From: Clostridiales bacterium
Lineage (GTDB): Bacteria > Bacillota > Clostridia > Oscillospirales > Acutalibacteraceae
NCBI GenBank assembly: GCA_012839345.1
Contig: DUNN01000036.1
Coordinates: 124,001 to 188,000, forward strand
Direction: 5' to 3'
Length of the DNA stretch: 64,000 nt
The number at the start of each line of letters is the position of its first letter. Position 1 is the stretch's first letter. A program made the translations under genes and the position numbers. Below are positions 1 through 64,000 of this stretch, piece by piece. Below the pieces are notes generated by a model. The model did not search any database, was not told the DNA's origin, and saw only the letters and a program-made list of their open reading frames with translations.

Positions 1-1
1 C

Positions 2-2143
2 GGCCCCTGCGGCCCCTGCTCCGAGATTTATTTCGACCGCGGCGAACAGTATGGCTGCGGTTCCCCAACCTGCGGCGTCGGCTGCGACTGTGACCGCTAT
101 GTAGAGTTCTGGAACGTCGTGTTCTCTCAGTTCAACAGCGACGGCAAGGGCAACTATCCTCCGATGGAGCACCCGAATATCGACACCGGCATGGGTTTGG
201 AGCGCCTTGCCTGCATTATGCAGGGCGTGGACAACCTGTTCCTTGTGGATACCGTGCAGAACATCATGAAGCATATCTGCCGCATTGCCAATGTAAAATA
301 TGGGGAAGACCCGAAAAAAGACATTTCCCTGCGTGTTATTACCGACCATATCCGCAGCACAACCTTTATGATTGGCGACGGCGTGATGCCCTCCAACGAA
401 GGACGAGGCTACGTGCTGCGCCGCCTGCTGCGCCGTGCGGCGCGCCACGGCCGTTTGCTCGGCATTGACCGCACTTTCCTTTCCGAGGTTGCGGATACGG
501 TCATTAATGAGAATAAAAACGCTTATCCTGAACTGGATGAAAAGCGTGCAATGATTAAAAAGCTGATCAGCGTGGAAGAGGAAAGTTTTGCGAAAACAAT
601 CGACCAGGGCCTGCAGCTTTTGAACAGCTACATTGACCAGGCGGACAGCAAGGTGTTTTCCGGCGCGGATGCGTTCCGCCTGAACGACACCTATGGCTTC
701 CCGCTCGACCTGACTAAGGAAATCGTTGCGGAGCGCGGCATGACCGTGGACGAGGAAGAATTCCACCGCCTGATGAAGGAACAGAAGGACCGTGCGCGTG
801 CGGCACGCCGGAACGCAGGCGCGGATGCCTGGGCGGGCGAAAGCGACCTGCTGGAGGGAGTCCTGGAAACCAAGTTCCTTGGTTACGAGACCATGGAAAC
901 CAAGGCGAAGGTACAGGCAATAATCCGCGACGGCGAACGCGTGGAATCCGCAACGGCGGGGGATGAAATCATCCTAGTGCTGGACCAGACCGCGTTTTAC
1001 GCGGAAAGCGGCGGCCAAGTCGGTGACGTTGGAAAAATCGAGTCTTCCGACGCGATGCTGACGGTCAACGACACCAAGAAAAACCACGCAAAGAACGTTT
1101 TGCACCACGCTGTGGTGGACGCGGGTGAGATTCGTGTGGGCGAAGAAGTCACTGCGCGTGTCGACCGTGAAATTCGCCTTGCCACCATGCGCAACCACAC
1201 TGCGGCGCATCTGCTGCAGGCTTCCCTGCGCAAGGTTTTGGGCGACCACGTGGAGCAGGCCGGCCAGCTGGTCACTGCACAGCATGTGCGTTTTGACTTT
1301 ACGCATTTTTCCGCGCTGACCGCCGAAGAGCTCCATAAGGTGGAAACGTTGGTCAACGAAGTGATTCTGAGCGCCATTCCGGTGGAATGCCGCGAAATGC
1401 CGATTGAAGAAGCGAAAAAGCTCGGTGCCATGGCATTGTTCGGGGAAAAATACGGCAATATTGTCCGCGTGGTGAGTGCCGGAGATTTCTCGAAAGAATT
1501 CTGCGGCGGCACGCATATGGACAATACCGCGAAGCTCGGCCTGTTTAAGATTGTGTCCGAAAGCTCTGTTGCGGCGGGTGTGCGCCGAATTGAGGGCGTG
1601 ACCGGTTTCGGCGTGCTTGGGCTTTTGAACCAGACCCTGGAGCAGATGAACGAAACAGCTTCCATCCTGAAGCTGAACAGCACCGCGGAACTGGCTGGCA
1701 AAGCTGCGCAGCTCGCCGCAGAACTGAAGGAAAAGGACCGCACCATTGAGTCTTTAAATTCCAAGCTGGCCGCAATTCAGATTGAAAGCCTGTTCGCGAG
1801 CGCGGAAGAAATCAATGGCGTACAGGTCATCACCGGAATTTTCCCGGGAACCGAACCGAACGCGCTGCGCGCCATGTGTGACAAGGTGCGTGACCACGCT
1901 CCGAACATGGTGGCCGTGCTGGCCGGAACCACAAACGGCAAGGCGAACATTGCCGCCTGTGTTGCTAAAGACGCGCTCGCAAAAGGCGTGAATGCGGGTC
2001 AGATTGTCCGTCAGGTTGCCCAGCTTGCGGGCGGCAACGGCGGCGGCCGTCCGGACAGTGCCATGGCGGGTGCGAAGGACCTTTCCAAGCTGGAAGCGGC
2101 AATGGCCGAAGCGAAAAAAATTGTTGCGAATCTAATCAAGTGA
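2..2143 (+). CDS. alaS: alanine--tRNA ligase, 5'-truncated by the window edge
   Basis: Charges tRNA-Ala with alanine and edits mischarged Ser/Gly in the cytoplasm. The reading frame is already open at base 2 and encodes the class II catalytic-core motif GPCGPCSEIYF, so the start lies upstream. About 713 residues are visible against roughly 875 in the family, so about 160 N-terminal residues are missing. Further landmarks are the editing-domain zinc ligands (HTAAH near base 1196 and CGGTH near base 1504) and the C-Ala glycine-rich motif GGNGGGRPD near base 2030. The frame ends in TGA. A GTG at 119 lies inside the conserved core and is not the real start. The HIT-family gene follows on the same strand after about 80 bases, so co-transcription is possible. 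Confidence 0.97.
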   Translation, partial: GPCGPCSEIYFDRGEQYGCGSPTCGVGCDCDRYVEFWNVVFSQFNSDGKGNYPPMEHPNIDTGMGLERLACIMQGVDNLFLVDTVQNIMKHICRIANVKYGEDPKKDISLRVITDHIRSTTFMIGDGVMPSNEGRGYVLRRLLRRAARHGRLLGIDRTFLSEVADTVINENKNAYPELDEKRAMIKKLISVEEESFAKTIDQGLQLLNSYIDQADSKVFSGADAFRLNDTYGFPLDLTKEIVAERGMTVDEEEFHRLMKEQKDRARAARRNAGADAWAGESDLLEGVLETKFLGYETMETKAKVQAIIRDGERVESATAGDEIILVLDQTAFYAESGGQVGDVGKIESSDAMLTVNDTKKNHAKNVLHHAVVDAGEIRVGEEVTARVDREIRLATMRNHTAAHLLQASLRKVLGDHVEQAGQLVTAQHVRFDFTHFSALTAEELHKVETLVNEVILSAIPVECREMPIEEAKKLGAMALFGEKYGNIVRVVSAGDFSKEFCGGTHMDNTAKLGLFKIVSESSVAAGVRRIEGVTGFGVLGLLNQTLEQMNETASILKLNSTAELAGKAAQLAAELKEKDRTIESLNSKLAAIQIESLFASAEEINGVQVITGIFPGTEPNALRAMCDKVRDHAPNMVAVLAGTTNGKANIAACVAKDALAKGVNAGQIVRQVAQLAGGNGGGRPDSAMAGAKDLSKLEAAMAEAKKIVANLIK

Positions 2144-2225
2144 GTTTATAATATTACTGTTGTGTTTGTGTTCCGTGGGAATGATACGGTTCCCACGGGG
2201 CAAACCGATTCAAGGAGGGATGAGT

Positions 2226-2564
2226 TTGGACTGCGTTTTTTGCAAGATTGCAAAAGGGGAAATTCCTTCAAAAAAAGCGTATGAGGACGACCGGGTGTTG
2301 GCGTTCTACGATCTGGATCCACAGGCTCCCGTTCATATCTTAATTATTCCTAAGGAGCATATTTCATCCGCGGCGGAGATTACTTCGGAAAACAGTGGAA
2401 TCGTCGCACATATTTTTGAGGTGGCGGCGAAGCTGGCGGAAGAAAATCAGCTGACGGAAGGGTTCCGTGTGGTTACCAATGTTGGCAAAGACGGCGGTCA
2501 AAGCGTACCGCACCTCCATTTTCATCTGCTTGGCGGCCGTTCCATGAAGTGGCCTCCCGGCTGA
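2226..2564 (+). CDS. HIT family protein (nucleotide-binding hydrolase)
   Basis: Small histidine-triad protein of 112 residues, of the HinT/HIT type that hydrolyses nucleoside phosphoramidates or related nucleotides. The C-terminal triad HLHFHLLGG and the N-terminal CVFCKI zinc/fold motif are both present. The start chosen is TTG at 2226, because the strong AAGGAGG at 2212-2218 is then 7 bases upstream and the protein begins MDCVFCK as usual for the family. The ATG at 2220 sits only one base after that site, so it is less likely but adds just two residues. The physiological substrate cannot be read from the sequence. It lies between alaS and a phosphoribosyltransferase and is followed by a hairpin terminator. 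Confidence 0.93.
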   Translation: MDCVFCKIAKGEIPSKKAYEDDRVLAFYDLDPQAPVHILIIPKEHISSAAEITSENSGIVAHIFEVAAKLAEENQLTEGFRVVTNVGKDGGQSVPHLHFHLLGGRSMKWPPG

Positions 2565-2596
2565 TGCAGGTATTTCCGAAAATGCTGATTCAATGA

Positions 2597-2632
2597 AAAA
2601 GCCGCCCGGGTATGAACTCCCGCGGCTTTTGT
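2597..2632 (+). terminator. intrinsic terminator after the HIT gene
   Basis: Stem AAGCCGC / GCGGCTT with a 16-base loop, followed by TTTTGT. It separates alaS-HIT from the next gene. Confidence 0.7.
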
Positions 2633-2691
2633 CCGCTGTTTGACGGCGGAATCAGCGTATTTCGAATCATTTTGAAAGGTCGAATTTAATT

Positions 2692-3231
2692 ATGGGGAAC
2701 TATTATAAAATGACCATAGCCGGCTGCGAGCGTGAGCTGCCAATCTGCCCAATCAGCGATAAGTTGGACATTGCAGGCTTTGTTATGCTCGGCGACGTGG
2801 AAATTACGGAGAAAGCCGCAGCGGCTCTGTTGGCAAAGTGCCCGGAACACGACGTTGTGGTCACTGCGGAAACCAAGGGGATTCCGCTTTGCTACGAAAT
2901 GGCACGGCAGGGCTGCCGCCGTTATGTGGTCGCGCGCAAAAGCGTGAAGGCTTATATGCGCAACCCGATTCACGTGGAGGTAAAGTCCATTACCACCGAC
3001 CATGTGCAGAAGCTGTACTTAGCGGAGGATGACTATAAGGGCTTGAACGGTAAGCGCGTGCTGATTGTGGACGATGTCATCAGCACCGGTGAGTCCCTTG
3101 CTGCCATGGAAGATTTGGTAAAGCAGTTCGGCGGCAATATAGTCGGTCGCGCTTGTGTTCTTGCAGAGGGCGACGCGAAGGACAGGGACGATATTATTTA
3201 TCTGGAACCCCTTCCGCTCTTCTTTAAATAA
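2692..3231 (+). CDS. phosphoribosyltransferase family protein (adenine/xanthine type)
   Basis: Cytoplasmic type I phosphoribosyltransferase of 179 residues, expected to join a purine-like base to PRPP. The PRPP loop VLIVDDVISTGES lies at about residues 122-134, and a second conserved segment, VVTAETKGIPL, at about residues 56-66, matches the flexible-loop region of Apt-like enzymes. An ATG start with a GAAAGG site 12 bases upstream fits. The family assignment is secure. Whether it is a salvage enzyme or a regulator cannot be decided from motifs, and an extra N-terminal segment before the core differs from short Apt proteins. comEC follows after 17 bases, so the two are probably in one transcript. 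Confidence 0.85.
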   Translation: MGNYYKMTIAGCERELPICPISDKLDIAGFVMLGDVEITEKAAAALLAKCPEHDVVVTAETKGIPLCYEMARQGCRRYVVARKSVKAYMRNPIHVEVKSITTDHVQKLYLAEDDYKGLNGKRVLIVDDVISTGESLAAMEDLVKQFGGNIVGRACVLAEGDAKDRDDIIYLEPLPLFFK

Positions 3232-3248
3232 TTTCCGGAGGAAATGCG

Positions 3249-5492
3249 ATGAAGCGGCCGCTTGCGTTGGTGGGTTTTTGTTATCTGCTGACGCTCGCGG
3301 TCGCTGTTTTTATCGGTTCCGGCTGGGCAATGCCGCTTGCCTGCGGCTGCCTTGCCGGGTTTGTGTTGACCTTGTTCCTGCCGAAGCTTCGTGCAACGGG
3401 GGTGTTTCCGCTGGCGCTTTTGACCATGTCACTGGCTTTCGGCAGCTTTGCCGCATATTCCCAGTCCACAGTGCTGCCCGCGCAGGCGCTTGCGGAAAAG
3501 GACGCGGTAATTACGGGCACGGTGTGCGAGCTTCCTTACCGGCAGTACGGGCATACGTATTATATTATTCGGGTGGATGAGTGCTCCTTGCCGGACACGC
3601 CCAGGCAAATCAAGCTGCGCCTGTCGTGCCAAAACGCACTGAATGTGCAGCCTTATTCGCGGATCCGCACCAAAATGCACCTGTTTTTACCTTCGGGTGG
3701 TGACGGATATTCTTCCCGCACGTATTACGCTTCCAAAGGGATTCTTCTCTTCGCGTACCGATATGAGTATGAACCGGTGCAGGTTCTGCCGCCGACGGAG
3801 CATTCATTTTACCGTTACGCGCTGAATCTGCGTAAGGCGCTGCTGAAATCCATGCGGGAAATGCTGCCCCCGGAGCAGGCTTCGCTGGTAAACGGCGTGG
3901 TGTTCGGGGAACAGACCGGGCTGTCCCAGGAGGTTTCCTCGGATTTCCGCACCATTGGAATTTCACACATTCTTTCTGTTTCGGGTCTGCACATGTCCAC
4001 CATGGCGGAGCTGATTCTGCTGCTCTTGTTGTTTCTAAAAGTACCGAAGCGGCTGGCGGCTCTGTTTGCGGCGGGCGGGGTGTTCGCTTTTATGGCGGTT
4101 ACCTGTTTTGTACCGTCGGTCACGCGCAGCGGAATTATGTGCATTCTGTATTTATTCGGCATCCTGCTTTCCCGGCAGCCGGATTCGTTGAATTCCCTTG
4201 GAGCGGCAGTGCTGCTGATAGGGGGAATGAATCCCTATGCCGCCGCGGATGTGGGGTTGCTGCTTTCCTTTTTTGCCACGCTGGGGCTGATTCTGTACGC
4301 GGGCCGGATTTCTTCTTTCTTAAATCAATGGTATGCGCGGCGAGTCTGTTTAAAGCGATTTGACTCACTTCTACGAGGAATTAACGGTACGCTGGCCACA
4401 ACCTTTGCTGCGATGTTTTTTACCTTGCCTATTGGAATCGTCTTTTTCGGGAGCGTGTCGCTCATCGCGCCGCTTTCCAATCTGTTGGAACTGGTGCCTT
4501 CCACGCTGCTGATGAATTTTGCCGCCATCGCCGCCGTGCTGAACGCGCTTTTACCGCAGTCGTTCCTGGCCATGCCGTTCGCGCTGGTCGCCGGTCTGCT
4601 GGCAAAGTACATGCAGGTCAGTTCGCATTTGCTGGCGCAGATTCCGAACGCCAGCATTTCCACCTATTACGGCTTCGTTTCGCTCTGGCTTTCCGGCACG
4701 TTGCTTCTGGCTGCCGCGGCAATGCTCCTTTCCAAAAAGAATCTTCTTTGGAAAACCACCGCTCTGCTTTCCGCTATCCTGCTGATGACCGGGATTTTTT
4801 CGCATCAGCTTTCCATGCGTGGGGTAACGCGGGTCGCTGTACTGGATACCGGCACGGCGGAGGCGGTGGTTATTACCAAAGACGGCCACGCTGCGGTGCT
4901 AGGCTGCGGCGGATATTCCTCTGGCGCGGTCAGCCGCTACCTGGCAGGGCAGGGAATCCGAACGTTGGATTACCTACAGCCGCTGACGCAGGAGCGTAAG
5001 GAGGCCGTCAACTGTTCAGAACTGATGGCCCGTTTCCACCCCGTACGGCTGGTGACGCAGGAAACGGATTGCCTGGACGGATTCCTGCAGGCGGAGCTTC
5101 CCTGCGCGCAAAGCTGGAACAGCTTCCGCGTTCATGCGGAAACGACCCTGTGGAATGCTGTTTTTGTTGAGTCGCTGGCGGTTGGGGATCACACGGCGCT
5201 TCGCATCTGCACGGACTCGGTTTCCATCCTGGTTCTGCCGGAAGAGACGGATCCAGCAGGGCTTCCCGCTGAATGGCGCGCGTCCGACTTCTTAGTTTTG
5301 GAGGATCGGCTTCCGAACGATTCTTTGCTGGACCCGCTTTACTCCATTCTGAGTGTAGACGCAAAGGATTTGGGAAAAACATTGGGAAATATGAGAAAGC
5401 AAAATCCGATTCCTACCGCCGGAAAGGGCAATATCGTTCTGGCGCTGAAAGACGGTACCCTGCAAATTCGCAGGGAACAGGGAGCGTCTTAA
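3249..5492 (+). CDS. comEC: ComEC/Rec2 family DNA-uptake channel with a degenerate C-terminal domain
   Basis: Polytopic membrane protein of 747 residues, homologous to the channel that imports single-stranded DNA during transformation. Several hydrophobic helices at the N-terminus, then the competence-domain signature (GEQTGL, FRTIGISHILSVSGLH at about residues 218-249) and many more helices to about residue 520, identify the family. The C-terminal region (from about residue 530) looks like a metallo-beta-lactamase fold beginning LDTGTAEAVVI, but the HxHxDH zinc motif is absent. Nuclease-like activity therefore appears lost. Start ATG has GGAGG 7 bases upstream. No other competence genes are in the window, so function in transformation is an inference. 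Confidence 0.9.
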   Translation: MKRPLALVGFCYLLTLAVAVFIGSGWAMPLACGCLAGFVLTLFLPKLRATGVFPLALLTMSLAFGSFAAYSQSTVLPAQALAEKDAVITGTVCELPYRQYGHTYYIIRVDECSLPDTPRQIKLRLSCQNALNVQPYSRIRTKMHLFLPSGGDGYSSRTYYASKGILLFAYRYEYEPVQVLPPTEHSFYRYALNLRKALLKSMREMLPPEQASLVNGVVFGEQTGLSQEVSSDFRTIGISHILSVSGLHMSTMAELILLLLLFLKVPKRLAALFAAGGVFAFMAVTCFVPSVTRSGIMCILYLFGILLSRQPDSLNSLGAAVLLIGGMNPYAAADVGLLLSFFATLGLILYAGRISSFLNQWYARRVCLKRFDSLLRGINGTLATTFAAMFFTLPIGIVFFGSVSLIAPLSNLLELVPSTLLMNFAAIAAVLNALLPQSFLAMPFALVAGLLAKYMQVSSHLLAQIPNASISTYYGFVSLWLSGTLLLAAAAMLLSKKNLLWKTTALLSAILLMTGIFSHQLSMRGVTRVAVLDTGTAEAVVITKDGHAAVLGCGGYSSGAVSRYLAGQGIRTLDYLQPLTQERKEAVNCSELMARFHPVRLVTQETDCLDGFLQAELPCAQSWNSFRVHAETTLWNAVFVESLAVGDHTALRICTDSVSILVLPEETDPAGLPAEWRASDFLVLEDRLPNDSLLDPLYSILSVDAKDLGKTLGNMRKQNPIPTAGKGNIVLALKDGTLQIRREQGAS

Positions 5493-5596
5493 AATACATT
5501 GATTCATTCAAAATATTTCCCTGAAAAAGTGTAGAAAACTCACCATCTCGTTCGCATTCCGCACGATGGAATCCACAGAAAAGAGAGGCGGCAACA

Positions 5597-6649
5597 ATGC
5601 CTGAAATCACCGAAACCGAACTGAAAAAGCAGATTGAAAAATCCGATTTTTCCAACCTGTATGTGCTGTACGGCGAAGAAAGCTATTTGGTCAGCCATTA
5701 CGCGCAGAAGCTGATTGCCAAAGCCAAGGGAACCGCGTTTGAGGATTTTAACCTTCAGCGCTTCGAAGGGGATACCGTTTCCATGGATACCCTTGCGGAG
5801 GCCGTCGAGGCGCTTCCGTTTATGGCGGAACGGAAATGCGTGGCGGTTTCCGACCTGGATGTGGAGGGCCTGCGCGCAGCGGAACTGAGTAAGCTGGAGC
5901 AGATTGTGGACAGCATTCCGCCTTCCACCGTGCTGGTCCTTTACCTGCCCTGTGTTGCAATCGACCTGAAAACGGCCAAAAAGTGGAAAAAGTTTTTGGC
6001 AGCGGCGAACCAGAAAGGCAATACGGTTCTATTCAAACGGCGTTCCAATCCGGACCTAGAAAAACTGCTCTGTTCCGGTGCGTCCAAACGCGGGTGTGAA
6101 CTTTCCCGGCAGGATGCCGGGCGTATGATTCGCGCGGCGGGCAACGATTTGCAGACGTTGACGAACGAGTTGGAAAAGCTGTGCGCCTTTGTCGGCGAGG
6201 GGAAAATTACGCCGCAGGTGATTGATCAACTGGTTGCGAAAAATCTGGAGGCACGGGTATATGACCTTTCCAAGGCAATTTTGTCCGGTCAGTATGACCG
6301 GGCATACGAGATCCTCGACCTCCTGTTTTATCAGAACGAGGAGCCGGTTTCCGTTCTGGCGGTGCTTTCTTCCGCCTATATTGACCTTTACCGCGTGCGA
6401 GTCAGCGTGCAGAGCGGTTATTCTGCGCTGGAGCCCGCGAAGCATTTTGATTATGCCCGCAAGGAGTTCCGCCTGACCAATGCGGAACGGGACTCCAAAC
6501 GGCTTTCCACTGCTATGCTGCGCGAAAGCCTGCGCGTGCTGCTGGAAGCGGATATGGCATTGAAAGGCGCGCGCGGTGACCGCCGCATTGTGATGGAAAA
6601 GCTGCTGGCACAGCTGCTTTATATTTCCGAAAGGGAGAAGACTGCTTGA
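5597..6649 (+). CDS. holA: DNA polymerase III subunit delta
   Basis: Clamp-loader delta subunit of 350 residues, which opens the beta sliding clamp during replication. The N-terminal region has the family pattern LYVLYGEESYLV and a degenerate AAA+ fold lacking a functional P-loop. The middle carries the typical SRQDAGRMIRAAGNDLQTLTNELEKL stretch (about residues 175-200, helical lid), and length matches the family. It starts at ATG after a purine-rich AGAGAGG site. It overlaps the next gene by four bases (TTGA), indicating translational coupling with the RNase M5-like gene, an arrangement that is plausible for a Clostridial housekeeping operon with comEC upstream. Confidence 0.93.
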   Translation: MPEITETELKKQIEKSDFSNLYVLYGEESYLVSHYAQKLIAKAKGTAFEDFNLQRFEGDTVSMDTLAEAVEALPFMAERKCVAVSDLDVEGLRAAELSKLEQIVDSIPPSTVLVLYLPCVAIDLKTAKKWKKFLAAANQKGNTVLFKRRSNPDLEKLLCSGASKRGCELSRQDAGRMIRAAGNDLQTLTNELEKLCAFVGEGKITPQVIDQLVAKNLEARVYDLSKAILSGQYDRAYEILDLLFYQNEEPVSVLAVLSSAYIDLYRVRVSVQSGYSALEPAKHFDYARKEFRLTNAERDSKRLSTAMLRESLRVLLEADMALKGARGDRRIVMEKLLAQLLYISEREKTA

Positions 6650-7299
6650 TTCAGGTAAAAGAAGCCATTATTGTCGAAGGAAAATACGATAAAATTAAGC
6701 TCTCCTCCGTGATTGACGGCCTGATTCTGGAAACCGGAGGATTCCGCATTTTCAAGGATAAAGAGCAAATGGAACTGATTCGCCGCCTGGCGGAAACCCG
6801 CGGCATTCTGGTACTGACGGACAGTGACTCTGCTGGTTTCCTGATTCGCCATTACTTAACCGGGAGCATCCCTGCCGAACAGATTAAGCATGCGTATATT
6901 CCCGATATTCTTGGAAAAGAAAAGCGTAAATCAAAAGCTTCCAGCGAAGGAAAGCTTGGGGTGGAGGGCGTGCCGGTCGAGGTGATTTTAGCAGCGCTCC
7001 GGCGTGCCGGAGCGACGGTGGAAATGCCTAAAACGCAGGAACCACGGGAAAACACCGCCGACGGGCAAAATCAGGGCCGGAAAATCACCAAAACCGACCT
7101 TTACTTGGCGGGCCTTTCCGGCGGCCCTGGCAGCGCAGAAAAGCGCAAGGCCCTTTTGAAAGAGCTGAATCTGCCCGAGCGCCTTTCCGCCAACGCAATG
7201 GTCGATGTGCTGAACAGTCTGATGACCTGGGAGAAATTTCAGGCGCTGCTGACCCGCCTTTTTCCCGATTCCATTCCGGAGGAAACCGGAAGCCACTGA
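6646..7299 (+). CDS. rnmV: ribonuclease M5-type Toprim protein (5S rRNA maturation)
   Basis: Toprim-domain nuclease of 217 residues. RNase M5 matures 5S rRNA by cutting on both sides of the mature sequence. The Toprim core is clear: EAIIVEGKYDK at residues 6-16 (catalytic Glu) and LVLTDSDSAG at about residues 55-64 (Asp-x-Asp). The C-terminal half, with KITKTDLYLAGLSGG, corresponds to the DUF4093-type domain found in the family. Translation starts at TTG 6646, overlapping the holA stop codon, behind AAAGGGAG. A Lys/Gln-rich linker at about residues 90-145 is longer and less conserved than the rest. Substrate specificity is inferred from family only. Confidence 0.85.
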   Translation: MIQVKEAIIVEGKYDKIKLSSVIDGLILETGGFRIFKDKEQMELIRRLAETRGILVLTDSDSAGFLIRHYLTGSIPAEQIKHAYIPDILGKEKRKSKASSEGKLGVEGVPVEVILAALRRAGATVEMPKTQEPRENTADGQNQGRKITKTDLYLAGLSGGPGSAEKRKALLKELNLPERLSANAMVDVLNSLMTWEKFQALLTRLFPDSIPEETGSH

Positions 7300-7436
7300 A
7301 CCGGAGCGCGCAGAAGCATGGTTCCGGGTAACCGCGAACTCGCTAGTAGGCGGCTGTGCACAGCTGTGAAGAGGATTGGCCGGAGCGGCTTTCTCCTTGC
7401 TTTCATTGGCAGTTATCTTAGTAAGGAAATGTGCGA

Positions 7437-7919
7437 ATGAAGTGGAAAGGCCCATCGGTTTACCCTAAAATCTTGTTTACGGCGGCAACGGCACTGTTTG
7501 TGCTGTTTATCTTCCACAATTCCATGTTTCCTGGGCCGCAGTCCGGTGCCCAAAGCCAGACGGTAATGCATTTTGTGAATCAGCTGCTGGCTTCCTGTAA
7601 CATTCCGTATGCGTTTACGGAGCATTTCATCCGCAAGGCCGGTCATTTTACGGAATATTTTATTTTTGGCGTACTGCTTGCGCTCACCTTACGGGCGTAC
7701 CGCTGTGAAGGGCTGGAATTTGTTTTTGCACAGGGCTTTTTTCTGCTATTGGTGCCGGCCTGCGATGAATTGATTCAGCTGTTTACTCCCGAGCGCGGCA
7801 GCAGCGTAGCGGATATTTTTCTGGATTTTTGCGGCGGCGTGGTAGGAACGGTGGTTTGCTGCCTGTTTTTGTTCCGCTCTGCGAAAAAACGGCGGTCAGT
7901 TCACCGCTTCGGGCGATAG
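7437..7919 (+). CDS. VanZ-family membrane protein
   Basis: Integral membrane protein of 160 residues with four predicted hydrophobic helices (about residues 9-25, 65-82, 97-112 and 128-150) and the VanZ hallmarks HFIRKAGHFTEYF and CDELIQLFTPERGSS. VanZ relatives are linked to low-level glycopeptide resistance or envelope processes, but most are uncharacterised. ATG 7437 is chosen because GTAAGGA lies 9 bases upstream. A GTG at 7431 would leave too little spacing. The last 24 bases overlap the 3' end of the convergent valS gene, so the tail is read on both strands. No enzymatic motif is visible. Confidence 0.85.
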   Translation: MKWKGPSVYPKILFTAATALFVLFIFHNSMFPGPQSGAQSQTVMHFVNQLLASCNIPYAFTEHFIRKAGHFTEYFIFGVLLALTLRAYRCEGLEFVFAQGFFLLLVPACDELIQLFTPERGSSVADIFLDFCGGVVGTVVCCLFLFRSAKKRRSVHRFGR

Positions 7920-10307
7920 CGCAATCGAAAACGATTCACCGGGAATCAGGTGCAGGTTTTTGCAGTTGCAGCAGCTTTGCAAATCCGAACGGGTTTGTTC
8001 CAGTAGCGGAAGTATTTCATCCGGTACGGTAACGGTAAGATCGCCGAGTTCCGCTTTCAGCGACAAATTGCGTTCGGATTTCTGTTTCCGAACCTCAAAC
8101 AAAATTTGCTTGATGATGGTTCCAAAGTCTTCCGGAAGTTCCGCCGGAAGGCTTTTTTCGTCCCAGCGGGAAAGGTGGATAGAGGGCGTTGCTTCACGGT
8201 TGCAGTAGTACGTTTGGTAAATGACCTCCGTCATATGCGGGACGAACGGGGCGTACAGCTTTAGAATGGACAGAAATCCGTGCGAAAGCGCCCAGGCGGT
8301 GGAGCGAAGTTCCGTTTCGTCCTTTGCGTTGTAGCTGCGGTTTTTGACCAGCTCCAGATACGTGTCGCAGTAATCCTTCCAGAACAGATTGTCGATTTCG
8401 TGCCTTGCTGCGCCGATTTCATAGCGGTTCAGCCATTGCGCGGCAGAGGAGGCGGTTTGGGCGCAGCGCTGCAAAATCCAGCGGTCCAACGGAAGAAGAG
8501 TTTCCGGTTTTTCGTCAGCGTACAGCGCCAGAGCGTCCAGTCGGCCCAGCGTGAATTTCGCCGCGTTCCACAGCTTGGTCAGGAAGCGGGCGGACTGCTT
8601 CAATTCTTCCTGTGAAAACAGTGTGTCGGTACCAAGATGCGCACCAGCCGCCCAGTAGCGCAGACTGTCCGCGGAATACTGCTTAATCAGCTCGTTTGGG
8701 GAAACGACGGCGTTGCCCTTGGACTTGCTGATTTTTTCCCCTTTTTTGGCCAGAACGAACCCACAAATCATGATGTCCTTCCAAGGAATCTGCCCGGTTT
8801 CGTAAATGCTTCGGACAATGGAATAAAACGCCCACGTGCGAATAATTTCATGCGCCTGTGTGCGCATGCTCATGGGCGGGAAAGCGTCGCGCAGGCCGTG
8901 TTCCTCCGCGTTTTGAGCATTGATGAAGGGGGTAAGAGAAGAGGTAGCCCAGGTGTCCATTACGGCGGTTTCCGGTACAAATTCCGTGCAGCCGCAGGTG
9001 CAGGGGTGCGGCGGCGGGCATTCCACAGGGTTGACAGGCAGCTGGGACTCCTCCGCGAAAATCGGTTTTCCGCACCGCTTGCAGTACCAGACCGGAAACG
9101 GAACGCCGAAATACCGCTGGCGGGAAATGCACCAGTCCCATTTCAGGTTTTGTACCCAGAGCAGGTAACGGGTTTTCATGGAAGCCGGATACCAGTTGAT
9201 TTCGTCCGCGGCGGCCAGAAAACGCTCCTTGTGCGATAAAATATCGAAAAACCATTGCCGGGACGGCAGAATTTCTACCTCTTTCCCGCAGCGTTCATGA
9301 ACGGAAACGGTATGCCGGATCTGCTCTTTTTTGAGCAGAAGTCCGTGCTCCTCTAGCAACTCCGCCATTCGTACTCTGGCCTGGGCGGCTTTCATACCGC
9401 CAACCAGCGGGACGGATTCCGGCAGTCGGCCGTTTGGCTCCATCATCCGCTTGTAAGGGAGATGGTGCTTTTCAAACCATTCCAAATCCGTGGTGTCGCC
9501 AAAGGTTGCACACATGACCGCGCCCGTTCCCTTTTCCGGGTCGGCTTTTTCGTCGCCAAGAACCGGTATATCGAATTCATAGAGCGGGACGCGTGCGGTT
9601 TTGCCAATCAGGTGGTTGTAGCGGGTGTCGTCCGGGTGGACAAACAGCGCGGCACAGCCGTACAGCAGTTCCGGTCGGGTGGTGGCGACGGGTATCATTT
9701 CCGTTCCAACGTAAAACGGAATCGTGTGAAAGGCGGAATCCTTTTCCGCGGTGTCCAGCTCCGCCTGCGCAATGGAGGTACGGCAGTTGGTGCACCACAG
9801 AACGGGGGACTCTTTCTGGTAAGCCTTTCCTTCCCGCGCCAGTCGGAGAAACGAGCGCTGCGACAGCTTCTGTACGGCGGGGCTGATGGTTTCATACCGC
9901 AGGCTCCAGTCTACGCTGAATCCCATGGACTTCCACAGTGCCTGGAACTCGTTGCGGTATTGCTCTGTGGTTTCCCGGCAAAGGCGGGTAAATTCGCTTC
10001 GCGGCATAGAAGCTGCTGTTACCCCATGTTCTTTTTCGGTCAGCCGTTCAGAAGGCAGGCCGTTGTCATCAAAACCAAAGGGATAAAAAACGTTTTTACC
10101 CTGCATTCGCTGGAAGCGGGCGATGATTTCTGCCTGTGTGTAGGAAAAAATGTGCCCAATGTGCAGGCTTCCGCTGACGGTCGGCGGAGGAGTATCGATG
10201 GAGTAAACCTCCCGCCCGTCGGGAAGAAAGCGGTAAGTTCCTTCCTTTTCCCATAGCTCCTGCATAGCTTTTTCCCATTTTTTTGCATCATAGTGCGGTT
10301 CAAGCAT
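7896..10307 (-). CDS. valS: valine--tRNA ligase, short form
   Basis: Class I aminoacyl-tRNA synthetase of 803 residues that charges tRNA-Val and edits Thr-tRNA. HIGH lies at residues 49-52 within GSLHIGHIF, KISKS at 525-529, and zinc-type cysteine pairs (WCTNC at 171-175, CKRC at 409-412) are present. The CP1 editing domain sits between them. The protein is about 80-150 residues shorter than the usual bacterial form and lacks the C-terminal coiled-coil arm. The FGFDDNGLPSERL segment resembles the archaeal/rickettsial type. The start is ATG 10307, with AGGAG 7 bases upstream. Control is by a T-box leader with a valine GUG specifier. It converges on vanZ. Confidence 0.97.
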   Translation of the reverse strand: MLEPHYDAKKWEKAMQELWEKEGTYRFLPDGREVYSIDTPPPTVSGSLHIGHIFSYTQAEIIARFQRMQGKNVFYPFGFDDNGLPSERLTEKEHGVTAASMPRSEFTRLCRETTEQYRNEFQALWKSMGFSVDWSLRYETISPAVQKLSQRSFLRLAREGKAYQKESPVLWCTNCRTSIAQAELDTAEKDSAFHTIPFYVGTEMIPVATTRPELLYGCAALFVHPDDTRYNHLIGKTARVPLYEFDIPVLGDEKADPEKGTGAVMCATFGDTTDLEWFEKHHLPYKRMMEPNGRLPESVPLVGGMKAAQARVRMAELLEEHGLLLKKEQIRHTVSVHERCGKEVEILPSRQWFFDILSHKERFLAAADEINWYPASMKTRYLLWVQNLKWDWCISRQRYFGVPFPVWYCKRCGKPIFAEESQLPVNPVECPPPHPCTCGCTEFVPETAVMDTWATSSLTPFINAQNAEEHGLRDAFPPMSMRTQAHEIIRTWAFYSIVRSIYETGQIPWKDIMICGFVLAKKGEKISKSKGNAVVSPNELIKQYSADSLRYWAAGAHLGTDTLFSQEELKQSARFLTKLWNAAKFTLGRLDALALYADEKPETLLPLDRWILQRCAQTASSAAQWLNRYEIGAARHEIDNLFWKDYCDTYLELVKNRSYNAKDETELRSTAWALSHGFLSILKLYAPFVPHMTEVIYQTYYCNREATPSIHLSRWDEKSLPAELPEDFGTIIKQILFEVRKQKSERNLSLKAELGDLTVTVPDEILPLLEQTRSDLQSCCNCKNLHLIPGESFSIALSPEAVN

Positions 10308-10384
10308 CGTTTTTGCTCCTTTCTTTAAAACAGCATTTAAACAGGAAACAGTAAGATCGAAATCCGATTGAGAAAGCGAAAGAA

Positions 10385-10703
10385 TATAAAAAAGCCTTCG
10401 TCCTAATTGCATTAGGACGAAGGCTGAATCACTCCGCGGTACCACCTAACTTTGTACGGAACCTGCGCTCCGCACACGCTTGTGCCGTACAGGATCGCAG
10501 AAAGTTTACCGCCCTGCTATTCCGATACGGTTTCCTTTTAACGGTGGAATTCCGGCAAATCCTACTGGCATAAACGCGTTCAGTTCGCAGCTCCATGGTC
10601 ACTTTCCTGCTTTTGCAGCGGGGATTTTCACCAGCCATCCCTTCTCTGTGCTGCTCCAGACAGGTACTCTTCCATTTCCAAGCTTTTCTGCTGTTCAATT
10701 ATT
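10385..10703 (-). promoter_or_regulatory. T-box leader (tRNA-Val sensing) of valS
   Basis: Read on the minus strand, the leader carries the conserved T-box AGGTGGTACCGCGG (10434-10447). The UGGU can pair with the ACCA end of uncharged tRNA-Val. Stem I contains the AGAGTA S-turn and GGTGAAAATC segment. The specifier bulge lies between helices AUGG/CCAU and CCUG/CAGG and presents GUG (10600-10602), a valine codon, followed by A. Uncharged tRNA-Val should favour the antiterminator and switch valS on. The assignment is very secure. The specifier call rests on my own helix alignment. Confidence 0.95.
10388..10425 (-). terminator. T-box regulated intrinsic terminator
   Basis: Perfect 14-bp stem AGCCTTCGTCCTAA / TTAGGACGAAGGCT with a 5-base loop and a U-run on the minus strand, directly after the T-box. 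This is the alternative to the antiterminator. Confidence 0.95.
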
Positions 10704-10709
10704 TCACTT

Positions 10710-10738
10710 ATTTTATGACAGTCCTTTTTCTTTGTCAA
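10710..10738 (-). promoter_or_regulatory. valS promoter
   Basis: Minus strand TTGACA (10733-10738), 17-base spacer, TAAAAT (10710-10715). Predicted start of transcription is near 10703, just ahead of the T-box leader. Confidence 0.85.
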
Positions 10739-10936
10739 GAGTAAAAATAGGAATTTTTAATTTCAGAACACCCGGCTGCGTTTTTCGAAATGGATTCCGG
10801 GAGTTCTTATTGTGCCATAAAATTCATAAAATAAAGGACGGAGCGATGGGAGTGAATTTCGGCAAATGACGCGCCAAGCCTTTTGGCACGATGTTCCATT
10901 TCTAAATTGCAAATCCAATGAAAGGGTGGGGACGGG

Positions 10937-11428
10937 ATGGCGAAGGTTATTTTGGTATGCGGAAAAATCTGCAGCGGGAAAAGCACTTACGCGAAACGGA
11001 TTCAGTGGGAACGGCGTGCCGTAGTGCTTTCCTGCGACGAGCTGATGCTTGATCTATTTGATGATTCCCTGGGGGAAAAGCACGATGAAATTCTGCAAAG
11101 AACCAAAGTGTATCTCTACCGGCTGGCAGAGCAGATCATCCGCACCGGCTCCAACGTAATACTGGATTTTGGATTCTGGAGCAGGGCGGAACGGCAAAGC
11201 CTGAAAGCGCGCCTGCTGCAAAAGGATATCAGCTGTGAACTGCATTATGTAAAGGTGTCCCGTCAAACCTGGCAGGAATATCTGAAAAAGAGAAACGAAA
11301 ACGTTCGGAAGGGCCTTGAAAAGGCGTACTATGTGGATGAAAATATGAAGCGCCTGTTCGGGGAGCAGTTCGAAGAACCAGACAGCGACGAAGTTGATGT
11401 GTTGGTGGAACCGGAAGAGGAGGAATAG
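10937..11428 (+). CDS. P-loop ATPase/kinase-like protein (AAA_33 type)
   Basis: Cytoplasmic P-loop protein of 163 residues. Walker A GKICSGKST is at residues 9-17. A CDELM segment (about 33-37) and VILDFGFWSRAER (about 74-86) match the DEXX-type Walker B and lid region of small zeta-toxin/polynucleotide-kinase-like ATPases. Such proteins phosphorylate small molecules or nucleic acid ends, but the substrate here is unknown. The C-terminus is very acidic (ends EPEEEE). No antitoxin-like partner is adjacent, so a toxin role is unlikely. ATG start follows a weak AAAGGGTGGGG site. It is a single-gene unit closed by a strong terminator. Confidence 0.75.
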   Translation: MAKVILVCGKICSGKSTYAKRIQWERRAVVLSCDELMLDLFDDSLGEKHDEILQRTKVYLYRLAEQIIRTGSNVILDFGFWSRAERQSLKARLLQKDISCELHYVKVSRQTWQEYLKKRNENVRKGLEKAYYVDENMKRLFGEQFEEPDSDEVDVLVEPEEEE

Positions 11429-11457
11429 TTTTCTATAAAAACGAGCTCTGCGTTTCA

Positions 11458-11490
11458 GACCTTTCCAAACAGGAAAGGTCATTTTTGTTT
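11458..11490 (+). terminator. intrinsic terminator
   Basis: Perfect 9-bp stem GACCTTTCC / GGAAAGGTC, loop AAACA, followed by ATTTTTGTTTTTG. It ends the kinase-like gene. The following 225 bases, up to the hydrogenase promoter, hold no gene I can support. Confidence 0.9.
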
Positions 11491-11714
11491 TTGAAAGCGT
11501 TCCAGAAGGGAGGAAAGGCGTGGGTCGCTCCGCAGATTTTATCAGAAGCTCTGCTGTGTTAAGCATACGTCGAAATCTCTTTCTTTTCAATGGAATGGTA
11601 CGAAATATTTCCCGATAAAACTTAACCGTGGGTTTATCCATGAAATCATCTTGATACACAAAATAATCCACAAAATTTCCACGTTTTTAGCAAGTAGAAA
11701 CCGCCTTGTATTTG

Positions 11715-11744
11715 ATTGACAATAATTTATCAATATGGTAGTAT
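11715..11744 (+). promoter_or_regulatory. hydrogenase operon promoter with Rex-like inverted repeat
   Basis: TTGACA (11716-11721), 17-base spacer, TAGTAT (11739-11744). An inverted repeat ATTGACAA..TTATCAAT (11715-11734) covers the -35 box and spacer. It agrees with 11 of the 14 fixed positions of the Clostridial Rex consensus TTGTTAAnnnnTTAACAA. Redox (NADH/NAD) control of the operon is inferred. Confidence 0.6.
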
Positions 11745-11778
11745 TTATGGTGATGTATAAAGTGAAAGGAGAAAACTT

Positions 11779-12270
11779 ATGTCCCCTTCGTGTGATTTCG
11801 CAAAACTTGACGAAATTTTGGAAAACCACAAGTATGACCCCGGAAACATAATCGCAATTCTCCAGGATACCCAGGAAGTGTACCATTATCTTCCCAAGGA
11901 AATTTTTGATTATTATTCCGAGAAGCTTGGCATGAGTCGGGCACGCATTTTCAGTATTGCTACGTTTTATGAGAACTTCTCTTTGGAACCAAAAGGAAAA
12001 TACGTGATTAAAATCTGCAACGGTACCGCCTGCCATGTGCGCAAGTCGATGCCGATTTTGGAGCAGCTGCGTAAGGATTTGAACCTGTCAGAGCAGAAGA
12101 AAACCACAGATGACCTGCTGTTTACAGTGGAAACGGTTTCGTGCCTTGGGGCGTGCGGACTTGCGCCGGCGCTGACGGTGAATGACGAGGTGTTCGGCAT
12201 GATGACGCCGGAGAAGGCAACGGAGCTTGTCAATCAACTGAAGGGGGAAAACGCAGATGCTGCAGAATAG
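11779..12270 (+). CDS. hydC: NuoE-like [2Fe-2S] subunit of electron-bifurcating hydrogenase (HydC/HndA)
   Basis: Thioredoxin-like [2Fe-2S] protein of 163 residues, homologous to NuoE and to the small subunit of trimeric NAD(P)-linked [FeFe]-hydrogenases. The four cluster cysteines are visible as CNGTAC (about residues 79-84) and CLGAC (about 121-125). The N-terminal helical domain carries the typical YLPKEIFDYYSEKLG stretch. A strong AAAGGAG precedes ATG. It is first in the operon, overlapping the NuoF-like gene by 14 bases, followed by the catalytic subunit. The set fits an electron-bifurcating or NAD-dependent hydrogenase that disposes of reducing power as hydrogen during fermentation. Confidence 0.93.
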   Translation: MSPSCDFAKLDEILENHKYDPGNIIAILQDTQEVYHYLPKEIFDYYSEKLGMSRARIFSIATFYENFSLEPKGKYVIKICNGTACHVRKSMPILEQLRKDLNLSEQKKTTDDLLFTVETVSCLGACGLAPALTVNDEVFGMMTPEKATELVNQLKGENADAAE

Positions 12271-14131
12271 AGCGGATTTACAGAATCTCCGGGCTTTATT
12301 GAAAAGCCGGTTGGACCAACAGAAAAAGAAAATTTTAATTTGCGCTGGCACAGCCTGCGTTGCCAGTGGTTCCCTTGCCATCTACGATGAATTTCTTCGC
12401 CTTATTCGCGAAAAAGGAATCAACTGTTCCGTGGATTTACAGCACGAAACGGAAGGCGAACATATCGGAATCAAAAAAAGCGGCTGTCACGGTTTTTGTG
12501 AAATGGGCCCCCTGGTTCGCATTGAACCTCAGGGCTATTTGTATGTAAAGGTGAAACCGTCGGACTGCCTTGAAATATTAGAAACCAGCATTTTAAAAGA
12601 CGAATATGTGGAACGGCTTGTTTACCATAAAGACGGCGAGATATTCTGCCGTCAGGAATCCATTCCTTTTTATAAAATGCAGAAGCGCGTCGTTTTGGAA
12701 AACTGCGGCCATCTGGATTCTTCCTCCATCAGCGAATACATAGCACTGGACGGATACACCGCGCTGGAACAGGCGTTGTTTGAAATGAGCCCTGAAGAGG
12801 TCCTCAACGAGGTGGAAATTTCCAACCTGAGGGGACGCGGCGGCGGCGGTTTCCCGGCAGCCAGAAAATGGCTTCAGGTAAGACGCCAAAAAGCCGAAAA
12901 GAAATACGTGGTCTGCAACGGCGACGAAGGTGACCCGGGTGCTTTTATGGACCGCAGCGTAATGGAAAGCGACCCGCATCGTATGCTGGAAGGCATGATG
13001 CTGGCAGCTTACGCTTGCGGCGCGGACGAGGGGTATATTTATGTGCGTGCGGAATACCCGCTTGCTGTCAAACGCCTGAGCATTGCCATTGAGCAGGCGC
13101 ACGAACTCGGCCTGCTTGGAAAAAATATTCTTGGTACCGATTTTAATTTCGACATTCATATTAGCCGTGGTGCGGGCGCTTTTGTATGCGGCGAAGGCAG
13201 CGCCTTGACGGCATCCATTGAAGGAAAACGCGGAATGCCGCGCGTAAAGCCCCCCAGAACGGTGGAAAGCGGCCTTAACGGCAGACCAACGGTTCTGAAC
13301 AATGTGGAAACCTTTGCGAACGTACCGGGCATTATTGTCAACGGCGGCCAGTGGTTCCGTTCCATCGGTCCGGAAAACAGCCCCGGCACCAAAGCTTTTG
13401 CCCTGACCGGAAATATTAAAAACACCGGATTAATCGAAGTCCCAATGGGCACGACGCTCCGCGAAATCATTTACGATATTGGCGGCGGCATGCGCGGCGA
13501 TTCCGAGTTCAAAGCTGTGCAGATCGGCGGCCCCTCCGGCGGATGCCTGACCAAAGAGCACCTTGACCTTCCGCTTGATTTTGACAGCTTGAAAAAAGTG
13601 GGTGCCATGGTGGGTTCCGGCGGCCTTGTCGTTATGGACGAAAACACCTGCATGGTGGAGGTTGCCCGCTTCTTCATGAGCTTTACACAGAATGAATCTT
13701 GCGGAAAATGCGTCCCGTGCCGAGAGGGCACCAAGCGCATGCTAGAAATTCTAGAACGCATTGTCGCCGGAAACGGCGAACCGGGCGACATTGAACTGCT
13801 GGAGGAATTGTCGGAGACAATTTCTGCGACCGCGCTGTGCGGTTTGGGCAAATCCGCGGCCTCTCCGGTTATGAGTACGCTGAAATATTTCCGCGACGAG
13901 TATAAGGCACATATTCTGGAGAAACGCTGCCCTACAAAATCTTGTCAAAAACTCCGCAAGATTTATATTGATAAGGCCCTGTGCAAAGGCTGTTCCAAAT
14001 GCGCGCGCGGCTGCCCGGTCGGTGCCATCACCGGCAAGGTGAAAGAGTCGTTTGTGATAGACGAAGCTAAGTGTATCAAGTGCGGGGCATGTGTGGAAGC
14101 GTGTGCGTTCAAGGCAGTAAAGGAGGACTAA
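12257..14131 (+). CDS. hydB: NuoF-like NADH/FMN-binding subunit of [FeFe]-hydrogenase (HydB/HndC)
   Basis: Cytoplasmic flavin subunit of 624 residues that exchanges electrons with NAD(H) and passes them to the catalytic subunit. In order: an N-terminal thioredoxin-like [2Fe-2S] domain (CAGTAC.., CHGFC, residues about 29-80), the FMN/NADH domain with GRGGGGFPA at about residues 193-201 and CNGDEGDPGAF, an SLBB-type segment, the NuoF [4Fe-4S] motif CGKCVPCREG at about residue 481, and a C-terminal 2[4Fe-4S] ferredoxin domain (CKGCSKCARGCP and CIKCGACVEAC). This domain order is that of the bifurcating HydB. It overlaps hydC and is followed 5 bases later by hydA. Confidence 0.95.
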   Translation: MLQNRADLQNLRALLKSRLDQQKKKILICAGTACVASGSLAIYDEFLRLIREKGINCSVDLQHETEGEHIGIKKSGCHGFCEMGPLVRIEPQGYLYVKVKPSDCLEILETSILKDEYVERLVYHKDGEIFCRQESIPFYKMQKRVVLENCGHLDSSSISEYIALDGYTALEQALFEMSPEEVLNEVEISNLRGRGGGGFPAARKWLQVRRQKAEKKYVVCNGDEGDPGAFMDRSVMESDPHRMLEGMMLAAYACGADEGYIYVRAEYPLAVKRLSIAIEQAHELGLLGKNILGTDFNFDIHISRGAGAFVCGEGSALTASIEGKRGMPRVKPPRTVESGLNGRPTVLNNVETFANVPGIIVNGGQWFRSIGPENSPGTKAFALTGNIKNTGLIEVPMGTTLREIIYDIGGGMRGDSEFKAVQIGGPSGGCLTKEHLDLPLDFDSLKKVGAMVGSGGLVVMDENTCMVEVARFFMSFTQNESCGKCVPCREGTKRMLEILERIVAGNGEPGDIELLEELSETISATALCGLGKSAASPVMSTLKYFRDEYKAHILEKRCPTKSCQKLRKIYIDKALCKGCSKCARGCPVGAITGKVKESFVIDEAKCIKCGACVEACAFKAVKED

Positions 14132-14135
14132 GCAA

Positions 14136-15833
14136 ATGAGTGGCGATTTCGTTTTAATTGATAATATACCGGTGCAAATTGATGGAGAAAAAAATCTGCT
14201 TAGCCTGATACGCAAAGCGGGAATTGACCTTCCTACTTTCTGCTATTATTCCGAGCTTTCCGTATACGGCGCATGCCGCATGTGCATGGTGGAAAACAAA
14301 TGGGGCGGCATGGAAGCGGCCTGCTGCACACCGCCAAAGCCGGGTATGGAAATTTACACCAATACGCCGAAGCTGAGAAGATACCGCAAGATGATTCTGG
14401 AGCTGCTGCTTTCCAATCATTGCCGCGACTGCACAACCTGCGGCAAAAACGGCGACTGCAAACTGCAGGAGCTGGCCGGTCGCTTTGGAATCAACCGTGT
14501 GCGTTTTGAAAATACGGCGGAAAAACCGAAGCTGGATTCTTCTTCTCTCTGCATTGAACGCGACCTCAACAAATGCATTCTTTGCGGCGACTGCGTGCGC
14601 ATGTGCGATGAGGTGCAGAACGTAGGCGCCATCGACTTTATGTACCGCGGTTCGAAAATGACGGTGGGTACCACCTTTAATGTGCCGATTTCCGAAACCG
14701 TATGCGTTGGCTGCGGTCAGTGCGCGGCGGTCTGCCCGACGGGCGCTATCGTGGTGAAGAACGATGTCAGCAAGATTTGGAAGGTGCTGAACGACCCGTC
14801 CATCAAGGTTATCGTTCAGATTGCCCCTGCGGTGCGTGTTGGAATCGGCGACAAGCTGGGCGCGAAGCCCGGGGAAAACCTGATGGGAAAAATTGTTGCG
14901 GCGCTCAAACGCATGGGCGTAGATGAAGTGTTCGATACCGCCACCGGCGCGGACTTGACCGTTATGGAAGAGTCCAACGAGCTGCTGGGCCGTTTAGAAT
15001 CCGACGAAAAGCTTCCGTTGTTTACTTCCTGCTGCCCGGCCTGGGTGCAGTATGTAGAAAAGAAGCATCCGGAACTGCTTGCGAATGTTTCCACTTGCCG
15101 TTCTCCGATGGAAATGTTCGGTTCCGTTCTGAAGGAGGAAAATAAAAAGTCCGACCGACGCGTGGTGGTTATTGCCGTCATGCCCTGCACTGCCAAAAAG
15201 TTTGAAGCGGCCAGGGATGAATTTAAAGTAGACGGCGAGCCGTATATCGATTATGTGATTACCACACAGGAACTGATTCAGATGATTCAGGAAGCCGGCA
15301 TTATCTTTTCCGAGCTGGAGCCGGAAGCTATCGATATGCCGTTTGGCACACAGAGCGGTGCCGGTGTGATTTTCGGCGTAACCGGAGGTGTGACCGAAGC
15401 GGTAATCCGCCGCTTGTCTGAAAACAAATCCGCTTCCGCGCTGCGCGCTATAGCGTTTAACGGCGTACGCGGCATGGAAGGGCTGAAGGAAACCACTATC
15501 CAGTATGAGGACCGCGAAGTGAAAATCGCGATTGTCAGCGGACTGCGGAATGCGGAGAACCTGATTCAGAAAATGAAAAAGGGAGAATCACACTATGATT
15601 TTGTAGAAGTTATGGCCTGCCCAGGCGGTTGCGTTTGCGGTGCCGGCCAGCCCATTACCAACCTGGAGGGCAAAAAGAAGCGCAGCGTGGGTCTTTATGC
15701 CTCCGATAAAATGTGCAGCATCAAGCGTTCGGAGGAAAATCCCGTCGTTACCGCGCTATATTCCGGTCTGCTGAAAGGCAAGGCACACAAACTTCTGCAT
15801 GTGAAATATCAGAAGGAAGAAACCGCAGAGTAA
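14136..15833 (+). CDS. hydA: [FeFe]-hydrogenase catalytic subunit, group A
   Basis: Catalytic subunit of 565 residues that reduces protons to hydrogen at the H-cluster. The N-terminal [2Fe-2S] domain (FCYYSEL, CRMC, CC), the His-Cys3 cluster motif HCRDCTTCGKNGDC and two [4Fe-4S] motifs (CILCGDCVRMC, CVGCGQCAAVC) form the electron relay. H-cluster signatures are L1 TSCCPAW at about residue 297, L2 MPCTAKK at about 349 and L3 VMACPGGC at about 491. The L3 continuation reads CVCGAGQP, with one cysteine more than the textbook form. HydE, HydF and HydG maturases are not in the window. Third gene of the operon. No terminator follows before the next promoter. Confidence 0.96.
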   Translation: MSGDFVLIDNIPVQIDGEKNLLSLIRKAGIDLPTFCYYSELSVYGACRMCMVENKWGGMEAACCTPPKPGMEIYTNTPKLRRYRKMILELLLSNHCRDCTTCGKNGDCKLQELAGRFGINRVRFENTAEKPKLDSSSLCIERDLNKCILCGDCVRMCDEVQNVGAIDFMYRGSKMTVGTTFNVPISETVCVGCGQCAAVCPTGAIVVKNDVSKIWKVLNDPSIKVIVQIAPAVRVGIGDKLGAKPGENLMGKIVAALKRMGVDEVFDTATGADLTVMEESNELLGRLESDEKLPLFTSCCPAWVQYVEKKHPELLANVSTCRSPMEMFGSVLKEENKKSDRRVVVIAVMPCTAKKFEAARDEFKVDGEPYIDYVITTQELIQMIQEAGIIFSELEPEAIDMPFGTQSGAGVIFGVTGGVTEAVIRRLSENKSASALRAIAFNGVRGMEGLKETTIQYEDREVKIAIVSGLRNAENLIQKMKKGESHYDFVEVMACPGGCVCGAGQPITNLEGKKKRSVGLYASDKMCSIKRSEENPVVTALYSGLLKGKAHKLLHVKYQKEETAE

Positions 15834-15844
15834 ACATCTTCCTC

Positions 15845-15873
15845 TTGACAAAAAAACATTTTCCGTGTACTCT
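15845..15873 (+). promoter_or_regulatory. promoter of the riboswitch-folT transcript
   Basis: TTGACA (15845-15850), 17-base spacer, TACTCT (15868-15873). The -10 is weak but is preceded by TG. Transcription would begin near 15880, just before the ZTP aptamer. It lies immediately behind the hydA stop codon. Confidence 0.6.
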
Positions 15874-15881
15874 GAAATCAT

Positions 15882-15950
15882 GGGTCATATGACTGACGGA
15901 AGTGGGGAACCACAGGGGAGTATGACGGAGAAAAGCCGACCGTCTGGGCG
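15882..15950 (+). promoter_or_regulatory. ZTP (pfl) riboswitch
   Basis: P1 GTCATA/TATGAC (15884-15889 with 15921-15926), P2 GTGG/CCAC with loop GGAA, and the conserved AGGGGAG are all present. The pseudoknot GACGG (15895-15899) / CCGTC (15940-15944) replaces the usual GGCG/CGCC by compensatory change. The conserved CTGGGC end closes it. The class senses ZTP/ZMP, a sign of 10-formyl-THF shortage, and usually turns genes on. Confidence 0.9.
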
Positions 15951-15976
15951 ATTCGTCCGGATCGTCGGCTTTTTTC
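15932..15976 (+). terminator. ZTP riboswitch terminator
   Basis: Stem AAGCCGAC / GTCGGCTT (15933-15940 with 15964-15971) enclosing the 3' part of the aptamer, followed by a T-run. Ligand binding should compete with this hairpin and allow read-through. Confidence 0.85.
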
Positions 15977-16233
15977 GCAGGGTTCCTTTTTTTATCACGG
16001 CTGGTAGGGGGGTGATTTTCCGGTTGACAGGTCGGGTTCGTCTTTTGTCGGAAAACTCGGATAAACGGCGCATAAAAGCAGTTGGAAAGCCGCTCATACG
16101 GTGACTTTGCGGCTTGCCCATCGGCTTTTCGGGACTGGTCTGCAAAAGGCCTACCTGAAAAGTTTGTTGCCGCGCTTGCAGCGTCAATTTCTCTTTGCGT
16201 TTTTACAAACAGGCCCTGAAAATTGAATTGAAA

Positions 16234-16336
16234 TGGCAGAGTAGATAACTGTGGGTTATGTGTCCGGGAAACGGGGAGTTGATCCCGGAACGGAAACCAT
16301 TCGGTTGCCGTACAGCTATCGCATCCCGCTGCTGCA
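16234..16336 (+). promoter_or_regulatory. THF riboswitch
   Basis: Matches the tetrahydrofolate aptamer: GGCAGAGTAGAT at the 5' side, helix GATAACTGT / ACAGCTATC (16242-16250 with 16312-16320), an internal CCGGGA..TCCCGG arm and the conserved 3' GCATCCCGCTGC. The segment downstream contains CTCCT (16348-16352), complementary to the folT ribosome binding site AGGAGG (16379-16384), and a competing GGAG (16341-16344). Translational repression by folates is inferred. Confidence 0.9.
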
Positions 16337-16392
16337 TACCGGAGTTTCTCCTCTATGTGGCATTATACTGCCATATTTAGGAGGTTTTTTAT

Positions 16393-17004
16393 TTGAACAA
16401 CAAGTTACAGAATAAAGGAAATTCCATTTTCGGTCCCGCCTACTGGAGCACGGCCGCGGCGGAGTTCCGAAAGCCGCGGACACTTGTCTTTGCGGCGCTG
16501 ACCATTGCATTGGGGATTGTGATGAATCTGTTCAACATCCCCGTTTCGGAAAATCTGCACGTTTCCGTTGCGTTTCTGCCGGTTACGCTCGGTTCTATGG
16601 TATTTGGCCCGGTGGTGGGCCTTTCCGCAGGTGTGGTTTACGACCTAGTGGGATTTATGGTAATGCCTTCCGGGATGTTCTTTCCGGGATATACCCTCTC
16701 CAGCATGCTGGAATTTTTTATTTACGGAGTTTTCCTGTACCGCAGGAAGTTGTCGGTCGTTCGCATTCTAGCCGCAAAATTCACCGTGAATTATCTGATT
16801 CATGTGGGATTCGGTTCTCTCTGGAGTGCCGTTTTATACGGAAAGGCCTATTATTATTACTTCTGGAAAGGGCTGATTAAGAATACCATATTGCTTCCGG
16901 TGGAAGTGCTGCTTTTGGTGGCACTGTTCCAGGCATTTTTCCCGTTTTTGGTGCGCGAAGGACTCATTCCAAAGCAGGAACGAAAAATGATTCCGTTTCT
17001 TTAG
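16393..17004 (+). CDS. folT: folate ECF transporter substrate-binding (S) component
   Basis: Membrane S-component of 203 residues that binds folate and works with the shared EcfA/EcfA'/EcfT energy module encoded elsewhere. Five or six hydrophobic helices are visible, with the FolT-like loops FNIPVSENLHVSVAFLPVTL and FGPVVGLSAG, and a Gly/aromatic-rich FFPGYTLSSMLEFFIYG. Start is TTG 16393 with AGGAGG 8 bases upstream. The assignment is strongly supported by context: a THF riboswitch directly ahead and a ZTP riboswitch further up. Single gene, closed by a terminator. Confidence 0.9.
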   Translation: MNNKLQNKGNSIFGPAYWSTAAAEFRKPRTLVFAALTIALGIVMNLFNIPVSENLHVSVAFLPVTLGSMVFGPVVGLSAGVVYDLVGFMVMPSGMFFPGYTLSSMLEFFIYGVFLYRRKLSVVRILAAKFTVNYLIHVGFGSLWSAVLYGKAYYYYFWKGLIKNTILLPVEVLLLVALFQAFFPFLVREGLIPKQERKMIPFL

Positions 17005-17067
17005 GTCCTAACTGTAAAAAGGTGGAAACCATGTAAGCGGTAGGATACGCTGACCATTAGAATGTTT

Positions 17068-17100
17068 AACGCAGGCGGGTTGTATCGCCTGCGTTTTTTT
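17068..17100 (+). terminator. intrinsic terminator after folT
   Basis: Perfect 10-bp stem AACGCAGGCG / CGCCTGCGTT with an 8-base loop and seven Ts. Confidence 0.95.
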
Positions 17101-17332
17101 GGCGATTTTTTAGGTCTGTAACTGAAAGTAGTACAAGGCTTATTTTTCGCTGCAAATTGAGGCCTATTTTGCACTCGACTGCCGGTTAATCCTACGATTT
17201 TAGATTATATGTATTCTTTTTAACAATAATATTGGGGTGATATTAGGTAAACTGCAATATTGCCATTCCTGGCATACAAATAACAAAAGCGCAATTTTTG
17301 CACGGTTTCCATGAAATTAAGCAAAATTTGCG
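17101..17332 (+). other. non-coding gap upstream of the sugar importer
   Basis: AT-rich, no open frame with a ribosome binding site. It contains a short inverted repeat GCCATTCCTGGC near 17258-17269 that could be an operator. Nothing else is recognised. Confidence 0.4.
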
Positions 17333-17361
17333 TTGTAATTTGAAAAATATATTGTTAAAGT
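17333..17361 (+). promoter_or_regulatory. putative promoter of the pectin-oligomer importer
   Basis: TTGTAA (17333-17338), 17-base spacer, TAAAGT (17356-17361), giving a 5' leader of about 60 bases before the binding-protein gene. Moderate match. The AraC-type regulator encoded downstream is the likely activator. Confidence 0.5.
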
Positions 17362-17428
17362 AAAACTACAAAGTTTTATGCAAGACAGAGCATAAAACCA
17401 GTACCATAAAATAAACGGAGGAAATTGT

Positions 17429-18811
17429 ATGAAAAAGCTAATATCCATTGTTCTGTCCGCTGCAATGCTTGCTGGAACACTGGCAGGCTGCGGTGAATCC
17501 GCCACAAACAGCGCAAGCAAGGCCGATGCCTCGGCGTCTTCTCAAGCAACCAGTAGCACCGTATCCGACAATAACGGGATCCCCACCGATGAAGTAACTC
17601 TTCGCGTGGAATGGTGGGGCGGCGATGACCGCCATAAAGCAACGCTGAAAGCAATTGAAGCGTTCGAAAAGAAGTATCCCTACATAAAAATCAAAGCGGA
17701 ATACGGCGGGTTTGACGGAATGCAGGAAAAAGTCAACACTCAAATGGCTGGCCATACCGCGCCGGATGTAATTCAGGTCAATTACGACTGGATCGCTTCC
17801 CTGTCGAAGGACGGTAAGGGTTTCTATGACTTGAATTCTCTCAAGGACATTATCGACCTGACAAACTGGGATGAAGACACTCTGAAGTTTGGCATGCGCA
17901 AAGGCATCCTGAATGCAATTGCCGTTTCAACCACAGGGCGCAGCTTCTTCTACAACAAGACCACGTTTGACCAATTAGGTGTCGAAATTCCGAAGACGTG
18001 GGACGATTTGATGGCTGCCGGCCAGAAATTCCAGGCAAAGGGCAAGGACTATTATCCTTGTGACTTTGATACCGGTTCCGGCTTTACCTCTTTCTATATG
18101 GCATTAGCCTATGAACAGCAGAAGACCGGCAAGGAATTCCTTTCTCAGGACGGCCAGATCGGGTTTACTGAGGATGAATTCAAGGATGCCCTTGACTTCT
18201 ACAAAGAGATGGAAAAGAACCATGTTACCAGAACTCAGAAGCAGATTCAGAACGACGCCGGTTCCACTGCTCTGTATCAGACCAACAACTTCATTTCCGG
18301 TAAAGTTGCAGGGTTCCTGGAGTGGAGTTCTTCTGTCGGCAAGTTTAAGCAGGTTCTCGACAGCAAAAATAACACCCTTGTGCTCGGCGACCTTCCGATT
18401 CTGAAGGACGCGAAAATGAGCGGCTGGTTTGTAAAGCCTTCTCTTCTGTTCGCAATTAACGGCGAAACCAAATACCCGAAGCAGTCCGCATTGTTCCTCA
18501 ACTATTTGCTGAATGATCCGGAGGCTTCCAAGATTCTTGGCACTTCCCGCGGCATCCCGAGCAGCAAGGCTGCAATCGCTGCTTTGAAGCAGTCAGATCC
18601 GAAGCTGGAAGAAGATATTGCATATCAGGCAACGATGCAGATTAACAACTGCAAGCCGACCCTGGAAAGCCCGTACATGGATAACTCCGAAATGAAAAAA
18701 GCTTACGTTACTGCGGTTCAATCCGTTTCCTACGGAACTGCTACGACCGAGCAAGCGGCGAAGACGCTTTATCAGTCCATGCAGGATACCCTTACCGATA
18801 TTGTAGAGTAA
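17429..18811 (+). CDS. extracellular sugar-binding lipoprotein of an ABC importer
   Basis: Family 1 solute-binding protein of 460 residues, anchored outside the membrane. A lipoprotein signal peptide ends at LAGC (Cys21), followed by a Ser/Ala-rich linker to about residue 50. The mature domain has the typical VEWWGGDDRHKATLKAIEAFEKKYP opening and YNKTTFDQLGVEIPKTWDDL (about residues 174-193). GGAGG precedes ATG. Position before two permease genes and near GH28, GH105 and CE8 genes suggests oligogalacturonides or rhamnogalacturonan fragments as ligand, but the ligand is inferred. A stable hairpin follows the stop. Confidence 0.9.
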   Translation: MKKLISIVLSAAMLAGTLAGCGESATNSASKADASASSQATSSTVSDNNGIPTDEVTLRVEWWGGDDRHKATLKAIEAFEKKYPYIKIKAEYGGFDGMQEKVNTQMAGHTAPDVIQVNYDWIASLSKDGKGFYDLNSLKDIIDLTNWDEDTLKFGMRKGILNAIAVSTTGRSFFYNKTTFDQLGVEIPKTWDDLMAAGQKFQAKGKDYYPCDFDTGSGFTSFYMALAYEQQKTGKEFLSQDGQIGFTEDEFKDALDFYKEMEKNHVTRTQKQIQNDAGSTALYQTNNFISGKVAGFLEWSSSVGKFKQVLDSKNNTLVLGDLPILKDAKMSGWFVKPSLLFAINGETKYPKQSALFLNYLLNDPEASKILGTSRGIPSSKAAIAALKQSDPKLEEDIAYQATMQINNCKPTLESPYMDNSEMKKAYVTAVQSVSYGTATTEQAAKTLYQSMQDTLTDIVE

Positions 18812-18826
18812 GTTCTGATCATCGCC

Positions 18827-18861
18827 GGCTGCGGGTGCGCCAATGACGCGTATCCGCAGCC
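18827..18861 (+). other. stable intergenic stem-loop without T-run
   Basis: GGCTGCGG / CCGCAGCC with an inner TGCGC/GCGTA helix. No U-tract follows, so it more likely protects the 3' end of the binding-protein message than terminates it, keeping binding protein in excess over permeases. Confidence 0.5.
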
Positions 18862-19020
18862 TCCGTTATCATATGCGCCGCGTGTAGTCTTGCTTTGTGC
18901 AGCGCAGCCCGTTTAGGGATTTCATGAAAACGGATTTTCCGAATGAGCCTTTCCGTTCCTGCTGTTTTGTACGGAAGGCTTTCAGTCGAATCAGTATCAT
19001 GATAAAAAGGATGATCTCAG

Positions 19021-19977
19021 ATGAATGATATAGCAACCGTTAGAAAAAAACATGCTGTGAAGAAGAAATCCAATGGCAAAAACTGCCTAGGTGAAAATCG
19101 CTACCACGGGCTGCTTTATATTGCGCCGTGGCTGATCGGTTTTGTGCTTTTTACAATCTATCCCTTTTTCTCCTCGTTTTATTTGAGCTTTACGAAGTAC
19201 GATTTGGTCTCCGCACCCAAATGGATTGGACTGCGAAACTATGAGCGAATGTTCCGCGACCCGGTTTTCATAAAATCCATTACCGTGCTGATGAAATACG
19301 TGGTTTGCGAGGTTCCGCTGAAAATCATTGTATCTCTTTTAGTCGCTATGCTTTTGAATATGAAGCTGAAAGGAATTAACTTTTTCCGTACAGCTTATTA
19401 TATTCCTTCCATCCTCGGTTCGAACGTCGCAATCGCGGTGCTGTGGAAGTTCGTCTTTCAGTCGGACGGCCTAGTCAACCAGGTAATCGGTCTGTTCGGC
19501 GGGCAGCCGGTCGGCTGGTTCGGGGAGGAATTCCCTGCTCTGATGACTATCGTTCTGCTGCGTGTATGGGAATTTGGTTCCACCATGGTCATTTTCCTTG
19601 CCGGCCTGCAAAGCATCCCTACGGATTTGTACGAAGCGGCAAGCGTGGACGGATGCACAAAAATCCGCCAGTTCTTTAAAATTACCATTCCGTTGCTGAG
19701 CCCCACAATTTTCTACAATCTTGTTATGCAACTGATTGCCGCATTCCAGGAATTCAATGGACCTTACCTGATCACCAAGGGCGGCCCGCAGAACGGAACT
19801 TATCTTTTGTCCATGTTGATTTATGATGCCACCTTTAAAGACTATAAAATGGGTTATGCAGCCGCTATGAGCTGGTTCCTGTTTGTTATCATTCTAATTT
19901 TCACGGTTCTGGTGTTCCGCTATTCAAAATACTGGGTATTTTACAGCGACGATGAAACCGGAAAGGGGGATGCCTAA
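19021..19977 (+). CDS. sugar ABC transporter permease (MalF-like)
   Basis: Inner-membrane permease of 318 residues with about six helices. It has the GLLYIAPWLIGFVLFTIYP opening (about residues 29-47) and the cytoplasmic EAA loop YEAASVDGCTKIRQFFKITIP (about 204-224) that docks the ATPase. A Lys-rich N-terminal tail (KKHAVKKKSNGK) precedes the first helix. It is separated from the binding-protein gene by 209 bases with a stem-loop, and the next permease starts one base after its stop. No ATP-binding gene is present, so a shared MsmX-type ATPase from elsewhere is likely. Confidence 0.9.
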   Translation: MNDIATVRKKHAVKKKSNGKNCLGENRYHGLLYIAPWLIGFVLFTIYPFFSSFYLSFTKYDLVSAPKWIGLRNYERMFRDPVFIKSITVLMKYVVCEVPLKIIVSLLVAMLLNMKLKGINFFRTAYYIPSILGSNVAIAVLWKFVFQSDGLVNQVIGLFGGQPVGWFGEEFPALMTIVLLRVWEFGSTMVIFLAGLQSIPTDLYEAASVDGCTKIRQFFKITIPLLSPTIFYNLVMQLIAAFQEFNGPYLITKGGPQNGTYLLSMLIYDATFKDYKMGYAAAMSWFLFVIILIFTVLVFRYSKYWVFYSDDETGKGDA

Positions 19978-20823
19978 ATGGCGGCGAGAAAGCGCATCGG
20001 TAGAATTCTTCTTTATTTTGTAATGATTTTGGTCAGTATTGTCATGCTGTATCCTATGATCTGGCTGTTCGGCGCGAGTTTTAAAAGCAATGCCGACATC
20101 CATTCCTCCATCTGGTTTATGCCGAGCTCCTTTAACTGGCAGCCTTACATCAACGGCTGGCGGACGGGTTCAGAATACACCATGACCCATTACTTTAAGA
20201 ATACGTTTCTGATGGTCATCCCGATTGTGGTGTTTACTATCGTTTCCAGTGTATTGACGGCTTACGGTTTTGCACGGTTTGAATTTCCGGGGAAAAAGCT
20301 CTGCTTCTCCTTGTTGATTGCAACCATGCTGCTACCCTCGATCGTTCTTCGTATTCCGCAATACGTAATGTGGAGTCAGTTTAAAGTACTGGATACTTAT
20401 GTTCCTCTGGTACTTCCACACCTGTTCGCTTCAGACGGCGTGTTTATTTTCCTGCTGATTCAATTTTTCCGAAATATTCCAAAAGAGCTGGACGAAGCAG
20501 CCAGAATTGACGGCTGCGGCCGGTTTAAGACCTTAATCAATATTCTTGTTCCGGTTATTAAGCCCGGTGTTGTTTCCATTGGACTGTTTTCTTTCATGTG
20601 GTCGATGAACGACTTCCTTGGGCCGTTGATTTACGTTTCCAGCGTTGAAAAATATCCGGTCACCATCGCACTGCGTATGTCCATGGATGCGACCGGTGCC
20701 GGCTATGATGAAAATCAGATTATTGCCATGTCCATTATCAGCCTGATTCCGTCCATCGTCGTGTTTGCATTGGGCCAGAAGCAGTTTGTGGAGGGCCTGA
20801 CCACCGGCAGCGTAAAAGGCTGA
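19978..20823 (+). CDS. sugar ABC transporter permease (MalG-like)
   Basis: Second permease, 281 residues, six helices. The EAA loop is DEAARIDGCGRFKTLINILVP at about residues 177-197. The start MAARKRIGRILLYFVMI and LYPMIWLFGASFK agree with the carbohydrate-uptake CUT1 subfamily. The ATG follows the previous stop directly (TAAATG), which points to translational coupling. It forms the channel with the MalF-like partner. The gene ends 6 bases before the convergent AraC-type regulator, with no clear terminator between them. Confidence 0.9.
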   Translation: MAARKRIGRILLYFVMILVSIVMLYPMIWLFGASFKSNADIHSSIWFMPSSFNWQPYINGWRTGSEYTMTHYFKNTFLMVIPIVVFTIVSSVLTAYGFARFEFPGKKLCFSLLIATMLLPSIVLRIPQYVMWSQFKVLDTYVPLVLPHLFASDGVFIFLLIQFFRNIPKELDEAARIDGCGRFKTLINILVPVIKPGVVSIGLFSFMWSMNDFLGPLIYVSSVEKYPVTIALRMSMDATGAGYDENQIIAMSIISLIPSIVVFALGQKQFVEGLTTGSVKG

Positions 20824-20829
20824 TGGAAC

Positions 20830-21678
20830 TTAGTTCCGATGGTAGAATTTTCGGTATTGATTTGGGGAAAGCCCCGAGCCCAGTTTGAACATTCTACTGA
20901 AATGTGAAGTGGTGCCGAACCCAGTTTGCTCCGCAATTTCGGTAATGGATAAATTTGTGGTTTCCAGGTAGTTCTTCGCGGCCCGTATGCGCACGCTGTT
21001 GATGTATTCCACAATCGTCAGGTTGGTCGTCTTTTTAAACAGATGGCTTAAGTAGCACGGGCTGAGGAAGAATTCCGCGGCAATCCCGTTCAGGCTGAGG
21101 GGCTCCCTGTAATTGGAAGCAATATAATTCGAGATTTTATCAATGGTTTTATTGTGGATTTGCTTGGAGCTGACGTTTTGCTCAACCTGCCTGCAAACGC
21201 ATTCCTTTAGGTTTACGAGCAGTTCAGTCAGCAGTGCTTTGCGCAGAAGGATCGCTTCCGGCTTTTCATTTCCTACCAGGTCGTTCAGACGCTGGAAAAT
21301 ACTTTCAAACAAACCCTGTTCCTTGATGGAGAGAGTCAATACTTTTACACCCATGGAGAAAAACGATAAAAGATCGCAGTCCTTGACCGAGTCGAGAATT
21401 GCACCGATATACTCCGGATTGAAATTCAATACAAACCGGGTATGGGGGGCGTTTTCTACTGGGCCTGTTTTATGTACCTCGTCTTTATCAATAATGACAA
21501 TATTTCCTGCGTTTACAAGATAAACGGAGTTTTCAATAAAATACTTCCGGGTACCGTCCAACAGATAATAAATTTCGTATTTTTTATGAAGATGAAACGT
21601 CTTCATATAATAGCCGGGTACTCGGCGGACCTTATTGATGTAAAAATCATAATGCGGTGAATAAATATATTCCTGCAA
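20830..21678 (-). CDS. AraC family transcriptional regulator
   Basis: Regulator of 282 residues: an N-terminal cupin-like sensing domain (FHLHKKYEIYYLLDG, about residues 26-40) and a C-terminal pair of helix-turn-helix motifs (LSLNGIAAEFFLSPCYLSHLFKK and ITEIAEQTGFGTTSHFSRMFK). Start is TTG 21678: AAGGGGG lies 8 bases upstream, and a promoter sits at 21707-21734, inside what a longer frame would call coding. It faces the polygalacturonase gene, so the two share an upstream region. Control of the flanking importer and pectin enzymes in response to a sugar is inferred from position. Confidence 0.88.
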   Translation of the reverse strand: MQEYIYSPHYDFYINKVRRVPGYYMKTFHLHKKYEIYYLLDGTRKYFIENSVYLVNAGNIVIIDKDEVHKTGPVENAPHTRFVLNFNPEYIGAILDSVKDCDLLSFFSMGVKVLTLSIKEQGLFESIFQRLNDLVGNEKPEAILLRKALLTELLVNLKECVCRQVEQNVSSKQIHNKTIDKISNYIASNYREPLSLNGIAAEFFLSPCYLSHLFKKTTNLTIVEYINSVRIRAAKNYLETTNLSITEIAEQTGFGTTSHFSRMFKLGSGLSPNQYRKFYHRN

Positions 21679-21706
21679 AGTCCAAGCCCCCTTTTTTAAT
21701 ATTTTT

Positions 21707-21734
21707 ATTTTAGCATAACTTTTTATAATTTCAA
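21707..21734 (-). promoter_or_regulatory. promoter of the AraC-type regulator
   Basis: Minus strand TTGAAA (21729-21734), 16-base spacer, TAAAAT (21707-21712). Start of transcription near 21700, about 20 bases before the TTG start codon. This rules out the longer open frame that begins at 21759. Confidence 0.65.
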
Positions 21735-21849
21735 TCATCTCAACTTTCAAATTTTGCAACCTTCAAACATCATTCCCCGGGTCGTAAAACCACTTGGCCG
21801 GAGGGCTGTTAGGCTGGTTGAAGCGATTCCGATACGGTGAGGGACCAAC

Positions 21850-23421
21850 ATGAATTTTAGAGAAATCGGAGTGTTTGTTCGGAGCGCTGTCTTTGAACTC
21901 ATTAACACAGAAATTTACTCTTGCAAAACTCCTTATCGCATTGTCCTCAACGGGCAGTGCGTTGCAGAAAACCAAACTAAAAACGTGTTCAGCCTGTTCG
22001 GGCTTACGCCCGGCAGGGAGTACACCGTCACAATCGAATCGGACGGGGAGAGCTGTACGCACAGCTTTCGGACGAAGGCAGAAAGCTTTCGTCTGAATGT
22101 CCGTGATTTTGGCGCAACAGGCGACGGAGTAACGCCGGACACGGCGGCGATTCAGGCAGCGATTCTGTGCTGCCCAAAAAACGGAACGGTTTTGATCCCG
22201 CCAGGCATTTATTATACGGCATCCCTCTTTTTAAAAAGCAATATTACGCTGGAACTGGAGGAGGGCGCAACACTGCTCGGTGTTACTAGTCGCGCCGATT
22301 ACCCCATTCTTCCGGGTGTAACCTTTTCGGACGATGCGAAGGACGAATATTATTTGGGCGCATGGGAGGGAAATCCCCTTTCTTCCTACGCAAGCCTCCT
22401 GACCGGTGTGGACGTGGAAAACGTCGATATTATCGGACGCGGCGTGATTGACGCCAATGCAGACAGCGGCGACTGGTGGGAAAATCCCAAGCAGAAACGC
22501 GGTGCGTGGCGTCCGCGCATGCTGTTTTTGAACCACTGCCGCGGTGTCCGCGTGCATGGGGTAACCTTCCAGAATTCCTATGCTTGGACGATTCACCCTT
22601 ATTACAGCAAACAAATCAGTTTTCTGGATATTCGGGTTTATAACGACCCAGATTCGCCTAATACGGATGGAATTGATATCGAATCCTGCGGTGGGATGAA
22701 CCTGATTGGCGCAGTCGTTTCCGTGGGGGATGACTGCATTGCCCTGAAATCCAGCAAAATGTACCTTGGAAAACGACTAAAAACGCCTTCCAGCGACATT
22801 ATCATCCGTAACTGCCGGTTGGAACGCGGCCATGGTGCGGTCGTCATTGGCAGCGAGGTTTCGGCGGGAATTTATGACATCCATGTAACCCAGTGTTCCT
22901 TTGAGGGCACCGACCGTGGAATCCGTATTAAAACCCGGCGGGGGCGCGGCGATTTGTCGGTTGTAGACCGAATTTCGCTGGAAAACGTTCATATGCACCG
23001 GGTCCTTACGCCTTTTGTCATTAATATGTTTTACCACTGCGACCCGGACGGCCACAGTGAATTGGTGTGGTCGAAAGAGAAAAAGGCAGTGGATGAATTC
23101 ACGCCTAAAATTGGCAGCATGACATGCTCTAATGTGGTGTGTGAAGAGTGCAGCGTGGCCGGTATGTTTTTCTATGGCCTGCCGGAAAGGCCGGTGGAAA
23201 GCATTCGTCTGGAAAATGTCTCCGTTTCGTTTGCGCAGGACGCGCAGCCCGGTTATCCCGCCATGATGGACTACATTGAACCGACCTGTCGGAAAGGCCT
23301 GTACGCCAATAATGTGCAGAATCTGACACTTCGGAATGTACGGATTACCGGAGCGGACGGAGAAAAATACACGATTGAAAACGTTGCGAATTTTTCAGAG
23401 GAGGAATCAGCCGATGAATAA
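21850..23421 (+). CDS. glycoside hydrolase family 28 (polygalacturonase-like), cytoplasmic
   Basis: Protein of 523 residues with an N-terminal fibronectin-III-like domain (residues 1-80) and a right-handed beta-helix. GH28 catalytic motifs are all present: NTDGID (about residue 269, first Asp), GDDCIALKS (about 294-302, paired Asp), GHG (about 328) and RIKT (about 358). It cleaves alpha-1,4-galacturonosyl bonds. The FN3-plus-GH28 layout is typical of exo-acting or oligomer-specific enzymes. No signal peptide, so it acts on imported oligogalacturonides. First gene of a GH28-GH105-CE8 operon, overlapping the next gene by 8 bases. Confidence 0.93.
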   Translation: MNFREIGVFVRSAVFELINTEIYSCKTPYRIVLNGQCVAENQTKNVFSLFGLTPGREYTVTIESDGESCTHSFRTKAESFRLNVRDFGATGDGVTPDTAAIQAAILCCPKNGTVLIPPGIYYTASLFLKSNITLELEEGATLLGVTSRADYPILPGVTFSDDAKDEYYLGAWEGNPLSSYASLLTGVDVENVDIIGRGVIDANADSGDWWENPKQKRGAWRPRMLFLNHCRGVRVHGVTFQNSYAWTIHPYYSKQISFLDIRVYNDPDSPNTDGIDIESCGGMNLIGAVVSVGDDCIALKSSKMYLGKRLKTPSSDIIIRNCRLERGHGAVVIGSEVSAGIYDIHVTQCSFEGTDRGIRIKTRRGRGDLSVVDRISLENVHMHRVLTPFVINMFYHCDPDGHSELVWSKEKKAVDEFTPKIGSMTCSNVVCEECSVAGMFFYGLPERPVESIRLENVSVSFAQDAQPGYPAMMDYIEPTCRKGLYANNVQNLTLRNVRITGADGEKYTIENVANFSEEESADE

Positions 23422-24592
23422 CAGCCGGCTTCCGGTGGAAAGCCTGAACCGCTACGTGGACGAACTGATGCGGAACAGCAGTTCCCGCCATCCGGCATGG
23501 AACGCGGAATATATTCGAAAACAAACGGAGAACACTTGGAACTATGTGGATGGCTGCATGATGCTTGCCTTTCTGGAGTTTTACCGGGTTACCGGGCAGA
23601 AAAAATTCCTTTCCTATGCGGACCGCTTTATGGATGATTTTGTCCGTAACGACGGCACGATTAAAACCTTCCGTAAGGAAGATTATAACCTGGATAGCAT
23701 CAACGGTGCCAAAGCGTTTTTCCCGTTGTACGATTTTACCGGAAAAGAGAAATACCACCGGGCAATTGAACTGGTGTACCGGAACCTGAGAGAGTCTCCG
23801 CGCACCCCGTCGGGAAATTTTTGGCATAAAAAAATATACCCCAATCAGATTTGGCTGGACGGCCTTTATATGGCAATGCCGTTTTACATGCAGTATGAAA
23901 CAAAGTACCATGCAATGCGGAATTATTACGATATCTACACGCAGTTTATGAACGTGCGCAAATTGATGCGGGATGAAACCACCGGGCTATATTACCATGG
24001 CTGTGATGAGTCCCGCACGATGGACTGGGCAGACAAAAAAACGGGATGCTCTCCCAGTTTCTGGCTGCGTTCTATTGGCTGGTTGGTCATGGCGCTCACC
24101 GATACGCTGGAGCAGATGGACGAACAGCTGTATTATGAGTACCGGCAGCTTTGCTCCATGCTGCGGGACTTGGTGGATGCGCTTCTGCCCTTTCAAGATG
24201 AAAGCGGAATGTTTTTTCAGGTGGTAGACCGTCCCAATGACCCGGGCAATTACCTGGAAACCAGCGGTACCTGCATGATTGCCTGCGGAATTTTAAAAGC
24301 GGTGCGTCTGCGGTTGATCCCGGAGTGCTACCGGGAATATGGCGAAAAAGCGTTTTACGGCACGCTGCAGCGGTATTATACGCAGGAAACGGAAAAGCAG
24401 GCTTCCCTGGGCGGCATTTGTCTGGTCGCCGGGTTGGGCGGGCAGCAAAACCGCAGCGGATTGCCGGATTATTATTACAGCGAACCGGTCGTAAAAAACG
24501 AGGGAAAGGGCGTGGCGCCTTTCTTGTTCGCCTATGCAGAAATGCTGCGGCTTGATTTGGCGAAAACAGCTGGGCAGGTGAAAACGCAGTGA
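23414..24592 (+). CDS. glycoside hydrolase family 105/88, unsaturated rhamnogalacturonyl hydrolase-like
   Basis: Cytoplasmic (alpha/alpha)6-barrel enzyme of 392 residues, related to YteR/YesR. It removes unsaturated galacturonyl residues from pectin lyase products by vinyl-ether hydration. Family motifs: WNYVDGCMMLAFLEFY near the N-terminus, WLDGLYMAMPF (about residues 150-160, the Asp being the expected catalytic residue) and FWLRSIGWLVMAL (about 215-227). Start is ATG 23414 with AGAGGAGG about 10 bases upstream, inside the end of the GH28 gene. No polysaccharide lyase is in the window, so the unsaturated substrates would come from outside the cell or from other loci. Confidence 0.9.
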   Translation: MNNSRLPVESLNRYVDELMRNSSSRHPAWNAEYIRKQTENTWNYVDGCMMLAFLEFYRVTGQKKFLSYADRFMDDFVRNDGTIKTFRKEDYNLDSINGAKAFFPLYDFTGKEKYHRAIELVYRNLRESPRTPSGNFWHKKIYPNQIWLDGLYMAMPFYMQYETKYHAMRNYYDIYTQFMNVRKLMRDETTGLYYHGCDESRTMDWADKKTGCSPSFWLRSIGWLVMALTDTLEQMDEQLYYEYRQLCSMLRDLVDALLPFQDESGMFFQVVDRPNDPGNYLETSGTCMIACGILKAVRLRLIPECYREYGEKAFYGTLQRYYTQETEKQASLGGICLVAGLGGQQNRSGLPDYYYSEPVVKNEGKGVAPFLFAYAEMLRLDLAKTAGQVKTQ

Positions 24593-25545
24593 GCGTCAAA
24601 CGGGTGGTTTCCCAAAGGGGAGATGGCGATTATACCATCATTACCGAGGCGATTCACTCTATTCCTGGCGACGAACCGGCGGTAATATGGATTAAAAACG
24701 GCGTTTACCATGAGAAGCTGCTGATTGAGAAAAAGAACCTGACAATGATTGGGGAAGATGCGGAGCGAACTGTCATTACCTATCATGACGGCGCGTATCA
24801 CACACACCCGGATGGCAGAACCTATGGCACGTTCCGCAGCTATACGGTATTCCTTGGTGGCGAACGGGCGGAACTTCGGAATCTGACCATTGCCAATACC
24901 GCTGGGGACGGCGACACTGCGGGGCAAGCGATTGCACTTTATTCGGATGTGGACCAGGGCCGGTTCATTAACATCCGTCTTCTTGGTCATCAGGATACGC
25001 TTTTCTTAGCGCCTCTGCCGGAACAGCCGCGTACCCCCGGCTCTTTTGTCGGCCCGCGCGAAATGGCCCCAAGAAAGCCCTGTGAAGATTACTTTAAGAA
25101 CTGTTATATTGAGGGCGATGTGGATTTCATCTTCGGTGGGGCGGCAGCCGCGTTTTGCAACTGTGAAATTCGTTCGCTCAGCAAAGGTCTTCCGGTAAAC
25201 GGTTATATTACGGCGGCCTGTACACCGAAAGATCAGGAATTCGGCTTTATTTTTCACCAGTGCCATCTGGTTTCCAACTGTGGGCCGGGTACCGTTTTTC
25301 TGGGACGGCCGTGGCGGGAATACGCCGCAACCGCATTTCTGGACTGTCACATGGAAGAGCATATTTTACCACAGGGTTGGTCGCGCTGGTGCAACCGGTT
25401 GGATGACGACAAAACGGTGCGCTATTTTGAAGCGGGCAGCACCGGCCCAGGGGCCAGCTTGCAGCGGGCACCGTGGGTGATAGTGCCGGAGGAGCCCCAG
25501 AAGAAGCGGTTCCTGCAAAAAGTTTATCAGTTGTCCCAAATTTAG
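24589..25545 (+). CDS. pectinesterase (carbohydrate esterase family 8), cytoplasmic
   Basis: Beta-helix esterase of 318 residues that removes methyl groups from methyl-galacturonate. All hallmarks are there: GQAIALYSD (about 110-118), GHQDTLF (about 134-140, acid/base Asp), GDVDFIFGG (about 178-186, nucleophile Asp) and LGRPW (about 239-243). There is no signal peptide, unusual for a pectinesterase, so it should act on imported methylated oligomers. Start is GTG 24589, overlapping the GH105 stop by four bases (GTGA). Last gene of the operon, closed by a bidirectional terminator. Confidence 0.92.
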   Translation: MSVKRVVSQRGDGDYTIITEAIHSIPGDEPAVIWIKNGVYHEKLLIEKKNLTMIGEDAERTVITYHDGAYHTHPDGRTYGTFRSYTVFLGGERAELRNLTIANTAGDGDTAGQAIALYSDVDQGRFINIRLLGHQDTLFLAPLPEQPRTPGSFVGPREMAPRKPCEDYFKNCYIEGDVDFIFGGAAAAFCNCEIRSLSKGLPVNGYITAACTPKDQEFGFIFHQCHLVSNCGPGTVFLGRPWREYAATAFLDCHMEEHILPQGWSRWCNRLDDDKTVRYFEAGSTGPGASLQRAPWVIVPEEPQKKRFLQKVYQLSQI

Positions 25546-25643
25546 GAATATGCGGCTTAAAGCTGTGCAATACAGGACTTAGCTGCTTTCAAATTGCTTG
25601 AAACAGTACACAAAAAGCAATATAATGACCTTTCTCCTTATAA

Positions 25644-25699
25644 AGCAGGAGTCCGCATCTGATTTCCGTAAGGAAACAAATGCGGACTCCTGCTTTTTA
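25644..25699. terminator. bidirectional intrinsic terminator
   Basis: Perfect 15-bp stem AGCAGGAGTCCGCAT / ATGCGGACTCCTGCT with a 21-base loop, Ts on the plus side and As on the minus side. It serves the convergent pectinesterase and membrane-protein genes. Confidence 0.93.
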
Positions 25700-25727
25700 T
25701 CTGCTTAGCACTTAGGAAAAAACAAAG

Positions 25728-26279
25728 TCAGGTTTTCTTTGCTGATTTTGGATGAATTCCGTAGCCGCCGCTAATCGGATCGAGAAACAAGGGGATTTTC
25801 GGCGGATCCCATGTAAACAGGGCAAAGAAGAGGGCAAACAGTATGATCAGGATCACGGAAAAAATGGCTGACTCGGCGGAAACAGGCGCCGCAAGCATCA
25901 TCTTCCAGCTGTATATGGTAGCTGCTGCTACGGCGACCAGAAAGGTAGTAATGTCCGCCCAAACAATACTTTTGCCAATGATTCCGGTATAGGTATAGTG
26001 AATCATCAGAATAACCAGTATGCCCCAGAGAATTCCATACGATTTTGCCGCGGCAAAATTGGGGTAATTTTTGCCCACGACAAAATATTCCGCCAGACTG
26101 AACAGCACCATGGGAACAAACAGAAGTTTCAGGTGTTCCCAAACGCTTTCGTTCACCGGGCTGAAGAACCCAATGACCGGATTTTTTCCGGACCACCGAT
26201 AAGCAGAATGCAGGAAGGTTCCAACCACAACGGTAAAAATTAGTCCCGAGATTTCCCATAGCCCTAACATATTAATCAT
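25728..26279 (-). CDS. integral membrane protein of unknown function (DUF6512-like)
   Basis: Hydrophobic protein of 183 residues with five or six predicted helices (about 8-25, 49-66, 82-99, 105-122, 139-158). The segment FFSPVNESVWEHLKLLFVP at about residues 38-56 is a recognisable conserved loop of a Clostridial membrane family I associate with DUF6512. No catalytic motif or partner gene is visible, so no function is proposed. AAAGGAG lies about 9 bases ahead of the ATG on the minus strand. It stands alone, convergent with the pectin operon. Confidence 0.7.
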   Translation of the reverse strand: MINMLGLWEISGLIFTVVVGTFLHSAYRWSGKNPVIGFFSPVNESVWEHLKLLFVPMVLFSLAEYFVVGKNYPNFAAAKSYGILWGILVILMIHYTYTGIIGKSIVWADITTFLVAVAAATIYSWKMMLAAPVSAESAIFSVILIILFALFFALFTWDPPKIPLFLDPISGGYGIHPKSAKKT

Positions 26280-26573
26280 GTTTGTCTTCTCCTTTCAACC
26301 AATATTTATGAGCCTTTTGCAAAAGTATTCAGGTTCAGGGTTTGCTTAAAAGATGGAATCATGAGGGAAGAACGATGCAAATTCAGAACCGTTCTAAAAA
26401 TTTACTTGAAAACAAACCGGGATTTTTGAAGTATGCATAACCTGCTTGGGAGAAATCACGTTGAAAAACGAGCCTGCTCCACTTATAATGTATAGTAGAT
26501 TACGGATGTAAAGAGCCGCCTGAAAATGGATCGGATCAGACGGATAATCTGTATGGAAAGGATGCTTGTCACG

Positions 26574-26861
26574 ATGAAAGAAGTCGATTGGTTTGACCCC
26601 AGTCTGATTCCGGGACTGCTTTATTTTCAAAACGGAGGGTCTTTTACCGGGAGCGTTACCGATTATGAAAACCGGGAGACCAAAGAATTCCGATATAAAA
26701 TTGATTCGGTTGACGGAATCATTCAGGCATATGTGTGGTACGGTCCCTTTTGCTTTGAGAAAAGTGAAATTGTCGAACAGGCGGAATTTGCTTTAACCGA
26801 AGAGGGCCGCACGGAGATGCTGAAATGGCTGAAGAAGGAATACGAAAGCATGATTGCATAA
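26574..26861 (+). CDS. small hypothetical protein
   Basis: Soluble acidic protein of 95 residues, unrecognised. The start ATG 26574 has GGAAAGGA 11 bases upstream. Longer in-frame starts lack a site. Composition (FKYKIDS.., IIQAYVWYGPFCFEKS, then a helical C-terminus EEGRTEMLKWLKKEY) looks like a compact alpha/beta domain followed by a helix. No membrane segment or known motif. It converges on the 57-residue minus-strand gene, with four bases between the stop codons. Coding status rests on the ribosome binding site and sensible codon use. Confidence 0.55.
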   Translation: MKEVDWFDPSLIPGLLYFQNGGSFTGSVTDYENRETKEFRYKIDSVDGIIQAYVWYGPFCFEKSEIVEQAEFALTEEGRTEMLKWLKKEYESMIA

Positions 26862-26865
26862 TTCA

Positions 26866-27039
26866 TCACTCCTGAATGGTTTTCCAGGATAGGTACAGCT
26901 GCAGAAGATCAAAGTACGGGATACCGCGTTTCGTCGCTTCCTCGCGGAGCAGACGCCGCAGCACTTTGTACCCCGTACCGAACGGATCCTGTATGGCTCG
27001 GACTTTTCGATCAAACTTTTTCATTTCTTCGGGTGTCAT
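26866..27039 (-). CDS. 57-residue protein behind tandem Spo0A-like boxes
   Basis: Short gene, easily missed by length cut-offs. It begins ATG (27037-27039) with AGGGGG 8 bases upstream and ends TGA. The product starts MTPEEMKKFDRKVRAIQDP and is basic and helical, with a Lys/Arg-rich middle (LRRLLREEATKRG) and a hydrophobic end (FDLLQLYLSW). No family recognised. A good promoter with two TGTCGAA repeats lies 30-60 bases upstream, which suggests control by the sporulation regulator Spo0A. Function unknown. The gene call itself is well supported by promoter, ribosome binding site and composition. Confidence 0.7.
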   Translation of the reverse strand: MTPEEMKKFDRKVRAIQDPFGTGYKVLRRLLREEATKRGIPYFDLLQLYLSWKTIQE

Positions 27040-27068
27040 ATTGATATCCCCCTAACTTTCGTATTTTT

Positions 27069-27097
27069 ACTATAGCACGTTCGACAAATTTCGACAA
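27069..27097 (-). promoter_or_regulatory. promoter with two head-to-tail Spo0A-like boxes
   Basis: Minus strand TTGTCG (27092-27097), 17-base spacer, TATAGT (27069-27074) with an extended TGC. TGTCGAA, the core 0A-box, occurs at 27090-27096 and again at 27080-27086, exactly 10 bp apart in the same orientation, covering the -35 and spacer. Confidence 0.65.
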
Positions 27098-27470
27098 GTG
27101 AATATTAAAAATAATTATTACAATGAAGAAAAACATAGAAATGCGAATTTGTGGGCCGTTTTTGCGGATATGGAGCGGGCCTTTTGAATAACGGACTTCA
27201 TTTTCGCTTATCATTCAAATAAGTGAGGCGGCTGCCATGCGGGAAAATTTTGAAAAGGGAACGAATTCAGGAATGTTCGGAAAGATATTTGCCGAAACGG
27301 TTGCTATTTAAAGCGATTTCATGCATAATGTCGTTAGATCATAATGTTGCTGGAAGTGAAATTTTGCCGTGTTTCACGGAACATTTTAATTCATTTGAAA
27401 CGCGGGGCTTTGTTTCGAATTTTTTTACCGAAGCGCGGGAATCCGCGATTTTGCGCAACCGGGCCTCAGG
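27098..27470 (+). other. gene-poor gap upstream of the AI-2E family gene
   Basis: No convincing gene. A 24-codon frame (ATG 27237, GAGG 8 bases ahead) could encode a short peptide, but has no other support. AT-rich around 27100-27130. The AI-2E gene must be transcribed from somewhere here, but I see no clear promoter. Confidence 0.3.
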
Positions 27471-27482
27471 AAAGGAAATAAG

Positions 27483-28649
27483 ATGGAACTAAATAAAGCC
27501 AATATGAAAAAAATCGCTTTTCTAATTGCCTTTGCGGTTATCTTTTATACTGCGGTAAAAAATATTTATTTACTGCCGCAGTTTGTGAATTTCGTCGGGG
27601 CGGTTTTGTCGCCAGTTCTGCTGGGACTTGTATTTGCCTTTATTATCAACGTTCTCATGCGGCTGGTGGAAACCAGGCTGTTTGCCGGGCTGAACCGCCG
27701 CTGTACCAAGATCTGGCCGAAAATTCGCCGACCGATTAGTTTTTTGGTCGCCCTGTTGATTATTCTCGGTGTAATTGCGCTGATTCTGCTCATTGTTGTT
27801 CCGGAGCTGGTCCGAACGATTACGAGCCTGACCAACCAGATCCCGACTTTCTTCAACGGGCTGCAGGTGTATCTGGCCCGGATAGAAACGGCTTATCCCG
27901 ACATTGGAAATTATCTGAGCAACATCAAGATCGATTGGGCGAACGTCAGCGAAATGATTGCCTTGTATGGAAAGAACCTTGCCAGCACTTTGGTGAATTC
28001 GACTGTCACGGCAACCACCAATGTGTTCCACGGATTCATAACGTTTGTGCTTGGCTTTGTCATTTCCGTGAACATTCTGATGCAAAAGGAAAAGCTCAAG
28101 AGGCAGGTCAAAAAAGTAATGGTGGCCTATGTGCCGCTGCGGTACAATCATGTTATTTTTCGTTTATGCCGGCTGACCTACCGGGCTTTTTCGAATTTTA
28201 TCATCGGTCAGTGCACAGAATCCTGCATTTTAGGAACGCTGTGCTTTATTGGAATGAGTATTTTCCGTTTCCCATATGCACTTTTGATTTCCGTATTTGT
28301 TGTTTTTATGTCCTTGATACCGATTATCGGATCTTTCCTGAGCACCGTGGTCGGGGCGCTGATTATTTCTATCGTCAGCCCGATTCAGGCGCTTTGGTAC
28401 ATTGTGTTCTTTGTGGTTCTGCAGCAGTTGGAAGGGAACCTGATTTACCCGCATGTGGTCGGCTCCCGGGTTGGCCTGCCGGCGCTCTGGGTCCTTGTGG
28501 CGGTAACCATCGGCGGGAATCTCTTTGGTTTGGTGGGAATGCTGGTTAATATCCCCCTTTGTTCCGTCCTTTACGTCCTGTTGCGAGAGAATGTGGAAAA
28601 AAGGCTGCGAAAAAAGCAGAAGACGGAGGAACGTAGCTCGGAAAGCTGA
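27483..28649 (+). CDS. AI-2E family transporter (PerM-like membrane protein)
   Basis: Polytopic membrane protein of 388 residues with paired N-terminal helices, a soluble middle segment (about residues 110-160) and a C-terminal helix bundle. The signature region SLIPIIGSFLSTVVGAL followed by LEGNLIYPHVVGSRVGLPALWVL (about residues 280-345) identifies the family. Members are variously linked to autoinducer-2 export or sodium/proton antiport, so the substrate is open. AGGAAAGGA precedes ATG 27483. It is a single gene. A strong promoter for the structured RNA begins right after its stop. Confidence 0.9.
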   Translation: MELNKANMKKIAFLIAFAVIFYTAVKNIYLLPQFVNFVGAVLSPVLLGLVFAFIINVLMRLVETRLFAGLNRRCTKIWPKIRRPISFLVALLIILGVIALILLIVVPELVRTITSLTNQIPTFFNGLQVYLARIETAYPDIGNYLSNIKIDWANVSEMIALYGKNLASTLVNSTVTATTNVFHGFITFVLGFVISVNILMQKEKLKRQVKKVMVAYVPLRYNHVIFRLCRLTYRAFSNFIIGQCTESCILGTLCFIGMSIFRFPYALLISVFVVFMSLIPIIGSFLSTVVGALIISIVSPIQALWYIVFFVVLQQLEGNLIYPHVVGSRVGLPALWVLVAVTIGGNLFGLVGMLVNIPLCSVLYVLLRENVEKRLRKKQKTEERSSES

Positions 28650-28665
28650 AATTTTTCGGAGTTTA

Positions 28666-28694
28666 TTGACAGCGTTTGCTGCCCATGCTATAGT
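28666..28694 (+). promoter_or_regulatory. strong promoter of the structured RNA
   Basis: TTGACA (28666-28671), 17-base spacer, TATAGT (28689-28694) preceded by TGC (extended -10). One of the best promoters in the window. Start of transcription is near 28701. Confidence 0.88.
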
Positions 28695-28700
28695 ATAGCT

Positions 28701-28970
28701 ATTCTTAAAAATGAAAGGATGGTTTTGATGTCGGCATTGTCTGTAAAGGTGAGCGACAACTGAATCAGTTGTGAAAGGTTCGGACAGAAGCGGGTGTTTT
28801 GGCACCCTGGTTTTGTCGTACCTTTCTGGCGGCACGTTTGTGCCGTCGGACATCTGCCCTTACAGACTGCTTCCATGCGGCTGACCGGCCGCAATATAAC
28901 CATCCAGTTATAGATTTTGCTGTGTCAGCAATCGGAGCGTAATGGGTTTGTCCCGTTACGCTTTTTTGAT
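28701..28970 (+). ncRNA. stand-alone, highly structured RNA of about 270 nt (raiA-like candidate)
   Basis: Own promoter and own terminator (AGCGTAA / TTACGCT, 28936-28963, then TTTTTT). A long-range helix GTCTGTAA / TTACAGAC (28739-28746 with 28860-28867) closes a multi-branch loop with three hairpins: 28756-28772, 28773-28826 (GAAAGGT/ACCTTTC with inner GGGTG/CACCC) and 28828-28847. Three more hairpins follow (28876-28893, 28895-28912, 28916-28930). The loop CCATCC (28900-28905) is fully complementary to GGATGG (28717-28722), a likely pseudoknot. An 11-codon frame at 28727 has a fair ribosome binding site but overlaps the helix. Size and complexity recall the raiA RNA family; I cannot confirm membership by eye. 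Confidence 0.75.
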
Positions 28971-29200
28971 TGCCTGTGTCCTGGCTTTCTGAAATCCATT
29001 TCAACGAACACGTGACCGATGACAATGGATTTGCATAGGCGGTGCACCCGGCGTTTCCCTGGATGAATTATACCTACAGGAGCATTTTGACATTTTCCCC
29101 AAACCGAAAAGATTGCGCGGGCCGTGTACTGCGTTTTTCCGGCGGGGAAGGTGTGGGTGGATGTTTCCTGTGGGTTACTATTTTAAAGGGAGAAATCAAA

Positions 29201-31138
29201 ATGAATTCATCCGAAACCATTTTAGAATACGATAAAATCAAAGAGATGCTCTGCGCGCACGCGCTTTCGGAACAGGCGCGGCAGCGTCTGATGGCGCTGT
29301 CCCCTTATCTGGAGGAAAAGGAATGCCGCCGCAGGATGGAGGAAACCACCGCGGCCCGCACGGTATTGGATGCCCTCGGTGTGCCGCCGCTGACGGCCAT
29401 GACGCAGATGGAACAGATTCTGACGCTCTGCAAGGCGGGTTCCATGCTGATTCCGGAGCAGCTGGTTTCCGTGGGGCAGTTTATCATTTCCTGTAATCGG
29501 GTAAAATCCTACCTGAAAAAGGCGGAGGCGCTGGACAGCAGCATTGCCTGCTATGGGTACAGCATTGCGGATTTGTCTGCGCTGCATCAGGAAATTGACC
29601 GGTGTATCCGCAACGATCAGGTGGACGGCAGCGCCAGTCCCACGCTTCGCGACATCCGCCGCAGGGAAGAAAACGTAAAAGCACAGGTACAGAATAAGCT
29701 GAACGATATTCTGCGAAGCAAAAAGCAGTATTTTTCGGACAATATGGTTGTAACGCGGAACGGACGGTTTGCTTTGCCGGTGAAACGGGAATATAAAAAC
29801 CAGTTTGCGGGCAGCGTGCTTGGTATGTCCGGAACGGGGGGCACCTATTTTATCGAACCCGCTTCGGTGGCAAAGCTGCAGGAGGAGCTGCATTCCCTGC
29901 AGATTGAGGAAGAAAACGAAATCCGCAAAATCCTTTATACACTGACGGCACTGGTGGACGAATCCAGTGCGGAGCTGAAGCTCGATATGGAAGCGATGGA
30001 AACTTTGGATTTTGTGTTCGCAAAGGCGAAGCTCAGCGCGCAAATGAATGCGGTTCCGGCTGTGATTACCACCGAACGTAGAGTTTCTATACAAAACGGA
30101 AGGCATCCGCTGATTGACCCCAAGGTGTGTGTTCCGCTGAATTTCAACGCAGACAGCAGCTGTTCCGGCGTGGTGATCACCGGCCCTAATACCGGCGGGA
30201 AAACTGTTGCGCTCAAAACGGTTGGCCTGCTTTCCATGATGGCGCAGAGCGGCCTGCATGTTCCGGCGGACGCTTCCAGCGTGTTCTGTATGAACAACGC
30301 GTATTTGTGCGACATTGGTGACGGGCAGAGTATTTCCGAAAATCTTTCTACGTTTTCCGCTCACATGACCCACATCATCGAAATTCTCCGCAGGGCAACT
30401 TCGGAAAGCCTTGTCCTGCTGGATGAACTTGGTTCGGGTACGGACCCGGCGGAGGGAATGGGAATTGCCATTGCGGTTTTGGAAGAGCTTCGGCAAAGGG
30501 GCTGCTTGTTTGTCGTTACAACGCATTATCCGGAGGTCAAGGAATATGCGCAGTCTGCTTACGGCATGATGAACGCGCGCATGGCGTTTGACCGTGAAAC
30601 CCTTCAGCCCACCTATCGGCTGGAACAGGGAAAAGCGGGGGAAAGCTGCGCGCTGTATATTGCACAGCGGCTCGGGCTGCCGCCCCGCCTGTTGGAACGC
30701 GCCTATGAGGAAGCTTACCGGGAAAAGAAGAATCGCCGTACCCCGGAAGAAAAACCAAAGTTTGCCCAAACCAGCGAAAAAGTGGATTTGCCCGGTGCAC
30801 CCAGGTTGCAGAAAAGCAAACCACAGCCTGCCGTTTCCGCACATGCGGCGAAATTCCGGATGGGGGACAGTGTTCTGGTGTATCCACAGAAGGAAATCGG
30901 AATTGTATTTCATCCGGCGAACGAGCGTGGTGAAATCGGGGTGCAAATCAAAGGTGGGAAAAAGTGGATTAACCACAAAAGACTTCAGATTAAGGTGCCC
31001 GCCAATGAGCTCTATCCGCCGGATTATGATTTTTCCATTGTGTTCGACACGGTGGCGAACCGTAAGGCTCGGCATCGGATGGAAAAGCAGCACGATCCCA
31101 ATGCGGTGATTGTATATGACCAAGGCGAAACACGTTAA
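29201..31138 (+). CDS. MutS2-like ATPase lacking the Smr nuclease domain
   Basis: DNA-structure-binding ATPase of 645 residues, related to MutS2. Core helices and clamp region run to about residue 310. Walker A GPNTGGKT is at about 328-335 and Walker B LVLLDELGSGTDP at about 405-417, with the ABC-type FSAHM signature between them. After the ATPase a KOW-like module (FRMGDSVLVYPQKEIG) and a short Lys/Arg-rich end replace the Smr endonuclease of ordinary MutS2, which is about 130 residues longer. AAAGGGAG lies 8 bases before ATG 29201; the frame extending upstream to 29042 overlaps the end of the RNA region and lacks a site. A role in recombination control or ribosome rescue is not decided. Confidence 0.85.
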   Translation: MNSSETILEYDKIKEMLCAHALSEQARQRLMALSPYLEEKECRRRMEETTAARTVLDALGVPPLTAMTQMEQILTLCKAGSMLIPEQLVSVGQFIISCNRVKSYLKKAEALDSSIACYGYSIADLSALHQEIDRCIRNDQVDGSASPTLRDIRRREENVKAQVQNKLNDILRSKKQYFSDNMVVTRNGRFALPVKREYKNQFAGSVLGMSGTGGTYFIEPASVAKLQEELHSLQIEEENEIRKILYTLTALVDESSAELKLDMEAMETLDFVFAKAKLSAQMNAVPAVITTERRVSIQNGRHPLIDPKVCVPLNFNADSSCSGVVITGPNTGGKTVALKTVGLLSMMAQSGLHVPADASSVFCMNNAYLCDIGDGQSISENLSTFSAHMTHIIEILRRATSESLVLLDELGSGTDPAEGMGIAIAVLEELRQRGCLFVVTTHYPEVKEYAQSAYGMMNARMAFDRETLQPTYRLEQGKAGESCALYIAQRLGLPPRLLERAYEEAYREKKNRRTPEEKPKFAQTSEKVDLPGAPRLQKSKPQPAVSAHAAKFRMGDSVLVYPQKEIGIVFHPANERGEIGVQIKGGKKWINHKRLQIKVPANELYPPDYDFSIVFDTVANRKARHRMEKQHDPNAVIVYDQGETR

Positions 31139-31152
31139 AACGAGAAAAAGTA

Positions 31153-31190
31153 GGGCGCCGCGGAATCAACTTGACTTCGCGGCGCCCAAT
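31153..31190 (+). terminator. intrinsic terminator after the MutS2-like gene
   Basis: 10-bp GC-rich stem GGGCGCCGCG / CGCGGCGCCC, 15-base loop, followed by AATTTCC. The T-run is short. Confidence 0.7.
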
Positions 31191-31316
31191 TTCCTACTAT
31201 ATTTTGTTGATTTCAGTAAAAAGAAGAGTATGATGGAAATAATAAGATATATTGCACTTCAGTAGATTCGTATGCAGGCTAAGATAATAGGATACGTTCA
31301 AAGGAGGCGGAAAGGG

Positions 31317-32231
31317 ATGGAGGTTTGTTTGCCAGGAACCGGCGGCGTAATTCCATTGGAAAACCGATGGCTGACCTGCTGCTGGGTGGAGCATCAGGGG
31401 AAAGCCTTGCTGATTGACTGCGGCGAAGGAACGCAGGTCGCACTGAAAAAAGCAGGCTGCAAACTGAGCCGCCTGAACACACTGTTGATTACACATTTCC
31501 ACGCGGACCATACTGCGGGGCTGCCGGGTTTGCTGCTTACCCTGGGCAACAGCGGAAAGACCACACCGCTTACAATCATCGGGCCAATGGGCCTTCATCT
31601 GGTGGTGGCAGCTTTGACCGTAATTGCGCCGGTTTTGCCCTATCCGCTTTATCTGCTGGAACTGGAGGCGGACAAACCAGGAAAGCTGGATGCGGATGCG
31701 ATGGAAATTCGCTGTCTGCCGCTGAAGCACGGTATTCCCTGCTTTGGATATCGTGTTTCCGTGAAGCGCAAGCCGATTTTTAACCCGCAGAAAGCTAAAC
31801 AGCTCGGCGTGCCCGTCACGCTGTATCATGCTCTTCACGCGGGGCAGACCGTCACGCTGCCGGATGGCCGAATGGTGAAACCGGAGATGGTTCTGGATGG
31901 CGAGCGTGCGCCCCTAAGCATCTGCTACTGCACCGACACTCAGCCAACAGACGGCTTGACGGAATTTGCCCGGAATGCGGACCTGCTGATTTGTGAAGGA
32001 ATGTACGGGGACGAATCCATGCGTGGCAAGGTGAAGGAGAAGGGGCACATGCTGTTTTCGGACAGCGCACGGATTGCACGGGATTCCGGCGCAAAGCGGC
32101 TGTGGCTTACGCATTTCAGCCCCGCCCTTACCGCTCCGGAGCAATACCTGGACGAAGCGCGCAGTATTTTTCCCCAGACCGAGGTAGCATATGACGGCAT
32201 TCGGATCAAGCTGGGGCAAAAAATCAAATAA
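31317..32231 (+). CDS. rnz: ribonuclease Z family metallo-beta-lactamase protein
   Basis: MBL-fold nuclease of 304 residues that trims the 3' ends of tRNA precursors. The zinc motif THFHADHTAGLPG sits at about residues 59-71. Further ligands include the His in LKHGIPCFGY, the Asp in CYCTDTQPTD and the His in LTHFSP near the C-terminus. The N-terminus MEVCLPGTGG is typical of RNase Z. ATG 31317 is chosen because AAGGAGG lies 9 bases upstream. An earlier in-frame ATG at 31272 has no site. Single gene on the plus strand, at the left border of the AT-richer region. Confidence 0.9.
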   Translation: MEVCLPGTGGVIPLENRWLTCCWVEHQGKALLIDCGEGTQVALKKAGCKLSRLNTLLITHFHADHTAGLPGLLLTLGNSGKTTPLTIIGPMGLHLVVAALTVIAPVLPYPLYLLELEADKPGKLDADAMEIRCLPLKHGIPCFGYRVSVKRKPIFNPQKAKQLGVPVTLYHALHAGQTVTLPDGRMVKPEMVLDGERAPLSICYCTDTQPTDGLTEFARNADLLICEGMYGDESMRGKVKEKGHMLFSDSARIARDSGAKRLWLTHFSPALTAPEQYLDEARSIFPQTEVAYDGIRIKLGQKIK

Positions 32232-32349
32232 ATTGAATTAATAAATACGGTAAATCAGTGTTGTCTGTAACAATGTCAAATCTGGACAAATATTTTGAAA
32301 AATCCAAGTCCATATGTGGTAAAAAGGCTGACGAGATTGGAAATATATT

Positions 32350-32847
32350 TTACAGATATGGGGTTGCCAACTCCGGGTTCGGGGCTGGCAATTTGCTTTT
32401 TAGCGCAATAATAAAATCGCTCAAATGCAATGTAGCGCCAACGATTTCAAAGGACAGCACCTTAGGCTCGCTGTCTACAGAAGAAATGTAGTTAATGACG
32501 AGGTATTGCTTCTCTGATATTTTCTGCTTGCTTCCAATCCCAGAAATTCCGCCTATGGTGGCTCCGAGAGAGCCTAACAATAACCCGCCTATCACAGCAC
32601 GGCCAACAACGCTTTTTGACTTTGTTCTGATTTCTTGTTCCGTAACAACTTCAGCAGCCGTGAGCTGTGAGTATTTCAGCAGAGCGGGCGGGTATTTTTT
32701 GTTTATCCTTGATTCGATTCGAAGTTGTGAATTGCTGTCATCCAAGTCAAGACGAACATTACTTCCACCCATCCAATTTGGTATTCCTTCGTTTAGCATG
32801 ATGTTGACTGCAATGTTTCCATCTTTATCTTTTTTCCCAAAAATCAT
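32350..32847 (-). CDS. hypothetical protein with glycine-zipper segment
   Basis: Protein of 165 residues, not recognised. It begins MIFGKKDKDGN with AAAGGGG 7 bases before ATG 32847. Residues about 79-105 form a Gly-rich hydrophobic stretch (VVGRAVIGGLLLGSLGATIGG) resembling a glycine-zipper membrane helix, flanked by polar domains. The N-terminal part (PNWMGGSNVRLDLDD) and C-terminal part (LSFEIVGATLHLSDFIIALKS) look like soluble beta-rich segments. Codon use is AT-richer than the flanks, in line with an acquired gene. No partner suggests a function. Confidence 0.65.
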   Translation of the reverse strand: MIFGKKDKDGNIAVNIMLNEGIPNWMGGSNVRLDLDDSNSQLRIESRINKKYPPALLKYSQLTAAEVVTEQEIRTKSKSVVGRAVIGGLLLGSLGATIGGISGIGSKQKISEKQYLVINYISSVDSEPKVLSFEIVGATLHLSDFIIALKSKLPAPNPELATPYL

Positions 32848-32909
32848 ACAATCACCCCTTTGAAGCAATGATTCTGCAAACAGAAAATATTCCATAAGGA
32901 AACTAAATC

Positions 32910-33020
32910 ATGGCATCAGAAAATATTCTTTGCGGCTATATTGGCCTTGATACAACAGCGTTTTGAAAAGGTGTTCGGAAACTCGAAAAACAGCTTAAGT
33001 CAATCGAAAAGTCCTTTTGC
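32910..33020 (+). pseudogene. possible phage tape-measure N-terminal relic
   Basis: ATG 32910 with AAGGA 9 bases upstream gives a short N-terminus containing IGLDTTAF, then an in-frame TGA at 32964. Past the stop the frame continues as KGVRKLEKQLKSIEKSF. Phage tail tape-measure proteins often begin with a similar DTTAF-KG-KK-heptad pattern, so this may be a decayed prophage gene start. Short and uncertain. Confidence 0.3.
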
Positions 33021-33081
33021 CCACTAAGTACAAGTCCTCGCACATTCTGAGAAAATTTTTTGGTACTTCCTGAATTTTCCA

Positions 33082-33137
33082 TTGATATTTTAGAACACAC
33101 GTTCTATAATAACTTTTGTACGATAGAACAATTGTTT
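33082..33137 (+). promoter_or_regulatory. SOS promoter with two LexA (DinR-type) boxes
   Basis: TTGATA (33082-33087), 17-base spacer, perfect TATAAT (33105-33110). GAACACACGTTC (33093-33104) fits GAAC-N4-GTTC exactly and fills the spacer. A second box, GAACAATTGTTT (33126-33137), lies at the start of the gene with one mismatch. LexA repression is a confident inference. Confidence 0.85.
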
Positions 33138-34389
33138 GGAAGTGGTCATCATAGAGCGTGTAATCCTGCACAGTGACTGCAACAGCTTTTATGCATCGGT
33201 CGAATGCCTGCATCACCCGGAGATACGCAATAAGCCGGTAGCCGTGGGTGGAGACGTTGAGCAGCGGCATGGTATTATTTTGGCTAAAAATCAGCTGGCC
33301 AAAAAATACAATATCAAAACCGGCGAAGCACTCTGGCAGGCAAAAAGAAAGTGCCCTGAATTGGTCATTCTGCCGCCAAACTATCACCTTTATATGCGAT
33401 TTTCCAAACTTGCCCGGCAAATCTATTTGGATTATACCGATCAAGTCGAGCCGTTCGGCCTGGATGAATGTTGGCTCGATGTGACCGGAAGTGCGGTCAG
33501 AGGGGATGGTTTAACCATTGCAAAGGAGATTAGTGCACGCATTAAGTATGAGCTTGGTATCACGGTTTCAATTGGTGTATCCTGGAACAAGATTTTTGCG
33601 AAACTTGGCAGCGACTATAAGAAGCCCGACGCAATTACGGAGATAACCCGGCAAAACTTCAAAGAGATTGTCTGGCCGCTGCCCGCGGGAGATTTGCTCT
33701 ACGTAGGCTACTCTACCCAACGTCGTCTAAATTCTATGGGAATTCACACCGTCGGGCAGCTAGCCAATATGCCGCAGAACATTCTCCATTCTAACTTCGG
33801 AAAATGGGGCGACATTTTATTCTGCTTCGCAAATGGCATGGATACGACACCAGTGGCAAAGTTTGATAATAGCCCCACGGTAAAATCTATTGGGAATAGT
33901 ACCACCGCCCCTCGTGATTTGTTAAATGATGAAGACGTGAAAATAGTGTTGCTGGTGTTGGCCGACAGTGTAGCACGCCGCTTGCGGGAACAAGGTTTTA
34001 AAGGTCGAACGGTATGTATTAGTGTCCGGGATAATGATTTATTTTGCTTTACCCGACAGCATACCATGAAGCAGTACACAAACATTACATCGGAAATTGC
34101 TAAGAGTGGGTTACAGCTTTTTTACAAACATTATCGGTGGAATAAGCCAATCCGGAGTATTGGAATCAGCGTTACCGACCTTGTATCGGACTGCGTCCCC
34201 GCGCAGACTGATTTGTATTGTGACGAACGAAGCCGAGAGCGAAAAGAGCGCTTAGATGCCGCAACGGATTGGCTTAAGAGTCGATTTGGAACCTATGCGG
34301 TACAACCGGCGGTGTTGCTGGCCGACCGTCGGCTCTCGGGATTTGATCCAAAGAAAGACCACACAATCCATCCAGTTGGATATTTTTAG
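33136..34389 (+). CDS. Y-family (DinB/UmuC-type) translesion DNA polymerase
   Basis: Error-prone polymerase of about 417 residues, used for bypass of DNA damage. Catalytic carboxylates are in LHSDCNSFYASVE (about residues 11-23) and GLDECWLDVTG (about 107-117). The helix-hairpin region LLYVGYSTQRRLNSMGIHTVGQL and the C-terminal little-finger domain follow. The recorded start, TTG 33136, overlaps a LexA box and has no site. GTG 33142 is another option. The family N-terminus aligns best with the codon ATA at 33151, which is 8 bases after GGAAG, so a rare AUA start is possible. First gene of a three-gene SOS operon with a small partner and an HMCES protein. Confidence 0.9.
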   Translation: MEVVIIERVILHSDCNSFYASVECLHHPEIRNKPVAVGGDVEQRHGIILAKNQLAKKYNIKTGEALWQAKRKCPELVILPPNYHLYMRFSKLARQIYLDYTDQVEPFGLDECWLDVTGSAVRGDGLTIAKEISARIKYELGITVSIGVSWNKIFAKLGSDYKKPDAITEITRQNFKEIVWPLPAGDLLYVGYSTQRRLNSMGIHTVGQLANMPQNILHSNFGKWGDILFCFANGMDTTPVAKFDNSPTVKSIGNSTTAPRDLLNDEDVKIVLLVLADSVARRLREQGFKGRTVCISVRDNDLFCFTRQHTMKQYTNITSEIAKSGLQLFYKHYRWNKPIRSIGISVTDLVSDCVPAQTDLYCDERSRERKERLDAATDWLKSRFGTYAVQPAVLLADRRLSGFDPKKDHTIHPVGYF

Positions 34390-34404
34390 GGGGTATAACT
34401 CGTC

Positions 34405-34665
34405 ATGCCAGTTTATAAAAAATATGTGGATATGATTGTACAGTACACGGAAGACGGTAAAATAATTCCATTGGCCGTGCGATGGGCGCCTGGAGAGATT
34501 TTTGAAATAGATCGGGTGACCGATATCCGGCCCTGCGCATCCTTAAAGGCCGGCGGCGCTGGGATACGCTATACCTGCGAAATCAAAGGGAGAGAAAAAT
34601 ATATTTGGCTTGAAGAATCGCGATGGTTCGTTGAAGCAAAAGACCATACAATAAATGCGGGGTGA
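34405..34665 (+). CDS. small conserved partner of the Y-family polymerase
   Basis: Soluble protein of 86 residues between the polymerase and HMCES genes, 15 bases after the polymerase stop. AGGGGG lies about 10 bases before ATG. The pattern WAPGEIFEIDRVTDIRPCASL, RYTCEIKGREKYIWLE and a final RWFVE looks like a small beta-barrel. Short proteins with this pattern often follow Y-family polymerase genes in Clostridia and occupy the position held by YolD in Bacillus, but it does not look like YolD. Function unknown; SOS-linked by operon membership. Confidence 0.75.
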   Translation: MPVYKKYVDMIVQYTEDGKIIPLAVRWAPGEIFEIDRVTDIRPCASLKAGGAGIRYTCEIKGREKYIWLEESRWFVEAKDHTINAG

Positions 34666-34669
34666 GAAC

Positions 34670-35239
34670 ATGTGTGGACGATATGTACTTTTCAGTGACA
34701 CTGAAATGCAGGATATCCGTGATATTATTGATGAGGTTCAGCGAAAAGTGGATGGAGTTAAAACCGGTGAAATATTCCCGACAGACAAGGCTCCGGTTCT
34801 GATTCAGGAGCACGGAATCATTACGCCTGATGCCATAAAGTGGGGATTTCCGAGTTTTCGTAATAAAGGAGTAATTATAAATGCGCGTGCGGAAACTGCC
34901 CCGGAAAAGCCAATGTTCCGTAAAAGTTTAGAGGCTAAGCGCTGTGTTATTCCGTCAACAGGATTTTATGAATGGTCGCATGATGGGAAAAAGAAAAAAT
35001 ATCAGTTTAATCTTCCAAGTTCAGGTGCGCTTTATATGGCTGGATTATGGAACAATTTTGACGGTGAACGTCGGTTTGTAATCCTGACGGTCGAAGCAAA
35101 TATGTCAATGTCAGAGATTCATAACCGTATGCCTGTAGTACTGAGCAACACAGAAATTACTCAGTGGATGGATAGTTATCAGGGAGCGCTGGATGTACTT
35201 GCGATTCAACGCCCAGAATTGGTAAAAAAGCTAGCATAA
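34670..35239 (+). CDS. HMCES/YedK family SOS response-associated protein
   Basis: SRAP-domain protein of 189 residues that forms a covalent crosslink with abasic sites in single-stranded DNA and protects them. The catalytic Cys2 is given by the MCGRY start, which fixes the start at ATG 34670 (GGGGTGAG 4 bases upstream). Other conserved elements are NARAET (about residues 70-75), GFYEW (about 98-102, active-site Glu) and the HNRMPV histidine (about 153). It is the third gene of the LexA-controlled operon, four bases after the small partner gene, and is followed by a terminator. Confidence 0.93.
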   Translation: MCGRYVLFSDTEMQDIRDIIDEVQRKVDGVKTGEIFPTDKAPVLIQEHGIITPDAIKWGFPSFRNKGVIINARAETAPEKPMFRKSLEAKRCVIPSTGFYEWSHDGKKKKYQFNLPSSGALYMAGLWNNFDGERRFVILTVEANMSMSEIHNRMPVVLSNTEITQWMDSYQGALDVLAIQRPELVKKLA

Positions 35240-35296
35240 AAAAATAAGCATGACTCTAATACTAATGCTTTAATTGAATTCAAGCATCTCAAAAAC

Positions 35297-35338
35297 AAAT
35301 CTCCGCTGGCCGATTGGTTGACGGAGATTTTCTTTTTT
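35297..35338 (+). terminator. intrinsic terminator of the SOS operon
   Basis: Stem AAATCTCCG / CGGAGATTT with a 16-base loop, then TCTTTTTT. Confidence 0.88.
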
Positions 35339-35596
35339 GGTAATTTGTTAGCTTATAGGGTTTTAGCTAAAAAGGGCGAAAACTGCAAGACGACTGACAA
35401 ATTAGATTTATAGAAAACACGTTTTATAGGTGTAAAATGGGTGTGAAAAAATAAAAAGAGCACTTGTAAATTGCAGCCATATAACTTATGCTTTATGTGG
35501 GAATAAGCTAGCTGCAACTATGTACGATCTACGTGAATTCATTTATTTAGAAATTAAAAGCTTATATAACTAATAACTAAAGAGAAGGTGAAAGAT
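35339..35596 (+). other. non-coding AT-rich gap
   Basis: No gene seen. A near-palindrome GAAAACACGTTTTA (35412-35425) resembles a decayed LexA box. It may hold the promoter of the next gene, but no clear -35/-10 pair stands out. Confidence 0.35.
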
Positions 35597-36241
35597 TTGA
35601 AATTTGCAATGTCTTATAGCTTTGGCAAAGATTCTGCTTTTGCTATGTATAAAATGATTGAAGCGGGACACGAGCCTATCTGTCTTATCACTGCGATAAA
35701 TGAAAGGGATGGTAGATCGTGGTTCCACGGCATATCACAAAACATAGCGGAGAAGATTGCCGACTCAATCGGTTTACCGATTATAACAGCCAGTTCTACT
35801 GGAACACAAAAATATGTTGAGGCTTTTACAAATGCGTTGCTACAAGCTAAAACCCTGGGTGCTGAGGCATGCGTCTTTGGTGATATAGATATAGAGGAGC
35901 ATTTGGAATGGGATAAGAACATTTGTAATGCTGCAGAGCTTGAATGCATTGCTCCACTTTGGGGAACTTCCAGAGAAACATCAGTTAAAGAAGAAATTGA
36001 ATCTGGTATTACTGCTGTTATTAAAGTTGTTGACCATAAGTGTCTTGATGATGAATTCTTAGGCAGAGAACTCACGATTGAACTTGTGGATAAAATAAGA
36101 CAAACCGGAGCTGATGTTTGTGGTGAAAACGGCGAATATCATACTCTTGTAACTTATGCACCGTTTTATAAAGCTCCTGTGCCTATACATCTTGGAGAAA
36201 TCGTGCAAATTGACGGCTATGGAGCAATAGACATTCTTTGA
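35597..36241 (+). CDS. Dph6-like adenine nucleotide alpha-hydrolase (ATP-binding, PP-loop)
   Basis: Soluble protein of 214 residues of the diphthine-ammonia-ligase-like (DUF71) PP-loop family. The ATP pyrophosphatase loop SYSFGKDSAFA is at residues 6-16, and the family-specific CGENGEYHTLVTYAP lies at about residues 173-187. EF-2 diphthamide does not exist in bacteria, so the bacterial substrate is unknown; ATP-dependent amidation or adenylation is the likely chemistry. The start is TTG 35597, with AGAAGG 8 bases upstream, giving the usual MKFAMSYS opening. GTG 35588 is the alternative. AT-rich codon use marks it as part of the accessory stretch. Confidence 0.8.
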   Translation: MKFAMSYSFGKDSAFAMYKMIEAGHEPICLITAINERDGRSWFHGISQNIAEKIADSIGLPIITASSTGTQKYVEAFTNALLQAKTLGAEACVFGDIDIEEHLEWDKNICNAAELECIAPLWGTSRETSVKEEIESGITAVIKVVDHKCLDDEFLGRELTIELVDKIRQTGADVCGENGEYHTLVTYAPFYKAPVPIHLGEIVQIDGYGAIDIL

Positions 36242-36492
36242 TTAACTAAATAGATCGCACCGTGAGTATTGAGTTGTCTTCCGAAAGAGTATTTAGGACG
36301 CTCTTGACCCAGATTGGAGCCGGGAGGGTACAACCGTAGCCGCTCTTCCCTGATATAATGGATTTCACTTTGTGTTGACCCTGCTCGTTCGTGGTAGAGC
36401 GTATTTTTTAGTCCACATAAAAGTGGCTTTTCGAGTCTTTTAAGGCAATAAGATATTAAATAGTAACGAGCCAATATTGCTACAATCACAAA
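36242..36492 (-). other. gap beside tRNA-Pro with an unidentifiable open frame
   Basis: On the minus strand an open frame (36217-36489) has no ribosome binding site but a protein-like stretch (YPPGSNLGQERPKYSFGR). It may be a scrap of a mobile-element gene; I cannot name the family. Confidence 0.25.
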
Positions 36493-36538
36493 TAAAAAAA
36501 TATCCGCACAAACTCTGGAACCCAGTGTTCATGCGGAT
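36493..36538 (-). terminator. terminator of the tRNA-Pro gene
   Basis: Minus strand stem ATCCGCA / TGCGGAT with a 23-base loop, then a run of Ts. Confidence 0.8.
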
Positions 36539-36542
36539 TATT

Positions 36543-36618
36543 TGGTCCGAGTGGCGAGACTTGAACTCACGGCCTCTTGACCCCCAGTCAAGCGCGCTAC
36601 CAACTGCGCCACACCCGG
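36543..36618 (-). tRNA. tRNA-Pro (anticodon GGG)
   Basis: 76-nt cloverleaf on the minus strand. Acceptor CCGGGTG / CACTCGG (with G-U), D-arm GCGC/GCGC, anticodon stem CTTGA/TCAAG with loop CTGGGGG (anticodon GGG, codon CCC), T-arm with GTTCAAG, discriminator A and an encoded CCA. A weak promoter TTGCTT-17-TAAAAT lies upstream. The gene's 3' end faces the AT-richer accessory region. Confidence 0.96.
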
Positions 36619-36920
36619 ACAACAAAATTTATTTTATCACAATAGCGGCCAAAAAGCAAGATTTTTATTATAGTTAGGCGCAAAAATATTTTAGCGTGCG
36701 TTCCTAAAGCATTATTCACACTGCAGCTTCCACTTTTTGCTGCGAAAAGGCAGGCAATGGAACCCTTGGTTTGCTCAGCGGTTTGCTTTTTGAATTCCTT
36801 TTGTGAATAATAGTGAAAAATCGGGATATTTGTTAAAATGCTAAAATTTTTTCCAATATTTGTTACCGCATTTCCAGAAATTACATTTGAAATTTTTGAA
36901 TGAATTAGGTAATATAAGAC

Positions 36921-37050
36921 TGTGCTATGAGAAACAGCATGGATTGAGATAGTAGCAATCTTATCACTTGTTTCTCCAAGTAAGCCGTCCCGTAAAACGG
37001 GCGGCTTCCTATGACTGTGACAGCCGCGCCGGAAGGTGCGGCTTTTTTGT
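36921..37050 (+). ncRNA. candidate structured RNA with terminator
   Basis: Three hairpins in a row with no open frame: GAGAAACA / TGTTTCTC (36929-36936 with 36969-36976) enclosing GATTG/CAATC; AAGCCG-CCCG / CGGG-CGGCTT (36979-37006); and AGCCGC / GCGGCT (37022-37043) followed by TTTTTTG. A competing TGCT/AGCA hairpin near 36923-36939 is possible. TATAAG at 36913-36918 could be a -10, but the -35 is poor. It may be a small RNA or the leader of a lost gene. Confidence 0.4.
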
Positions 37051-37413
37051 TGTTCAAAATGTTTTGGTTGGCAATGCGGCAATATAAACCGTAATCACGT
37101 GACAAAATTCGACTGACAGACGAGCGGCTTGCTTCAGCCGATTCCAGATGGTATCTCGCCTTTCTACATATTTGATATCCAAAATGTTGGATTTGAAAAG
37201 GAACAGCTTCGTTACCACGTATGACCTGCCATACGTCGAAGTGCAACGCCGCTTACGAAGTTGTTTGGATCGCGCTGAAGGTTACTCGTTCGACGGAATC
37301 AAAAGCCGTTATGGGACCCTGAAGCGGGATGAGCCTGCCAAACAATCTGGCACGAATCTTTGAACTGAATTCCATTGATAGGAAAACAATTTGAAAGAAA
37401 TCCTGATTGCTGC
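37051..37413 (+). other. gap without a supported gene
   Basis: A 71-codon frame (37148-37363) is open but has no ribosome binding site and no recognisable product. Nothing else seen. Confidence 0.35.
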
Positions 37414-37509
37414 TTGACAATTTTGGTTAGCCATGGTAAACTAACCGCAGATGGAGGTTAGCATAAGCTTACCTCCTTATAAAAGAGCAAGAGGTTAGGC
37501 GTGACTAAC
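37414..37509 (+). promoter_or_regulatory. promoter and three DtxR-type inverted repeats (iron-type control)
   Basis: TTGACA (37414-37419), 17-base spacer, TAAACT (37437-37442). Three inverted repeats follow each other: GGTTAG-N10-CTAACC (37425-37446, over the -10), GGAGGTTAGC..GCTTACCTCC (37453-37476) and GGTTAG..CTAAC (37493-37509). Two hold the exact half-site AGGTTAG of the DtxR/IdeR operator. Iron- or manganese-dependent repression is inferred. Confidence 0.6.
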
Positions 37510-37649
37510 ATTCAGAAGCAAAGATGATGGCAGCAGAGCAGGCGGCAATTCGTCCAATCCGCAGATAAAGCTCTGCGCCCATACTTCCGAAGCAGCGGCT
37601 TAAATCCGTCCATAATCGTTTGAATCAGAGAAAAGAGGTTTGACCGTAT

Positions 37650-37850
37650 ATGTTGCAGTGGTTAGCCGCTAACGCGGCCACGATGATTGTTTGTGCTGTT
37701 CTGGCGTTTTTGTTTGTCCTTGCAGTCCGCCGTATCTATCGTACCCGAAAAAGCGGCGGTTGTGCCGGCTGCAGTGGCTGCAGCGGCTGTTCATCCTGCT
37801 GCTGCAGTCAGATGGAGCCTGAGAAAGCCGAAGTAAAAAATAAGTTGTAA
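37650..37850 (+). CDS. FeoB-associated Cys-rich membrane protein (orphan)
   Basis: Protein of 66 residues: one N-terminal transmembrane helix (about residues 8-27), a short basic stretch, then a cysteine-rich tail (GGCAGCSGCSGCSSCCC) and an acidic end. This is the typical small protein encoded after feoB, thought to assist ferrous iron uptake. Here no feoA or feoB lies between it and its promoter. The 140 bases upstream (37510-37649) contain only stop-interrupted frames. AGAGG lies 11 bases before ATG. It appears to be what is left of a feo operon. Confidence 0.85.
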   Translation: MLQWLAANAATMIVCAVLAFLFVLAVRRIYRTRKSGGCAGCSGCSGCSSCCCSQMEPEKAEVKNKL

Positions 37851-37855
37851 AGAAA

Positions 37856-37892
37856 CTGCCGCCGCCCATTGAATTGGGCAGCGGCAGCTTCT
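37856..37892 (+). terminator. hairpin after the Cys-rich gene
   Basis: Stem CTGCCGC-GCCCA / TGGGC-GCGGCAG with loop TTGAAT, then CTTCT. Strong stem, weak T-run. Confidence 0.6.
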
Positions 37893-37916
37893 GTATTATG
37901 GGAAAGAAAAATTCCA

Positions 37917-38336
37917 ATGCTTTCATCCGCGAAAAAGAGAATACCTTTTTGCTATCTGCCAACTAGGCATAGAAGGAAATCAGGTTCCTTCGTCGATGCT
38001 TGCATCCTTTTTAAAGGTGAAGCGCCCCAGCATTTCCAAAATGCAGAATGCATTGACCGCGGACGGACAGATTCAAAAAGAATTCTACGGCGAAATTACG
38101 TTTACGCCGCAGGGGTTCAATTTGAGAACAAGCTTTATACCAACGAGGTTCGGGTCTTTGAGTTTTTTACCAAAGTTCTGGGATTATCGAAAGGACACGC
38201 GGAGCACGACGCACTAATCGGTATCTTTGTGTTTCCAGAGAAAGGTGTGGAACAGATTATTGCAAAGTTATTGAAAAAGAATAGGGAACGTGCGGCGGTT
38301 ATGTTGCGCTCCATAATTCGTGATACGAGCGGATAA
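37917..38336 (+). pseudogene. frameshifted DtxR/MntR family metal-dependent regulator
   Basis: The DtxR pattern is spread over two frames. ATG 37917 starts MLSSAK. The winged helix (EYLFAICQLG.., LASFLKVKRPSISKMQNAL, KEFYGEITFTPQG) is read one frame later between 37939 and 38115. The dimerisation region (ENKLYTNEVRVFEFFTKVLGLSKGHAEHDA) is back in the first frame. The shifts fall in an A-run (37932-37936) and a G-run (38112-38115), and cancel out. The frame stays open, but its product would lack the DNA-binding helices. Either a decayed iron/manganese regulator or a pair of homopolymer sequencing errors. The 3' end overlaps the convergent phosphatase gene. Confidence 0.75.
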
Positions 38337-38949
38337 ACCGGTCAGCGTCCCGAATGATTTGATCCTGCTCGTATTCCGAATAAGGGTCATAAACGCCGCA
38401 GGTCGAAAATCCGCCCGCCTTGGCGCCCTGTATGCCCGCATGGATATCTTCAAACACGGTGCATTCCGCCGGCGAAAGGTTCAGCCGCTTTGCGGCCAGC
38501 AAATAAATATCCGGGTGGCCTTTTCCGCGGCTTACTTCACTTAAGTCGGCAAAGGCGTCAAACAGTTCCAATACTCCGTTGCGCTTTAACGCCGGTTCAT
38601 ACAGCCTTGGCGTTTGCGCGGTGGCGACCGCCAGCTTGATTCCACTTTGTTTCAGATGCCGAAGATATTGTTCGGCGCCGGGCTTTAACGGAATTTCGTC
38701 GCGGTAAGCTTGTTCGGACATTTCCACCCAGTCGCGAATGACCTCTTCCGGTGTTTCATTCAGCGAAAAGCGCGATATGGTGTAGGCAGCGGCGTCCGCA
38801 TAGTTCATTGGTGTGACTTTTTCTACATAATCGTCCGGAAGGGCGATACCTCTTTTTGCGAGAAACCGTTTATCGATTGCTGCCCAAATGCCCATGGAAT
38901 CGAGCAGGGTTCCGTCTAAATCAAAAATTGCGCCTTTCAGCTGAGTCAT
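38299..38949 (-). CDS. HAD superfamily phosphatase (beta-phosphoglucomutase/Gph-like)
   Basis: Cytoplasmic hydrolase of 216 residues. Motif I FDLDGTLLDS (about residues 8-17, nucleophile Asp), motif II VATAQT (about 111-116, where Thr/Ser binds phosphate), the motif III Lys in RGKGHPDIY, and motif IV FEDIHAGI (about 166-173) are in order, with a helical cap inserted after motif I. This layout fits sugar-phosphate phosphatases or phosphomutases; the substrate is not determined. ATG 38949 has AAAGGA 9 bases upstream. An in-frame TTG at 38958 is too close to that site. Confidence 0.88.
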   Translation of the reverse strand: MTQLKGAIFDLDGTLLDSMGIWAAIDKRFLAKRGIALPDDYVEKVTPMNYADAAAYTISRFSLNETPEEVIRDWVEMSEQAYRDEIPLKPGAEQYLRHLKQSGIKLAVATAQTPRLYEPALKRNGVLELFDAFADLSEVSRGKGHPDIYLLAAKRLNLSPAECTVFEDIHAGIQGAKAGGFSTCGVYDPYSEYEQDQIIRDADRFIRSYHELWSAT

Positions 38950-39016
38950 ATTTCGCAATCCTTTCTTTGATACATTGATACGTTATAATGCCGGGAAAGC
39001 TGCGGAAAATTGAATT

Positions 39017-39415
39017 TTACATTTCGGTATCCCGAAATTCAATGACCGTACCTTCCGGAGCTTTGATTTTAAAGAGATAGCCGTTTTCGACTTTATAAAG
39101 AATGGCTCCATTTTTTACGAAAAAATTTTTAACACCGATTTTCGAAAGTCGGTCCAGTTCCTGATGAATATCGTCTACTTTAAAACACATGTGCACAATT
39201 CCGGTGTCTTTTAAGCTGTTCGGATTTAATTTCTCACCGTGTTTGCCGGTTTGCAGTTCAATCGAAAAGGTTCCGCATTTCAGCCAAGTATTATAATCGC
39301 GCCCGTGAAAATTTGCGGTTTCAGATATAAGTTCGAAACCTAAAATCTCGGTGTAAAACTTTAGCGATTCTTGATAATTTTCCGTTTGAATACAAACGTG
39401 ATGCAATGTTTTCAT
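39017..39415 (-). CDS. VOC family (glyoxalase-like) protein
   Basis: Small metal-binding-fold protein of 132 residues built of two beta-alpha-beta-beta-beta units. HHVCIQTENYQESLKFYTEILGF at the N-terminus and VHMCFKVDDI near residue 80 are the typical strand-helix and mid motifs. Conserved His and Glu residues (His6, Glu57-type and the final IEF) could bind a divalent metal. The reaction is not predictable: lyase, dioxygenase and resistance functions all use this fold. AAAGGAGG lies 12 bases before the ATG. Codon use is AT-richer than its neighbours. Confidence 0.8.
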   Translation of the reverse strand: MKTLHHVCIQTENYQESLKFYTEILGFELISETANFHGRDYNTWLKCGTFSIELQTGKHGEKLNPNSLKDTGIVHMCFKVDDIHQELDRLSKIGVKNFFVKNGAILYKVENGYLFKIKAPEGTVIEFRDTEM

Positions 39416-39590
39416 ACTTTTATCAAACCTCCTTTCTTCGTTTTATTCCTTCGTACTGTTAACAATGGTGTTTTTTCTAATTTATAAGAAGAATTAAAAA
39501 CATTCGGATTTCTGTGGTGTATAAACCGTTTGAAAAGTGAATATAATTCAATCAAAAGAAACGGTTATTTCGTTTAAGGAGTTGATCATT

Positions 39591-39827
39591 GTGCCGCGCG
39601 GAGTTCAGAAAACCGACGAACAAAAACTTCAGATTTTAGATGCTCAAATTGCGGAACTGGAGTCAAGAAAAACAAAAATTGAGGAAAAAATAAAAGCGCT
39701 GAACGATCAAAAACAGGTCATTTTTGATCAGCAGCAGCAAAAGAAATTGGAAGAACTTCAAAAGTTTATTTCCCGTTTGGGCAAAACTCCCGAGGAAGTT
39801 CTCGAAATCCTGAAAAAGGCGGAATAA
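39591..39827 (+). CDS. small coiled-coil protein
   Basis: Soluble protein of 78 residues with a start at GTG 39591, 9 bases after AAGGAG. After MPRGVQKTDEQK comes a continuous heptad-like helix (about residues 12-52, rich in Glu, Lys and Gln: IAELESRKTKIEEKIKALND), then a short helix GKTPEEVLEILKKAE. Similar small proteins are common in Clostridia, some resembling nucleoid or phage-derived coiled-coil proteins, but I recognise no named family. It has its own terminator. Confidence 0.65.
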   Translation: MPRGVQKTDEQKLQILDAQIAELESRKTKIEEKIKALNDQKQVIFDQQQQKKLEELQKFISRLGKTPEEVLEILKKAE

Positions 39828-39855
39828 ACCGAACCGGCCCAATATGCCAAACCTG

Positions 39856-39891
39856 AAGCGGCGATGGAGTTGACACCATCGCCGCTTTTTC
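39856..39891 (+). terminator. intrinsic terminator
   Basis: Perfect 12-bp stem AAGCGGCGATGG / CCATCGCCGCTT, 8-base loop, then TTTT. Confidence 0.93.
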
Positions 39892-39932
39892 GGGCGTTTT
39901 TCAAAACCGGCTGAATCTTTTTGGGGAATAGG

Positions 39933-40526
39933 CTACAGTCGGATTTTCATACCCGGTTTTAGTACGATTTTTCCGTTTGCCTGAAAAGCGTCCGCAATTT
40001 TTTCATCAAATAAGTCCCCCACGACCATGTGAATGGGAATATTATGCTTCGCCCCGATGACTTTTGCGCATTCTGAAGCCTCGTGCACATTCATATTATA
40101 TACCCCGTCGGTTGGCAGAAGCGCATAATCAATCGCAATGTTCGCTAATTTTTCAGACATATAACTTGTTTTAGAAGTATCCCCTGCTGCATAAATGGTT
40201 CGCTGGTCCGCTGTAATCAGGAATCCGACGCATTGTTCAATGGGATGATTTTTATTACAGGCCGGAGTCGCCTGAATCTGAACGCCGTTAAACTCAACAG
40301 AACGGTATTCACCGTTGACCAGCAGGTCAGAGCTTCTGTAAATCTTTCCGTTCTTTTTCAGCTTTACCAGTTTGATGTTGTTATGGTCAAAATGTTCATG
40401 TGAAACCAGTACCAAATCCGCCGGTTCGTCATAGCCTTTTCCGGCATACGGATCCACATAGATTACGCAGCCGCTGTCCGTGGTAATTCGGAAACTTGCG
40501 TGCCCCTGATAGAAAAGTTCTGCCAT
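39933..40526 (-). CDS. UlaG-like metallo-beta-lactamase fold hydrolase
   Basis: Metal-dependent hydrolase of 197 residues. It opens MAELFYQGHASFRI, has the zinc motif SHEHFDHNN at about residues 43-51, then NKNHP (His, about 88), AAGDTSKT (Asp, about 113-116) and a late His in IPIHMVVGD. This set is typical of the short UlaG/YtkL branch (lactonase or phosphodiesterase-like), although the substrate is unknown. The start is ATG 40526, with GGGAGG 7 bases upstream. It stands alone. Confidence 0.85.
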   Translation of the reverse strand: MAELFYQGHASFRITTDSGCVIYVDPYAGKGYDEPADLVLVSHEHFDHNNIKLVKLKKNGKIYRSSDLLVNGEYRSVEFNGVQIQATPACNKNHPIEQCVGFLITADQRTIYAAGDTSKTSYMSEKLANIAIDYALLPTDGVYNMNVHEASECAKVIGAKHNIPIHMVVGDLFDEKIADAFQANGKIVLKPGMKIRL

Positions 40527-40808
40527 GTTACTTCCTCCCATCTGATGAAAATAGTCTTTTCTCCATTTTCAACCGGAATCATCCGCGTGGCCGATTCCTA
40601 ATAATGAATGAAATTGACCAGCCACCGCAGATGAAAATGATATGTTTATTTTATCATTGAGGAAGAAATTCGGCAAGTGGCAGGAAGTGTTTTTGATTGC
40701 AAAGAAACGCGCCTTGAAACGGCGAATTAAGCCCCATCAAGGCGCGCTTTTTGCGCAGTATGGTGTTTTCTAACGTTTCCGTGGTGCATTGCGGAAGGTT
40801 CTGAAAAA

Positions 40809-42110
40809 TCAGACGGATTCTTTCTTTTCAAGGGCAAACGGACCGCCGCAGATATAAAACCGCTTTTTCCCGTGCTGTTTTGCGTAGTACAGCGAAGTAT
40901 CCGCTTTTACATAAAGCTCTGAATAGGTTTTTCCATCCTCTGGGTAAAGGGATACTCCGACACTGGCCGAAAGGGGGAAATCCTGTTCCGGCCCGAGCCG
41001 GATTTCATCTAAAGATTCCAACAGCCGGTTCAGCTTTAAAAGAAGTGCGTCCCTAGATGAATACTCTTTAAATAAAACAAAAAATTCGTCTCCGCCGATT
41101 CGCCCGATAATATCGGTGCCGTGAAATACGCATTGAAGGGTGTTCGAAACACGTTCCAGTGCATGGTCCCCCTCGATGTGGCCTAACGTGTCGTTGATGC
41201 TCTTGAAGTTGTCCACATCGATCATAATCGCAGCGCTTATGCTCTGGCTGCCTTCGCCTGCCAGGTAACTTTCGCATAATGACTGGGTAAATTTTTTATT
41301 GTAAAGCCCGGTCAGCCCGTCTTTTTGCGAAAGCTGAATCATTTCCAGTTCATTGCGTTTGCGGGAATCAATATCCTTCACATACCCAATGACCTTCATG
41401 CTGTCGCCCGTACTGTCCGAAAGATGAATCACCGTAGCCATTCGCCACTGTACCGTTCCGTCCGGTGTTTTTTCTCGGTATTCCAAATTTACTTCCCGAA
41501 TCGGCCCTTCTTTGAAAATCTGCATCAAATTGGCACGCTGAAAGGTGTTCCGGTACTGCTCTACGTCTTCTTCAAAGACCGCACGTTCGGCAATAAAGCG
41601 GATGATATCATCATACAGTTCCGTCTGCAGGAAAGAAAAATGGCGGCTGTACTGCTCCTGCCCGTAAAGAAACCGGTTGTGAGCCAAATCGGCTTCAAAG
41701 ACCCGCTCGCAGGTCAGCTCCAGCGCAGAACGGTAGATTTTCTCATTTTCATACATTTGGGTTTGCAAACGACGGGTTTTGGCGACTTCTTCGGTTTGCT
41801 GCTCCATAAAATCCATAAACTGATTGAATAACTGGGAAACCTGATAAAACAAGCCATTTCTGTTATCACAGGAAAAACGCGCCTGATAATCCCCTTGAAT
41901 TGCCCGCCGAAGCGACCGAGTTAAGTCCCGGATCGGCCCTTCCACAAAGCGGTACCACACAAGGCAGAGCGACCCCACAAGGGCGCCGAGCACAATGATG
42001 TATTCCCGTAGGCCAAACGACCGAATCGGCGTGTTTTGTGTTTCAAATAATACCACAGCAAGAAACACGAAAGCAGGAGAAATTCCAATCAAGTAACTCT
42101 TGTACTTCAC
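40809..42110 (-). CDS. membrane-anchored diguanylate cyclase (HAMP-PAS-GGDEF)
   Basis: Makes the second messenger c-di-GMP. 433 residues from GTG 42110 (a GGGG site 9 bases upstream; TTG 42125 is an alternative). Two N-terminal membrane helices (about residues 6-23 and 38-54), a HAMP-like linker (GPIRDLTRSLRRAIQGDY), a coiled coil, a PAS-like domain (about 110-255) and a GGDEF domain with GRIGGDEFFVLF at about residues 343-354. The active-site motif is intact. The inhibitory RxxD site five residues before it reads HGTD, so product feedback is probably weakened. There is no EAL domain. The leader carries a c-di-GMP-I riboswitch. Confidence 0.92.
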   Translation of the reverse strand: MKYKSYLIGISPAFVFLAVVLFETQNTPIRSFGLREYIIVLGALVGSLCLVWYRFVEGPIRDLTRSLRRAIQGDYQARFSCDNRNGLFYQVSQLFNQFMDFMEQQTEEVAKTRRLQTQMYENEKIYRSALELTCERVFEADLAHNRFLYGQEQYSRHFSFLQTELYDDIIRFIAERAVFEEDVEQYRNTFQRANLMQIFKEGPIREVNLEYREKTPDGTVQWRMATVIHLSDSTGDSMKVIGYVKDIDSRKRNELEMIQLSQKDGLTGLYNKKFTQSLCESYLAGEGSQSISAAIMIDVDNFKSINDTLGHIEGDHALERVSNTLQCVFHGTDIIGRIGGDEFFVLFKEYSSRDALLLKLNRLLESLDEIRLGPEQDFPLSASVGVSLYPEDGKTYSELYVKADTSLYYAKQHGKKRFYICGGPFALEKKESV

Positions 42111-42189
42111 AAACACCAACCCCAAAATCTATTACGGATAAGCAGTCTGCATTTACTTAACCGCAATGAGTGCAGCCGGCTGGCATACT

Positions 42190-42300
42190 TTTAAAGCGCT
42201 TCTACCATACGGATTTCTTTTCCGACGGCAGAAACGCAATGAAAAGGTTAGCCCCATGGCTTTGCGTCCCGGACTTTTATCCGGTTTGCCTTTTTACTTA
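42190..42300 (-). promoter_or_regulatory. c-di-GMP-I (GEMM) riboswitch
   Basis: Minus strand shows the class core GGCAAACC...GGGACGCAAAGCC (42255-42291) with the P2 arm GGAT/GTCC, followed by GGGGCTAACC. A long arm GCGTTTCTGCC / GGTAGAAGCGC (42193-42237) then ends in TTTAAAA and may serve as P3 or as a weak terminator. It lies in the leader of the diguanylate cyclase gene, so the enzyme's product should control its own synthesis. Whether binding turns expression on or off is not evident. Confidence 0.9.
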
Positions 42301-42330
42301 CTTTGGTAGATCAGTTTGCATTTCTCCATT

Positions 42331-42359
42331 ATTATACTATAATTGGCATTTTTTTACAA
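42331..42359 (-). promoter_or_regulatory. promoter of the riboswitch-controlled cyclase
   Basis: Minus strand TTGTAA (42354-42359), 17-base spacer, perfect TATAAT (42331-42336). Start of transcription near 42324, about 30 bases before the aptamer core. Confidence 0.85.
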
Positions 42360-42415
42360 CTGATTTTTAATACAGAATGTCATTCTTGTATGAATGAATA
42401 GAAAACAAAAGAAAT

Positions 42416-43696
42416 TTAATCATTTTCGCCATGCACTAGGTTTTCCCTTGCAACGGCGAGCATCAGCTTGATTCGGTTTTCCTGGTTAACCCGTGTGGCG
42501 CTTGGGTCGTAGTCAATCGGCACAATGTTGGAGCGTGGGTTCACGGTTTTAATACGGTGCACCATGCCTTTTCCGACAATATGGTTCGGCAGGCAGCCAA
42601 ACGGCTGGGCGCAGACGATATTTTCGTACCCCTGCTCAGCCAGCTCAATCATTTCCGCCGTTAAAAGCCATCCTTCTCCCATTTTGCTGCCGTAGCCGAT
42701 TACGCCTTTTACCAGGCTCTTTGTGTGCGCGTAAGGGCAGGGGGGCAGGAATTTCGGCTCCGACTTCACGGCGTCGATGAGAATGTTCTGCAGCTTCAGC
42801 AGGTAATTCATCAACAGGTTGCAAACCGCGTATTTGGCCGGGTTTCCGCCGTAAAGCTTAATGTCCTCCAGACGGTTGTCAACTTTAAACAACGCAAAGT
42901 TCATCAGGCCGGGGACGTTCACTTCGCAGTCCTGTTCGCGCAGGAAATCTTCCAAGTGGTTGTTGCCGAGCGCCGAGTATTTTACATAAATTTCCCCGAC
43001 AATGCCGACTTTTACTTTTGGAACCTTATGAATCGGGATTTTTGCGAAGTCCTTTACAATTTTACGCAGATTTACGTTGAATTCCCGCGCGGAAAGTCCT
43101 TTTCCATGGTTGAATTGTTCCGTCAGGTCTTCAATCCAGCGGTCAACTAGCTTCTGGCTATCGCCTTTGTTGACCTCGTACGCCTCCGTCTGGTTATACA
43201 GGAGCACCAGTTCATCGCCGTATACGAGCGCCGCAAGAAACTTGCGCAGCATGGGCAGTGTTACAGAAAAACCGGGATTCCGCTCCAGACCGGACAAATT
43301 CAGCGACACGACCGGAATCTGAGGAAGCCCGGCCTTTTTCAGCGCTTTGCGCAGCAGGTGAATATAGTTGGAAGCGCGGCAGCCGCCGCCCGTTTGGGTA
43401 ATGACCAGCGCGGTACGGTCCAGGTCGTATTTCCCCGAATGCAGTGCGTCCATAAATTGCCCGATGACCAGCAGAGCCGGGTAGCAGGTGTCGTTATGAA
43501 CATATTTCAGTCCTTCCTGCACCACATTTGGCCCGTCGTTGGTTAAAAGCTCGAAATGATAGCCGCAGTTGTTAAATACGTTTACAATCAGCTGGAAATG
43601 AACCGGAGCCATGGAAGGGCATAAAATGGTGTATTCCTTTTTCATTTCCTTGGTAAAAAGCAGGCGTCCCTTGCTGTTGAATTTTAATTCCGCCAT
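42416..43696 (-). CDS. 2-hydroxyacyl-CoA dehydratase-like component (COG3581 type)
   Basis: Cytoplasmic iron-sulfur protein of 426 residues related to the D component of 2-hydroxyacyl-CoA dehydratases and to double-cubane cluster proteins. Conserved cysteines appear in ILCPSMAP (about 26), NDTCYPALL (about 71), GGGCRASNY (about 105), PPCPYAH and QPFGCLPNH (near the C-terminus), suited to cluster binding. The acyl-CoA substrate is unknown and may not exist; a low-potential reductase is the alternative. Gene start is 3 bases after the stop of the activase gene, so the two are translationally coupled. Confidence 0.85.
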   Translation of the reverse strand: MAELKFNSKGRLLFTKEMKKEYTILCPSMAPVHFQLIVNVFNNCGYHFELLTNDGPNVVQEGLKYVHNDTCYPALLVIGQFMDALHSGKYDLDRTALVITQTGGGCRASNYIHLLRKALKKAGLPQIPVVSLNLSGLERNPGFSVTLPMLRKFLAALVYGDELVLLYNQTEAYEVNKGDSQKLVDRWIEDLTEQFNHGKGLSAREFNVNLRKIVKDFAKIPIHKVPKVKVGIVGEIYVKYSALGNNHLEDFLREQDCEVNVPGLMNFALFKVDNRLEDIKLYGGNPAKYAVCNLLMNYLLKLQNILIDAVKSEPKFLPPCPYAHTKSLVKGVIGYGSKMGEGWLLTAEMIELAEQGYENIVCAQPFGCLPNHIVGKGMVHRIKTVNPRSNIVPIDYDPSATRVNQENRIKLMLAVARENLVHGEND

Positions 43697-43699
43697 TGA

Positions 43700-46594
43700 T
43701 TATTCCTCCAAAGCGGCAAACAGGCTGCGAAGCCGGATTTTTACCGCGCCGAGATTCGTGATTTCGTCGATCTTGATTTGGGTGTAAATTTTATTCTCAT
43801 TTTCCAGAATGCGGCGAACCTCGTCAGTGGTAATTGCGTCCACGCCGCATCCGAACGAAACCAGCTGCACCAGATTCATGTCTTTCTGGTTGGCAATGTA
43901 GCGGGCCGCCGCGTACAACCTGGCGTGGTAGGTCCACTGGTTTAGAACTGCAGTGGGGAAGCGTTTTACCTTGCAGCTGACCACATCCTCCGAAATAACC
44001 GCGGCGCCCAGTTCCGTAATCAGCTTGTCGATTCCGTGGTTGATTTCGGGGTCCAAATGGTACGGCCGGCCGCTTAAAACGATGATTTCACGCTTCTGTT
44101 CCCGTGCCTGAGCGATGATTTCGTCGCCTTTCGCGCGGATGTCGGCAAAGTAGCGGTCATATTCGTTGTAAGCGTCTTTGGCCGCCTTTTTCACTTCGGA
44201 AAAGCGAATGTCCGGGAAATACTTCTCCAGAATTCGGTGCATTTTCACCGGAAAATCATGCTTGCGGTGAATGCCCACATAGTCGTGAATAAAGTTGAAA
44301 TCCTTCAGCGCACTGGTGTTTGCCGAAATAACCTCGGGGTAATATGCCACAACCGGGCAGTTGTAGTGGTTGTCGCCCAGTCCTTCATCAATGTTGTAGG
44401 ACATGCAGGGATAAAATATATTGTGAATGCCCTGTTCTACCAGAGCAAGAATATGACCGTGCATCAGCTTTGCCGGGAAGCAGACGGTATCGGAAGGAAT
44501 GGTGCTCTGCCCATTCAGGTACAGCTCGCGGGTGGAAAGGGGAGAAGTGACGACCTCAAACCCAAGGTCAGTAAAGAACGTGTGCCAGAACGGCAACAGT
44601 TCGTAAAAGTTCAGCCCCATGGGCATTCCGATTTTGCCACGTTTTCCGGCAACCGGCTGGTAGGAACGCAGCTTGTTCAGCTTGTACTGATACAGGTTTA
44701 GGCTGCTGCCGGAGGAACGCTTTGTCACCGGCTTTTCGCAGCGGTTGCCGCCGATGTAGCGGCGGTCTTTTCCAAAGATGTTGATGGTCAGGCGGCAGTG
44801 GTTGCTGCACAGGCCGCAGGAGGTCACTTTTACTTCATGCTGAAAAGATTCCAGTTCCTCTTTGCTGACCAGCGTGCTGGCTCCGGTGGATTTTCCCATC
44901 GCGTAAATCGCCGCGCCGTACGCGCCCATCAGGCCGGAAATGTCCGGGCGGACGACCGGCACGCCCAGTTCCTTTTCAAACACACGCAGAACCGCGTCGT
45001 TCAGGAAGGTGCCGCCCTGCACCACAATGTGGCGGCCCAGTTCTTCGGCAGAAGCCGCGCGGATAACCTTGTAAATGGCGTTCTTGACCACGCTGACAGA
45101 AAGCCCAGCGGAAATATCCTCTGTGGTGGCACCGTCTTTCTGTGCCTGCTTCACCTGGGAATTCATAAAGACCGTGCAGCGGGAGCCTAGGTCCACGGGG
45201 TGCTTTGCAAACAGACCGAGCCGTGCGAATTCGGGAATCTCGTAGCCGAGCGTGTTGGCAAAGGTCTGCAGGAAAGAGCCGCAGCCGGAGGAACACGCCT
45301 CGTTCAAAAAGATATTGTCGATGGCGCCATTGTGAATTTTGAAGCACTTCATGTCCTGACCGCCAATGTCGATGACGAAATCCACGTCGGGCAAAAAGCG
45401 CTTCGCCGCCGTAAAGTGCGCGACCGTTTCCACAATGCCGGTGTCAATGCGGAACGCGTTTTTCAGCAGTTCCTCGCCGTAACCGGTTACCGCGCTGGAG
45501 GCGATGTGAATCTGTGGATATTTATTATAAATGTTTAGTATGTAGTTCTTTACAATTGGAATCGGGTTGCCGGAGTTGCTCTGGTAAATGGAATCCAGCA
45601 CCTCTCCGTCCTTTCCGATGAGAACCGCCTTCACAGTGGTGGAACCGGCATCAATTCCCAAAAACGCGTCCCCGCGGTACTGGCTGGGGTCGCCTTTCGG
45701 CACTTTTGCAGATTCGTGCCGCTTCCGAAATTCCTCGTATTCCGCGTCGTTTGCAAACAGCGGCGGAATGGAAAGAAAATTCGCGGTGTTTCCATAGGCT
45801 TCCACATTTTGAATGGCCGCCTCCAGGTCGATTTCCGTATCGCTTGCAAACGCGGCGCCAAGCGCGACAAAGTAAAGCGAATTTTCCGGGCAGATGCCAG
45901 TGGTTTTCAGCGCCTGGTCAAAGCTGTAGCGCAGCTGGGACAAAAACGTAAGCGGCCCGCCTAAGTAAAGTACCTTTCCGGCAATTCTGCGTCCCTGGGC
46001 AAGCCCGGCGATGGTCTGGTTGGCCACCGCGGCAAAAATACTGGCGGAAATATCGCTTTTGCGCGCGCCCTGATTTAACAGCGGCTGAACGTCGGATTTG
46101 GCGAACACGCCGCAGCGCGAGGCGATGGTATAGATTTTTTCATAATCCTTCGCAATCTGATCCATTTCGTCCAGGGAAATGTTCAGCAGGGTTGCCATTT
46201 GGTCGATAAACGCGCCGGTTCCGCCCGCACAGCTGCCGTTCATGCGGACTTCCATGCCCCCGGTAAGGAACAGAATTTTCGCATCTTCGCCGCCCAGTTC
46301 AATAATCACATCGGTGTCGGGAATCAGCTTTCCCACCGCTACGCGGGTGGAATAAACCTCCTGAACAAACGGCAGCTTGCAGGTTTCTGCAATTCCCATA
46401 CCAGCGGAGCCGGACACGGTCAGGCGAACCGGTTCCCCGTGCAGCACTTCCTGCTTCAGTTTCGTAAGAAGCTCTGTCATTTTCTGTGTAATCTGCGAAA
46501 AATGCCGTTCATAGGATTTGTATATGATTTGATCAGTGTCGTCTAAAACCACACATTTAATCGTGGTTGAGCCGACGTCTAAGCCTACTCTCAT
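43700..46594 (-). CDS. acyl-CoA dehydratase activase (tandem BadF/BadG ATPase plus DUF2229)
   Basis: Large cytoplasmic protein of 964 residues. Two ASKHA-type ATPase domains follow each other: GLDVGSTTIK at residues 4-13 and GIDAGSTTVK at about 313-322, each with GGAFID/CGSFLQ-type cysteine loops (SCAGGTGAF, SSGCGSF) that bind the shared [4Fe-4S] cluster in the HgdC family. The remaining 350 residues match the DUF2229/COG3580 region (SCGLCSNHCRL, SDTVCFPAKL, YPCMSYN). Such proteins use ATP to inject electrons into a dehydratase-type partner, here the adjacent 426-residue protein. Promoter and palindromic operator at 46654-46684. Confidence 0.9.
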   Translation of the reverse strand: MRVGLDVGSTTIKCVVLDDTDQIIYKSYERHFSQITQKMTELLTKLKQEVLHGEPVRLTVSGSAGMGIAETCKLPFVQEVYSTRVAVGKLIPDTDVIIELGGEDAKILFLTGGMEVRMNGSCAGGTGAFIDQMATLLNISLDEMDQIAKDYEKIYTIASRCGVFAKSDVQPLLNQGARKSDISASIFAAVANQTIAGLAQGRRIAGKVLYLGGPLTFLSQLRYSFDQALKTTGICPENSLYFVALGAAFASDTEIDLEAAIQNVEAYGNTANFLSIPPLFANDAEYEEFRKRHESAKVPKGDPSQYRGDAFLGIDAGSTTVKAVLIGKDGEVLDSIYQSNSGNPIPIVKNYILNIYNKYPQIHIASSAVTGYGEELLKNAFRIDTGIVETVAHFTAAKRFLPDVDFVIDIGGQDMKCFKIHNGAIDNIFLNEACSSGCGSFLQTFANTLGYEIPEFARLGLFAKHPVDLGSRCTVFMNSQVKQAQKDGATTEDISAGLSVSVVKNAIYKVIRAASAEELGRHIVVQGGTFLNDAVLRVFEKELGVPVVRPDISGLMGAYGAAIYAMGKSTGASTLVSKEELESFQHEVKVTSCGLCSNHCRLTINIFGKDRRYIGGNRCEKPVTKRSSGSSLNLYQYKLNKLRSYQPVAGKRGKIGMPMGLNFYELLPFWHTFFTDLGFEVVTSPLSTRELYLNGQSTIPSDTVCFPAKLMHGHILALVEQGIHNIFYPCMSYNIDEGLGDNHYNCPVVAYYPEVISANTSALKDFNFIHDYVGIHRKHDFPVKMHRILEKYFPDIRFSEVKKAAKDAYNEYDRYFADIRAKGDEIIAQAREQKREIIVLSGRPYHLDPEINHGIDKLITELGAAVISEDVVSCKVKRFPTAVLNQWTYHARLYAAARYIANQKDMNLVQLVSFGCGVDAITTDEVRRILENENKIYTQIKIDEITNLGAVKIRLRSLFAALEE

Positions 46595-46653
46595 ACCGTA
46601 ACCGCCGTTTCTTTATTCTAATAGTAATTAAAATTCCATTAACCTAATAACAC

Positions 46654-46684
46654 ATTGTATCCCTTACTTGACAGGCTTGTCAAG
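46654..46684 (-). promoter_or_regulatory. promoter of the dehydratase-activase pair with a palindrome at -35
   Basis: Minus strand TTGACA (46678-46683), 18-base spacer, TACAAT (46654-46659). A perfect inverted repeat CTTGACA-N4-TGTCAAG (46667-46684) includes the -35 box and is a likely repressor site. The regulator is unknown. Confidence 0.75.
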
Positions 46685-46761
46685 TCTTGTCGGAGGAAAA
46701 GTACCGCTCTGCGCGGGGCCAATAAATGACATGGAATCCCCTGCCGTTTCAGGCAGAATCT

Positions 46762-46798
46762 GATTTCTATTGTTATTCTTAGAAATCAATGATAAAAT
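46762..46798 (+). promoter_or_regulatory. promoter of the carbamoyltransferase gene with an inverted repeat
   Basis: TTGTTA (46770-46775), 17-base spacer, TAAAAT (46793-46798). The perfect repeat GATTTCTA-N10-TAGAAATC (46762-46787) brackets the -35 box and may be an operator. Confidence 0.65.
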
Positions 46799-46826
46799 AA
46801 AAAGAAATCGCACATGGGGTGACGTA

Positions 46827-47897
46827 ATGCTGAATCATCTAATCGATTTGGACCAGCTTTCTCTAAGCGAAATTGATGAACTGATTAAGTTGGCAAACAC
46901 CATCAAGAACAATCCGTGGGCCTACCAGGAATCCTGCCGGGGAAAGATTATGGCCACGCTTTTTTACGAGCCGTCGACCCGCACGAAAATGTCGTTCCAG
47001 ACGGCTATGTATCGGCTTGGCGGGGAAGTCATCGGGTTTGACAACCCGGAAAACTCTTCCGTTTCCAAAGGGGAGAGTCTGAAGGACACGATTACCGTTG
47101 TGAGCGGCTACGCCGATGTGGTGGTAATGCGCAACCCGATGGAAGGCTCTGCCACGGCGGCAACCCTGTATTCCAAGTCGCCCATTATCAATGCGGGCGA
47201 CGGCGGGCATCTTCACCCCACCCAGACCCTTACCGACCTAGTTACACTATATAATGAAAAGGGACGGCTGGACAACCTGTGTATCGGTTTGTGCGGCGAC
47301 CTGAAATACGGGCGCACGGTTCATTCCCTGATTAAGACCATGACCCGCTACAAGGGGAATCGTTTTGTGCTGATTTCCACACCCGAACTTGCACTTCCGC
47401 AGTATGTGAAGGACGTGATGGACGCCGCGGGGTGCCAGTATGTGGAGGCGGGCAGCCTGAGCGAGGCGATTCCCATGTTGGACGTGCTGTATATGACCCG
47501 CATTCAGAGAGAGCGTTTTGCCAGTGCGCGCCAGTATGAGGAGCAGAAAGGCGTGTTTGTGTTGGATTCCGAAAAGCTGACTGCTGCAAAAAAGGATCTG
47601 CGCATTCTGCATCCCCTGCCGCGTGTGGATGAAATTACCGTAGATGTGGACGATGACGAACGTGCAAAGTATTTTGACCAGACGGTGTACGGTATGTACG
47701 CGCGCATGGCGCTTATTCTGACGATTTTGCAGAACGGCGAAACGCGCCGAAAGAGCAAAACGCTATCCTCTACCCATCCGCACAACTGCAGCAATCCCAA
47801 ATGCATTACCCACACCGAGCGTTACCTTCCGCATTTGTTCCGGGAAGCGGGTGACATGCTTGAATGCCGATACTGTGACGGAAGAACGCTCATCTGA
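46827..47897 (+). CDS. pyrB: aspartate carbamoyltransferase with C-terminal PyrI-like zinc domain
   Basis: Second step of pyrimidine synthesis: carbamoyl phosphate plus aspartate gives carbamoyl aspartate. 356 residues from ATG 46827 (GGGGTGA upstream). Carbamoyl-phosphate residues are in EPSTRTKMSF (about 52-61), with HPTQTL (about 132-137) and HPLPRVDEI (about 265-273). After the catalytic domain a tail with C-x4-C-x20-C-x2-C (CSNPKC..CRYC, about residues 316-344) matches the zinc domain of the PyrI regulatory chain, but the nucleotide-binding PyrI domain is absent. The tail may stabilise the assembly without allostery. The next gene overlaps by about 20 bases. Confidence 0.93.
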   Translation: MLNHLIDLDQLSLSEIDELIKLANTIKNNPWAYQESCRGKIMATLFYEPSTRTKMSFQTAMYRLGGEVIGFDNPENSSVSKGESLKDTITVVSGYADVVVMRNPMEGSATAATLYSKSPIINAGDGGHLHPTQTLTDLVTLYNEKGRLDNLCIGLCGDLKYGRTVHSLIKTMTRYKGNRFVLISTPELALPQYVKDVMDAAGCQYVEAGSLSEAIPMLDVLYMTRIQRERFASARQYEEQKGVFVLDSEKLTAAKKDLRILHPLPRVDEITVDVDDDERAKYFDQTVYGMYARMALILTILQNGETRRKSKTLSSTHPHNCSNPKCITHTERYLPHLFREAGDMLECRYCDGRTLI

Positions 47898-48468
47898 CCG
47901 GAAACTCATTCTGGTTCTGTTCGGTTCGCCCCGGAAAAACGGCTATACGGCGAAACTGTTGAATGAATTTCTGAGCCCGTTCGGCGAGAATGTTCAGATT
48001 CGCGTCGTCCATGCATATGACAGCGGCATCCGCCCCTGCACCGCGTGCGACGTCTGCTGCCGGAGCGAGCGCTGCTCCCAAAGTGACTTTGATGAGTTGG
48101 ATTCGCTGATCCGGTGCGCCGATGTACTGGTGGTGGCCACCCCGGTTTATGTGCTCAGTTTTCCGGCGCCGCTCAAGGCGGTTGTTGACCGAATGCAGCG
48201 CTACTTTTCCGCGCGTTTTTCCCTGGGAATCAATCCGTCGATTGCAAAGCACCGTACTGCCGCGCTGTTGGTCACGAACGGCTCTGCCAGCCGGGAAGGC
48301 GCTCAAGTGATGGCGCGCCAGTTAAAGATGGTGTTTTCCGTGATGAATACAACCCTGTGCGGGGAAGCCGTGTGGACGGGAACTGATTTCGACAGCGGCC
48401 GCTCCACGTTCGACCGTGCACGACGGGAAGCGCGCGACCTTGCGCTTGCCATCAAATCTGAATTGTGA
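47875..48468 (+). CDS. NADPH-dependent FMN reductase / iron-sulfur flavoprotein-like
   Basis: Flavodoxin-fold oxidoreductase of about 197 residues. The FMN phosphate loop GSPRKNGYT is near residue 18, a compact cysteine motif CTACDVCCRSERC near 57, typical of Isf-type iron-sulfur flavoproteins, and the flavin segment ATPVYVLSFPAPLKAVVDR follows. It should transfer electrons from NAD(P)H or ferredoxin to small acceptors; the partner is unknown. The start is uncertain: GTG 47875 and GTG 47851 both lie inside the 3' end of pyrB and neither has a strong site, so coupling to pyrB translation is likely. Confidence 0.8.
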   Translation: MTEERSSDRKLILVLFGSPRKNGYTAKLLNEFLSPFGENVQIRVVHAYDSGIRPCTACDVCCRSERCSQSDFDELDSLIRCADVLVVATPVYVLSFPAPLKAVVDRMQRYFSARFSLGINPSIAKHRTAALLVTNGSASREGAQVMARQLKMVFSVMNTTLCGEAVWTGTDFDSGRSTFDRARREARDLALAIKSEL

Positions 48469-48509
48469 TATGATAAAGTGTGCCAATACTATTTGAGAGG
48501 ACGAAATTT

Positions 48510-49253
48510 ATGTCAGGCCATTCAAAATGGAATAATATTAAACGCAAGAAGGAAAAAACAGACGGCGCAAAGGCGAAGATTTTTACCAAAATCGGCCGTG
48601 AACTTGCCGTCGCCGTAAAAGAGGGCGGCAGCGGCGACCCGAACGTGAACTCCAAGTTAAAGGATTGCATTGCGAAGGCAAAAGCGGCAAATGTGCCAAA
48701 TGAAAATATTGAGCGTATTATTAAAAGAGCTGCCGGCGACGGGGACGACACCAAGTATGAGAACATTATATACGAAGGATACGGTCCCAACGGCGTAGCG
48801 GTCATTGTAGAAACCCTGACAGACAACCGTAACCGTACCGCGGGCGATGTTCGCCACTATTTCGACAAATTCGGCGGAAACCTCGGCACCAACGGCTGCG
48901 TGTCTTTCTTGTTCCAGCAGAAGGGCGTTATTGTCATTGAGAAGGAAGGCTATGAGGAAGACAAAGTAATGGAGGACTGCCTGGAAGCAGGTGCATCCGA
49001 TTTTCAAGCCGATGAGGACGTGTTTGAAATCTACACTGAGCCAGATGATTTCAGCGGCGTTCTGTCCGATTTGGAAGCGAAGAATTATGAATTCGTTTCC
49101 GCTCAGGTGGAAATGGTTCCTACCACCTACACGACCCTGACCGACCCGGATTCCGCGCTGAAAATGCAGAAGCTGCTGGATGCGCTGGAAGATAACGACG
49201 ACGTGCAGAACGTGTGGCATAACTGGGATAACCCGAATGCCGACGAGGACTAA
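48510..49253 (+). CDS. yebC: YebC/PmpR family protein
   Basis: Protein of 247 residues. The start MSGHSKWNNIKRKKEKTDGAK is diagnostic of the family, as are GPNGVAVIVETLTDNRNRT (about residues 95-113) and the acidic C-terminal domain. Members act as transcriptional regulators or, as shown for some, promote translation through polyproline stretches. ATG 48510 has GAGAGGA about 9 bases upstream. The full three-domain length is present. It is monocistronic or the last gene after the flavoprotein, closed by a terminator. Confidence 0.95.
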   Translation: MSGHSKWNNIKRKKEKTDGAKAKIFTKIGRELAVAVKEGGSGDPNVNSKLKDCIAKAKAANVPNENIERIIKRAAGDGDDTKYENIIYEGYGPNGVAVIVETLTDNRNRTAGDVRHYFDKFGGNLGTNGCVSFLFQQKGVIVIEKEGYEEDKVMEDCLEAGASDFQADEDVFEIYTEPDDFSGVLSDLEAKNYEFVSAQVEMVPTTYTTLTDPDSALKMQKLLDALEDNDDVQNVWHNWDNPNADED

Positions 49254-49270
49254 TCAATTTATGTTGTTTC

Positions 49271-49299
49271 AACCGCTCCGTTTTCGGGGCGGTTTTTTG
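49271..49299 (+). terminator. intrinsic terminator after yebC
   Basis: Stem AACCGC-CCG / CGG-GCGGTT followed by TTTTTTG. Confidence 0.9.
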
Positions 49300-49416
49300 T
49301 TTTTCGGCGGTACGGCCCACCGAAAATCAAAATACTACTTTTCTTTTCCCAACTGATTCGGTACAATAAAACAGATAGAAGAAATTTATGTTTGTAATTT
49401 ACAACAGGAGGCTGCT

Positions 49417-50562
49417 ATGAAATTACTGCACCTGGCGGACCTGCATATCGGCAGGCGCATCGGAGAATTCAGCATGTTGGAAGACCAGCGTTATATTCTG
49501 CAGCAGATTCTGCAAATCGCGGAGGCGGAGCGGCCGCAGTCTGTGCTGATGGCGGGCGATATTTACGACAAAAGTCTGCCCTCCGGAGAAGCAGTGGAAC
49601 TGCTGGATGATTTTCTGACGGGGCTAACGTCGCTTTCCCTTCCGGTCTTTCTCATCAGCGGGAATCACGATTCCCCGGAACGGCTGAATTTCGGCAGCCG
49701 CATTATGGGGAAAAACGGTGTTTTCATTGCCGGCACCTACCGTGGGGAGGTTCGTCGGGAGACGCTTGTGGATGAGTTCGGCAGCGTTCATATTTATTTA
49801 CTGCCTTACCTCAAACCTGCTGTGGTCCGCCCATACTGTGAGGGCCCGGTCGATTCGTGTGACGGTGCGGTGCGCGCGGCACTTGCCGGTGCACAGGTGG
49901 ACGGGAAGGAGCGGAATATTCTGGTAGCACATCAGTTTGTTACCAGCGGCATGCAGCAGCCCGAGCAAAGCGATTCCGAAACCCTGAGCCTTGGCGGGCT
50001 GGACAATGTGGACGTTTCTGTGTTTGAACCATTCGATTATGTGGCGCTTGGCCATCTGCACGGGCCGCAGCGCATTGGGCGCGACACCGTGCGGTATTCC
50101 GGCTCTCCGCTGAAATACTCGTTTTCCGAGTCGCACCAGCACAAATCGGTTACGGTGGTGGAACTGGGACCAAAGGGTGAGGTGCAATACCGTTTGATTC
50201 CGTTGATTCCCATGCGGGACATGCGTGAAATCCGCGGTCCGATTGAAGCACTGTTGAAAGCGGGCAGCGCGGAACCCACACAGGATTACATTCACGCCAC
50301 GCTTACCGATGAAGAGGAAATTTACGATGCTGTCGGCAAGCTGCGCCAGGTTTATCCAAACCTGATGCGGCTGGATTTTGACAACAGCCGGACGCGTGGG
50401 CAGGGGGAATCCGTTACCGTCGCCTCCGGGGATGTTGCGCGGAAAAGTCCCTTGGAACTGTTTTCGGAGTTTTACCAGGTGCAGAACCATACGGAACTGA
50501 ATCTGGAACAACGGAATTATATGCAAATGCTGCTGGAACAGGCAGGGGGTGACGTGCAGTGA
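49417..50562 (+). CDS. sbcD: exonuclease subunit SbcD (Mre11-like)
   Basis: Manganese-dependent nuclease subunit of 381 residues of the SbcCD complex, which cuts hairpins and blocked DNA ends. Phosphoesterase motifs are in order: LADLHIGR (residues 6-13), MAGDIYDKS (about 46-54), ISGNHDSPERL (about 78-88), LVAHQFV (about 169) and ALGHLHGPQ (about 210-218). The C-terminal capping domain is complete. AGGAGG is upstream of ATG 49417. It overlaps sbcC by four bases (GTGA), so the subunits are translated together. Confidence 0.96.
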   Translation: MKLLHLADLHIGRRIGEFSMLEDQRYILQQILQIAEAERPQSVLMAGDIYDKSLPSGEAVELLDDFLTGLTSLSLPVFLISGNHDSPERLNFGSRIMGKNGVFIAGTYRGEVRRETLVDEFGSVHIYLLPYLKPAVVRPYCEGPVDSCDGAVRAALAGAQVDGKERNILVAHQFVTSGMQQPEQSDSETLSLGGLDNVDVSVFEPFDYVALGHLHGPQRIGRDTVRYSGSPLKYSFSESHQHKSVTVVELGPKGEVQYRLIPLIPMRDMREIRGPIEALLKAGSAEPTQDYIHATLTDEEEIYDAVGKLRQVYPNLMRLDFDNSRTRGQGESVTVASGDVARKSPLELFSEFYQVQNHTELNLEQRNYMQMLLEQAGGDVQ

Positions 50563-53500
50563 AACCGGTATGCCTAACCATGAGTGCGTTCGGGCCGTAT
50601 TCCGGGCGTGTTCAGCTGAATTTGGAGCCTTTTGGTGGGAGCGGCCTGTTTTTGATAACCGGGGATACGGGTGCGGGCAAAACCACAATTTTCGACGCGG
50701 TTGCATTTGCACTTTACGGGGAGGCCAGCGGGCTGACCCGCACAGCGGACATGTTCCGCAGTGATTTTGCAGCCCCGGAAAGCAAAACCTATGTGGAGCT
50801 TACGTTTCTTCACAAGGGAAAAACCTATACGGTACACCGGAATCCGAAATACGAGCGTCCCAAAAAATCCGGAACCGGAACCACCACGGAAACGGCGGAC
50901 GCTTCGCTGACCCTGCCGGACGGCACGGTGGTCGCCGGGTACCGGGATGTAACCGCGTACCTGACCGACCTGCTCGGTATTACCTATAAGCAGTTCAAGC
51001 AGATTGCCATGATTGCACAGGGAGAATTCCAAAAGCTGCTTCTTGCAGAAAGCAAGGACCGCGCGGAAATTTTTCGCCGCGTGTTCAACACGGAGTTGTT
51101 CCGCTCGTGTCAGGAGGTGCTGAAAAAGAAGGAAAAGGAAGCAAAACTCCGCTGTGAGGAAAATGAGCGGAGCATTCTGCAGTACTGCTCCGGCATTGTA
51201 CTGGCGGACGGGGAACGTTACCATACTCTTTCCGGGCTTATCGAAGAACAGAGCATTCATAATACGGAGAAAATTATGAATGTTCTGCAGGAAGTGCTGA
51301 AAGAGGACGAACAGGACTGGAAGCAGGCGAAACAGCGCTCTGCGGAACTGGAACAGGCGGTGGCGAACCAGATTGCCGCCCTGACGGACGCGCAGCACTG
51401 GAACAATGCCTTTGCGCAGCTGGAGACGGTAAAAAAGAAACGGCAGGAGCTTTCGGAACAGCAGGCGGAGATGAACGCCCGGGAAAAGGAACTTGCCGCC
51501 GCAGAGAAAGCGCTGCATACCGTTGCCCCGGCGGAAGCGGCTTACCGCCGCGAGGCGACACTTTACGAAGAACTTGTGCAGAGCATCCATTCCCTGCAAA
51601 AATGGCTGGAAACACAGAACGCCGAAACGCTCTGCCTGCGGGAAGAATTCCGCGCCGAACAGGAAAAAGAACCGGAGCGTGAACGCCTGGCCGCCGAAGC
51701 GGACCGCCTTGCCAAAACGCTGCCGCAGTATGAAGATGCCGAAGCGCTTGTGCGCGAACTGGGGCAATTGGAAAAGCAGTTGGCCCTTTTGACGGAACAG
51801 CAGGAAAAAAAACAGAGGGAAAAAGAAGCGCTGGAAACGGAGAAAGACGCGTTAAACGCGGAGCTGGAGCGCACCGCGGACACGGAGGTCCGCCTTGCGG
51901 ATTGCCGCCACGCGTTGGAGCAGCTGCATAAGAAGGAAGCCGAATGGCAGGGTATCTTCAATTCTGCTGCTTCGCTGAAAGTGCTGTACCGCTCCTGGCA
52001 GGCGCAGAAGCAGAAATTCCTGGATGCCCAGCGGGAATATCAGGAATTTCATACTCAGTATCTGCAAAAGGAAACCGCATTTTTCCAGGAGCAGGCGGGA
52101 ATTTTGGCGGAGGACCTGAAAGACGGCGAACCCTGCCCGGTGTGCGGTTCCACGGAACATCCCCACAAAGCGGCGCGCACTGCCGGTGCGCCCAGCGAAG
52201 CGGACTGGAAACAGGCCAAAGAGAAAAACGAACGGCTGCAGAACGCCGCGCAAAAGGAGAGCGAGCAGTCCGGCAAACTGGAAGCGGAGTACAAAACCAG
52301 CGCGGAGCATCTGCACCGGAGTGCGCAAGAATGCCTTGCGGGGACCGCGATGCCTGAAACGGTGGGAAAGCTGCAGGCGCTTGCGCAGGAGCAGCTTGCA
52401 CTTTGCCGGGAGGAGCAGAAGCAAAAGTCGGAGGAATGCGACCGACTGGATGCCCAGTGGAAAGAACGCAAACAATGCGAGCAACGGCTTGCGGCGGCGG
52501 AAACCCGGGTGAAGCAGACCGATGAGGCGATTCGTGCAAACGGGGAACAGCTTACCGCGCTTACGGCGGAGCAGTCTGGCAAACAGGCCAGGCTGGCGAT
52601 GCTGCGCGGCGCGCTGGAATATCCTTCGAAGGAGGAAGCGCAGAAGCAGCTGAACCGCACGCAGGAAAGCCTTTCTAAACTGAAACAGGCATTGCAGCGG
52701 GCGGACGAGCAGTATCGCCGGGCGGAAACCGAGCAAAACCGGAACCAGGCGGTGCTGGCTGACCAGACCGGGCGGCTGGCCGCTACACAGGAACAGTTAG
52801 AACAGGCAAAGGAAGCTTATCGACAGGCGCTGGCAGCTGGGGGATTTGAAAAGGAAGAGGACTACCATGCGGCTCTCCAAACCGAGGATGAGCTAGAAAA
52901 AACGCGCCGTATTCTGGAAGAATACCGGGATGCGTGCAAACGCGCACAGGAGGAGCAGAGCCGCCTGGAACAGGAACTGAACGGGAAAACACCGCAGAAT
53001 CTGGACTCGCTTTTGCAGCAAAAGCAGGAACTGGAATCCCAAAAAGCTGCGGAGGACGAACGGATGCAGACCATTTGGAGCAGAATGAATGCCAATGGGA
53101 AGATTCTGAAAGCTCTGCAAAAATCCGAGCGGGATGGAAAGCGCTGCGAAGAAGATTACCTGCTGGTCAGCGGGCTTTCCAAAACAGCGAACGGCGAACT
53201 GCCCGGGAAGCAGAAGTTGGCGTTTGAACAGTACGTGCAGGCTTCGTATTTCAATCAGATTATCGCAGAAGCGAACAAGCGTCTGCTGCAGATGTCCGAA
53301 GGGCGCTTCCAACTGCTGCGGCGGGAGGAAGCGACGGATTTTCGCAGCCAGACCGGGTTGGAACTGGACGTGCTGGACCATTACACCGGAAAAATCCGCA
53401 CGGTCAAGTCGCTTTCGGGGGGCGAATCCTTTAAAGCTTCGCTTGCGCTCGCACTGGGGCTTTCGGATGTGATTCAAAGCTACGCCGGCGGGGTGGAAGT

Positions 53501-53702
53501 GGACACCATGTTTATTGATGAGGGCTTCGGCGCGCTGGACGCAGAATCGCTGGAGCAGGCAATTCGTACGCTAAACGGCCTGACCGCCGGAAACCGGCTG
53601 GTGGGCATCATTTCCCATGTTGCGGAGCTCAAAGAGCGTATTGACCGCCAGATTATTGTTAAAAAAGGCGTTTTCGGAAGTACGGTTCAAATGACGGTGT
53701 AA
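50559..53702 (+). CDS. sbcC: exonuclease subunit SbcC (Rad50-like SMC ATPase)
   Basis: ATPase and coiled-coil subunit of SbcCD, 1047 residues. Walker A GDTGAGKTTIFDA lies at about residues 30-42. Two long coiled-coil arms rich in Glu, Gln, Lys and Ala flank the zinc-hook motif CPVC at about residue 526, which dimerises the apex. The C-terminal half carries the ABC signature LSGGESFKASLALALGLSDV (about 951-970) and Walker B TMFIDEGFGALD (about 982-993). Translation starts at GTG 50559, overlapping the sbcD stop, after AGGGGG. The Q/A/E-rich arms explain the long spurious open frames on both strands here. Confidence 0.96.
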   Translation: MKPVCLTMSAFGPYSGRVQLNLEPFGGSGLFLITGDTGAGKTTIFDAVAFALYGEASGLTRTADMFRSDFAAPESKTYVELTFLHKGKTYTVHRNPKYERPKKSGTGTTTETADASLTLPDGTVVAGYRDVTAYLTDLLGITYKQFKQIAMIAQGEFQKLLLAESKDRAEIFRRVFNTELFRSCQEVLKKKEKEAKLRCEENERSILQYCSGIVLADGERYHTLSGLIEEQSIHNTEKIMNVLQEVLKEDEQDWKQAKQRSAELEQAVANQIAALTDAQHWNNAFAQLETVKKKRQELSEQQAEMNAREKELAAAEKALHTVAPAEAAYRREATLYEELVQSIHSLQKWLETQNAETLCLREEFRAEQEKEPERERLAAEADRLAKTLPQYEDAEALVRELGQLEKQLALLTEQQEKKQREKEALETEKDALNAELERTADTEVRLADCRHALEQLHKKEAEWQGIFNSAASLKVLYRSWQAQKQKFLDAQREYQEFHTQYLQKETAFFQEQAGILAEDLKDGEPCPVCGSTEHPHKAARTAGAPSEADWKQAKEKNERLQNAAQKESEQSGKLEAEYKTSAEHLHRSAQECLAGTAMPETVGKLQALAQEQLALCREEQKQKSEECDRLDAQWKERKQCEQRLAAAETRVKQTDEAIRANGEQLTALTAEQSGKQARLAMLRGALEYPSKEEAQKQLNRTQESLSKLKQALQRADEQYRRAETEQNRNQAVLADQTGRLAATQEQLEQAKEAYRQALAAGGFEKEEDYHAALQTEDELEKTRRILEEYRDACKRAQEEQSRLEQELNGKTPQNLDSLLQQKQELESQKAAEDERMQTIWSRMNANGKILKALQKSERDGKRCEEDYLLVSGLSKTANGELPGKQKLAFEQYVQASYFNQIIAEANKRLLQMSEGRFQLLRREEATDFRSQTGLELDVLDHYTGKIRTVKSLSGGESFKASLALALGLSDVIQSYAGGVEVDTMFIDEGFGALDAESLEQAIRTLNGLTAGNRLVGIISHVAELKERIDRQIIVKKGVFGSTVQMTV

Positions 53703-53720
53703 TTTCTCTGTTTATCAAAC

Positions 53721-53761
53721 GGGCCTGTGGGGCAGCTTTTCGCCCCCACAGGCCCATTTTG
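53721..53761. terminator. intrinsic terminator between convergent genes
   Basis: Perfect 12-bp stem GGGCCTGTGGGG / CCCCACAGGCCC, 11-base loop, then ATTTTG. It ends sbcDC and may also act on the GNAT gene from the other side. Confidence 0.88.
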
Positions 53762-53787
53762 TTGTTATCTAACTTTGTAAGCACGAC

Positions 53788-54486
53788 TTAATGAACCCAA
53801 GTTACGGTTCCTTTGGAAAAGGTGAAGCCCAGTTTTTCATGCAGCCGTATGGACGCTTCGTTCCCCACGATGATCTGTCCGTAGGGAATGCGCCCCTGTC
53901 TCAGAAGTGTGTTTAGGTAGTGGATTTCCAGTGCTTGGGCGATGCCGCGCCGCCGGAATTGCGGCAGCACCTCCAGCAGCCCCATGGAGCCCTCCGCGTG
54001 CATTCCCATAAACGCGGTGATTTCGGTCCCCGCAAAAGCGCCCGTCATTACCCCAGCCTGCAGCCGTTCGCTCAGGTAGTCGCGGCTGCCGCGGGTGTAG
54101 TTTTCACATAAAAAGGAAAGGTAGGTTTCGTCCAGCGTGCGGAACGTCAGGCTGCTTTCAGGCTCTGGCAGAAGGGTGGAGCCGGTGTAGACTGCCTGAT
54201 GGCAAACCGTGGCTTCAGTCAGCCCGAAGGCTTCCTGCACAAGGGGAAGAAACTGTTCCTGATGAATCACGACTTCCTGCGCATGATCGATTTGGCTCAT
54301 CAGTCTGCGCATGGTTTCTTCGCTGTCTGCGCTTATCATGTAAACCTGAGCGGCGGGATGGGAAAGAAGCACCCCGTCGGCGCAGACCTGCACGATTTTA
54401 GCTTCCTGATGTACGATGCATTCCATCATGTCCATATTTAAAATCCGGTCTTTTTGTAAATATTCCAGTGCGGTTTGCTGTGTCAT
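53788..54486 (-). CDS. GNAT family N-acetyltransferase
   Basis: Protein of 232 residues with an N-terminal domain of unknown role (residues 1-120) and a C-terminal acetyltransferase domain. The acetyl-CoA loop is LLEVLPQFRRRGIAQAL at about residues 172-188 (R-R-G-I-A in the QxxGxG/A position), followed by VGNEASIRLHEKLGF, the usual end of the fold. The substrate is unknown. The start ATG 54486 is 19 bases after the stop of the Lsa-type gene, so both are probably co-transcribed, perhaps as a resistance unit. The ribosome binding site is weak (AGAAGA). Confidence 0.82.
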   Translation of the reverse strand: MTQQTALEYLQKDRILNMDMMECIVHQEAKIVQVCADGVLLSHPAAQVYMISADSEETMRRLMSQIDHAQEVVIHQEQFLPLVQEAFGLTEATVCHQAVYTGSTLLPEPESSLTFRTLDETYLSFLCENYTRGSRDYLSERLQAGVMTGAFAGTEITAFMGMHAEGSMGLLEVLPQFRRRGIAQALEIHYLNTLLRQGRIPYGQIIVGNEASIRLHEKLGFTFSKGTVTWVH

Positions 54487-54505
54487 TGCTTTGTCTTCTT
54501 TCTTT

Positions 54506-56002
54506 TTATTCGTGTAATTCGCCGGAAAGGTCAATCTGCTTCGTGGCGACGGCGCTGGTAAACGCGGCATCGTGTTCCACAAACAGCATGGTGGGGCGGT
54601 ATTCGGTCAGCAGCGCTTCCAACTGCATGCGGGACAGCACGTCAATAAAATTCAGCGGTTCGTCCCACAGGTACAGGTGCGCCGGCTCACACAGACTTTT
54701 TGCAATCAACACTTTCTTTTTCTGCCCCTCGCTGAAGCTTTCCAAATTCTTTTCAAACTGCTCGCGGGAAAAATCCAGTTTGCGCAGAATCGTCTTGAAC
54801 AGGCTCTCATCTATTCCGTTTTCCCGCGCGAAATTCGTTAGGTTCCCCGTTAGAAACGAGGTGTCCTGCGACACATAAGAGAAGACCAGCCCGCTGCCAA
54901 GGCGCAGCTCGCCCGTATGCACAAGCGATTCACCTAGAATCAGCTTTAAAATGCTGGATTTTCCGGAACCGTTCCGTCCGCAGAGCGCAACGCGGTCGCC
55001 CCTGCACACTTGAAAGTTAAGGGGTCCGCACACCTGCCGTTCGCCGTAAAAAAGGCACAGGTCTTTTGCTTCCAACAGCACGTCTGTGCGGTACTGCAGC
55101 GGATGAATGGCCAACGGTTCGGCTTCCTCCAGATTGCGGAGCAGCTTTGACTTTTCTTCAATGGCGGCGGTCTGTCTGCTTTCCATTATTTTGGCGCGTT
55201 TCATCATTTTCGCCGCTTTGTGGCCGATATATCCTTTATCCGGTTTAAGTCCGGAATTCAGGGAACCGATTTTCGTCTTCTCCACCTGTTTGGACCAGCC
55301 GGAGGTTCGCTTGGCCGCCGCCGACAGTCTGGAAATCTCTTTTTTCAGCTTATCGTTTGCCGCAAGCTCAAACTGGTCTTGCATCTCCTTATTGCGCAGC
55401 CAAGAGGAAAAGTTTCCGCTCTGAACCTCGATGTTGGTTTTATTAATGGAAAGAATATGATCTACGCATCCGTCTAGAAATGCCCGGTCATGGGAAACCA
55501 GAATAAAGCCGCGCTTGCTGTTCAGGTAGCGGCTGACCACTTCGCGGGCGTGCCGGTCCAGATGGTTGGTGGGTTCGTCGATCAGCAGAAAATTGTTTTC
55601 CTTGAGAAACAGCGCGGCAAGCAGAACTTTGGTCTGCTCTCCCTTGCTGAGTGTTTCAAACGGGCGGTACCGCACATTGTCCGGAACCTCCAGTAAATTT
55701 AGTTCCCGGTTCAATTTCCATAGCTCGGCGCCGCAGCAGATTTCCTCCAATACATCGGCCGTGTACCAGTCCGGGTGCAGAACCGGAAAGGGAAAATAAT
55801 CAAAGGAAACGGAAGTGCGGATGGTGCCCCGGTATTCGTATTTGCCGAGCAACAGGTTGAGAAACGTGGTTTTGCCACGCCCGTTCCGCCCGGTAAAACC
55901 CAGCTTCCAGTCCGTGTCCAAACGAAAGGAAACGTTGTCGAAAATAATATCATAACTGCCGTCGTAGCCGAATGTCAGCCCGGCGACTTCAATCATAGAC
56001 AT
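54506..56002 (-). CDS. Lsa-family ABC-F ribosomal protection protein
   Basis: Soluble ABC-F protein of 498 residues with two nucleotide-binding domains and no membrane part. It binds the ribosomal E-site and displaces lincosamide, streptogramin A or pleuromutilin drugs in characterised Lsa relatives. NBD1 has GRNGRGKTTF (about 38-47) and LSKGEQTKVLLA with LLIDEPTNHLD. The interdomain linker (about 225-300, Lys-rich) carries the antibiotic-resistance arm. NBD2 has CGRNGSGKSSI and FSEGQKKKVLIAKSL with WDEPLNFID. GGAGGTGA lies 8 bases before ATG 56002. Opening IEVAGLTFGYDGSYDIIF is the Lsa pattern. Drug range is inferred. Confidence 0.9.
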   Translation of the reverse strand: MSMIEVAGLTFGYDGSYDIIFDNVSFRLDTDWKLGFTGRNGRGKTTFLNLLLGKYEYRGTIRTSVSFDYFPFPVLHPDWYTADVLEEICCGAELWKLNRELNLLEVPDNVRYRPFETLSKGEQTKVLLAALFLKENNFLLIDEPTNHLDRHAREVVSRYLNSKRGFILVSHDRAFLDGCVDHILSINKTNIEVQSGNFSSWLRNKEMQDQFELAANDKLKKEISRLSAAAKRTSGWSKQVEKTKIGSLNSGLKPDKGYIGHKAAKMMKRAKIMESRQTAAIEEKSKLLRNLEEAEPLAIHPLQYRTDVLLEAKDLCLFYGERQVCGPLNFQVCRGDRVALCGRNGSGKSSILKLILGESLVHTGELRLGSGLVFSYVSQDTSFLTGNLTNFARENGIDESLFKTILRKLDFSREQFEKNLESFSEGQKKKVLIAKSLCEPAHLYLWDEPLNFIDVLSRMQLEALLTEYRPTMLFVEHDAAFTSAVATKQIDLSGELHE

Positions 56003-56010
56003 CGCGAGAG

Positions 56011-56060
56011 TCACCTCCGGAAGATATAAAAAACGGCCGCGGGAATTGCTCCCCACAGCC
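56011..56060 (-). terminator. attenuator terminator ahead of the ABC-F gene
   Basis: Minus strand stem GGCTGTGGGGA / TCCCGCGGCC (with G-U pairs), loop GCAAT, then GTTTTTTATA, ending just before the GGAGGTGA ribosome binding site (56011-56018). It lies inside the transcribed leader, so it must be bypassed for expression. Confidence 0.8.
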
Positions 56061-56205
56061 AGTAACCGCATGAGTCTGCGCAAGGGCGCAGAACCATTTC
56101 GGTTTCATCCGGAAGAAAGGCGCAACTATCCCGCTGTAAGCCAAATTTAGGCTTATACAAAAGCAGGATTATTTGCGCATCTTTCCATCTCCATCCGTCT
56201 AGATT
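56061..56205 (-). promoter_or_regulatory. leader with a three-codon upstream ORF and hairpins (drug-induced attenuation)
   Basis: An upstream frame ATG CGC AAA TAA (56169-56180, peptide MRK) has GGAG 8 bases ahead. Hairpins AAGCC-N8-GGCTT (near 56140-56158) and TCTGCGC-CCTT-GCGCAGA (56074-56091) follow before the attenuator. A drug-stalled ribosome on the short frame would change the folding and allow read-through. This is inference by analogy with other antibiotic-resistance ABC-F leaders. Confidence 0.65.
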
Positions 56206-56211
56206 TACTTC

Positions 56212-56240
56212 ATGATACTATATTTGTGAGGGTGTGTCAA
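56212..56240 (-). promoter_or_regulatory. promoter of the ABC-F leader
   Basis: Minus strand TTGACA (56235-56240), 17-base spacer, TATCAT (56212-56217). Start of transcription near 56205, giving a leader of about 200 nt. Confidence 0.85.
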
Positions 56241-56380
56241 GAATCCAAAATCTTTGGTCACGAAAAACAGGGAATTAGTCGGAATATGCCTTTACAGTTT
56301 GAAATCCATATTATATAATATCAATATAGAAAAAACATGGGGAAAGGCAGATTTTTTGTTGAGAAAGGGGATAAAATCAT

Positions 56381-56926
56381 ATGCCACAATTCATTAACGG
56401 CTTAAAGGTGTCAAGCAATGGAACCATTCGGCATGTTGCCGGTTTTGGCAGCGGAGACGGCGGATACGATGTTTTGCTGACGACCATGAGAAGCCAGGGG
56501 TCACTGCCCTGCGTCACATATTATTTTCGGGACGGTATGACCAAACGGAGCGTTTCAGTTGCGAAGAGCCGCGGAAGCTACCTTATTGAAATGGGGACCT
56601 TTGCAGATATGGATGCCCCTGAAAGCTTTTTTAACGACAGCGTTTCCATGCGCCGGGTGCCAAGAAAATATTTGAAAGAAACGGCTATGGCCTACCGGGC
56701 GTACCGTATTCTGTTTAACGAGTTTAAGGGAATCCGGGAGGAGATTCTAGATGCGGCGAACGGTCTGGAGTATCTTTACCTTGGGACCTTGTCTAGGGAC
56801 AAGGATGGGCTGCTGAAAATGCTGGAGCGTGCGGGCTTTCATCCGGACAAGGTGGATGTAAACATGATTCATACCAAAGAAGGAATCTGCATTTCCCCGG
56901 ACGGAACCTGTTTTAAAGAAATTTGA
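56381..56926 (+). CDS. conserved hypothetical protein upstream of gluQ
   Basis: Soluble protein of 181 residues, not recognised. Start ATG 56381, with AGAAAGGGG about 10 bases upstream. The N-terminal half is beta-rich (NGTIRHVAGFGSGDGGYDVLL), the middle contains an Arg/Lys-rich helix (SMRRVPRKYLKETAMAYRAYRILFNEF), and the C-terminal part ends in GICISPDGTCFKEI. No membrane segment, metal motif or repeat. It overlaps the gluQ start (TGATG), so the two proteins are probably made together; a role near tRNA modification is possible but not shown. Confidence 0.7.
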   Translation: MPQFINGLKVSSNGTIRHVAGFGSGDGGYDVLLTTMRSQGSLPCVTYYFRDGMTKRSVSVAKSRGSYLIEMGTFADMDAPESFFNDSVSMRRVPRKYLKETAMAYRAYRILFNEFKGIREEILDAANGLEYLYLGTLSRDKDGLLKMLERAGFHPDKVDVNMIHTKEGICISPDGTCFKEI

Positions 56927-57912
56927 TGATGGAAGTTTCCACTGCGAAATGTACTTTACAGCCGGGGGAAAAACCGGTTCGGGGGCGGTTTGCGCCCAGC
57001 CCGAGCGGCAGGATGCACCTTGGCAACGTGTTCTGTGCGCTGATTGCGTGGCTTTCGGTGCGTAGCGCCCATGGGGAAATGGTGCTGCGCGTGGAGGACT
57101 TGGACCCAGACCGTTGCCGCCCGGAATACGCACGCCAGCTGGAGGAAGACCTTCTCTGGCTTGGGCTGGACTGGGACGAGGGCGGTTCCCGAGGGGGAGT
57201 ATGCGAACCATATTACCAAAGCCGCTGCTCTGAAATTTACCGCTCTTATTATGAAATTTTAAAACAAAAAAATCTATTATACCCCTGTTTTTGCAGCCGG
57301 GCGGAGCTTCACGCTGCGCAGGCGCCGCATGCCTCCGACGGGCAGACCGTTTATTCCGGCCGGTGCCGTTCGCTTTCCCGGGAAGAAGCCGCGCACCTTG
57401 CAGGTGTGCGTGCGCCCGCGGTGCGGATTCTAGTTCCGGATGAGGTAATCTCTTTTACGGACGGACACTGTGGAGTATGTTCGCAGAATTTGGCGAAGAA
57501 CTGCGGCGATTTCATTGTGCGCCGGTCGGACGGTGTGTTTTCCTATCAGCTCGCGGTCGTGGTGGACGATTTACGCATGGGAATCAATCAGGTTGCGCGC
57601 GGGCGCGATCTGCTGAGTTCCACCCCGCGCCAGCTTTATTTGTACCGCCTGTTTCAGGGGGAAGCACCGTCGTTTTACCACATCCCGCTGCTCCTTGCGC
57701 CGGACGGAAGAAGGCTTTCCAAACGTGAGCACGATTTGGATATGGGCGCGCTGCGCGCGCGTTTTTGCCCGGAGGAACTGTTGGGCCGCCTTGCGTTTCT
57801 GGCCGGTCTGACCGACACAAAGGAACCGGTTCGGGCAAGTGAGCTGATTCCGCTTTTTTCATGGGACAAGGTGCCAAAACAGGATATTTTCGTGCCGGTT
57901 TCCCTGTTTTGA
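56926..57912 (+). CDS. gluQ: glutamyl-Q tRNA(Asp) synthetase
   Basis: Truncated GluRS-like enzyme of 328 residues that attaches glutamate to the queuosine base at position 34 of tRNA-Asp. The HIGH-like motif FAPSPSGRMHLGN is at about residues 23-35, the zinc site at CFCSRAEL (about 120) with YSGRC (about 141-145), and the KMSKS-like LSKREHD at about 264. There is no anticodon-binding domain, as expected. The start ATG 56926 overlaps the previous stop (TGATG); a TTG at 56923 is also in frame. It implies that the cell makes or salvages queuosine. Confidence 0.9.
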   Translation: MMEVSTAKCTLQPGEKPVRGRFAPSPSGRMHLGNVFCALIAWLSVRSAHGEMVLRVEDLDPDRCRPEYARQLEEDLLWLGLDWDEGGSRGGVCEPYYQSRCSEIYRSYYEILKQKNLLYPCFCSRAELHAAQAPHASDGQTVYSGRCRSLSREEAAHLAGVRAPAVRILVPDEVISFTDGHCGVCSQNLAKNCGDFIVRRSDGVFSYQLAVVVDDLRMGINQVARGRDLLSSTPRQLYLYRLFQGEAPSFYHIPLLLAPDGRRLSKREHDLDMGALRARFCPEELLGRLAFLAGLTDTKEPVRASELIPLFSWDKVPKQDIFVPVSLF

Positions 57913-58018
57913 ATCGTTGTTTATTGTTCATTTTCTGCGAAAATTGCATAGATTTCAAGGCACTTTTCTGTCCGTTTTGCAGAATGTGAAGAAAGTTTCG
58001 GAAAAACTGTGCTTAATA

Positions 58019-58047
58019 TTGCGCCCTTTCGTTTGCAACGTTATAAT
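58019..58047 (+). promoter_or_regulatory. promoter of the DeoR-type regulator
   Basis: TTGCGC (58019-58024), 17-base spacer, perfect TATAAT (58042-58047). Start near 58054, about 37 bases before the ATG. Confidence 0.75.
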
Positions 58048-58090
58048 ATAAACAAAAGTGTGAAGTATCAATCGCGAAGGAGAACCTTTT

Positions 58091-58873
58091 ATGAGCGTGG
58101 ATGATCAAACGGCGATTCCTGCGGAACGAATGAAGCTGATTCTAGCATTTATAGAAGAAAAGGGAAGTGCCCAGGTAAAAGAGCTGGCAAAGGCCCAGAA
58201 TGTCAGCGAGGCGACCATCCGGCGGGATTTAGCGGAACTGGAAAAGATGGGGAGCATCAAACGCACGCACGGCGGCGCTATTCTATATGGGCATAACACG
58301 CCGTATGAGCGGGTGTTTCAAGATAAATCCGATTTGCAGGCGGCAGAAAAGAGACGGATCGGCGCGCTGGCTTCCCGGTATGTCAGCGACGGCGACACGG
58401 TTTTTCTGGATTACGGTTCCACGGTGCTGCAGCTTTCCCTCAACCTTGGGGAAAAGCGGAACCTCACCGTGATTACCAACGACCTGAATATTGCGAATGC
58501 TGTGGTCCTTCATCCGTCTTCAAGCCTGATTATTACCGGCGGTATCCGTCGAAGCAACAATATTTTGGTGGGTTCCGTTACGGAAAATTTCATCCGGCAA
58601 ATCCGGGTGGACAAGGTTTTCCTTTCCGCAGACGCAGTTGACCCGGAGTTCGGCGTTGCCAATTCGGACTTTGACGGCACCGAAATCAAAACATTGGCGG
58701 TGCAGGCTGGCAAAGAAGTCATTCTTCTTGCGGATAAAACGAAGTTCGGCCGCACGGCTCTGGCTCGCATCTGCCAGTTTAACGAGCTGGACCGGATTAT
58801 TACGGACTTGGGTATGCCGCAGTCGATGATTAAAAAAATTACCGAGCAGGGCGTTGCTCTGGAACTGGTATAA
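58091..58873 (+). CDS. DeoR/GlpR family transcriptional regulator
   Basis: Repressor of 260 residues. The N-terminal helix-turn-helix VKELAKAQNVSEATIRRDLAEL (about residues 35-56) followed by KRTHGGA is the DeoR signature. The C-terminal sugar-phosphate-binding domain carries FLDYGST (about 103-109), ITNDLNIA and LLADKTKFGR (about 220-229). These regulators usually control a neighbouring sugar operon, but here no sugar genes are adjacent, so the target is elsewhere. GAAGGAGA precedes ATG. Single gene with its own promoter and terminator. Confidence 0.92.
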   Translation: MSVDDQTAIPAERMKLILAFIEEKGSAQVKELAKAQNVSEATIRRDLAELEKMGSIKRTHGGAILYGHNTPYERVFQDKSDLQAAEKRRIGALASRYVSDGDTVFLDYGSTVLQLSLNLGEKRNLTVITNDLNIANAVVLHPSSSLIITGGIRRSNNILVGSVTENFIRQIRVDKVFLSADAVDPEFGVANSDFDGTEIKTLAVQAGKEVILLADKTKFGRTALARICQFNELDRIITDLGMPQSMIKKITEQGVALELV

Positions 58874-58881
58874 ACAGAAAT

Positions 58882-58920
58882 AAAACGAGGGGTCTGTTTT
58901 AAACAGACCCCTCGTTTTAT
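58882..58920. terminator. intrinsic terminator
   Basis: Perfect stem AAAACGAGGGGTCTGTTT / AAACAGACCCCTCGTTTT with almost no loop, ending in TTTTAT. Symmetric, so it can act in both directions. Confidence 0.93.
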
Positions 58921-59072
58921 TTTCCACACAGAACCGCGTTAAGGGGGTTCACCTTTCTTTTCCGCTGTTTTTTCCATCTTTTCGCCAATCCCGGTATGTA
59001 ATAAGAGAAATCCGTGCTATAATAAACCTATCTTATGATTTATTTTACCATGATGTGAAAGGATGCATCCGA

Positions 59073-60455
59073 ATGAGCTTTGGAAGCAAGATACTGGATT
59101 ACAAAGAAGATATTTTACGCGATTTGGCCACGCTGATTGCGATTCCCTCCGTAAACGGAGAGGCACAGCCGGGTATGCCGTTTGGAAAACATGCCGCCGA
59201 CGCACTGGAACGGATTCTGTCGATTGCAGATGGCATGGGGCTTGCCACGAAGAATGTGAACGGATACGCGGGCCACGCGGAATACGGAGAAGGCGCAGAA
59301 GTGGCCGCTGTGGTTGCGCATGTAGACGTTGTTCCGGCGGGAGAAGGCTGGGAAACGAATCCGTTTCAGCTGACGCAGAAGGGCAATTTGTTCTATGGCC
59401 GCGGCACGGCGGACGACAAAGGCGCCGCGATTGTTGCGCTGTACTGCCTGAAGGCACTGAAGGACGCAGGCGTTGCGCCAAAGCGCAAAATGCGTGTGAT
59501 TTTCGGTGCAGGGGAAGAAATCGGCAGTGACGATATTAAGCAGTACCTTTCTTCCGAAACGCTTCCGGTTATGGCCTTTACGCCGGATTCCGATTATGGA
59601 ATCTGCAACCGCGAAAAAGGAATTCTGCGTTTGCGCATTACGGCACCGGCTAATGACTCTGCGGTCGTTCGGGAACTGACCGCAGGTACCGTCATCAACG
59701 CCGTGCCGTCCAAAGCAAAAGCGGTGCTTGCCTGTTCCGAAGAAGACGTTGCGGCGTTAAAGCAGGCGGCGCAGAAGCTGGAGGGTGAGTTCCAGTTTGA
59801 AACAGTGCCGGGCGGAGTGCAGATTACTTCCATTGGAAAGGCTTCCCACGCCATGCAGCCGCAGGAAGGCCGAAATGCCGCCACATATTTAATCCGTCTG
59901 CTTTTCACGGTGTTTTCTGCCGAACAGCTTGGCGGTTTCCTTTGTTTCCTAAAGGATAAAATCGGAACGCAGCTGCATGGAGAAAACCTCGGCATTGCTC
60001 AGAGCGACAAAGAATCCGGCCCGCTGACCCTGAACCTCGGTTTGGTGGAAATCAACGGTGAGGGCGCTTCCGTAGGAATTGATATCCGCTACCCCGTGCT
60101 TTCCGACGGCGACGGGATTATCCGCACCATCACTGAATGCGCGGAGCACAACGGACTGAGCGTTACGGTTCTGGGTCATACAAAACCGCTCTTTTTGCCG
60201 GCAGACAGCCCCTTTATTTCGCTGCTGCAGGATTCTTATAAGGAGTTTACCGGCGTACCTGCAGAGCTATATTCCACCGGCGGCGGTACCTACGCGCGCG
60301 AATTTCAGGGCAGGGCAGTGGCGTTCGGCCCGTTCTTCCCGGAAGAACCGGACCGCCATCTGCACGATGTGGGTGAACACATCGACATCGACTGGTTCAT
60401 GAAACATGCGCAGATTTGTTTGGAAGCCATGTACCGTATGGCTACTATGGACTAA
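59073..60455 (+). CDS. pepV: M20 family dipeptidase PepV
   Basis: Zinc-dependent cytoplasmic dipeptidase of 460 residues. Metal ligands are in AHVDVVPAG (about residues 88-96), GRGTADDKGAA (about 114-124, bridging Asp), GAGEEIGSDD (about 150-159, catalytic Glu), FTPDSDYG (about 173-180) and a late His near DVGEHIDID. The lid domain lies between residues about 185 and 380. ATG 59073 has AAAGGA 9 bases upstream, which excludes the ATG at 59055. It hydrolyses dipeptides taken up as nitrogen source. The HD-domain gene follows after 27 bases. Confidence 0.93.
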   Translation: MSFGSKILDYKEDILRDLATLIAIPSVNGEAQPGMPFGKHAADALERILSIADGMGLATKNVNGYAGHAEYGEGAEVAAVVAHVDVVPAGEGWETNPFQLTQKGNLFYGRGTADDKGAAIVALYCLKALKDAGVAPKRKMRVIFGAGEEIGSDDIKQYLSSETLPVMAFTPDSDYGICNREKGILRLRITAPANDSAVVRELTAGTVINAVPSKAKAVLACSEEDVAALKQAAQKLEGEFQFETVPGGVQITSIGKASHAMQPQEGRNAATYLIRLLFTVFSAEQLGGFLCFLKDKIGTQLHGENLGIAQSDKESGPLTLNLGLVEINGEGASVGIDIRYPVLSDGDGIIRTITECAEHNGLSVTVLGHTKPLFLPADSPFISLLQDSYKEFTGVPAELYSTGGGTYAREFQGRAVAFGPFFPEEPDRHLHDVGEHIDIDWFMKHAQICLEAMYRMATMD

Positions 60456-60482
60456 TTCTTTATATCATTCTTAGAGGCGATT

Positions 60483-61157
60483 ATGGAACAGTACAGCCAT
60501 GTTACTCTGGATGACATTCTGAAAAACCGTGAGATTAACGCCTACATTCAGAACGGAAATGATAATTTAGGCGTAATCGGATTCACAGAGCACGGGTTTG
60601 CCCACGCGAAGCGTTCTTCCAATTATGCCGGCTATATTCTTCGTACCCTGAATTATGACGACCGCACCTGTGAACTGGCCGCGATTGCCGGGTATATGCA
60701 CGATATTGGCAATGTGGTGAACCGGGTGGCGCACGCCCAGAGCGGAGCACTAATGGCGTTCCAAATTCTGAACCGGCTCCACATGCCGCCGGAAGAAGTC
60801 GCGCTGGTGGTTGCGGCAATCGGAAACCACGACGAAGGCACGGCGGCCGCTGTGAATCCCATTGCCGCTGCGCTGATACTTTCCGACAAGGGCGACGTCC
60901 GCCGCACGCGTGTGCGCAACAAGGAAACGGTTGGCGCGGATATTCACGACCGCGTCAACTATGCGGTGGAACGAGCGGAAACGAGCATTGACCCTGAGCG
61001 CAAAACCGTCACGCTCGATCTTACCATTGACACGCAGATTTGCCCCGTTATGGAGTATTTTGAAATCTTTATGACGCGCATGGTGCTCTGCCGGCAGGCG
61101 GCCGAATTTTTGGGCCTGCAGTTTGAACTGATTATCAACGAAACAAAGCTTCTTTAA
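60483..61157 (+). CDS. HD domain phosphohydrolase
   Basis: Metal-dependent phosphohydrolase-fold protein of 224 residues. The HD motif is in GYMHDIGN (about residues 76-83), preceded by a first His in GFAHAKRSS (about 40) and followed by GNHDEGT (about 119) and LSDKGD (about 138). This is the full H..HD..D set. Such proteins hydrolyse nucleotides or phosphate esters; no GTP-specific motif is seen, so the substrate is open. AGAGG lies 7 bases before ATG. It likely shares the pepV transcript and is closed by a strong terminator. Confidence 0.85.
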   Translation: MEQYSHVTLDDILKNREINAYIQNGNDNLGVIGFTEHGFAHAKRSSNYAGYILRTLNYDDRTCELAAIAGYMHDIGNVVNRVAHAQSGALMAFQILNRLHMPPEEVALVVAAIGNHDEGTAAAVNPIAAALILSDKGDVRRTRVRNKETVGADIHDRVNYAVERAETSIDPERKTVTLDLTIDTQICPVMEYFEIFMTRMVLCRQAAEFLGLQFELIINETKLL

Positions 61158-61250
61158 ACGCGTTTTGTTAACCATGCCCGGGCGGCTCTGCTGTCTGGTT
61201 TCATGCGGGAAATTTGTCTGCCAGTGTAGGCAGTCTTGCGCGGACAATAA

Positions 61251-61296
61251 AAAACAGCTTACCGGCCGGCCTTGCAGCCGGAAGTAAGCTGTTTTT
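61251..61296. terminator. bidirectional intrinsic terminator between two HD-protein genes
   Basis: 12-bp stem AAAACAGCTTAC / GTAAGCTGTTTT with an inner CCGGC/GCCGG helix. Ts on the plus side, As on the minus side. Confidence 0.93.
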
Positions 61297-61297
61297 G

Positions 61298-61801
61298 TTA
61301 TAGTTTTTTATATGAGAAACGGCCAGAGCTGCCGGGGATATATTTGGGATAAAGGCGGAGCGTTTCAATCACCGAACAAAATTTATCCGAACAGCTCACA
61401 ATCACGGATTCCCGGTACCGGGGAAGCGTGATGGTCAGCGGCCACATATGCTTTACAATAATATCGCGTTCTTTTTCGCTTAAAGTAAACTGCTGTTCCG
61501 CGTTGCGCAGGGCGGTTTTCGGGTGGCTGAACGCGTGCAGGCCCTCGTTCCCGCTTCCGCAGTGCCAGTCGTAAAGAAAGAAATCGTGCAACAGCGCGCC
61601 GCGGATTAGGCTCCGGTAATCGGCACGGATGTGCAGCCGCTTGCAGATGAGGTAGCTGTAATACGCAACCGATACGCTGTGCTCCAGGGTGGAAATGCTG
61701 CCATGTTGTGTAAATTTTGTCATTTTCTGTACGGATGGACTTTTCAAAAGCTCCCCTGCAACGGCCTGAAAATAGGCTTCTTCCTGCGCGGTCAACGCCA
61801 T
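61298..61801 (-). CDS. HD domain protein
   Basis: Second HD-fold protein, 167 residues, distinct from the plus-strand one. It has TLEHSVSVAYYSYLICKRL (about residues 38-56, first His), ALLHDFFLYDWH (about 70-81, the HD pair) and IVKHMWPLT (about 115-123). The DWH..KH arrangement is seen in YedJ-like and other small HD hydrolases. AAAGGAGA lies 6 bases before ATG 61801. The longer upstream open frame overlaps the ABC transporter ATPase gene and is not used. Function unknown. Confidence 0.82.
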   Translation of the reverse strand: MALTAQEEAYFQAVAGELLKSPSVQKMTKFTQHGSISTLEHSVSVAYYSYLICKRLHIRADYRSLIRGALLHDFFLYDWHCGSGNEGLHAFSHPKTALRNAEQQFTLSEKERDIIVKHMWPLTITLPRYRESVIVSCSDKFCSVIETLRLYPKYIPGSSGRFSYKKL

Positions 61802-61877
61802 ATCTGTTCTCCTTTCGGCGGTTAATAGTTCTAATATAAACCATCTTCCCCCGATTTTCAAGAGCAGACTGTACAGT

Positions 61878-62651
61878 TCAGGTTTCGTTAAAACGCGACA
61901 AAAAGGCTTTGGTACGTTCGTTCTGCGTATGGTCGAAAAGTTCTTCGGGCGGCCCCTGCTCCACAATGACCCCGTTGTCCATAAATACCACGTAATCCGC
62001 AACGTCCCGGGCGAACTTCATCTCATGCGTTACAACCACCATGGTCCTGTGTTCCGCTGCCAGCCCGCGGATAACCTTTAATATCTCTCCGGTCAGTTCC
62101 GGGTCCAGCGCGCTGGTCGGTTCATCAAAGAACAAAACGTCTGGGTTCATGGCGAGCGCACGCGCAATGGAAACACGCTGCTGCTGCCCGCCGGAAAGCT
62201 GGCAAGGGTAAGCGTCCGCTTTTTCGGAAAGCCCCATTTTCTTTAGCAGGTCACGTGCGATTGTTTCCGCTTCTTCTTTGGATTTATGCAGGACCCGGAC
62301 GGGTGCTTCTGTAATGTTCTGCAGTACCGATAGGTGCGGGAACAGGTTGAAATTTTGAAATACCAGGCCAATGTGCAGCCCGATTTTTGCACAAACTGCC
62401 TTATTGGCGTAAACCGCTTTTCCGGCGGCATCGTTTTTTACCAGCGTTTCCCCACAGATGGAGATTTCTCCGGAATCCACGGTTTCCAACTGGGTGACAC
62501 AGCGCAGGAAAGTGCTTTTCCCCGAACCGGACGGCCCGATGATGGCAAGCACCTGCCCTTTTGTCACCTGAATGGAAATTCCTTTCAGCACCTGGGTGCC
62601 GTCAAAGCTTTTCCGAATGTCTGTGGCGGTCAAAGTCTGCGGATTCTGCAT
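61878..62651 (-). CDS. polar amino acid ABC transporter ATP-binding protein (GlnQ-like)
   Basis: ATPase of 257 residues that powers an amino-acid importer. Walker [10 protein letters not shown] at about residues 39-47, Q-loop FQNFNLFPH (about 98-106), signature LSGGQQQR (about 151-158), Walker [13 protein letters not shown] (about 170-181) and the switch His in VVTHEM. The [13 protein letters not shown] stretch is the polar-amino-acid subfamily pattern. A small insertion of about 12 residues before the Q-loop ([13 protein letters not shown]) is unusual. TAGGAGG precedes ATG. The permease gene lies 10 bases upstream on the same strand. Confidence 0.93.
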
Positions 62652-62661
62652 GGTTCTCCTC

Positions 62662-63303
62662 CTAACGGTAATAGCTCAGTTTGTTTTCCGCCACGGTAAA
62701 GCAGCGTGTCACGACCGCGTTCATGGCAAGGTAGAACAGCGCGGCAATCACGAACGGCGTCATGCTGACCGAGGAGGAAACCCAGTTGGAGGTGACTTTC
62801 AGCAGCTCCACCACACCAATAACCTGGGCAAGCGAGGTGTCTTTGACCAAGGTAATGAATTCGTTTCCCATCGGGGGAAGAATGCGCTTTACAACCTGCG
62901 GCAGGATGATGCGGAAAAAGGTCTGCTTTTTCGTAAATCCCAGTACTTTTGCGGCTTCATGCTGGCCGCGCGGAATGCTTTCAATTCCGCCGCGGAAAAT
63001 TTCTGCGAAGTAAGCGGCGTAATTCAGGATGAACGCCGCCTCCGCCGAAAGCACACGGTCCAGTTGAATACCGAAGATCGGCTTCATTCCGTAAAAGAGG
63101 AACAGCAGCTGGAGCATGAGTGGCGTTCCGCGCATAATAAGGATATAAAAACGCATCGGAAGGTTCAGTATTTTCAGTCGGGACATCCGCCCCATGGCGA
63201 CCAGCATTCCGAGCGGCAGGGAAAAAATCAGCGTTATAAAGAAGATGCGGAGCGACATCAGCGTAGCTTCCAGCATTTGCGGCAAAAGCACCTGGTAATT
63301 CAA
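62662..63303 (-). CDS. polar amino acid ABC transporter permease
   Basis: Membrane permease of 213 residues with about five helices, of the His/Glu/Gln/Arg (HEEE) subfamily. The conserved [16 protein letters not shown] (about residues 58-73), [25 protein letters not shown] (about 94-118, EAA-type loop) and [24 protein letters not shown] follow in order. Start is TTG 63303, with AGGAGG 10 bases upstream. It lies between the ATPase gene and the binding-protein gene, with a hairpin in the gap to the latter. The channel probably works as a homodimer. Confidence 0.92.
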
Positions 63304-63358
63304 ACGGCCGAAACCTCCTTGGTAATTTAATCATGGATTTTTTCTGTGTGTGAAACGT

Positions 63359-63414
63359 ATAAAAGCAGCAGGGAGCATGGGGACACGAATTTCCGCCCCA
63401 TGCCGCCCGCTGCT
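63359..63414 (-). terminator. hairpin between binding-protein and permease genes (partial terminator)
   Basis: Minus strand stem AGCAG-GGG..ATGGGG / CCCCAT..CCC-TGCTGCT, then TTTTATA. Within the operon it would reduce read-through and keep binding protein in excess. Confidence 0.6.
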
Positions 63415-63430
63415 GTGGTTTTGTTACGGC

Positions 63431-64000
63431 TTATTTTACAACGGTGGTTACATCTTCCCCAAACCATTTTTTCGAAATGGAAGTCATTGTACCGTCTTTT
63501 GCCATATCCTTCATGGCGCCTTCAATTTTTTCTTTCAGTGCGTTGTCGGCCTTGCGGAACCCGATGACGTAATCCTCCGTGGCAAGGGAAGCGTCTTTCC
63601 CATTGTCATCCGAAAGAATTTTAAAGGCGCCTGGGTTGTTCGTCAGGTAATACCGCGCGACTACTTCATCGATTGCGATGGCGTCGATGGTTCCGTTCTG
63701 CAGCTCCAGTACGGCCTTGGAGTAATCGTCAATCTGCACCACGGATTTCAGCGTGCTTTTAAAGGAGGAGTTTTCGTTCAGCGCGGATTCCGCAGAGGAA
63801 TCGCTTTGAACGCCGATGGTTTTTCCGGACAGGGAAGCAAGCCCCTTGTAGGAGGCGTCGGTTTTAATTAGAATAATCTGATTGTTCTTCATGTAAGGAA
63901 TGCTTAGGTTGAATTCTTTTTCCCGTTCCGCCGTTTTGCTGAACCCGTTCCACAAGCAGTCGATATTGCCGTTGTTCAGTTCGGCGGATTTGTTGTCCCA
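63431..64000 (-). CDS. amino acid ABC transporter substrate-binding protein, N-terminus beyond the window
   Basis: C-terminal 189 residues of a family 3 extracellular binding protein. The frame is open to base 64000 and reads ELNNGNIDCLWNGFS, so the start and the signal peptide lie outside. Typical features are TAEREKEFNLSIPYMKN, GKTIGVQSDSSAE (lobe 2 opening), AIAIDEVVARYYL and the closing MAKDGTMTSISKKWFGED. It delivers a polar amino acid to the adjacent permease/ATPase; which one cannot be told from this part. Confidence 0.92.
   Translation of the reverse strand, partial: WDNKSAELNNGNIDCLWNGFSKTAEREKEFNLSIPYMKNNQIILIKTDASYKGLASLSGKTIGVQSDSSAESALNENSSFKSTLKSVVQIDDYSKAVLELQNGTIDAIAIDEVVARYYLTNNPGAFKILSDDNGKDASLATEDYVIGFRKADNALKEKIEGAMKDMAKDGTMTSISKKWFGEDVTTVVK

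Follow-up and report, generated by a model that had tools for sequence, protein, structure and literature searches.

How is folate import controlled at a gene whose leader carries two riboswitches of different classes, and would the two act together on one RNA? The question arises at folT in the window, by which we mean the whole 64-kb stretch of DNA analyzed here. A first-pass annotation described complete ZTP and THF aptamers in tandem ahead of this gene, about 280 bases apart. Rfam 15 cmscan of the whole window on both strands gave five matches at gathering score. Each of the two aptamers is matched over the full length of its covariance model, and the spacing is as described (278 nt between the ZTP aptamer end at 15956 and the THF aptamer start at 16235). 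The tandem leader lies downstream of an [FeFe] hydrogenase gene, which ends at 15833. Its features are the following.

15845..15873, + strand: promoter-like site TTGACA-17 nt-TACTCT, with the best matrix score in 15834-16300 (9.84)
15879..15956, + strand: ZMP/ZTP riboswitch aptamer (RF01750); cmscan 57.7 bits, gathering score 39, full model
15932..15975, + strand: intrinsic terminator, its 5' strand (GCCGAC...) inside the ZTP aptamer 3' domain; RNA fold and terminator scan
15976..16234, + strand: linker of 259 nt from the terminator to the THF aptamer; repeat search and promoter scoring
16235..16333, + strand: THF-I riboswitch aptamer (RF01831); cmscan 84.9 bits, gathering score 36, full model
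16330..16362, + strand: predicted ON hairpin of the aptamer P1 3' strand and the anti-Shine-Dalgarno strand; fold -15.1 kcal/mol
16347..16384, + strand: predicted OFF hairpin, in which anti-Shine-Dalgarno bases 16347-16352 pair with AGGAGG at 16379-16384; fold -19.2 kcal/mol
16393..17004, + strand: folT, folate-family ECF transporter S component, TTG start, 203 aa; TIGR04518
17068..17095, + strand: terminator-like hairpin 3' of folT; terminator scan

The window holds other riboregulators. On the minus strand, a T-box leader (10410-10689, 107.4 bits) stands immediately 5' of the gene for valine--tRNA ligase (7896-10445). A c-di-GMP-I riboswitch (42168-42300, minus strand, 62.5 bits) precedes the gene of a GGDEF diguanylate cyclase (40809-42125), so that a c-di-GMP sensor comes before a likely c-di-GMP maker.

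The two riboswitches and their predicted platforms

The ZTP aptamer aligns to positions 1-86 of the 86-position ZMP-ZTP model (E 9.5e-7 for 64 kb, both strands), and its 57.7 bits place it in RF01750. The platform is predicted to have the on-switch form, in which a terminator overlaps the 3' part of the aptamer. The segment GCCGACCGUCUGGGC closes the ZTP aptamer and also opens a terminator hairpin of 41 nt, as its 5' strand (15932-15972, RNA fold -27.0 kcal/mol), with a six-U run at 15970-15975; the ZTP unit has a predicted terminator of its own, as annotated at first pass. According to the available part of PMC2864571, an overlapping terminator has been reported for many, not all, ZTP-class (pfl) RNAs. 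A single ZTP copy turned up among the 150 of 239 first-look candidates scored in the 85.5% complete assembly, so that a second, weak one may exist.

The THF aptamer aligns to positions 1-99 of 99 (E 3.1e-18 for 64 kb, both strands) and belongs to RF01831 at 84.9 bits. It too was found once in the 85.5% complete assembly. Minimum-energy folds of cut-out stretches give two competing hairpins, and with them the predicted RF01831 platform that masks the ribosome-binding site when P1 is kept. The OFF hairpin pairs all six Shine-Dalgarno bases, which accounts for the anti-ribosome-binding-site segment of the first-pass annotation; its -19.2 kcal/mol was reached by 1 of 300 two-base-block shuffles. 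The -15.1 kcal/mol of the ON hairpin was reached by none of 300. Given this competition, a ligand that holds P1 should close the ribosome-binding site. When the whole 166-nt THF region is folded, the minimum-energy structure keeps the Shine-Dalgarno hairpin and the aptamer is not intact, which is no surprise for a fold computed in the absence of ligand and tertiary contacts.

The gene behind these elements is folT, as first annotated: its product scores 102.7 bits against TIGR04518 (cut-off 60). Its sequence relatives in the PDB (4z7f, 5d0y, 9kym, 4huq and 5d3m) include solved folate S components. The Shine-Dalgarno sequence AGGAGG (16379-16384) is separated from the start codon by 8 nt. Because a terminator-like hairpin follows at 17068-17095, the transcript may carry no gene besides folT.

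The same tandem order precedes a folT-family gene in relatives, a comparison that the first-pass annotation had proposed. Five further loci were found: Ruminococcaceae bacterium HV4-5-B5C (L078), Clostridium oryzae (L079), G095 (locus L074), G689 (locus L115) and G945 (locus L117). In all six tandem loci, folding predicts a terminator hairpin that includes the 3' segment of the ZTP aptamer, and a Shine-Dalgarno hairpin covering six of six bases. The competing hairpin, which contains the P1 3' strand, is predicted in five of the six, the exception being G095 in the stretch folded.

A probable single transcript and a proposed two-input gate

The promoter that had been placed ahead of the ZTP aptamer holds up in part. 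A TTGACA-17-TACTCT site does lie at 15845-15873, but its -10 element is weak, it is absent from the consensus-scan list and its score is not rare. The value of 9.84 is close to the 90th percentile (9.71) of best scores from 300 random 265-bp stretches of the window, and as the best of a 467-bp stretch it is flattered by that comparison. Support for the site as a promoter is mainly positional: TTGACA-17-TATCAT stands at the same place in L078 and L079, and TTGACA-17-TATTAT in G095 and G689.

The linker is the unusual part of the leader. From CTGGGC in the ZTP core to GCAGAGTAG in the THF aptamer there are 286 nt in the window, against 54-100 nt in the other five tandems, so on sequence alone an internal start in the linker is possible. 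A promoter above background was not found there: the best linker score is 6.98, near the median best score of 6.57 from 300 random 265-bp stretches, and a second promoter is not supported. The linker was also considered as a mobile repeat, which was rejected for this assembly, where it has no second copy (one other match, 26 bases, E 0.57). The shared promoter-like position in relatives, the lack of a linker site above background and the mere 54 nt between the cores of G095 make it likely that ZTP and THF are on one RNA.

The best-supported reading, to which we assign a probability of about 85%, is that the folT leader works as a ZTP AND NOT THF gate on a shared RNA. It is built on aptamers identified by covariance model, platforms from fold prediction, the gene and the order: a ZTP riboswitch upstream of a THF-I riboswitch, on the same strand, before one folate-related gene. 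A single transcript would begin just before 15879. At low ZMP/ZTP, the terminator at 15932-15975 would form and transcription would end; at high ZMP/ZTP, when 10-formyl-THF is short and purine synthesis, which depends on folate, stalls, the aptamer would keep the terminator 5' strand and RNA polymerase would continue. The downstream THF-I aptamer would govern translation. With THF bound, P1 would be kept, the anti-Shine-Dalgarno strand would be free and AGGAGG would be masked; without THF, the anti-Shine-Dalgarno strand would be taken up by the P1 3' strand, leaving the ribosome-binding site open. Through ZTP antitermination and THF masking of the ribosome-binding site, FolT, the folate importer, would be produced when ZTP is high and THF is low, i.e. 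A AND NOT B. The putative switch directions follow from the known classes and the anatomy of the platforms, and we infer the ligand response and the single transcript.

The two riboswitches could instead be on separate RNAs, with the ZTP unit a leftover and folT started in the linker under THF only. This would fit the 286 nt between the cores, far from the 54-100 nt of the other five tandem loci, and also two THF-only relatives, L080 and L081, in which inspection by eye shows a promoter-like TTGA...TATAAT-type sequence immediately upstream of the THF aptamer. We consider it improbable: the linker has nothing above background (6.98 against the random median of 6.57), the cores of G095 are just 54 nt apart, and the tandem order is common to five loci of the window's FolT group. 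Still less probable is that one of the two riboswitches does not work here, e.g. a ZTP unit that always reads through or always stops; the enlarged linker and the invisibility of ligand response to sequence lend this a little weight, against a ZTP score within the range of six congeners (57.7 bits; 53.4-69.4) and above the gathering score of 39, and a strong overlapping terminator (-27.0 kcal/mol).

Distribution and history of the tandem

Among 200 genomes of the family, THF was found in 84 and ZTP in 90, and the two are adjacent on the same strand in two, the window genome and G095 (places compared by eye); stricter filters were used in this search, at the cost of weak matches. In the genus, 10 of 11 genomes have THF and 7 of 11 have ZTP, and the two are adjacent solely in the window genome. 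The congener loci were named by eye, with one folT, one rimM and one pyruvate formate-lyase checked by family search. A rimM frame follows THF-folT at seven of nine congener THF loci (open reading frame lists, by eye); at the remaining two, the lists give antisense frames after THF-folT. ZTP stands before a pyruvate formate-lyase frame in all six congeners where it was found (by eye). The window copy of the tandem stands out only by the length of its linker and by its occurrence in a genus whose other members have a different THF-folT locus and, where ZTP was found, have it before a pyruvate formate-lyase gene.

Four loci were found in named genomes with FolT: the tandems L078 and L079, and two with THF only, Clostridium hydrogenum (L080) and C. 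guangxiense (L081). A gap pattern applied to 391 genomes of the class gave one more tandem, G689, and a loosened pattern applied to 12 genomes gave G945, a near relative of G689; another match of the loosened search (L118, the third) is without a ZTP core before it. These tandem counts are lower bounds, since the patterns are blind to linkers as long as that of the window. The best 29 other FolT relatives from the order have THF in 23 cases and ZTP in none at gathering score, within flanks of at most 1500 nt each, some of which end at contig ends. For two order-level searches of 394 genomes each, tandem occurrence refers to the 150 matches listed. A loose gap pattern matched at least 120 stretches of viral contigs, 80 of them listed, and the loci examined showed no ZTP-like core followed by a THF start. 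On plasmids, eight records have a distant FolT, none covering 80% of FolT, and there are two weak DNA matches to part of the L078 leader.

In a tree of 36 FolT proteins, with sequences extracted by tblastn, one branch with support 88/87, present in 86% of 200 bootstrap trees, sets five tandem loci apart: the window and four further tandem loci that group with it. The THF-only loci L080 and L081 are the nearest rows, and the seven come together at 100/99. G095 was omitted from the tree because its protein is just 26% identical to the window FolT over 90 residues, although it does belong to the FolT family, at 65.9 bits against a cut-off of 60. Given this low identity, the G095 tandem is probably of separate origin. 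The pattern suggests two additions of ZTP: one within this FolT group, where a THF-folT leader already existed, and a separate one in G095.

The gene start of G095 (minus strand) has a peculiarity of its own. By eye, the start codon served by the regulated ribosome-binding site leads into a frame of only four codons, and the FolT-family frame starts farther downstream; a leader peptide may be encoded here, or the gene start may be disturbed.

The linkers of L078 (3727-3811), L079 (3717-3808) and G689 (about 1480-1580 of L115) contain a strand of about 20-25 nt that could pair with the 5' arm of the ZTP aptamer by complementarity. The computed duplexes have -21.7 to -22.9 kcal/mol, and P from two-base-block shuffles is 0.005 for L078, 0 of 1000 for L079 and 0.001 for G689. 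This strand could undo the ZTP aptamer after read-through; alternatively, it could have arisen by chance and been passed on among close relatives, the three FolT proteins being 84-88% identical. It was not seen in G095 (P 0.24) or G945 (P 0.78) by block shuffles. As a mechanism for the window it was rejected (P 0.85, 1000 two-base-block shuffles). Among single-ZTP loci, 1 of 19 usable (L058) had P < 0.05, about what chance would give; the other 15 of 34 were dropped because the pattern missed the core or too little sequence was available.

Comparison with the congeners leads us to infer that the window genome may have received its cassette by transfer. A broader reading, tentative and on balance unlikely, is that promoter, ZTP, THF and folT form a portable cassette, in which a folate importer moves among Clostridia together with its two-input switch, that this cassette took the place of the resident THF-folT locus in the window genome, and that the linker strand is a possible third control element in three of the six tandems (the closely related three above, the window not included).

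Comparison with known systems

The ZTP/THF-I pairing is already described in other bacteria, and the window is a further example. The available part of PMC9481103 lists the order ZTP, THF-I under the predicted logic 'A AND NOT B', with 10 counted examples (Table 2, ON/OFF gates), with genes relevant to 10-formyl-THF synthesis as targets, and states that the arrangement was noticed when both classes were validated (citing Kim 2015, Ames 2010). The first-pass annotation had suggested that the pair was undescribed, which was mistaken; the two-input gate that it proposed fits both the anatomy and this published prediction. The words folT and folate transport are absent from the main text of PMC9481103 as available.

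The window contributes a folT case, well resolved, to a natural logic gate that is rare and was described before. Its leader would be of use in choosing a tandem for tests of transcription-then-translation gating, and it raises no new question of principle; minor points are the length of the linker and the anti-ZTP strand, which is limited to one lineage.

Taken singly, the ZTP unit shares the full covariance match and the overlapping terminator with the ZMP-ZTP riboswitch (RF01750, pfl motif), and differs from the ZTP units of six congeners in not standing before a pyruvate formate-lyase gene. The THF unit has the full covariance match, the anti-Shine-Dalgarno platform and the downstream folT of THF-I riboswitches (RF01831) before folT; it differs from the 23 THF-bearing loci among the 29 order relatives in having a ZTP riboswitch ahead. 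With the ZTP/THF-I tandem in the available part of PMC9481103, the window shares the two classes, their order, the predicted logic and a folate-related target, and it differs in its long linker. SAM-II/SAM-V and other bi-mechanism tandems described there likewise combine transcriptional control first with translational control second. Those tandems sense one ligand twice (PMC9481103), whereas the window tandem would sense two.
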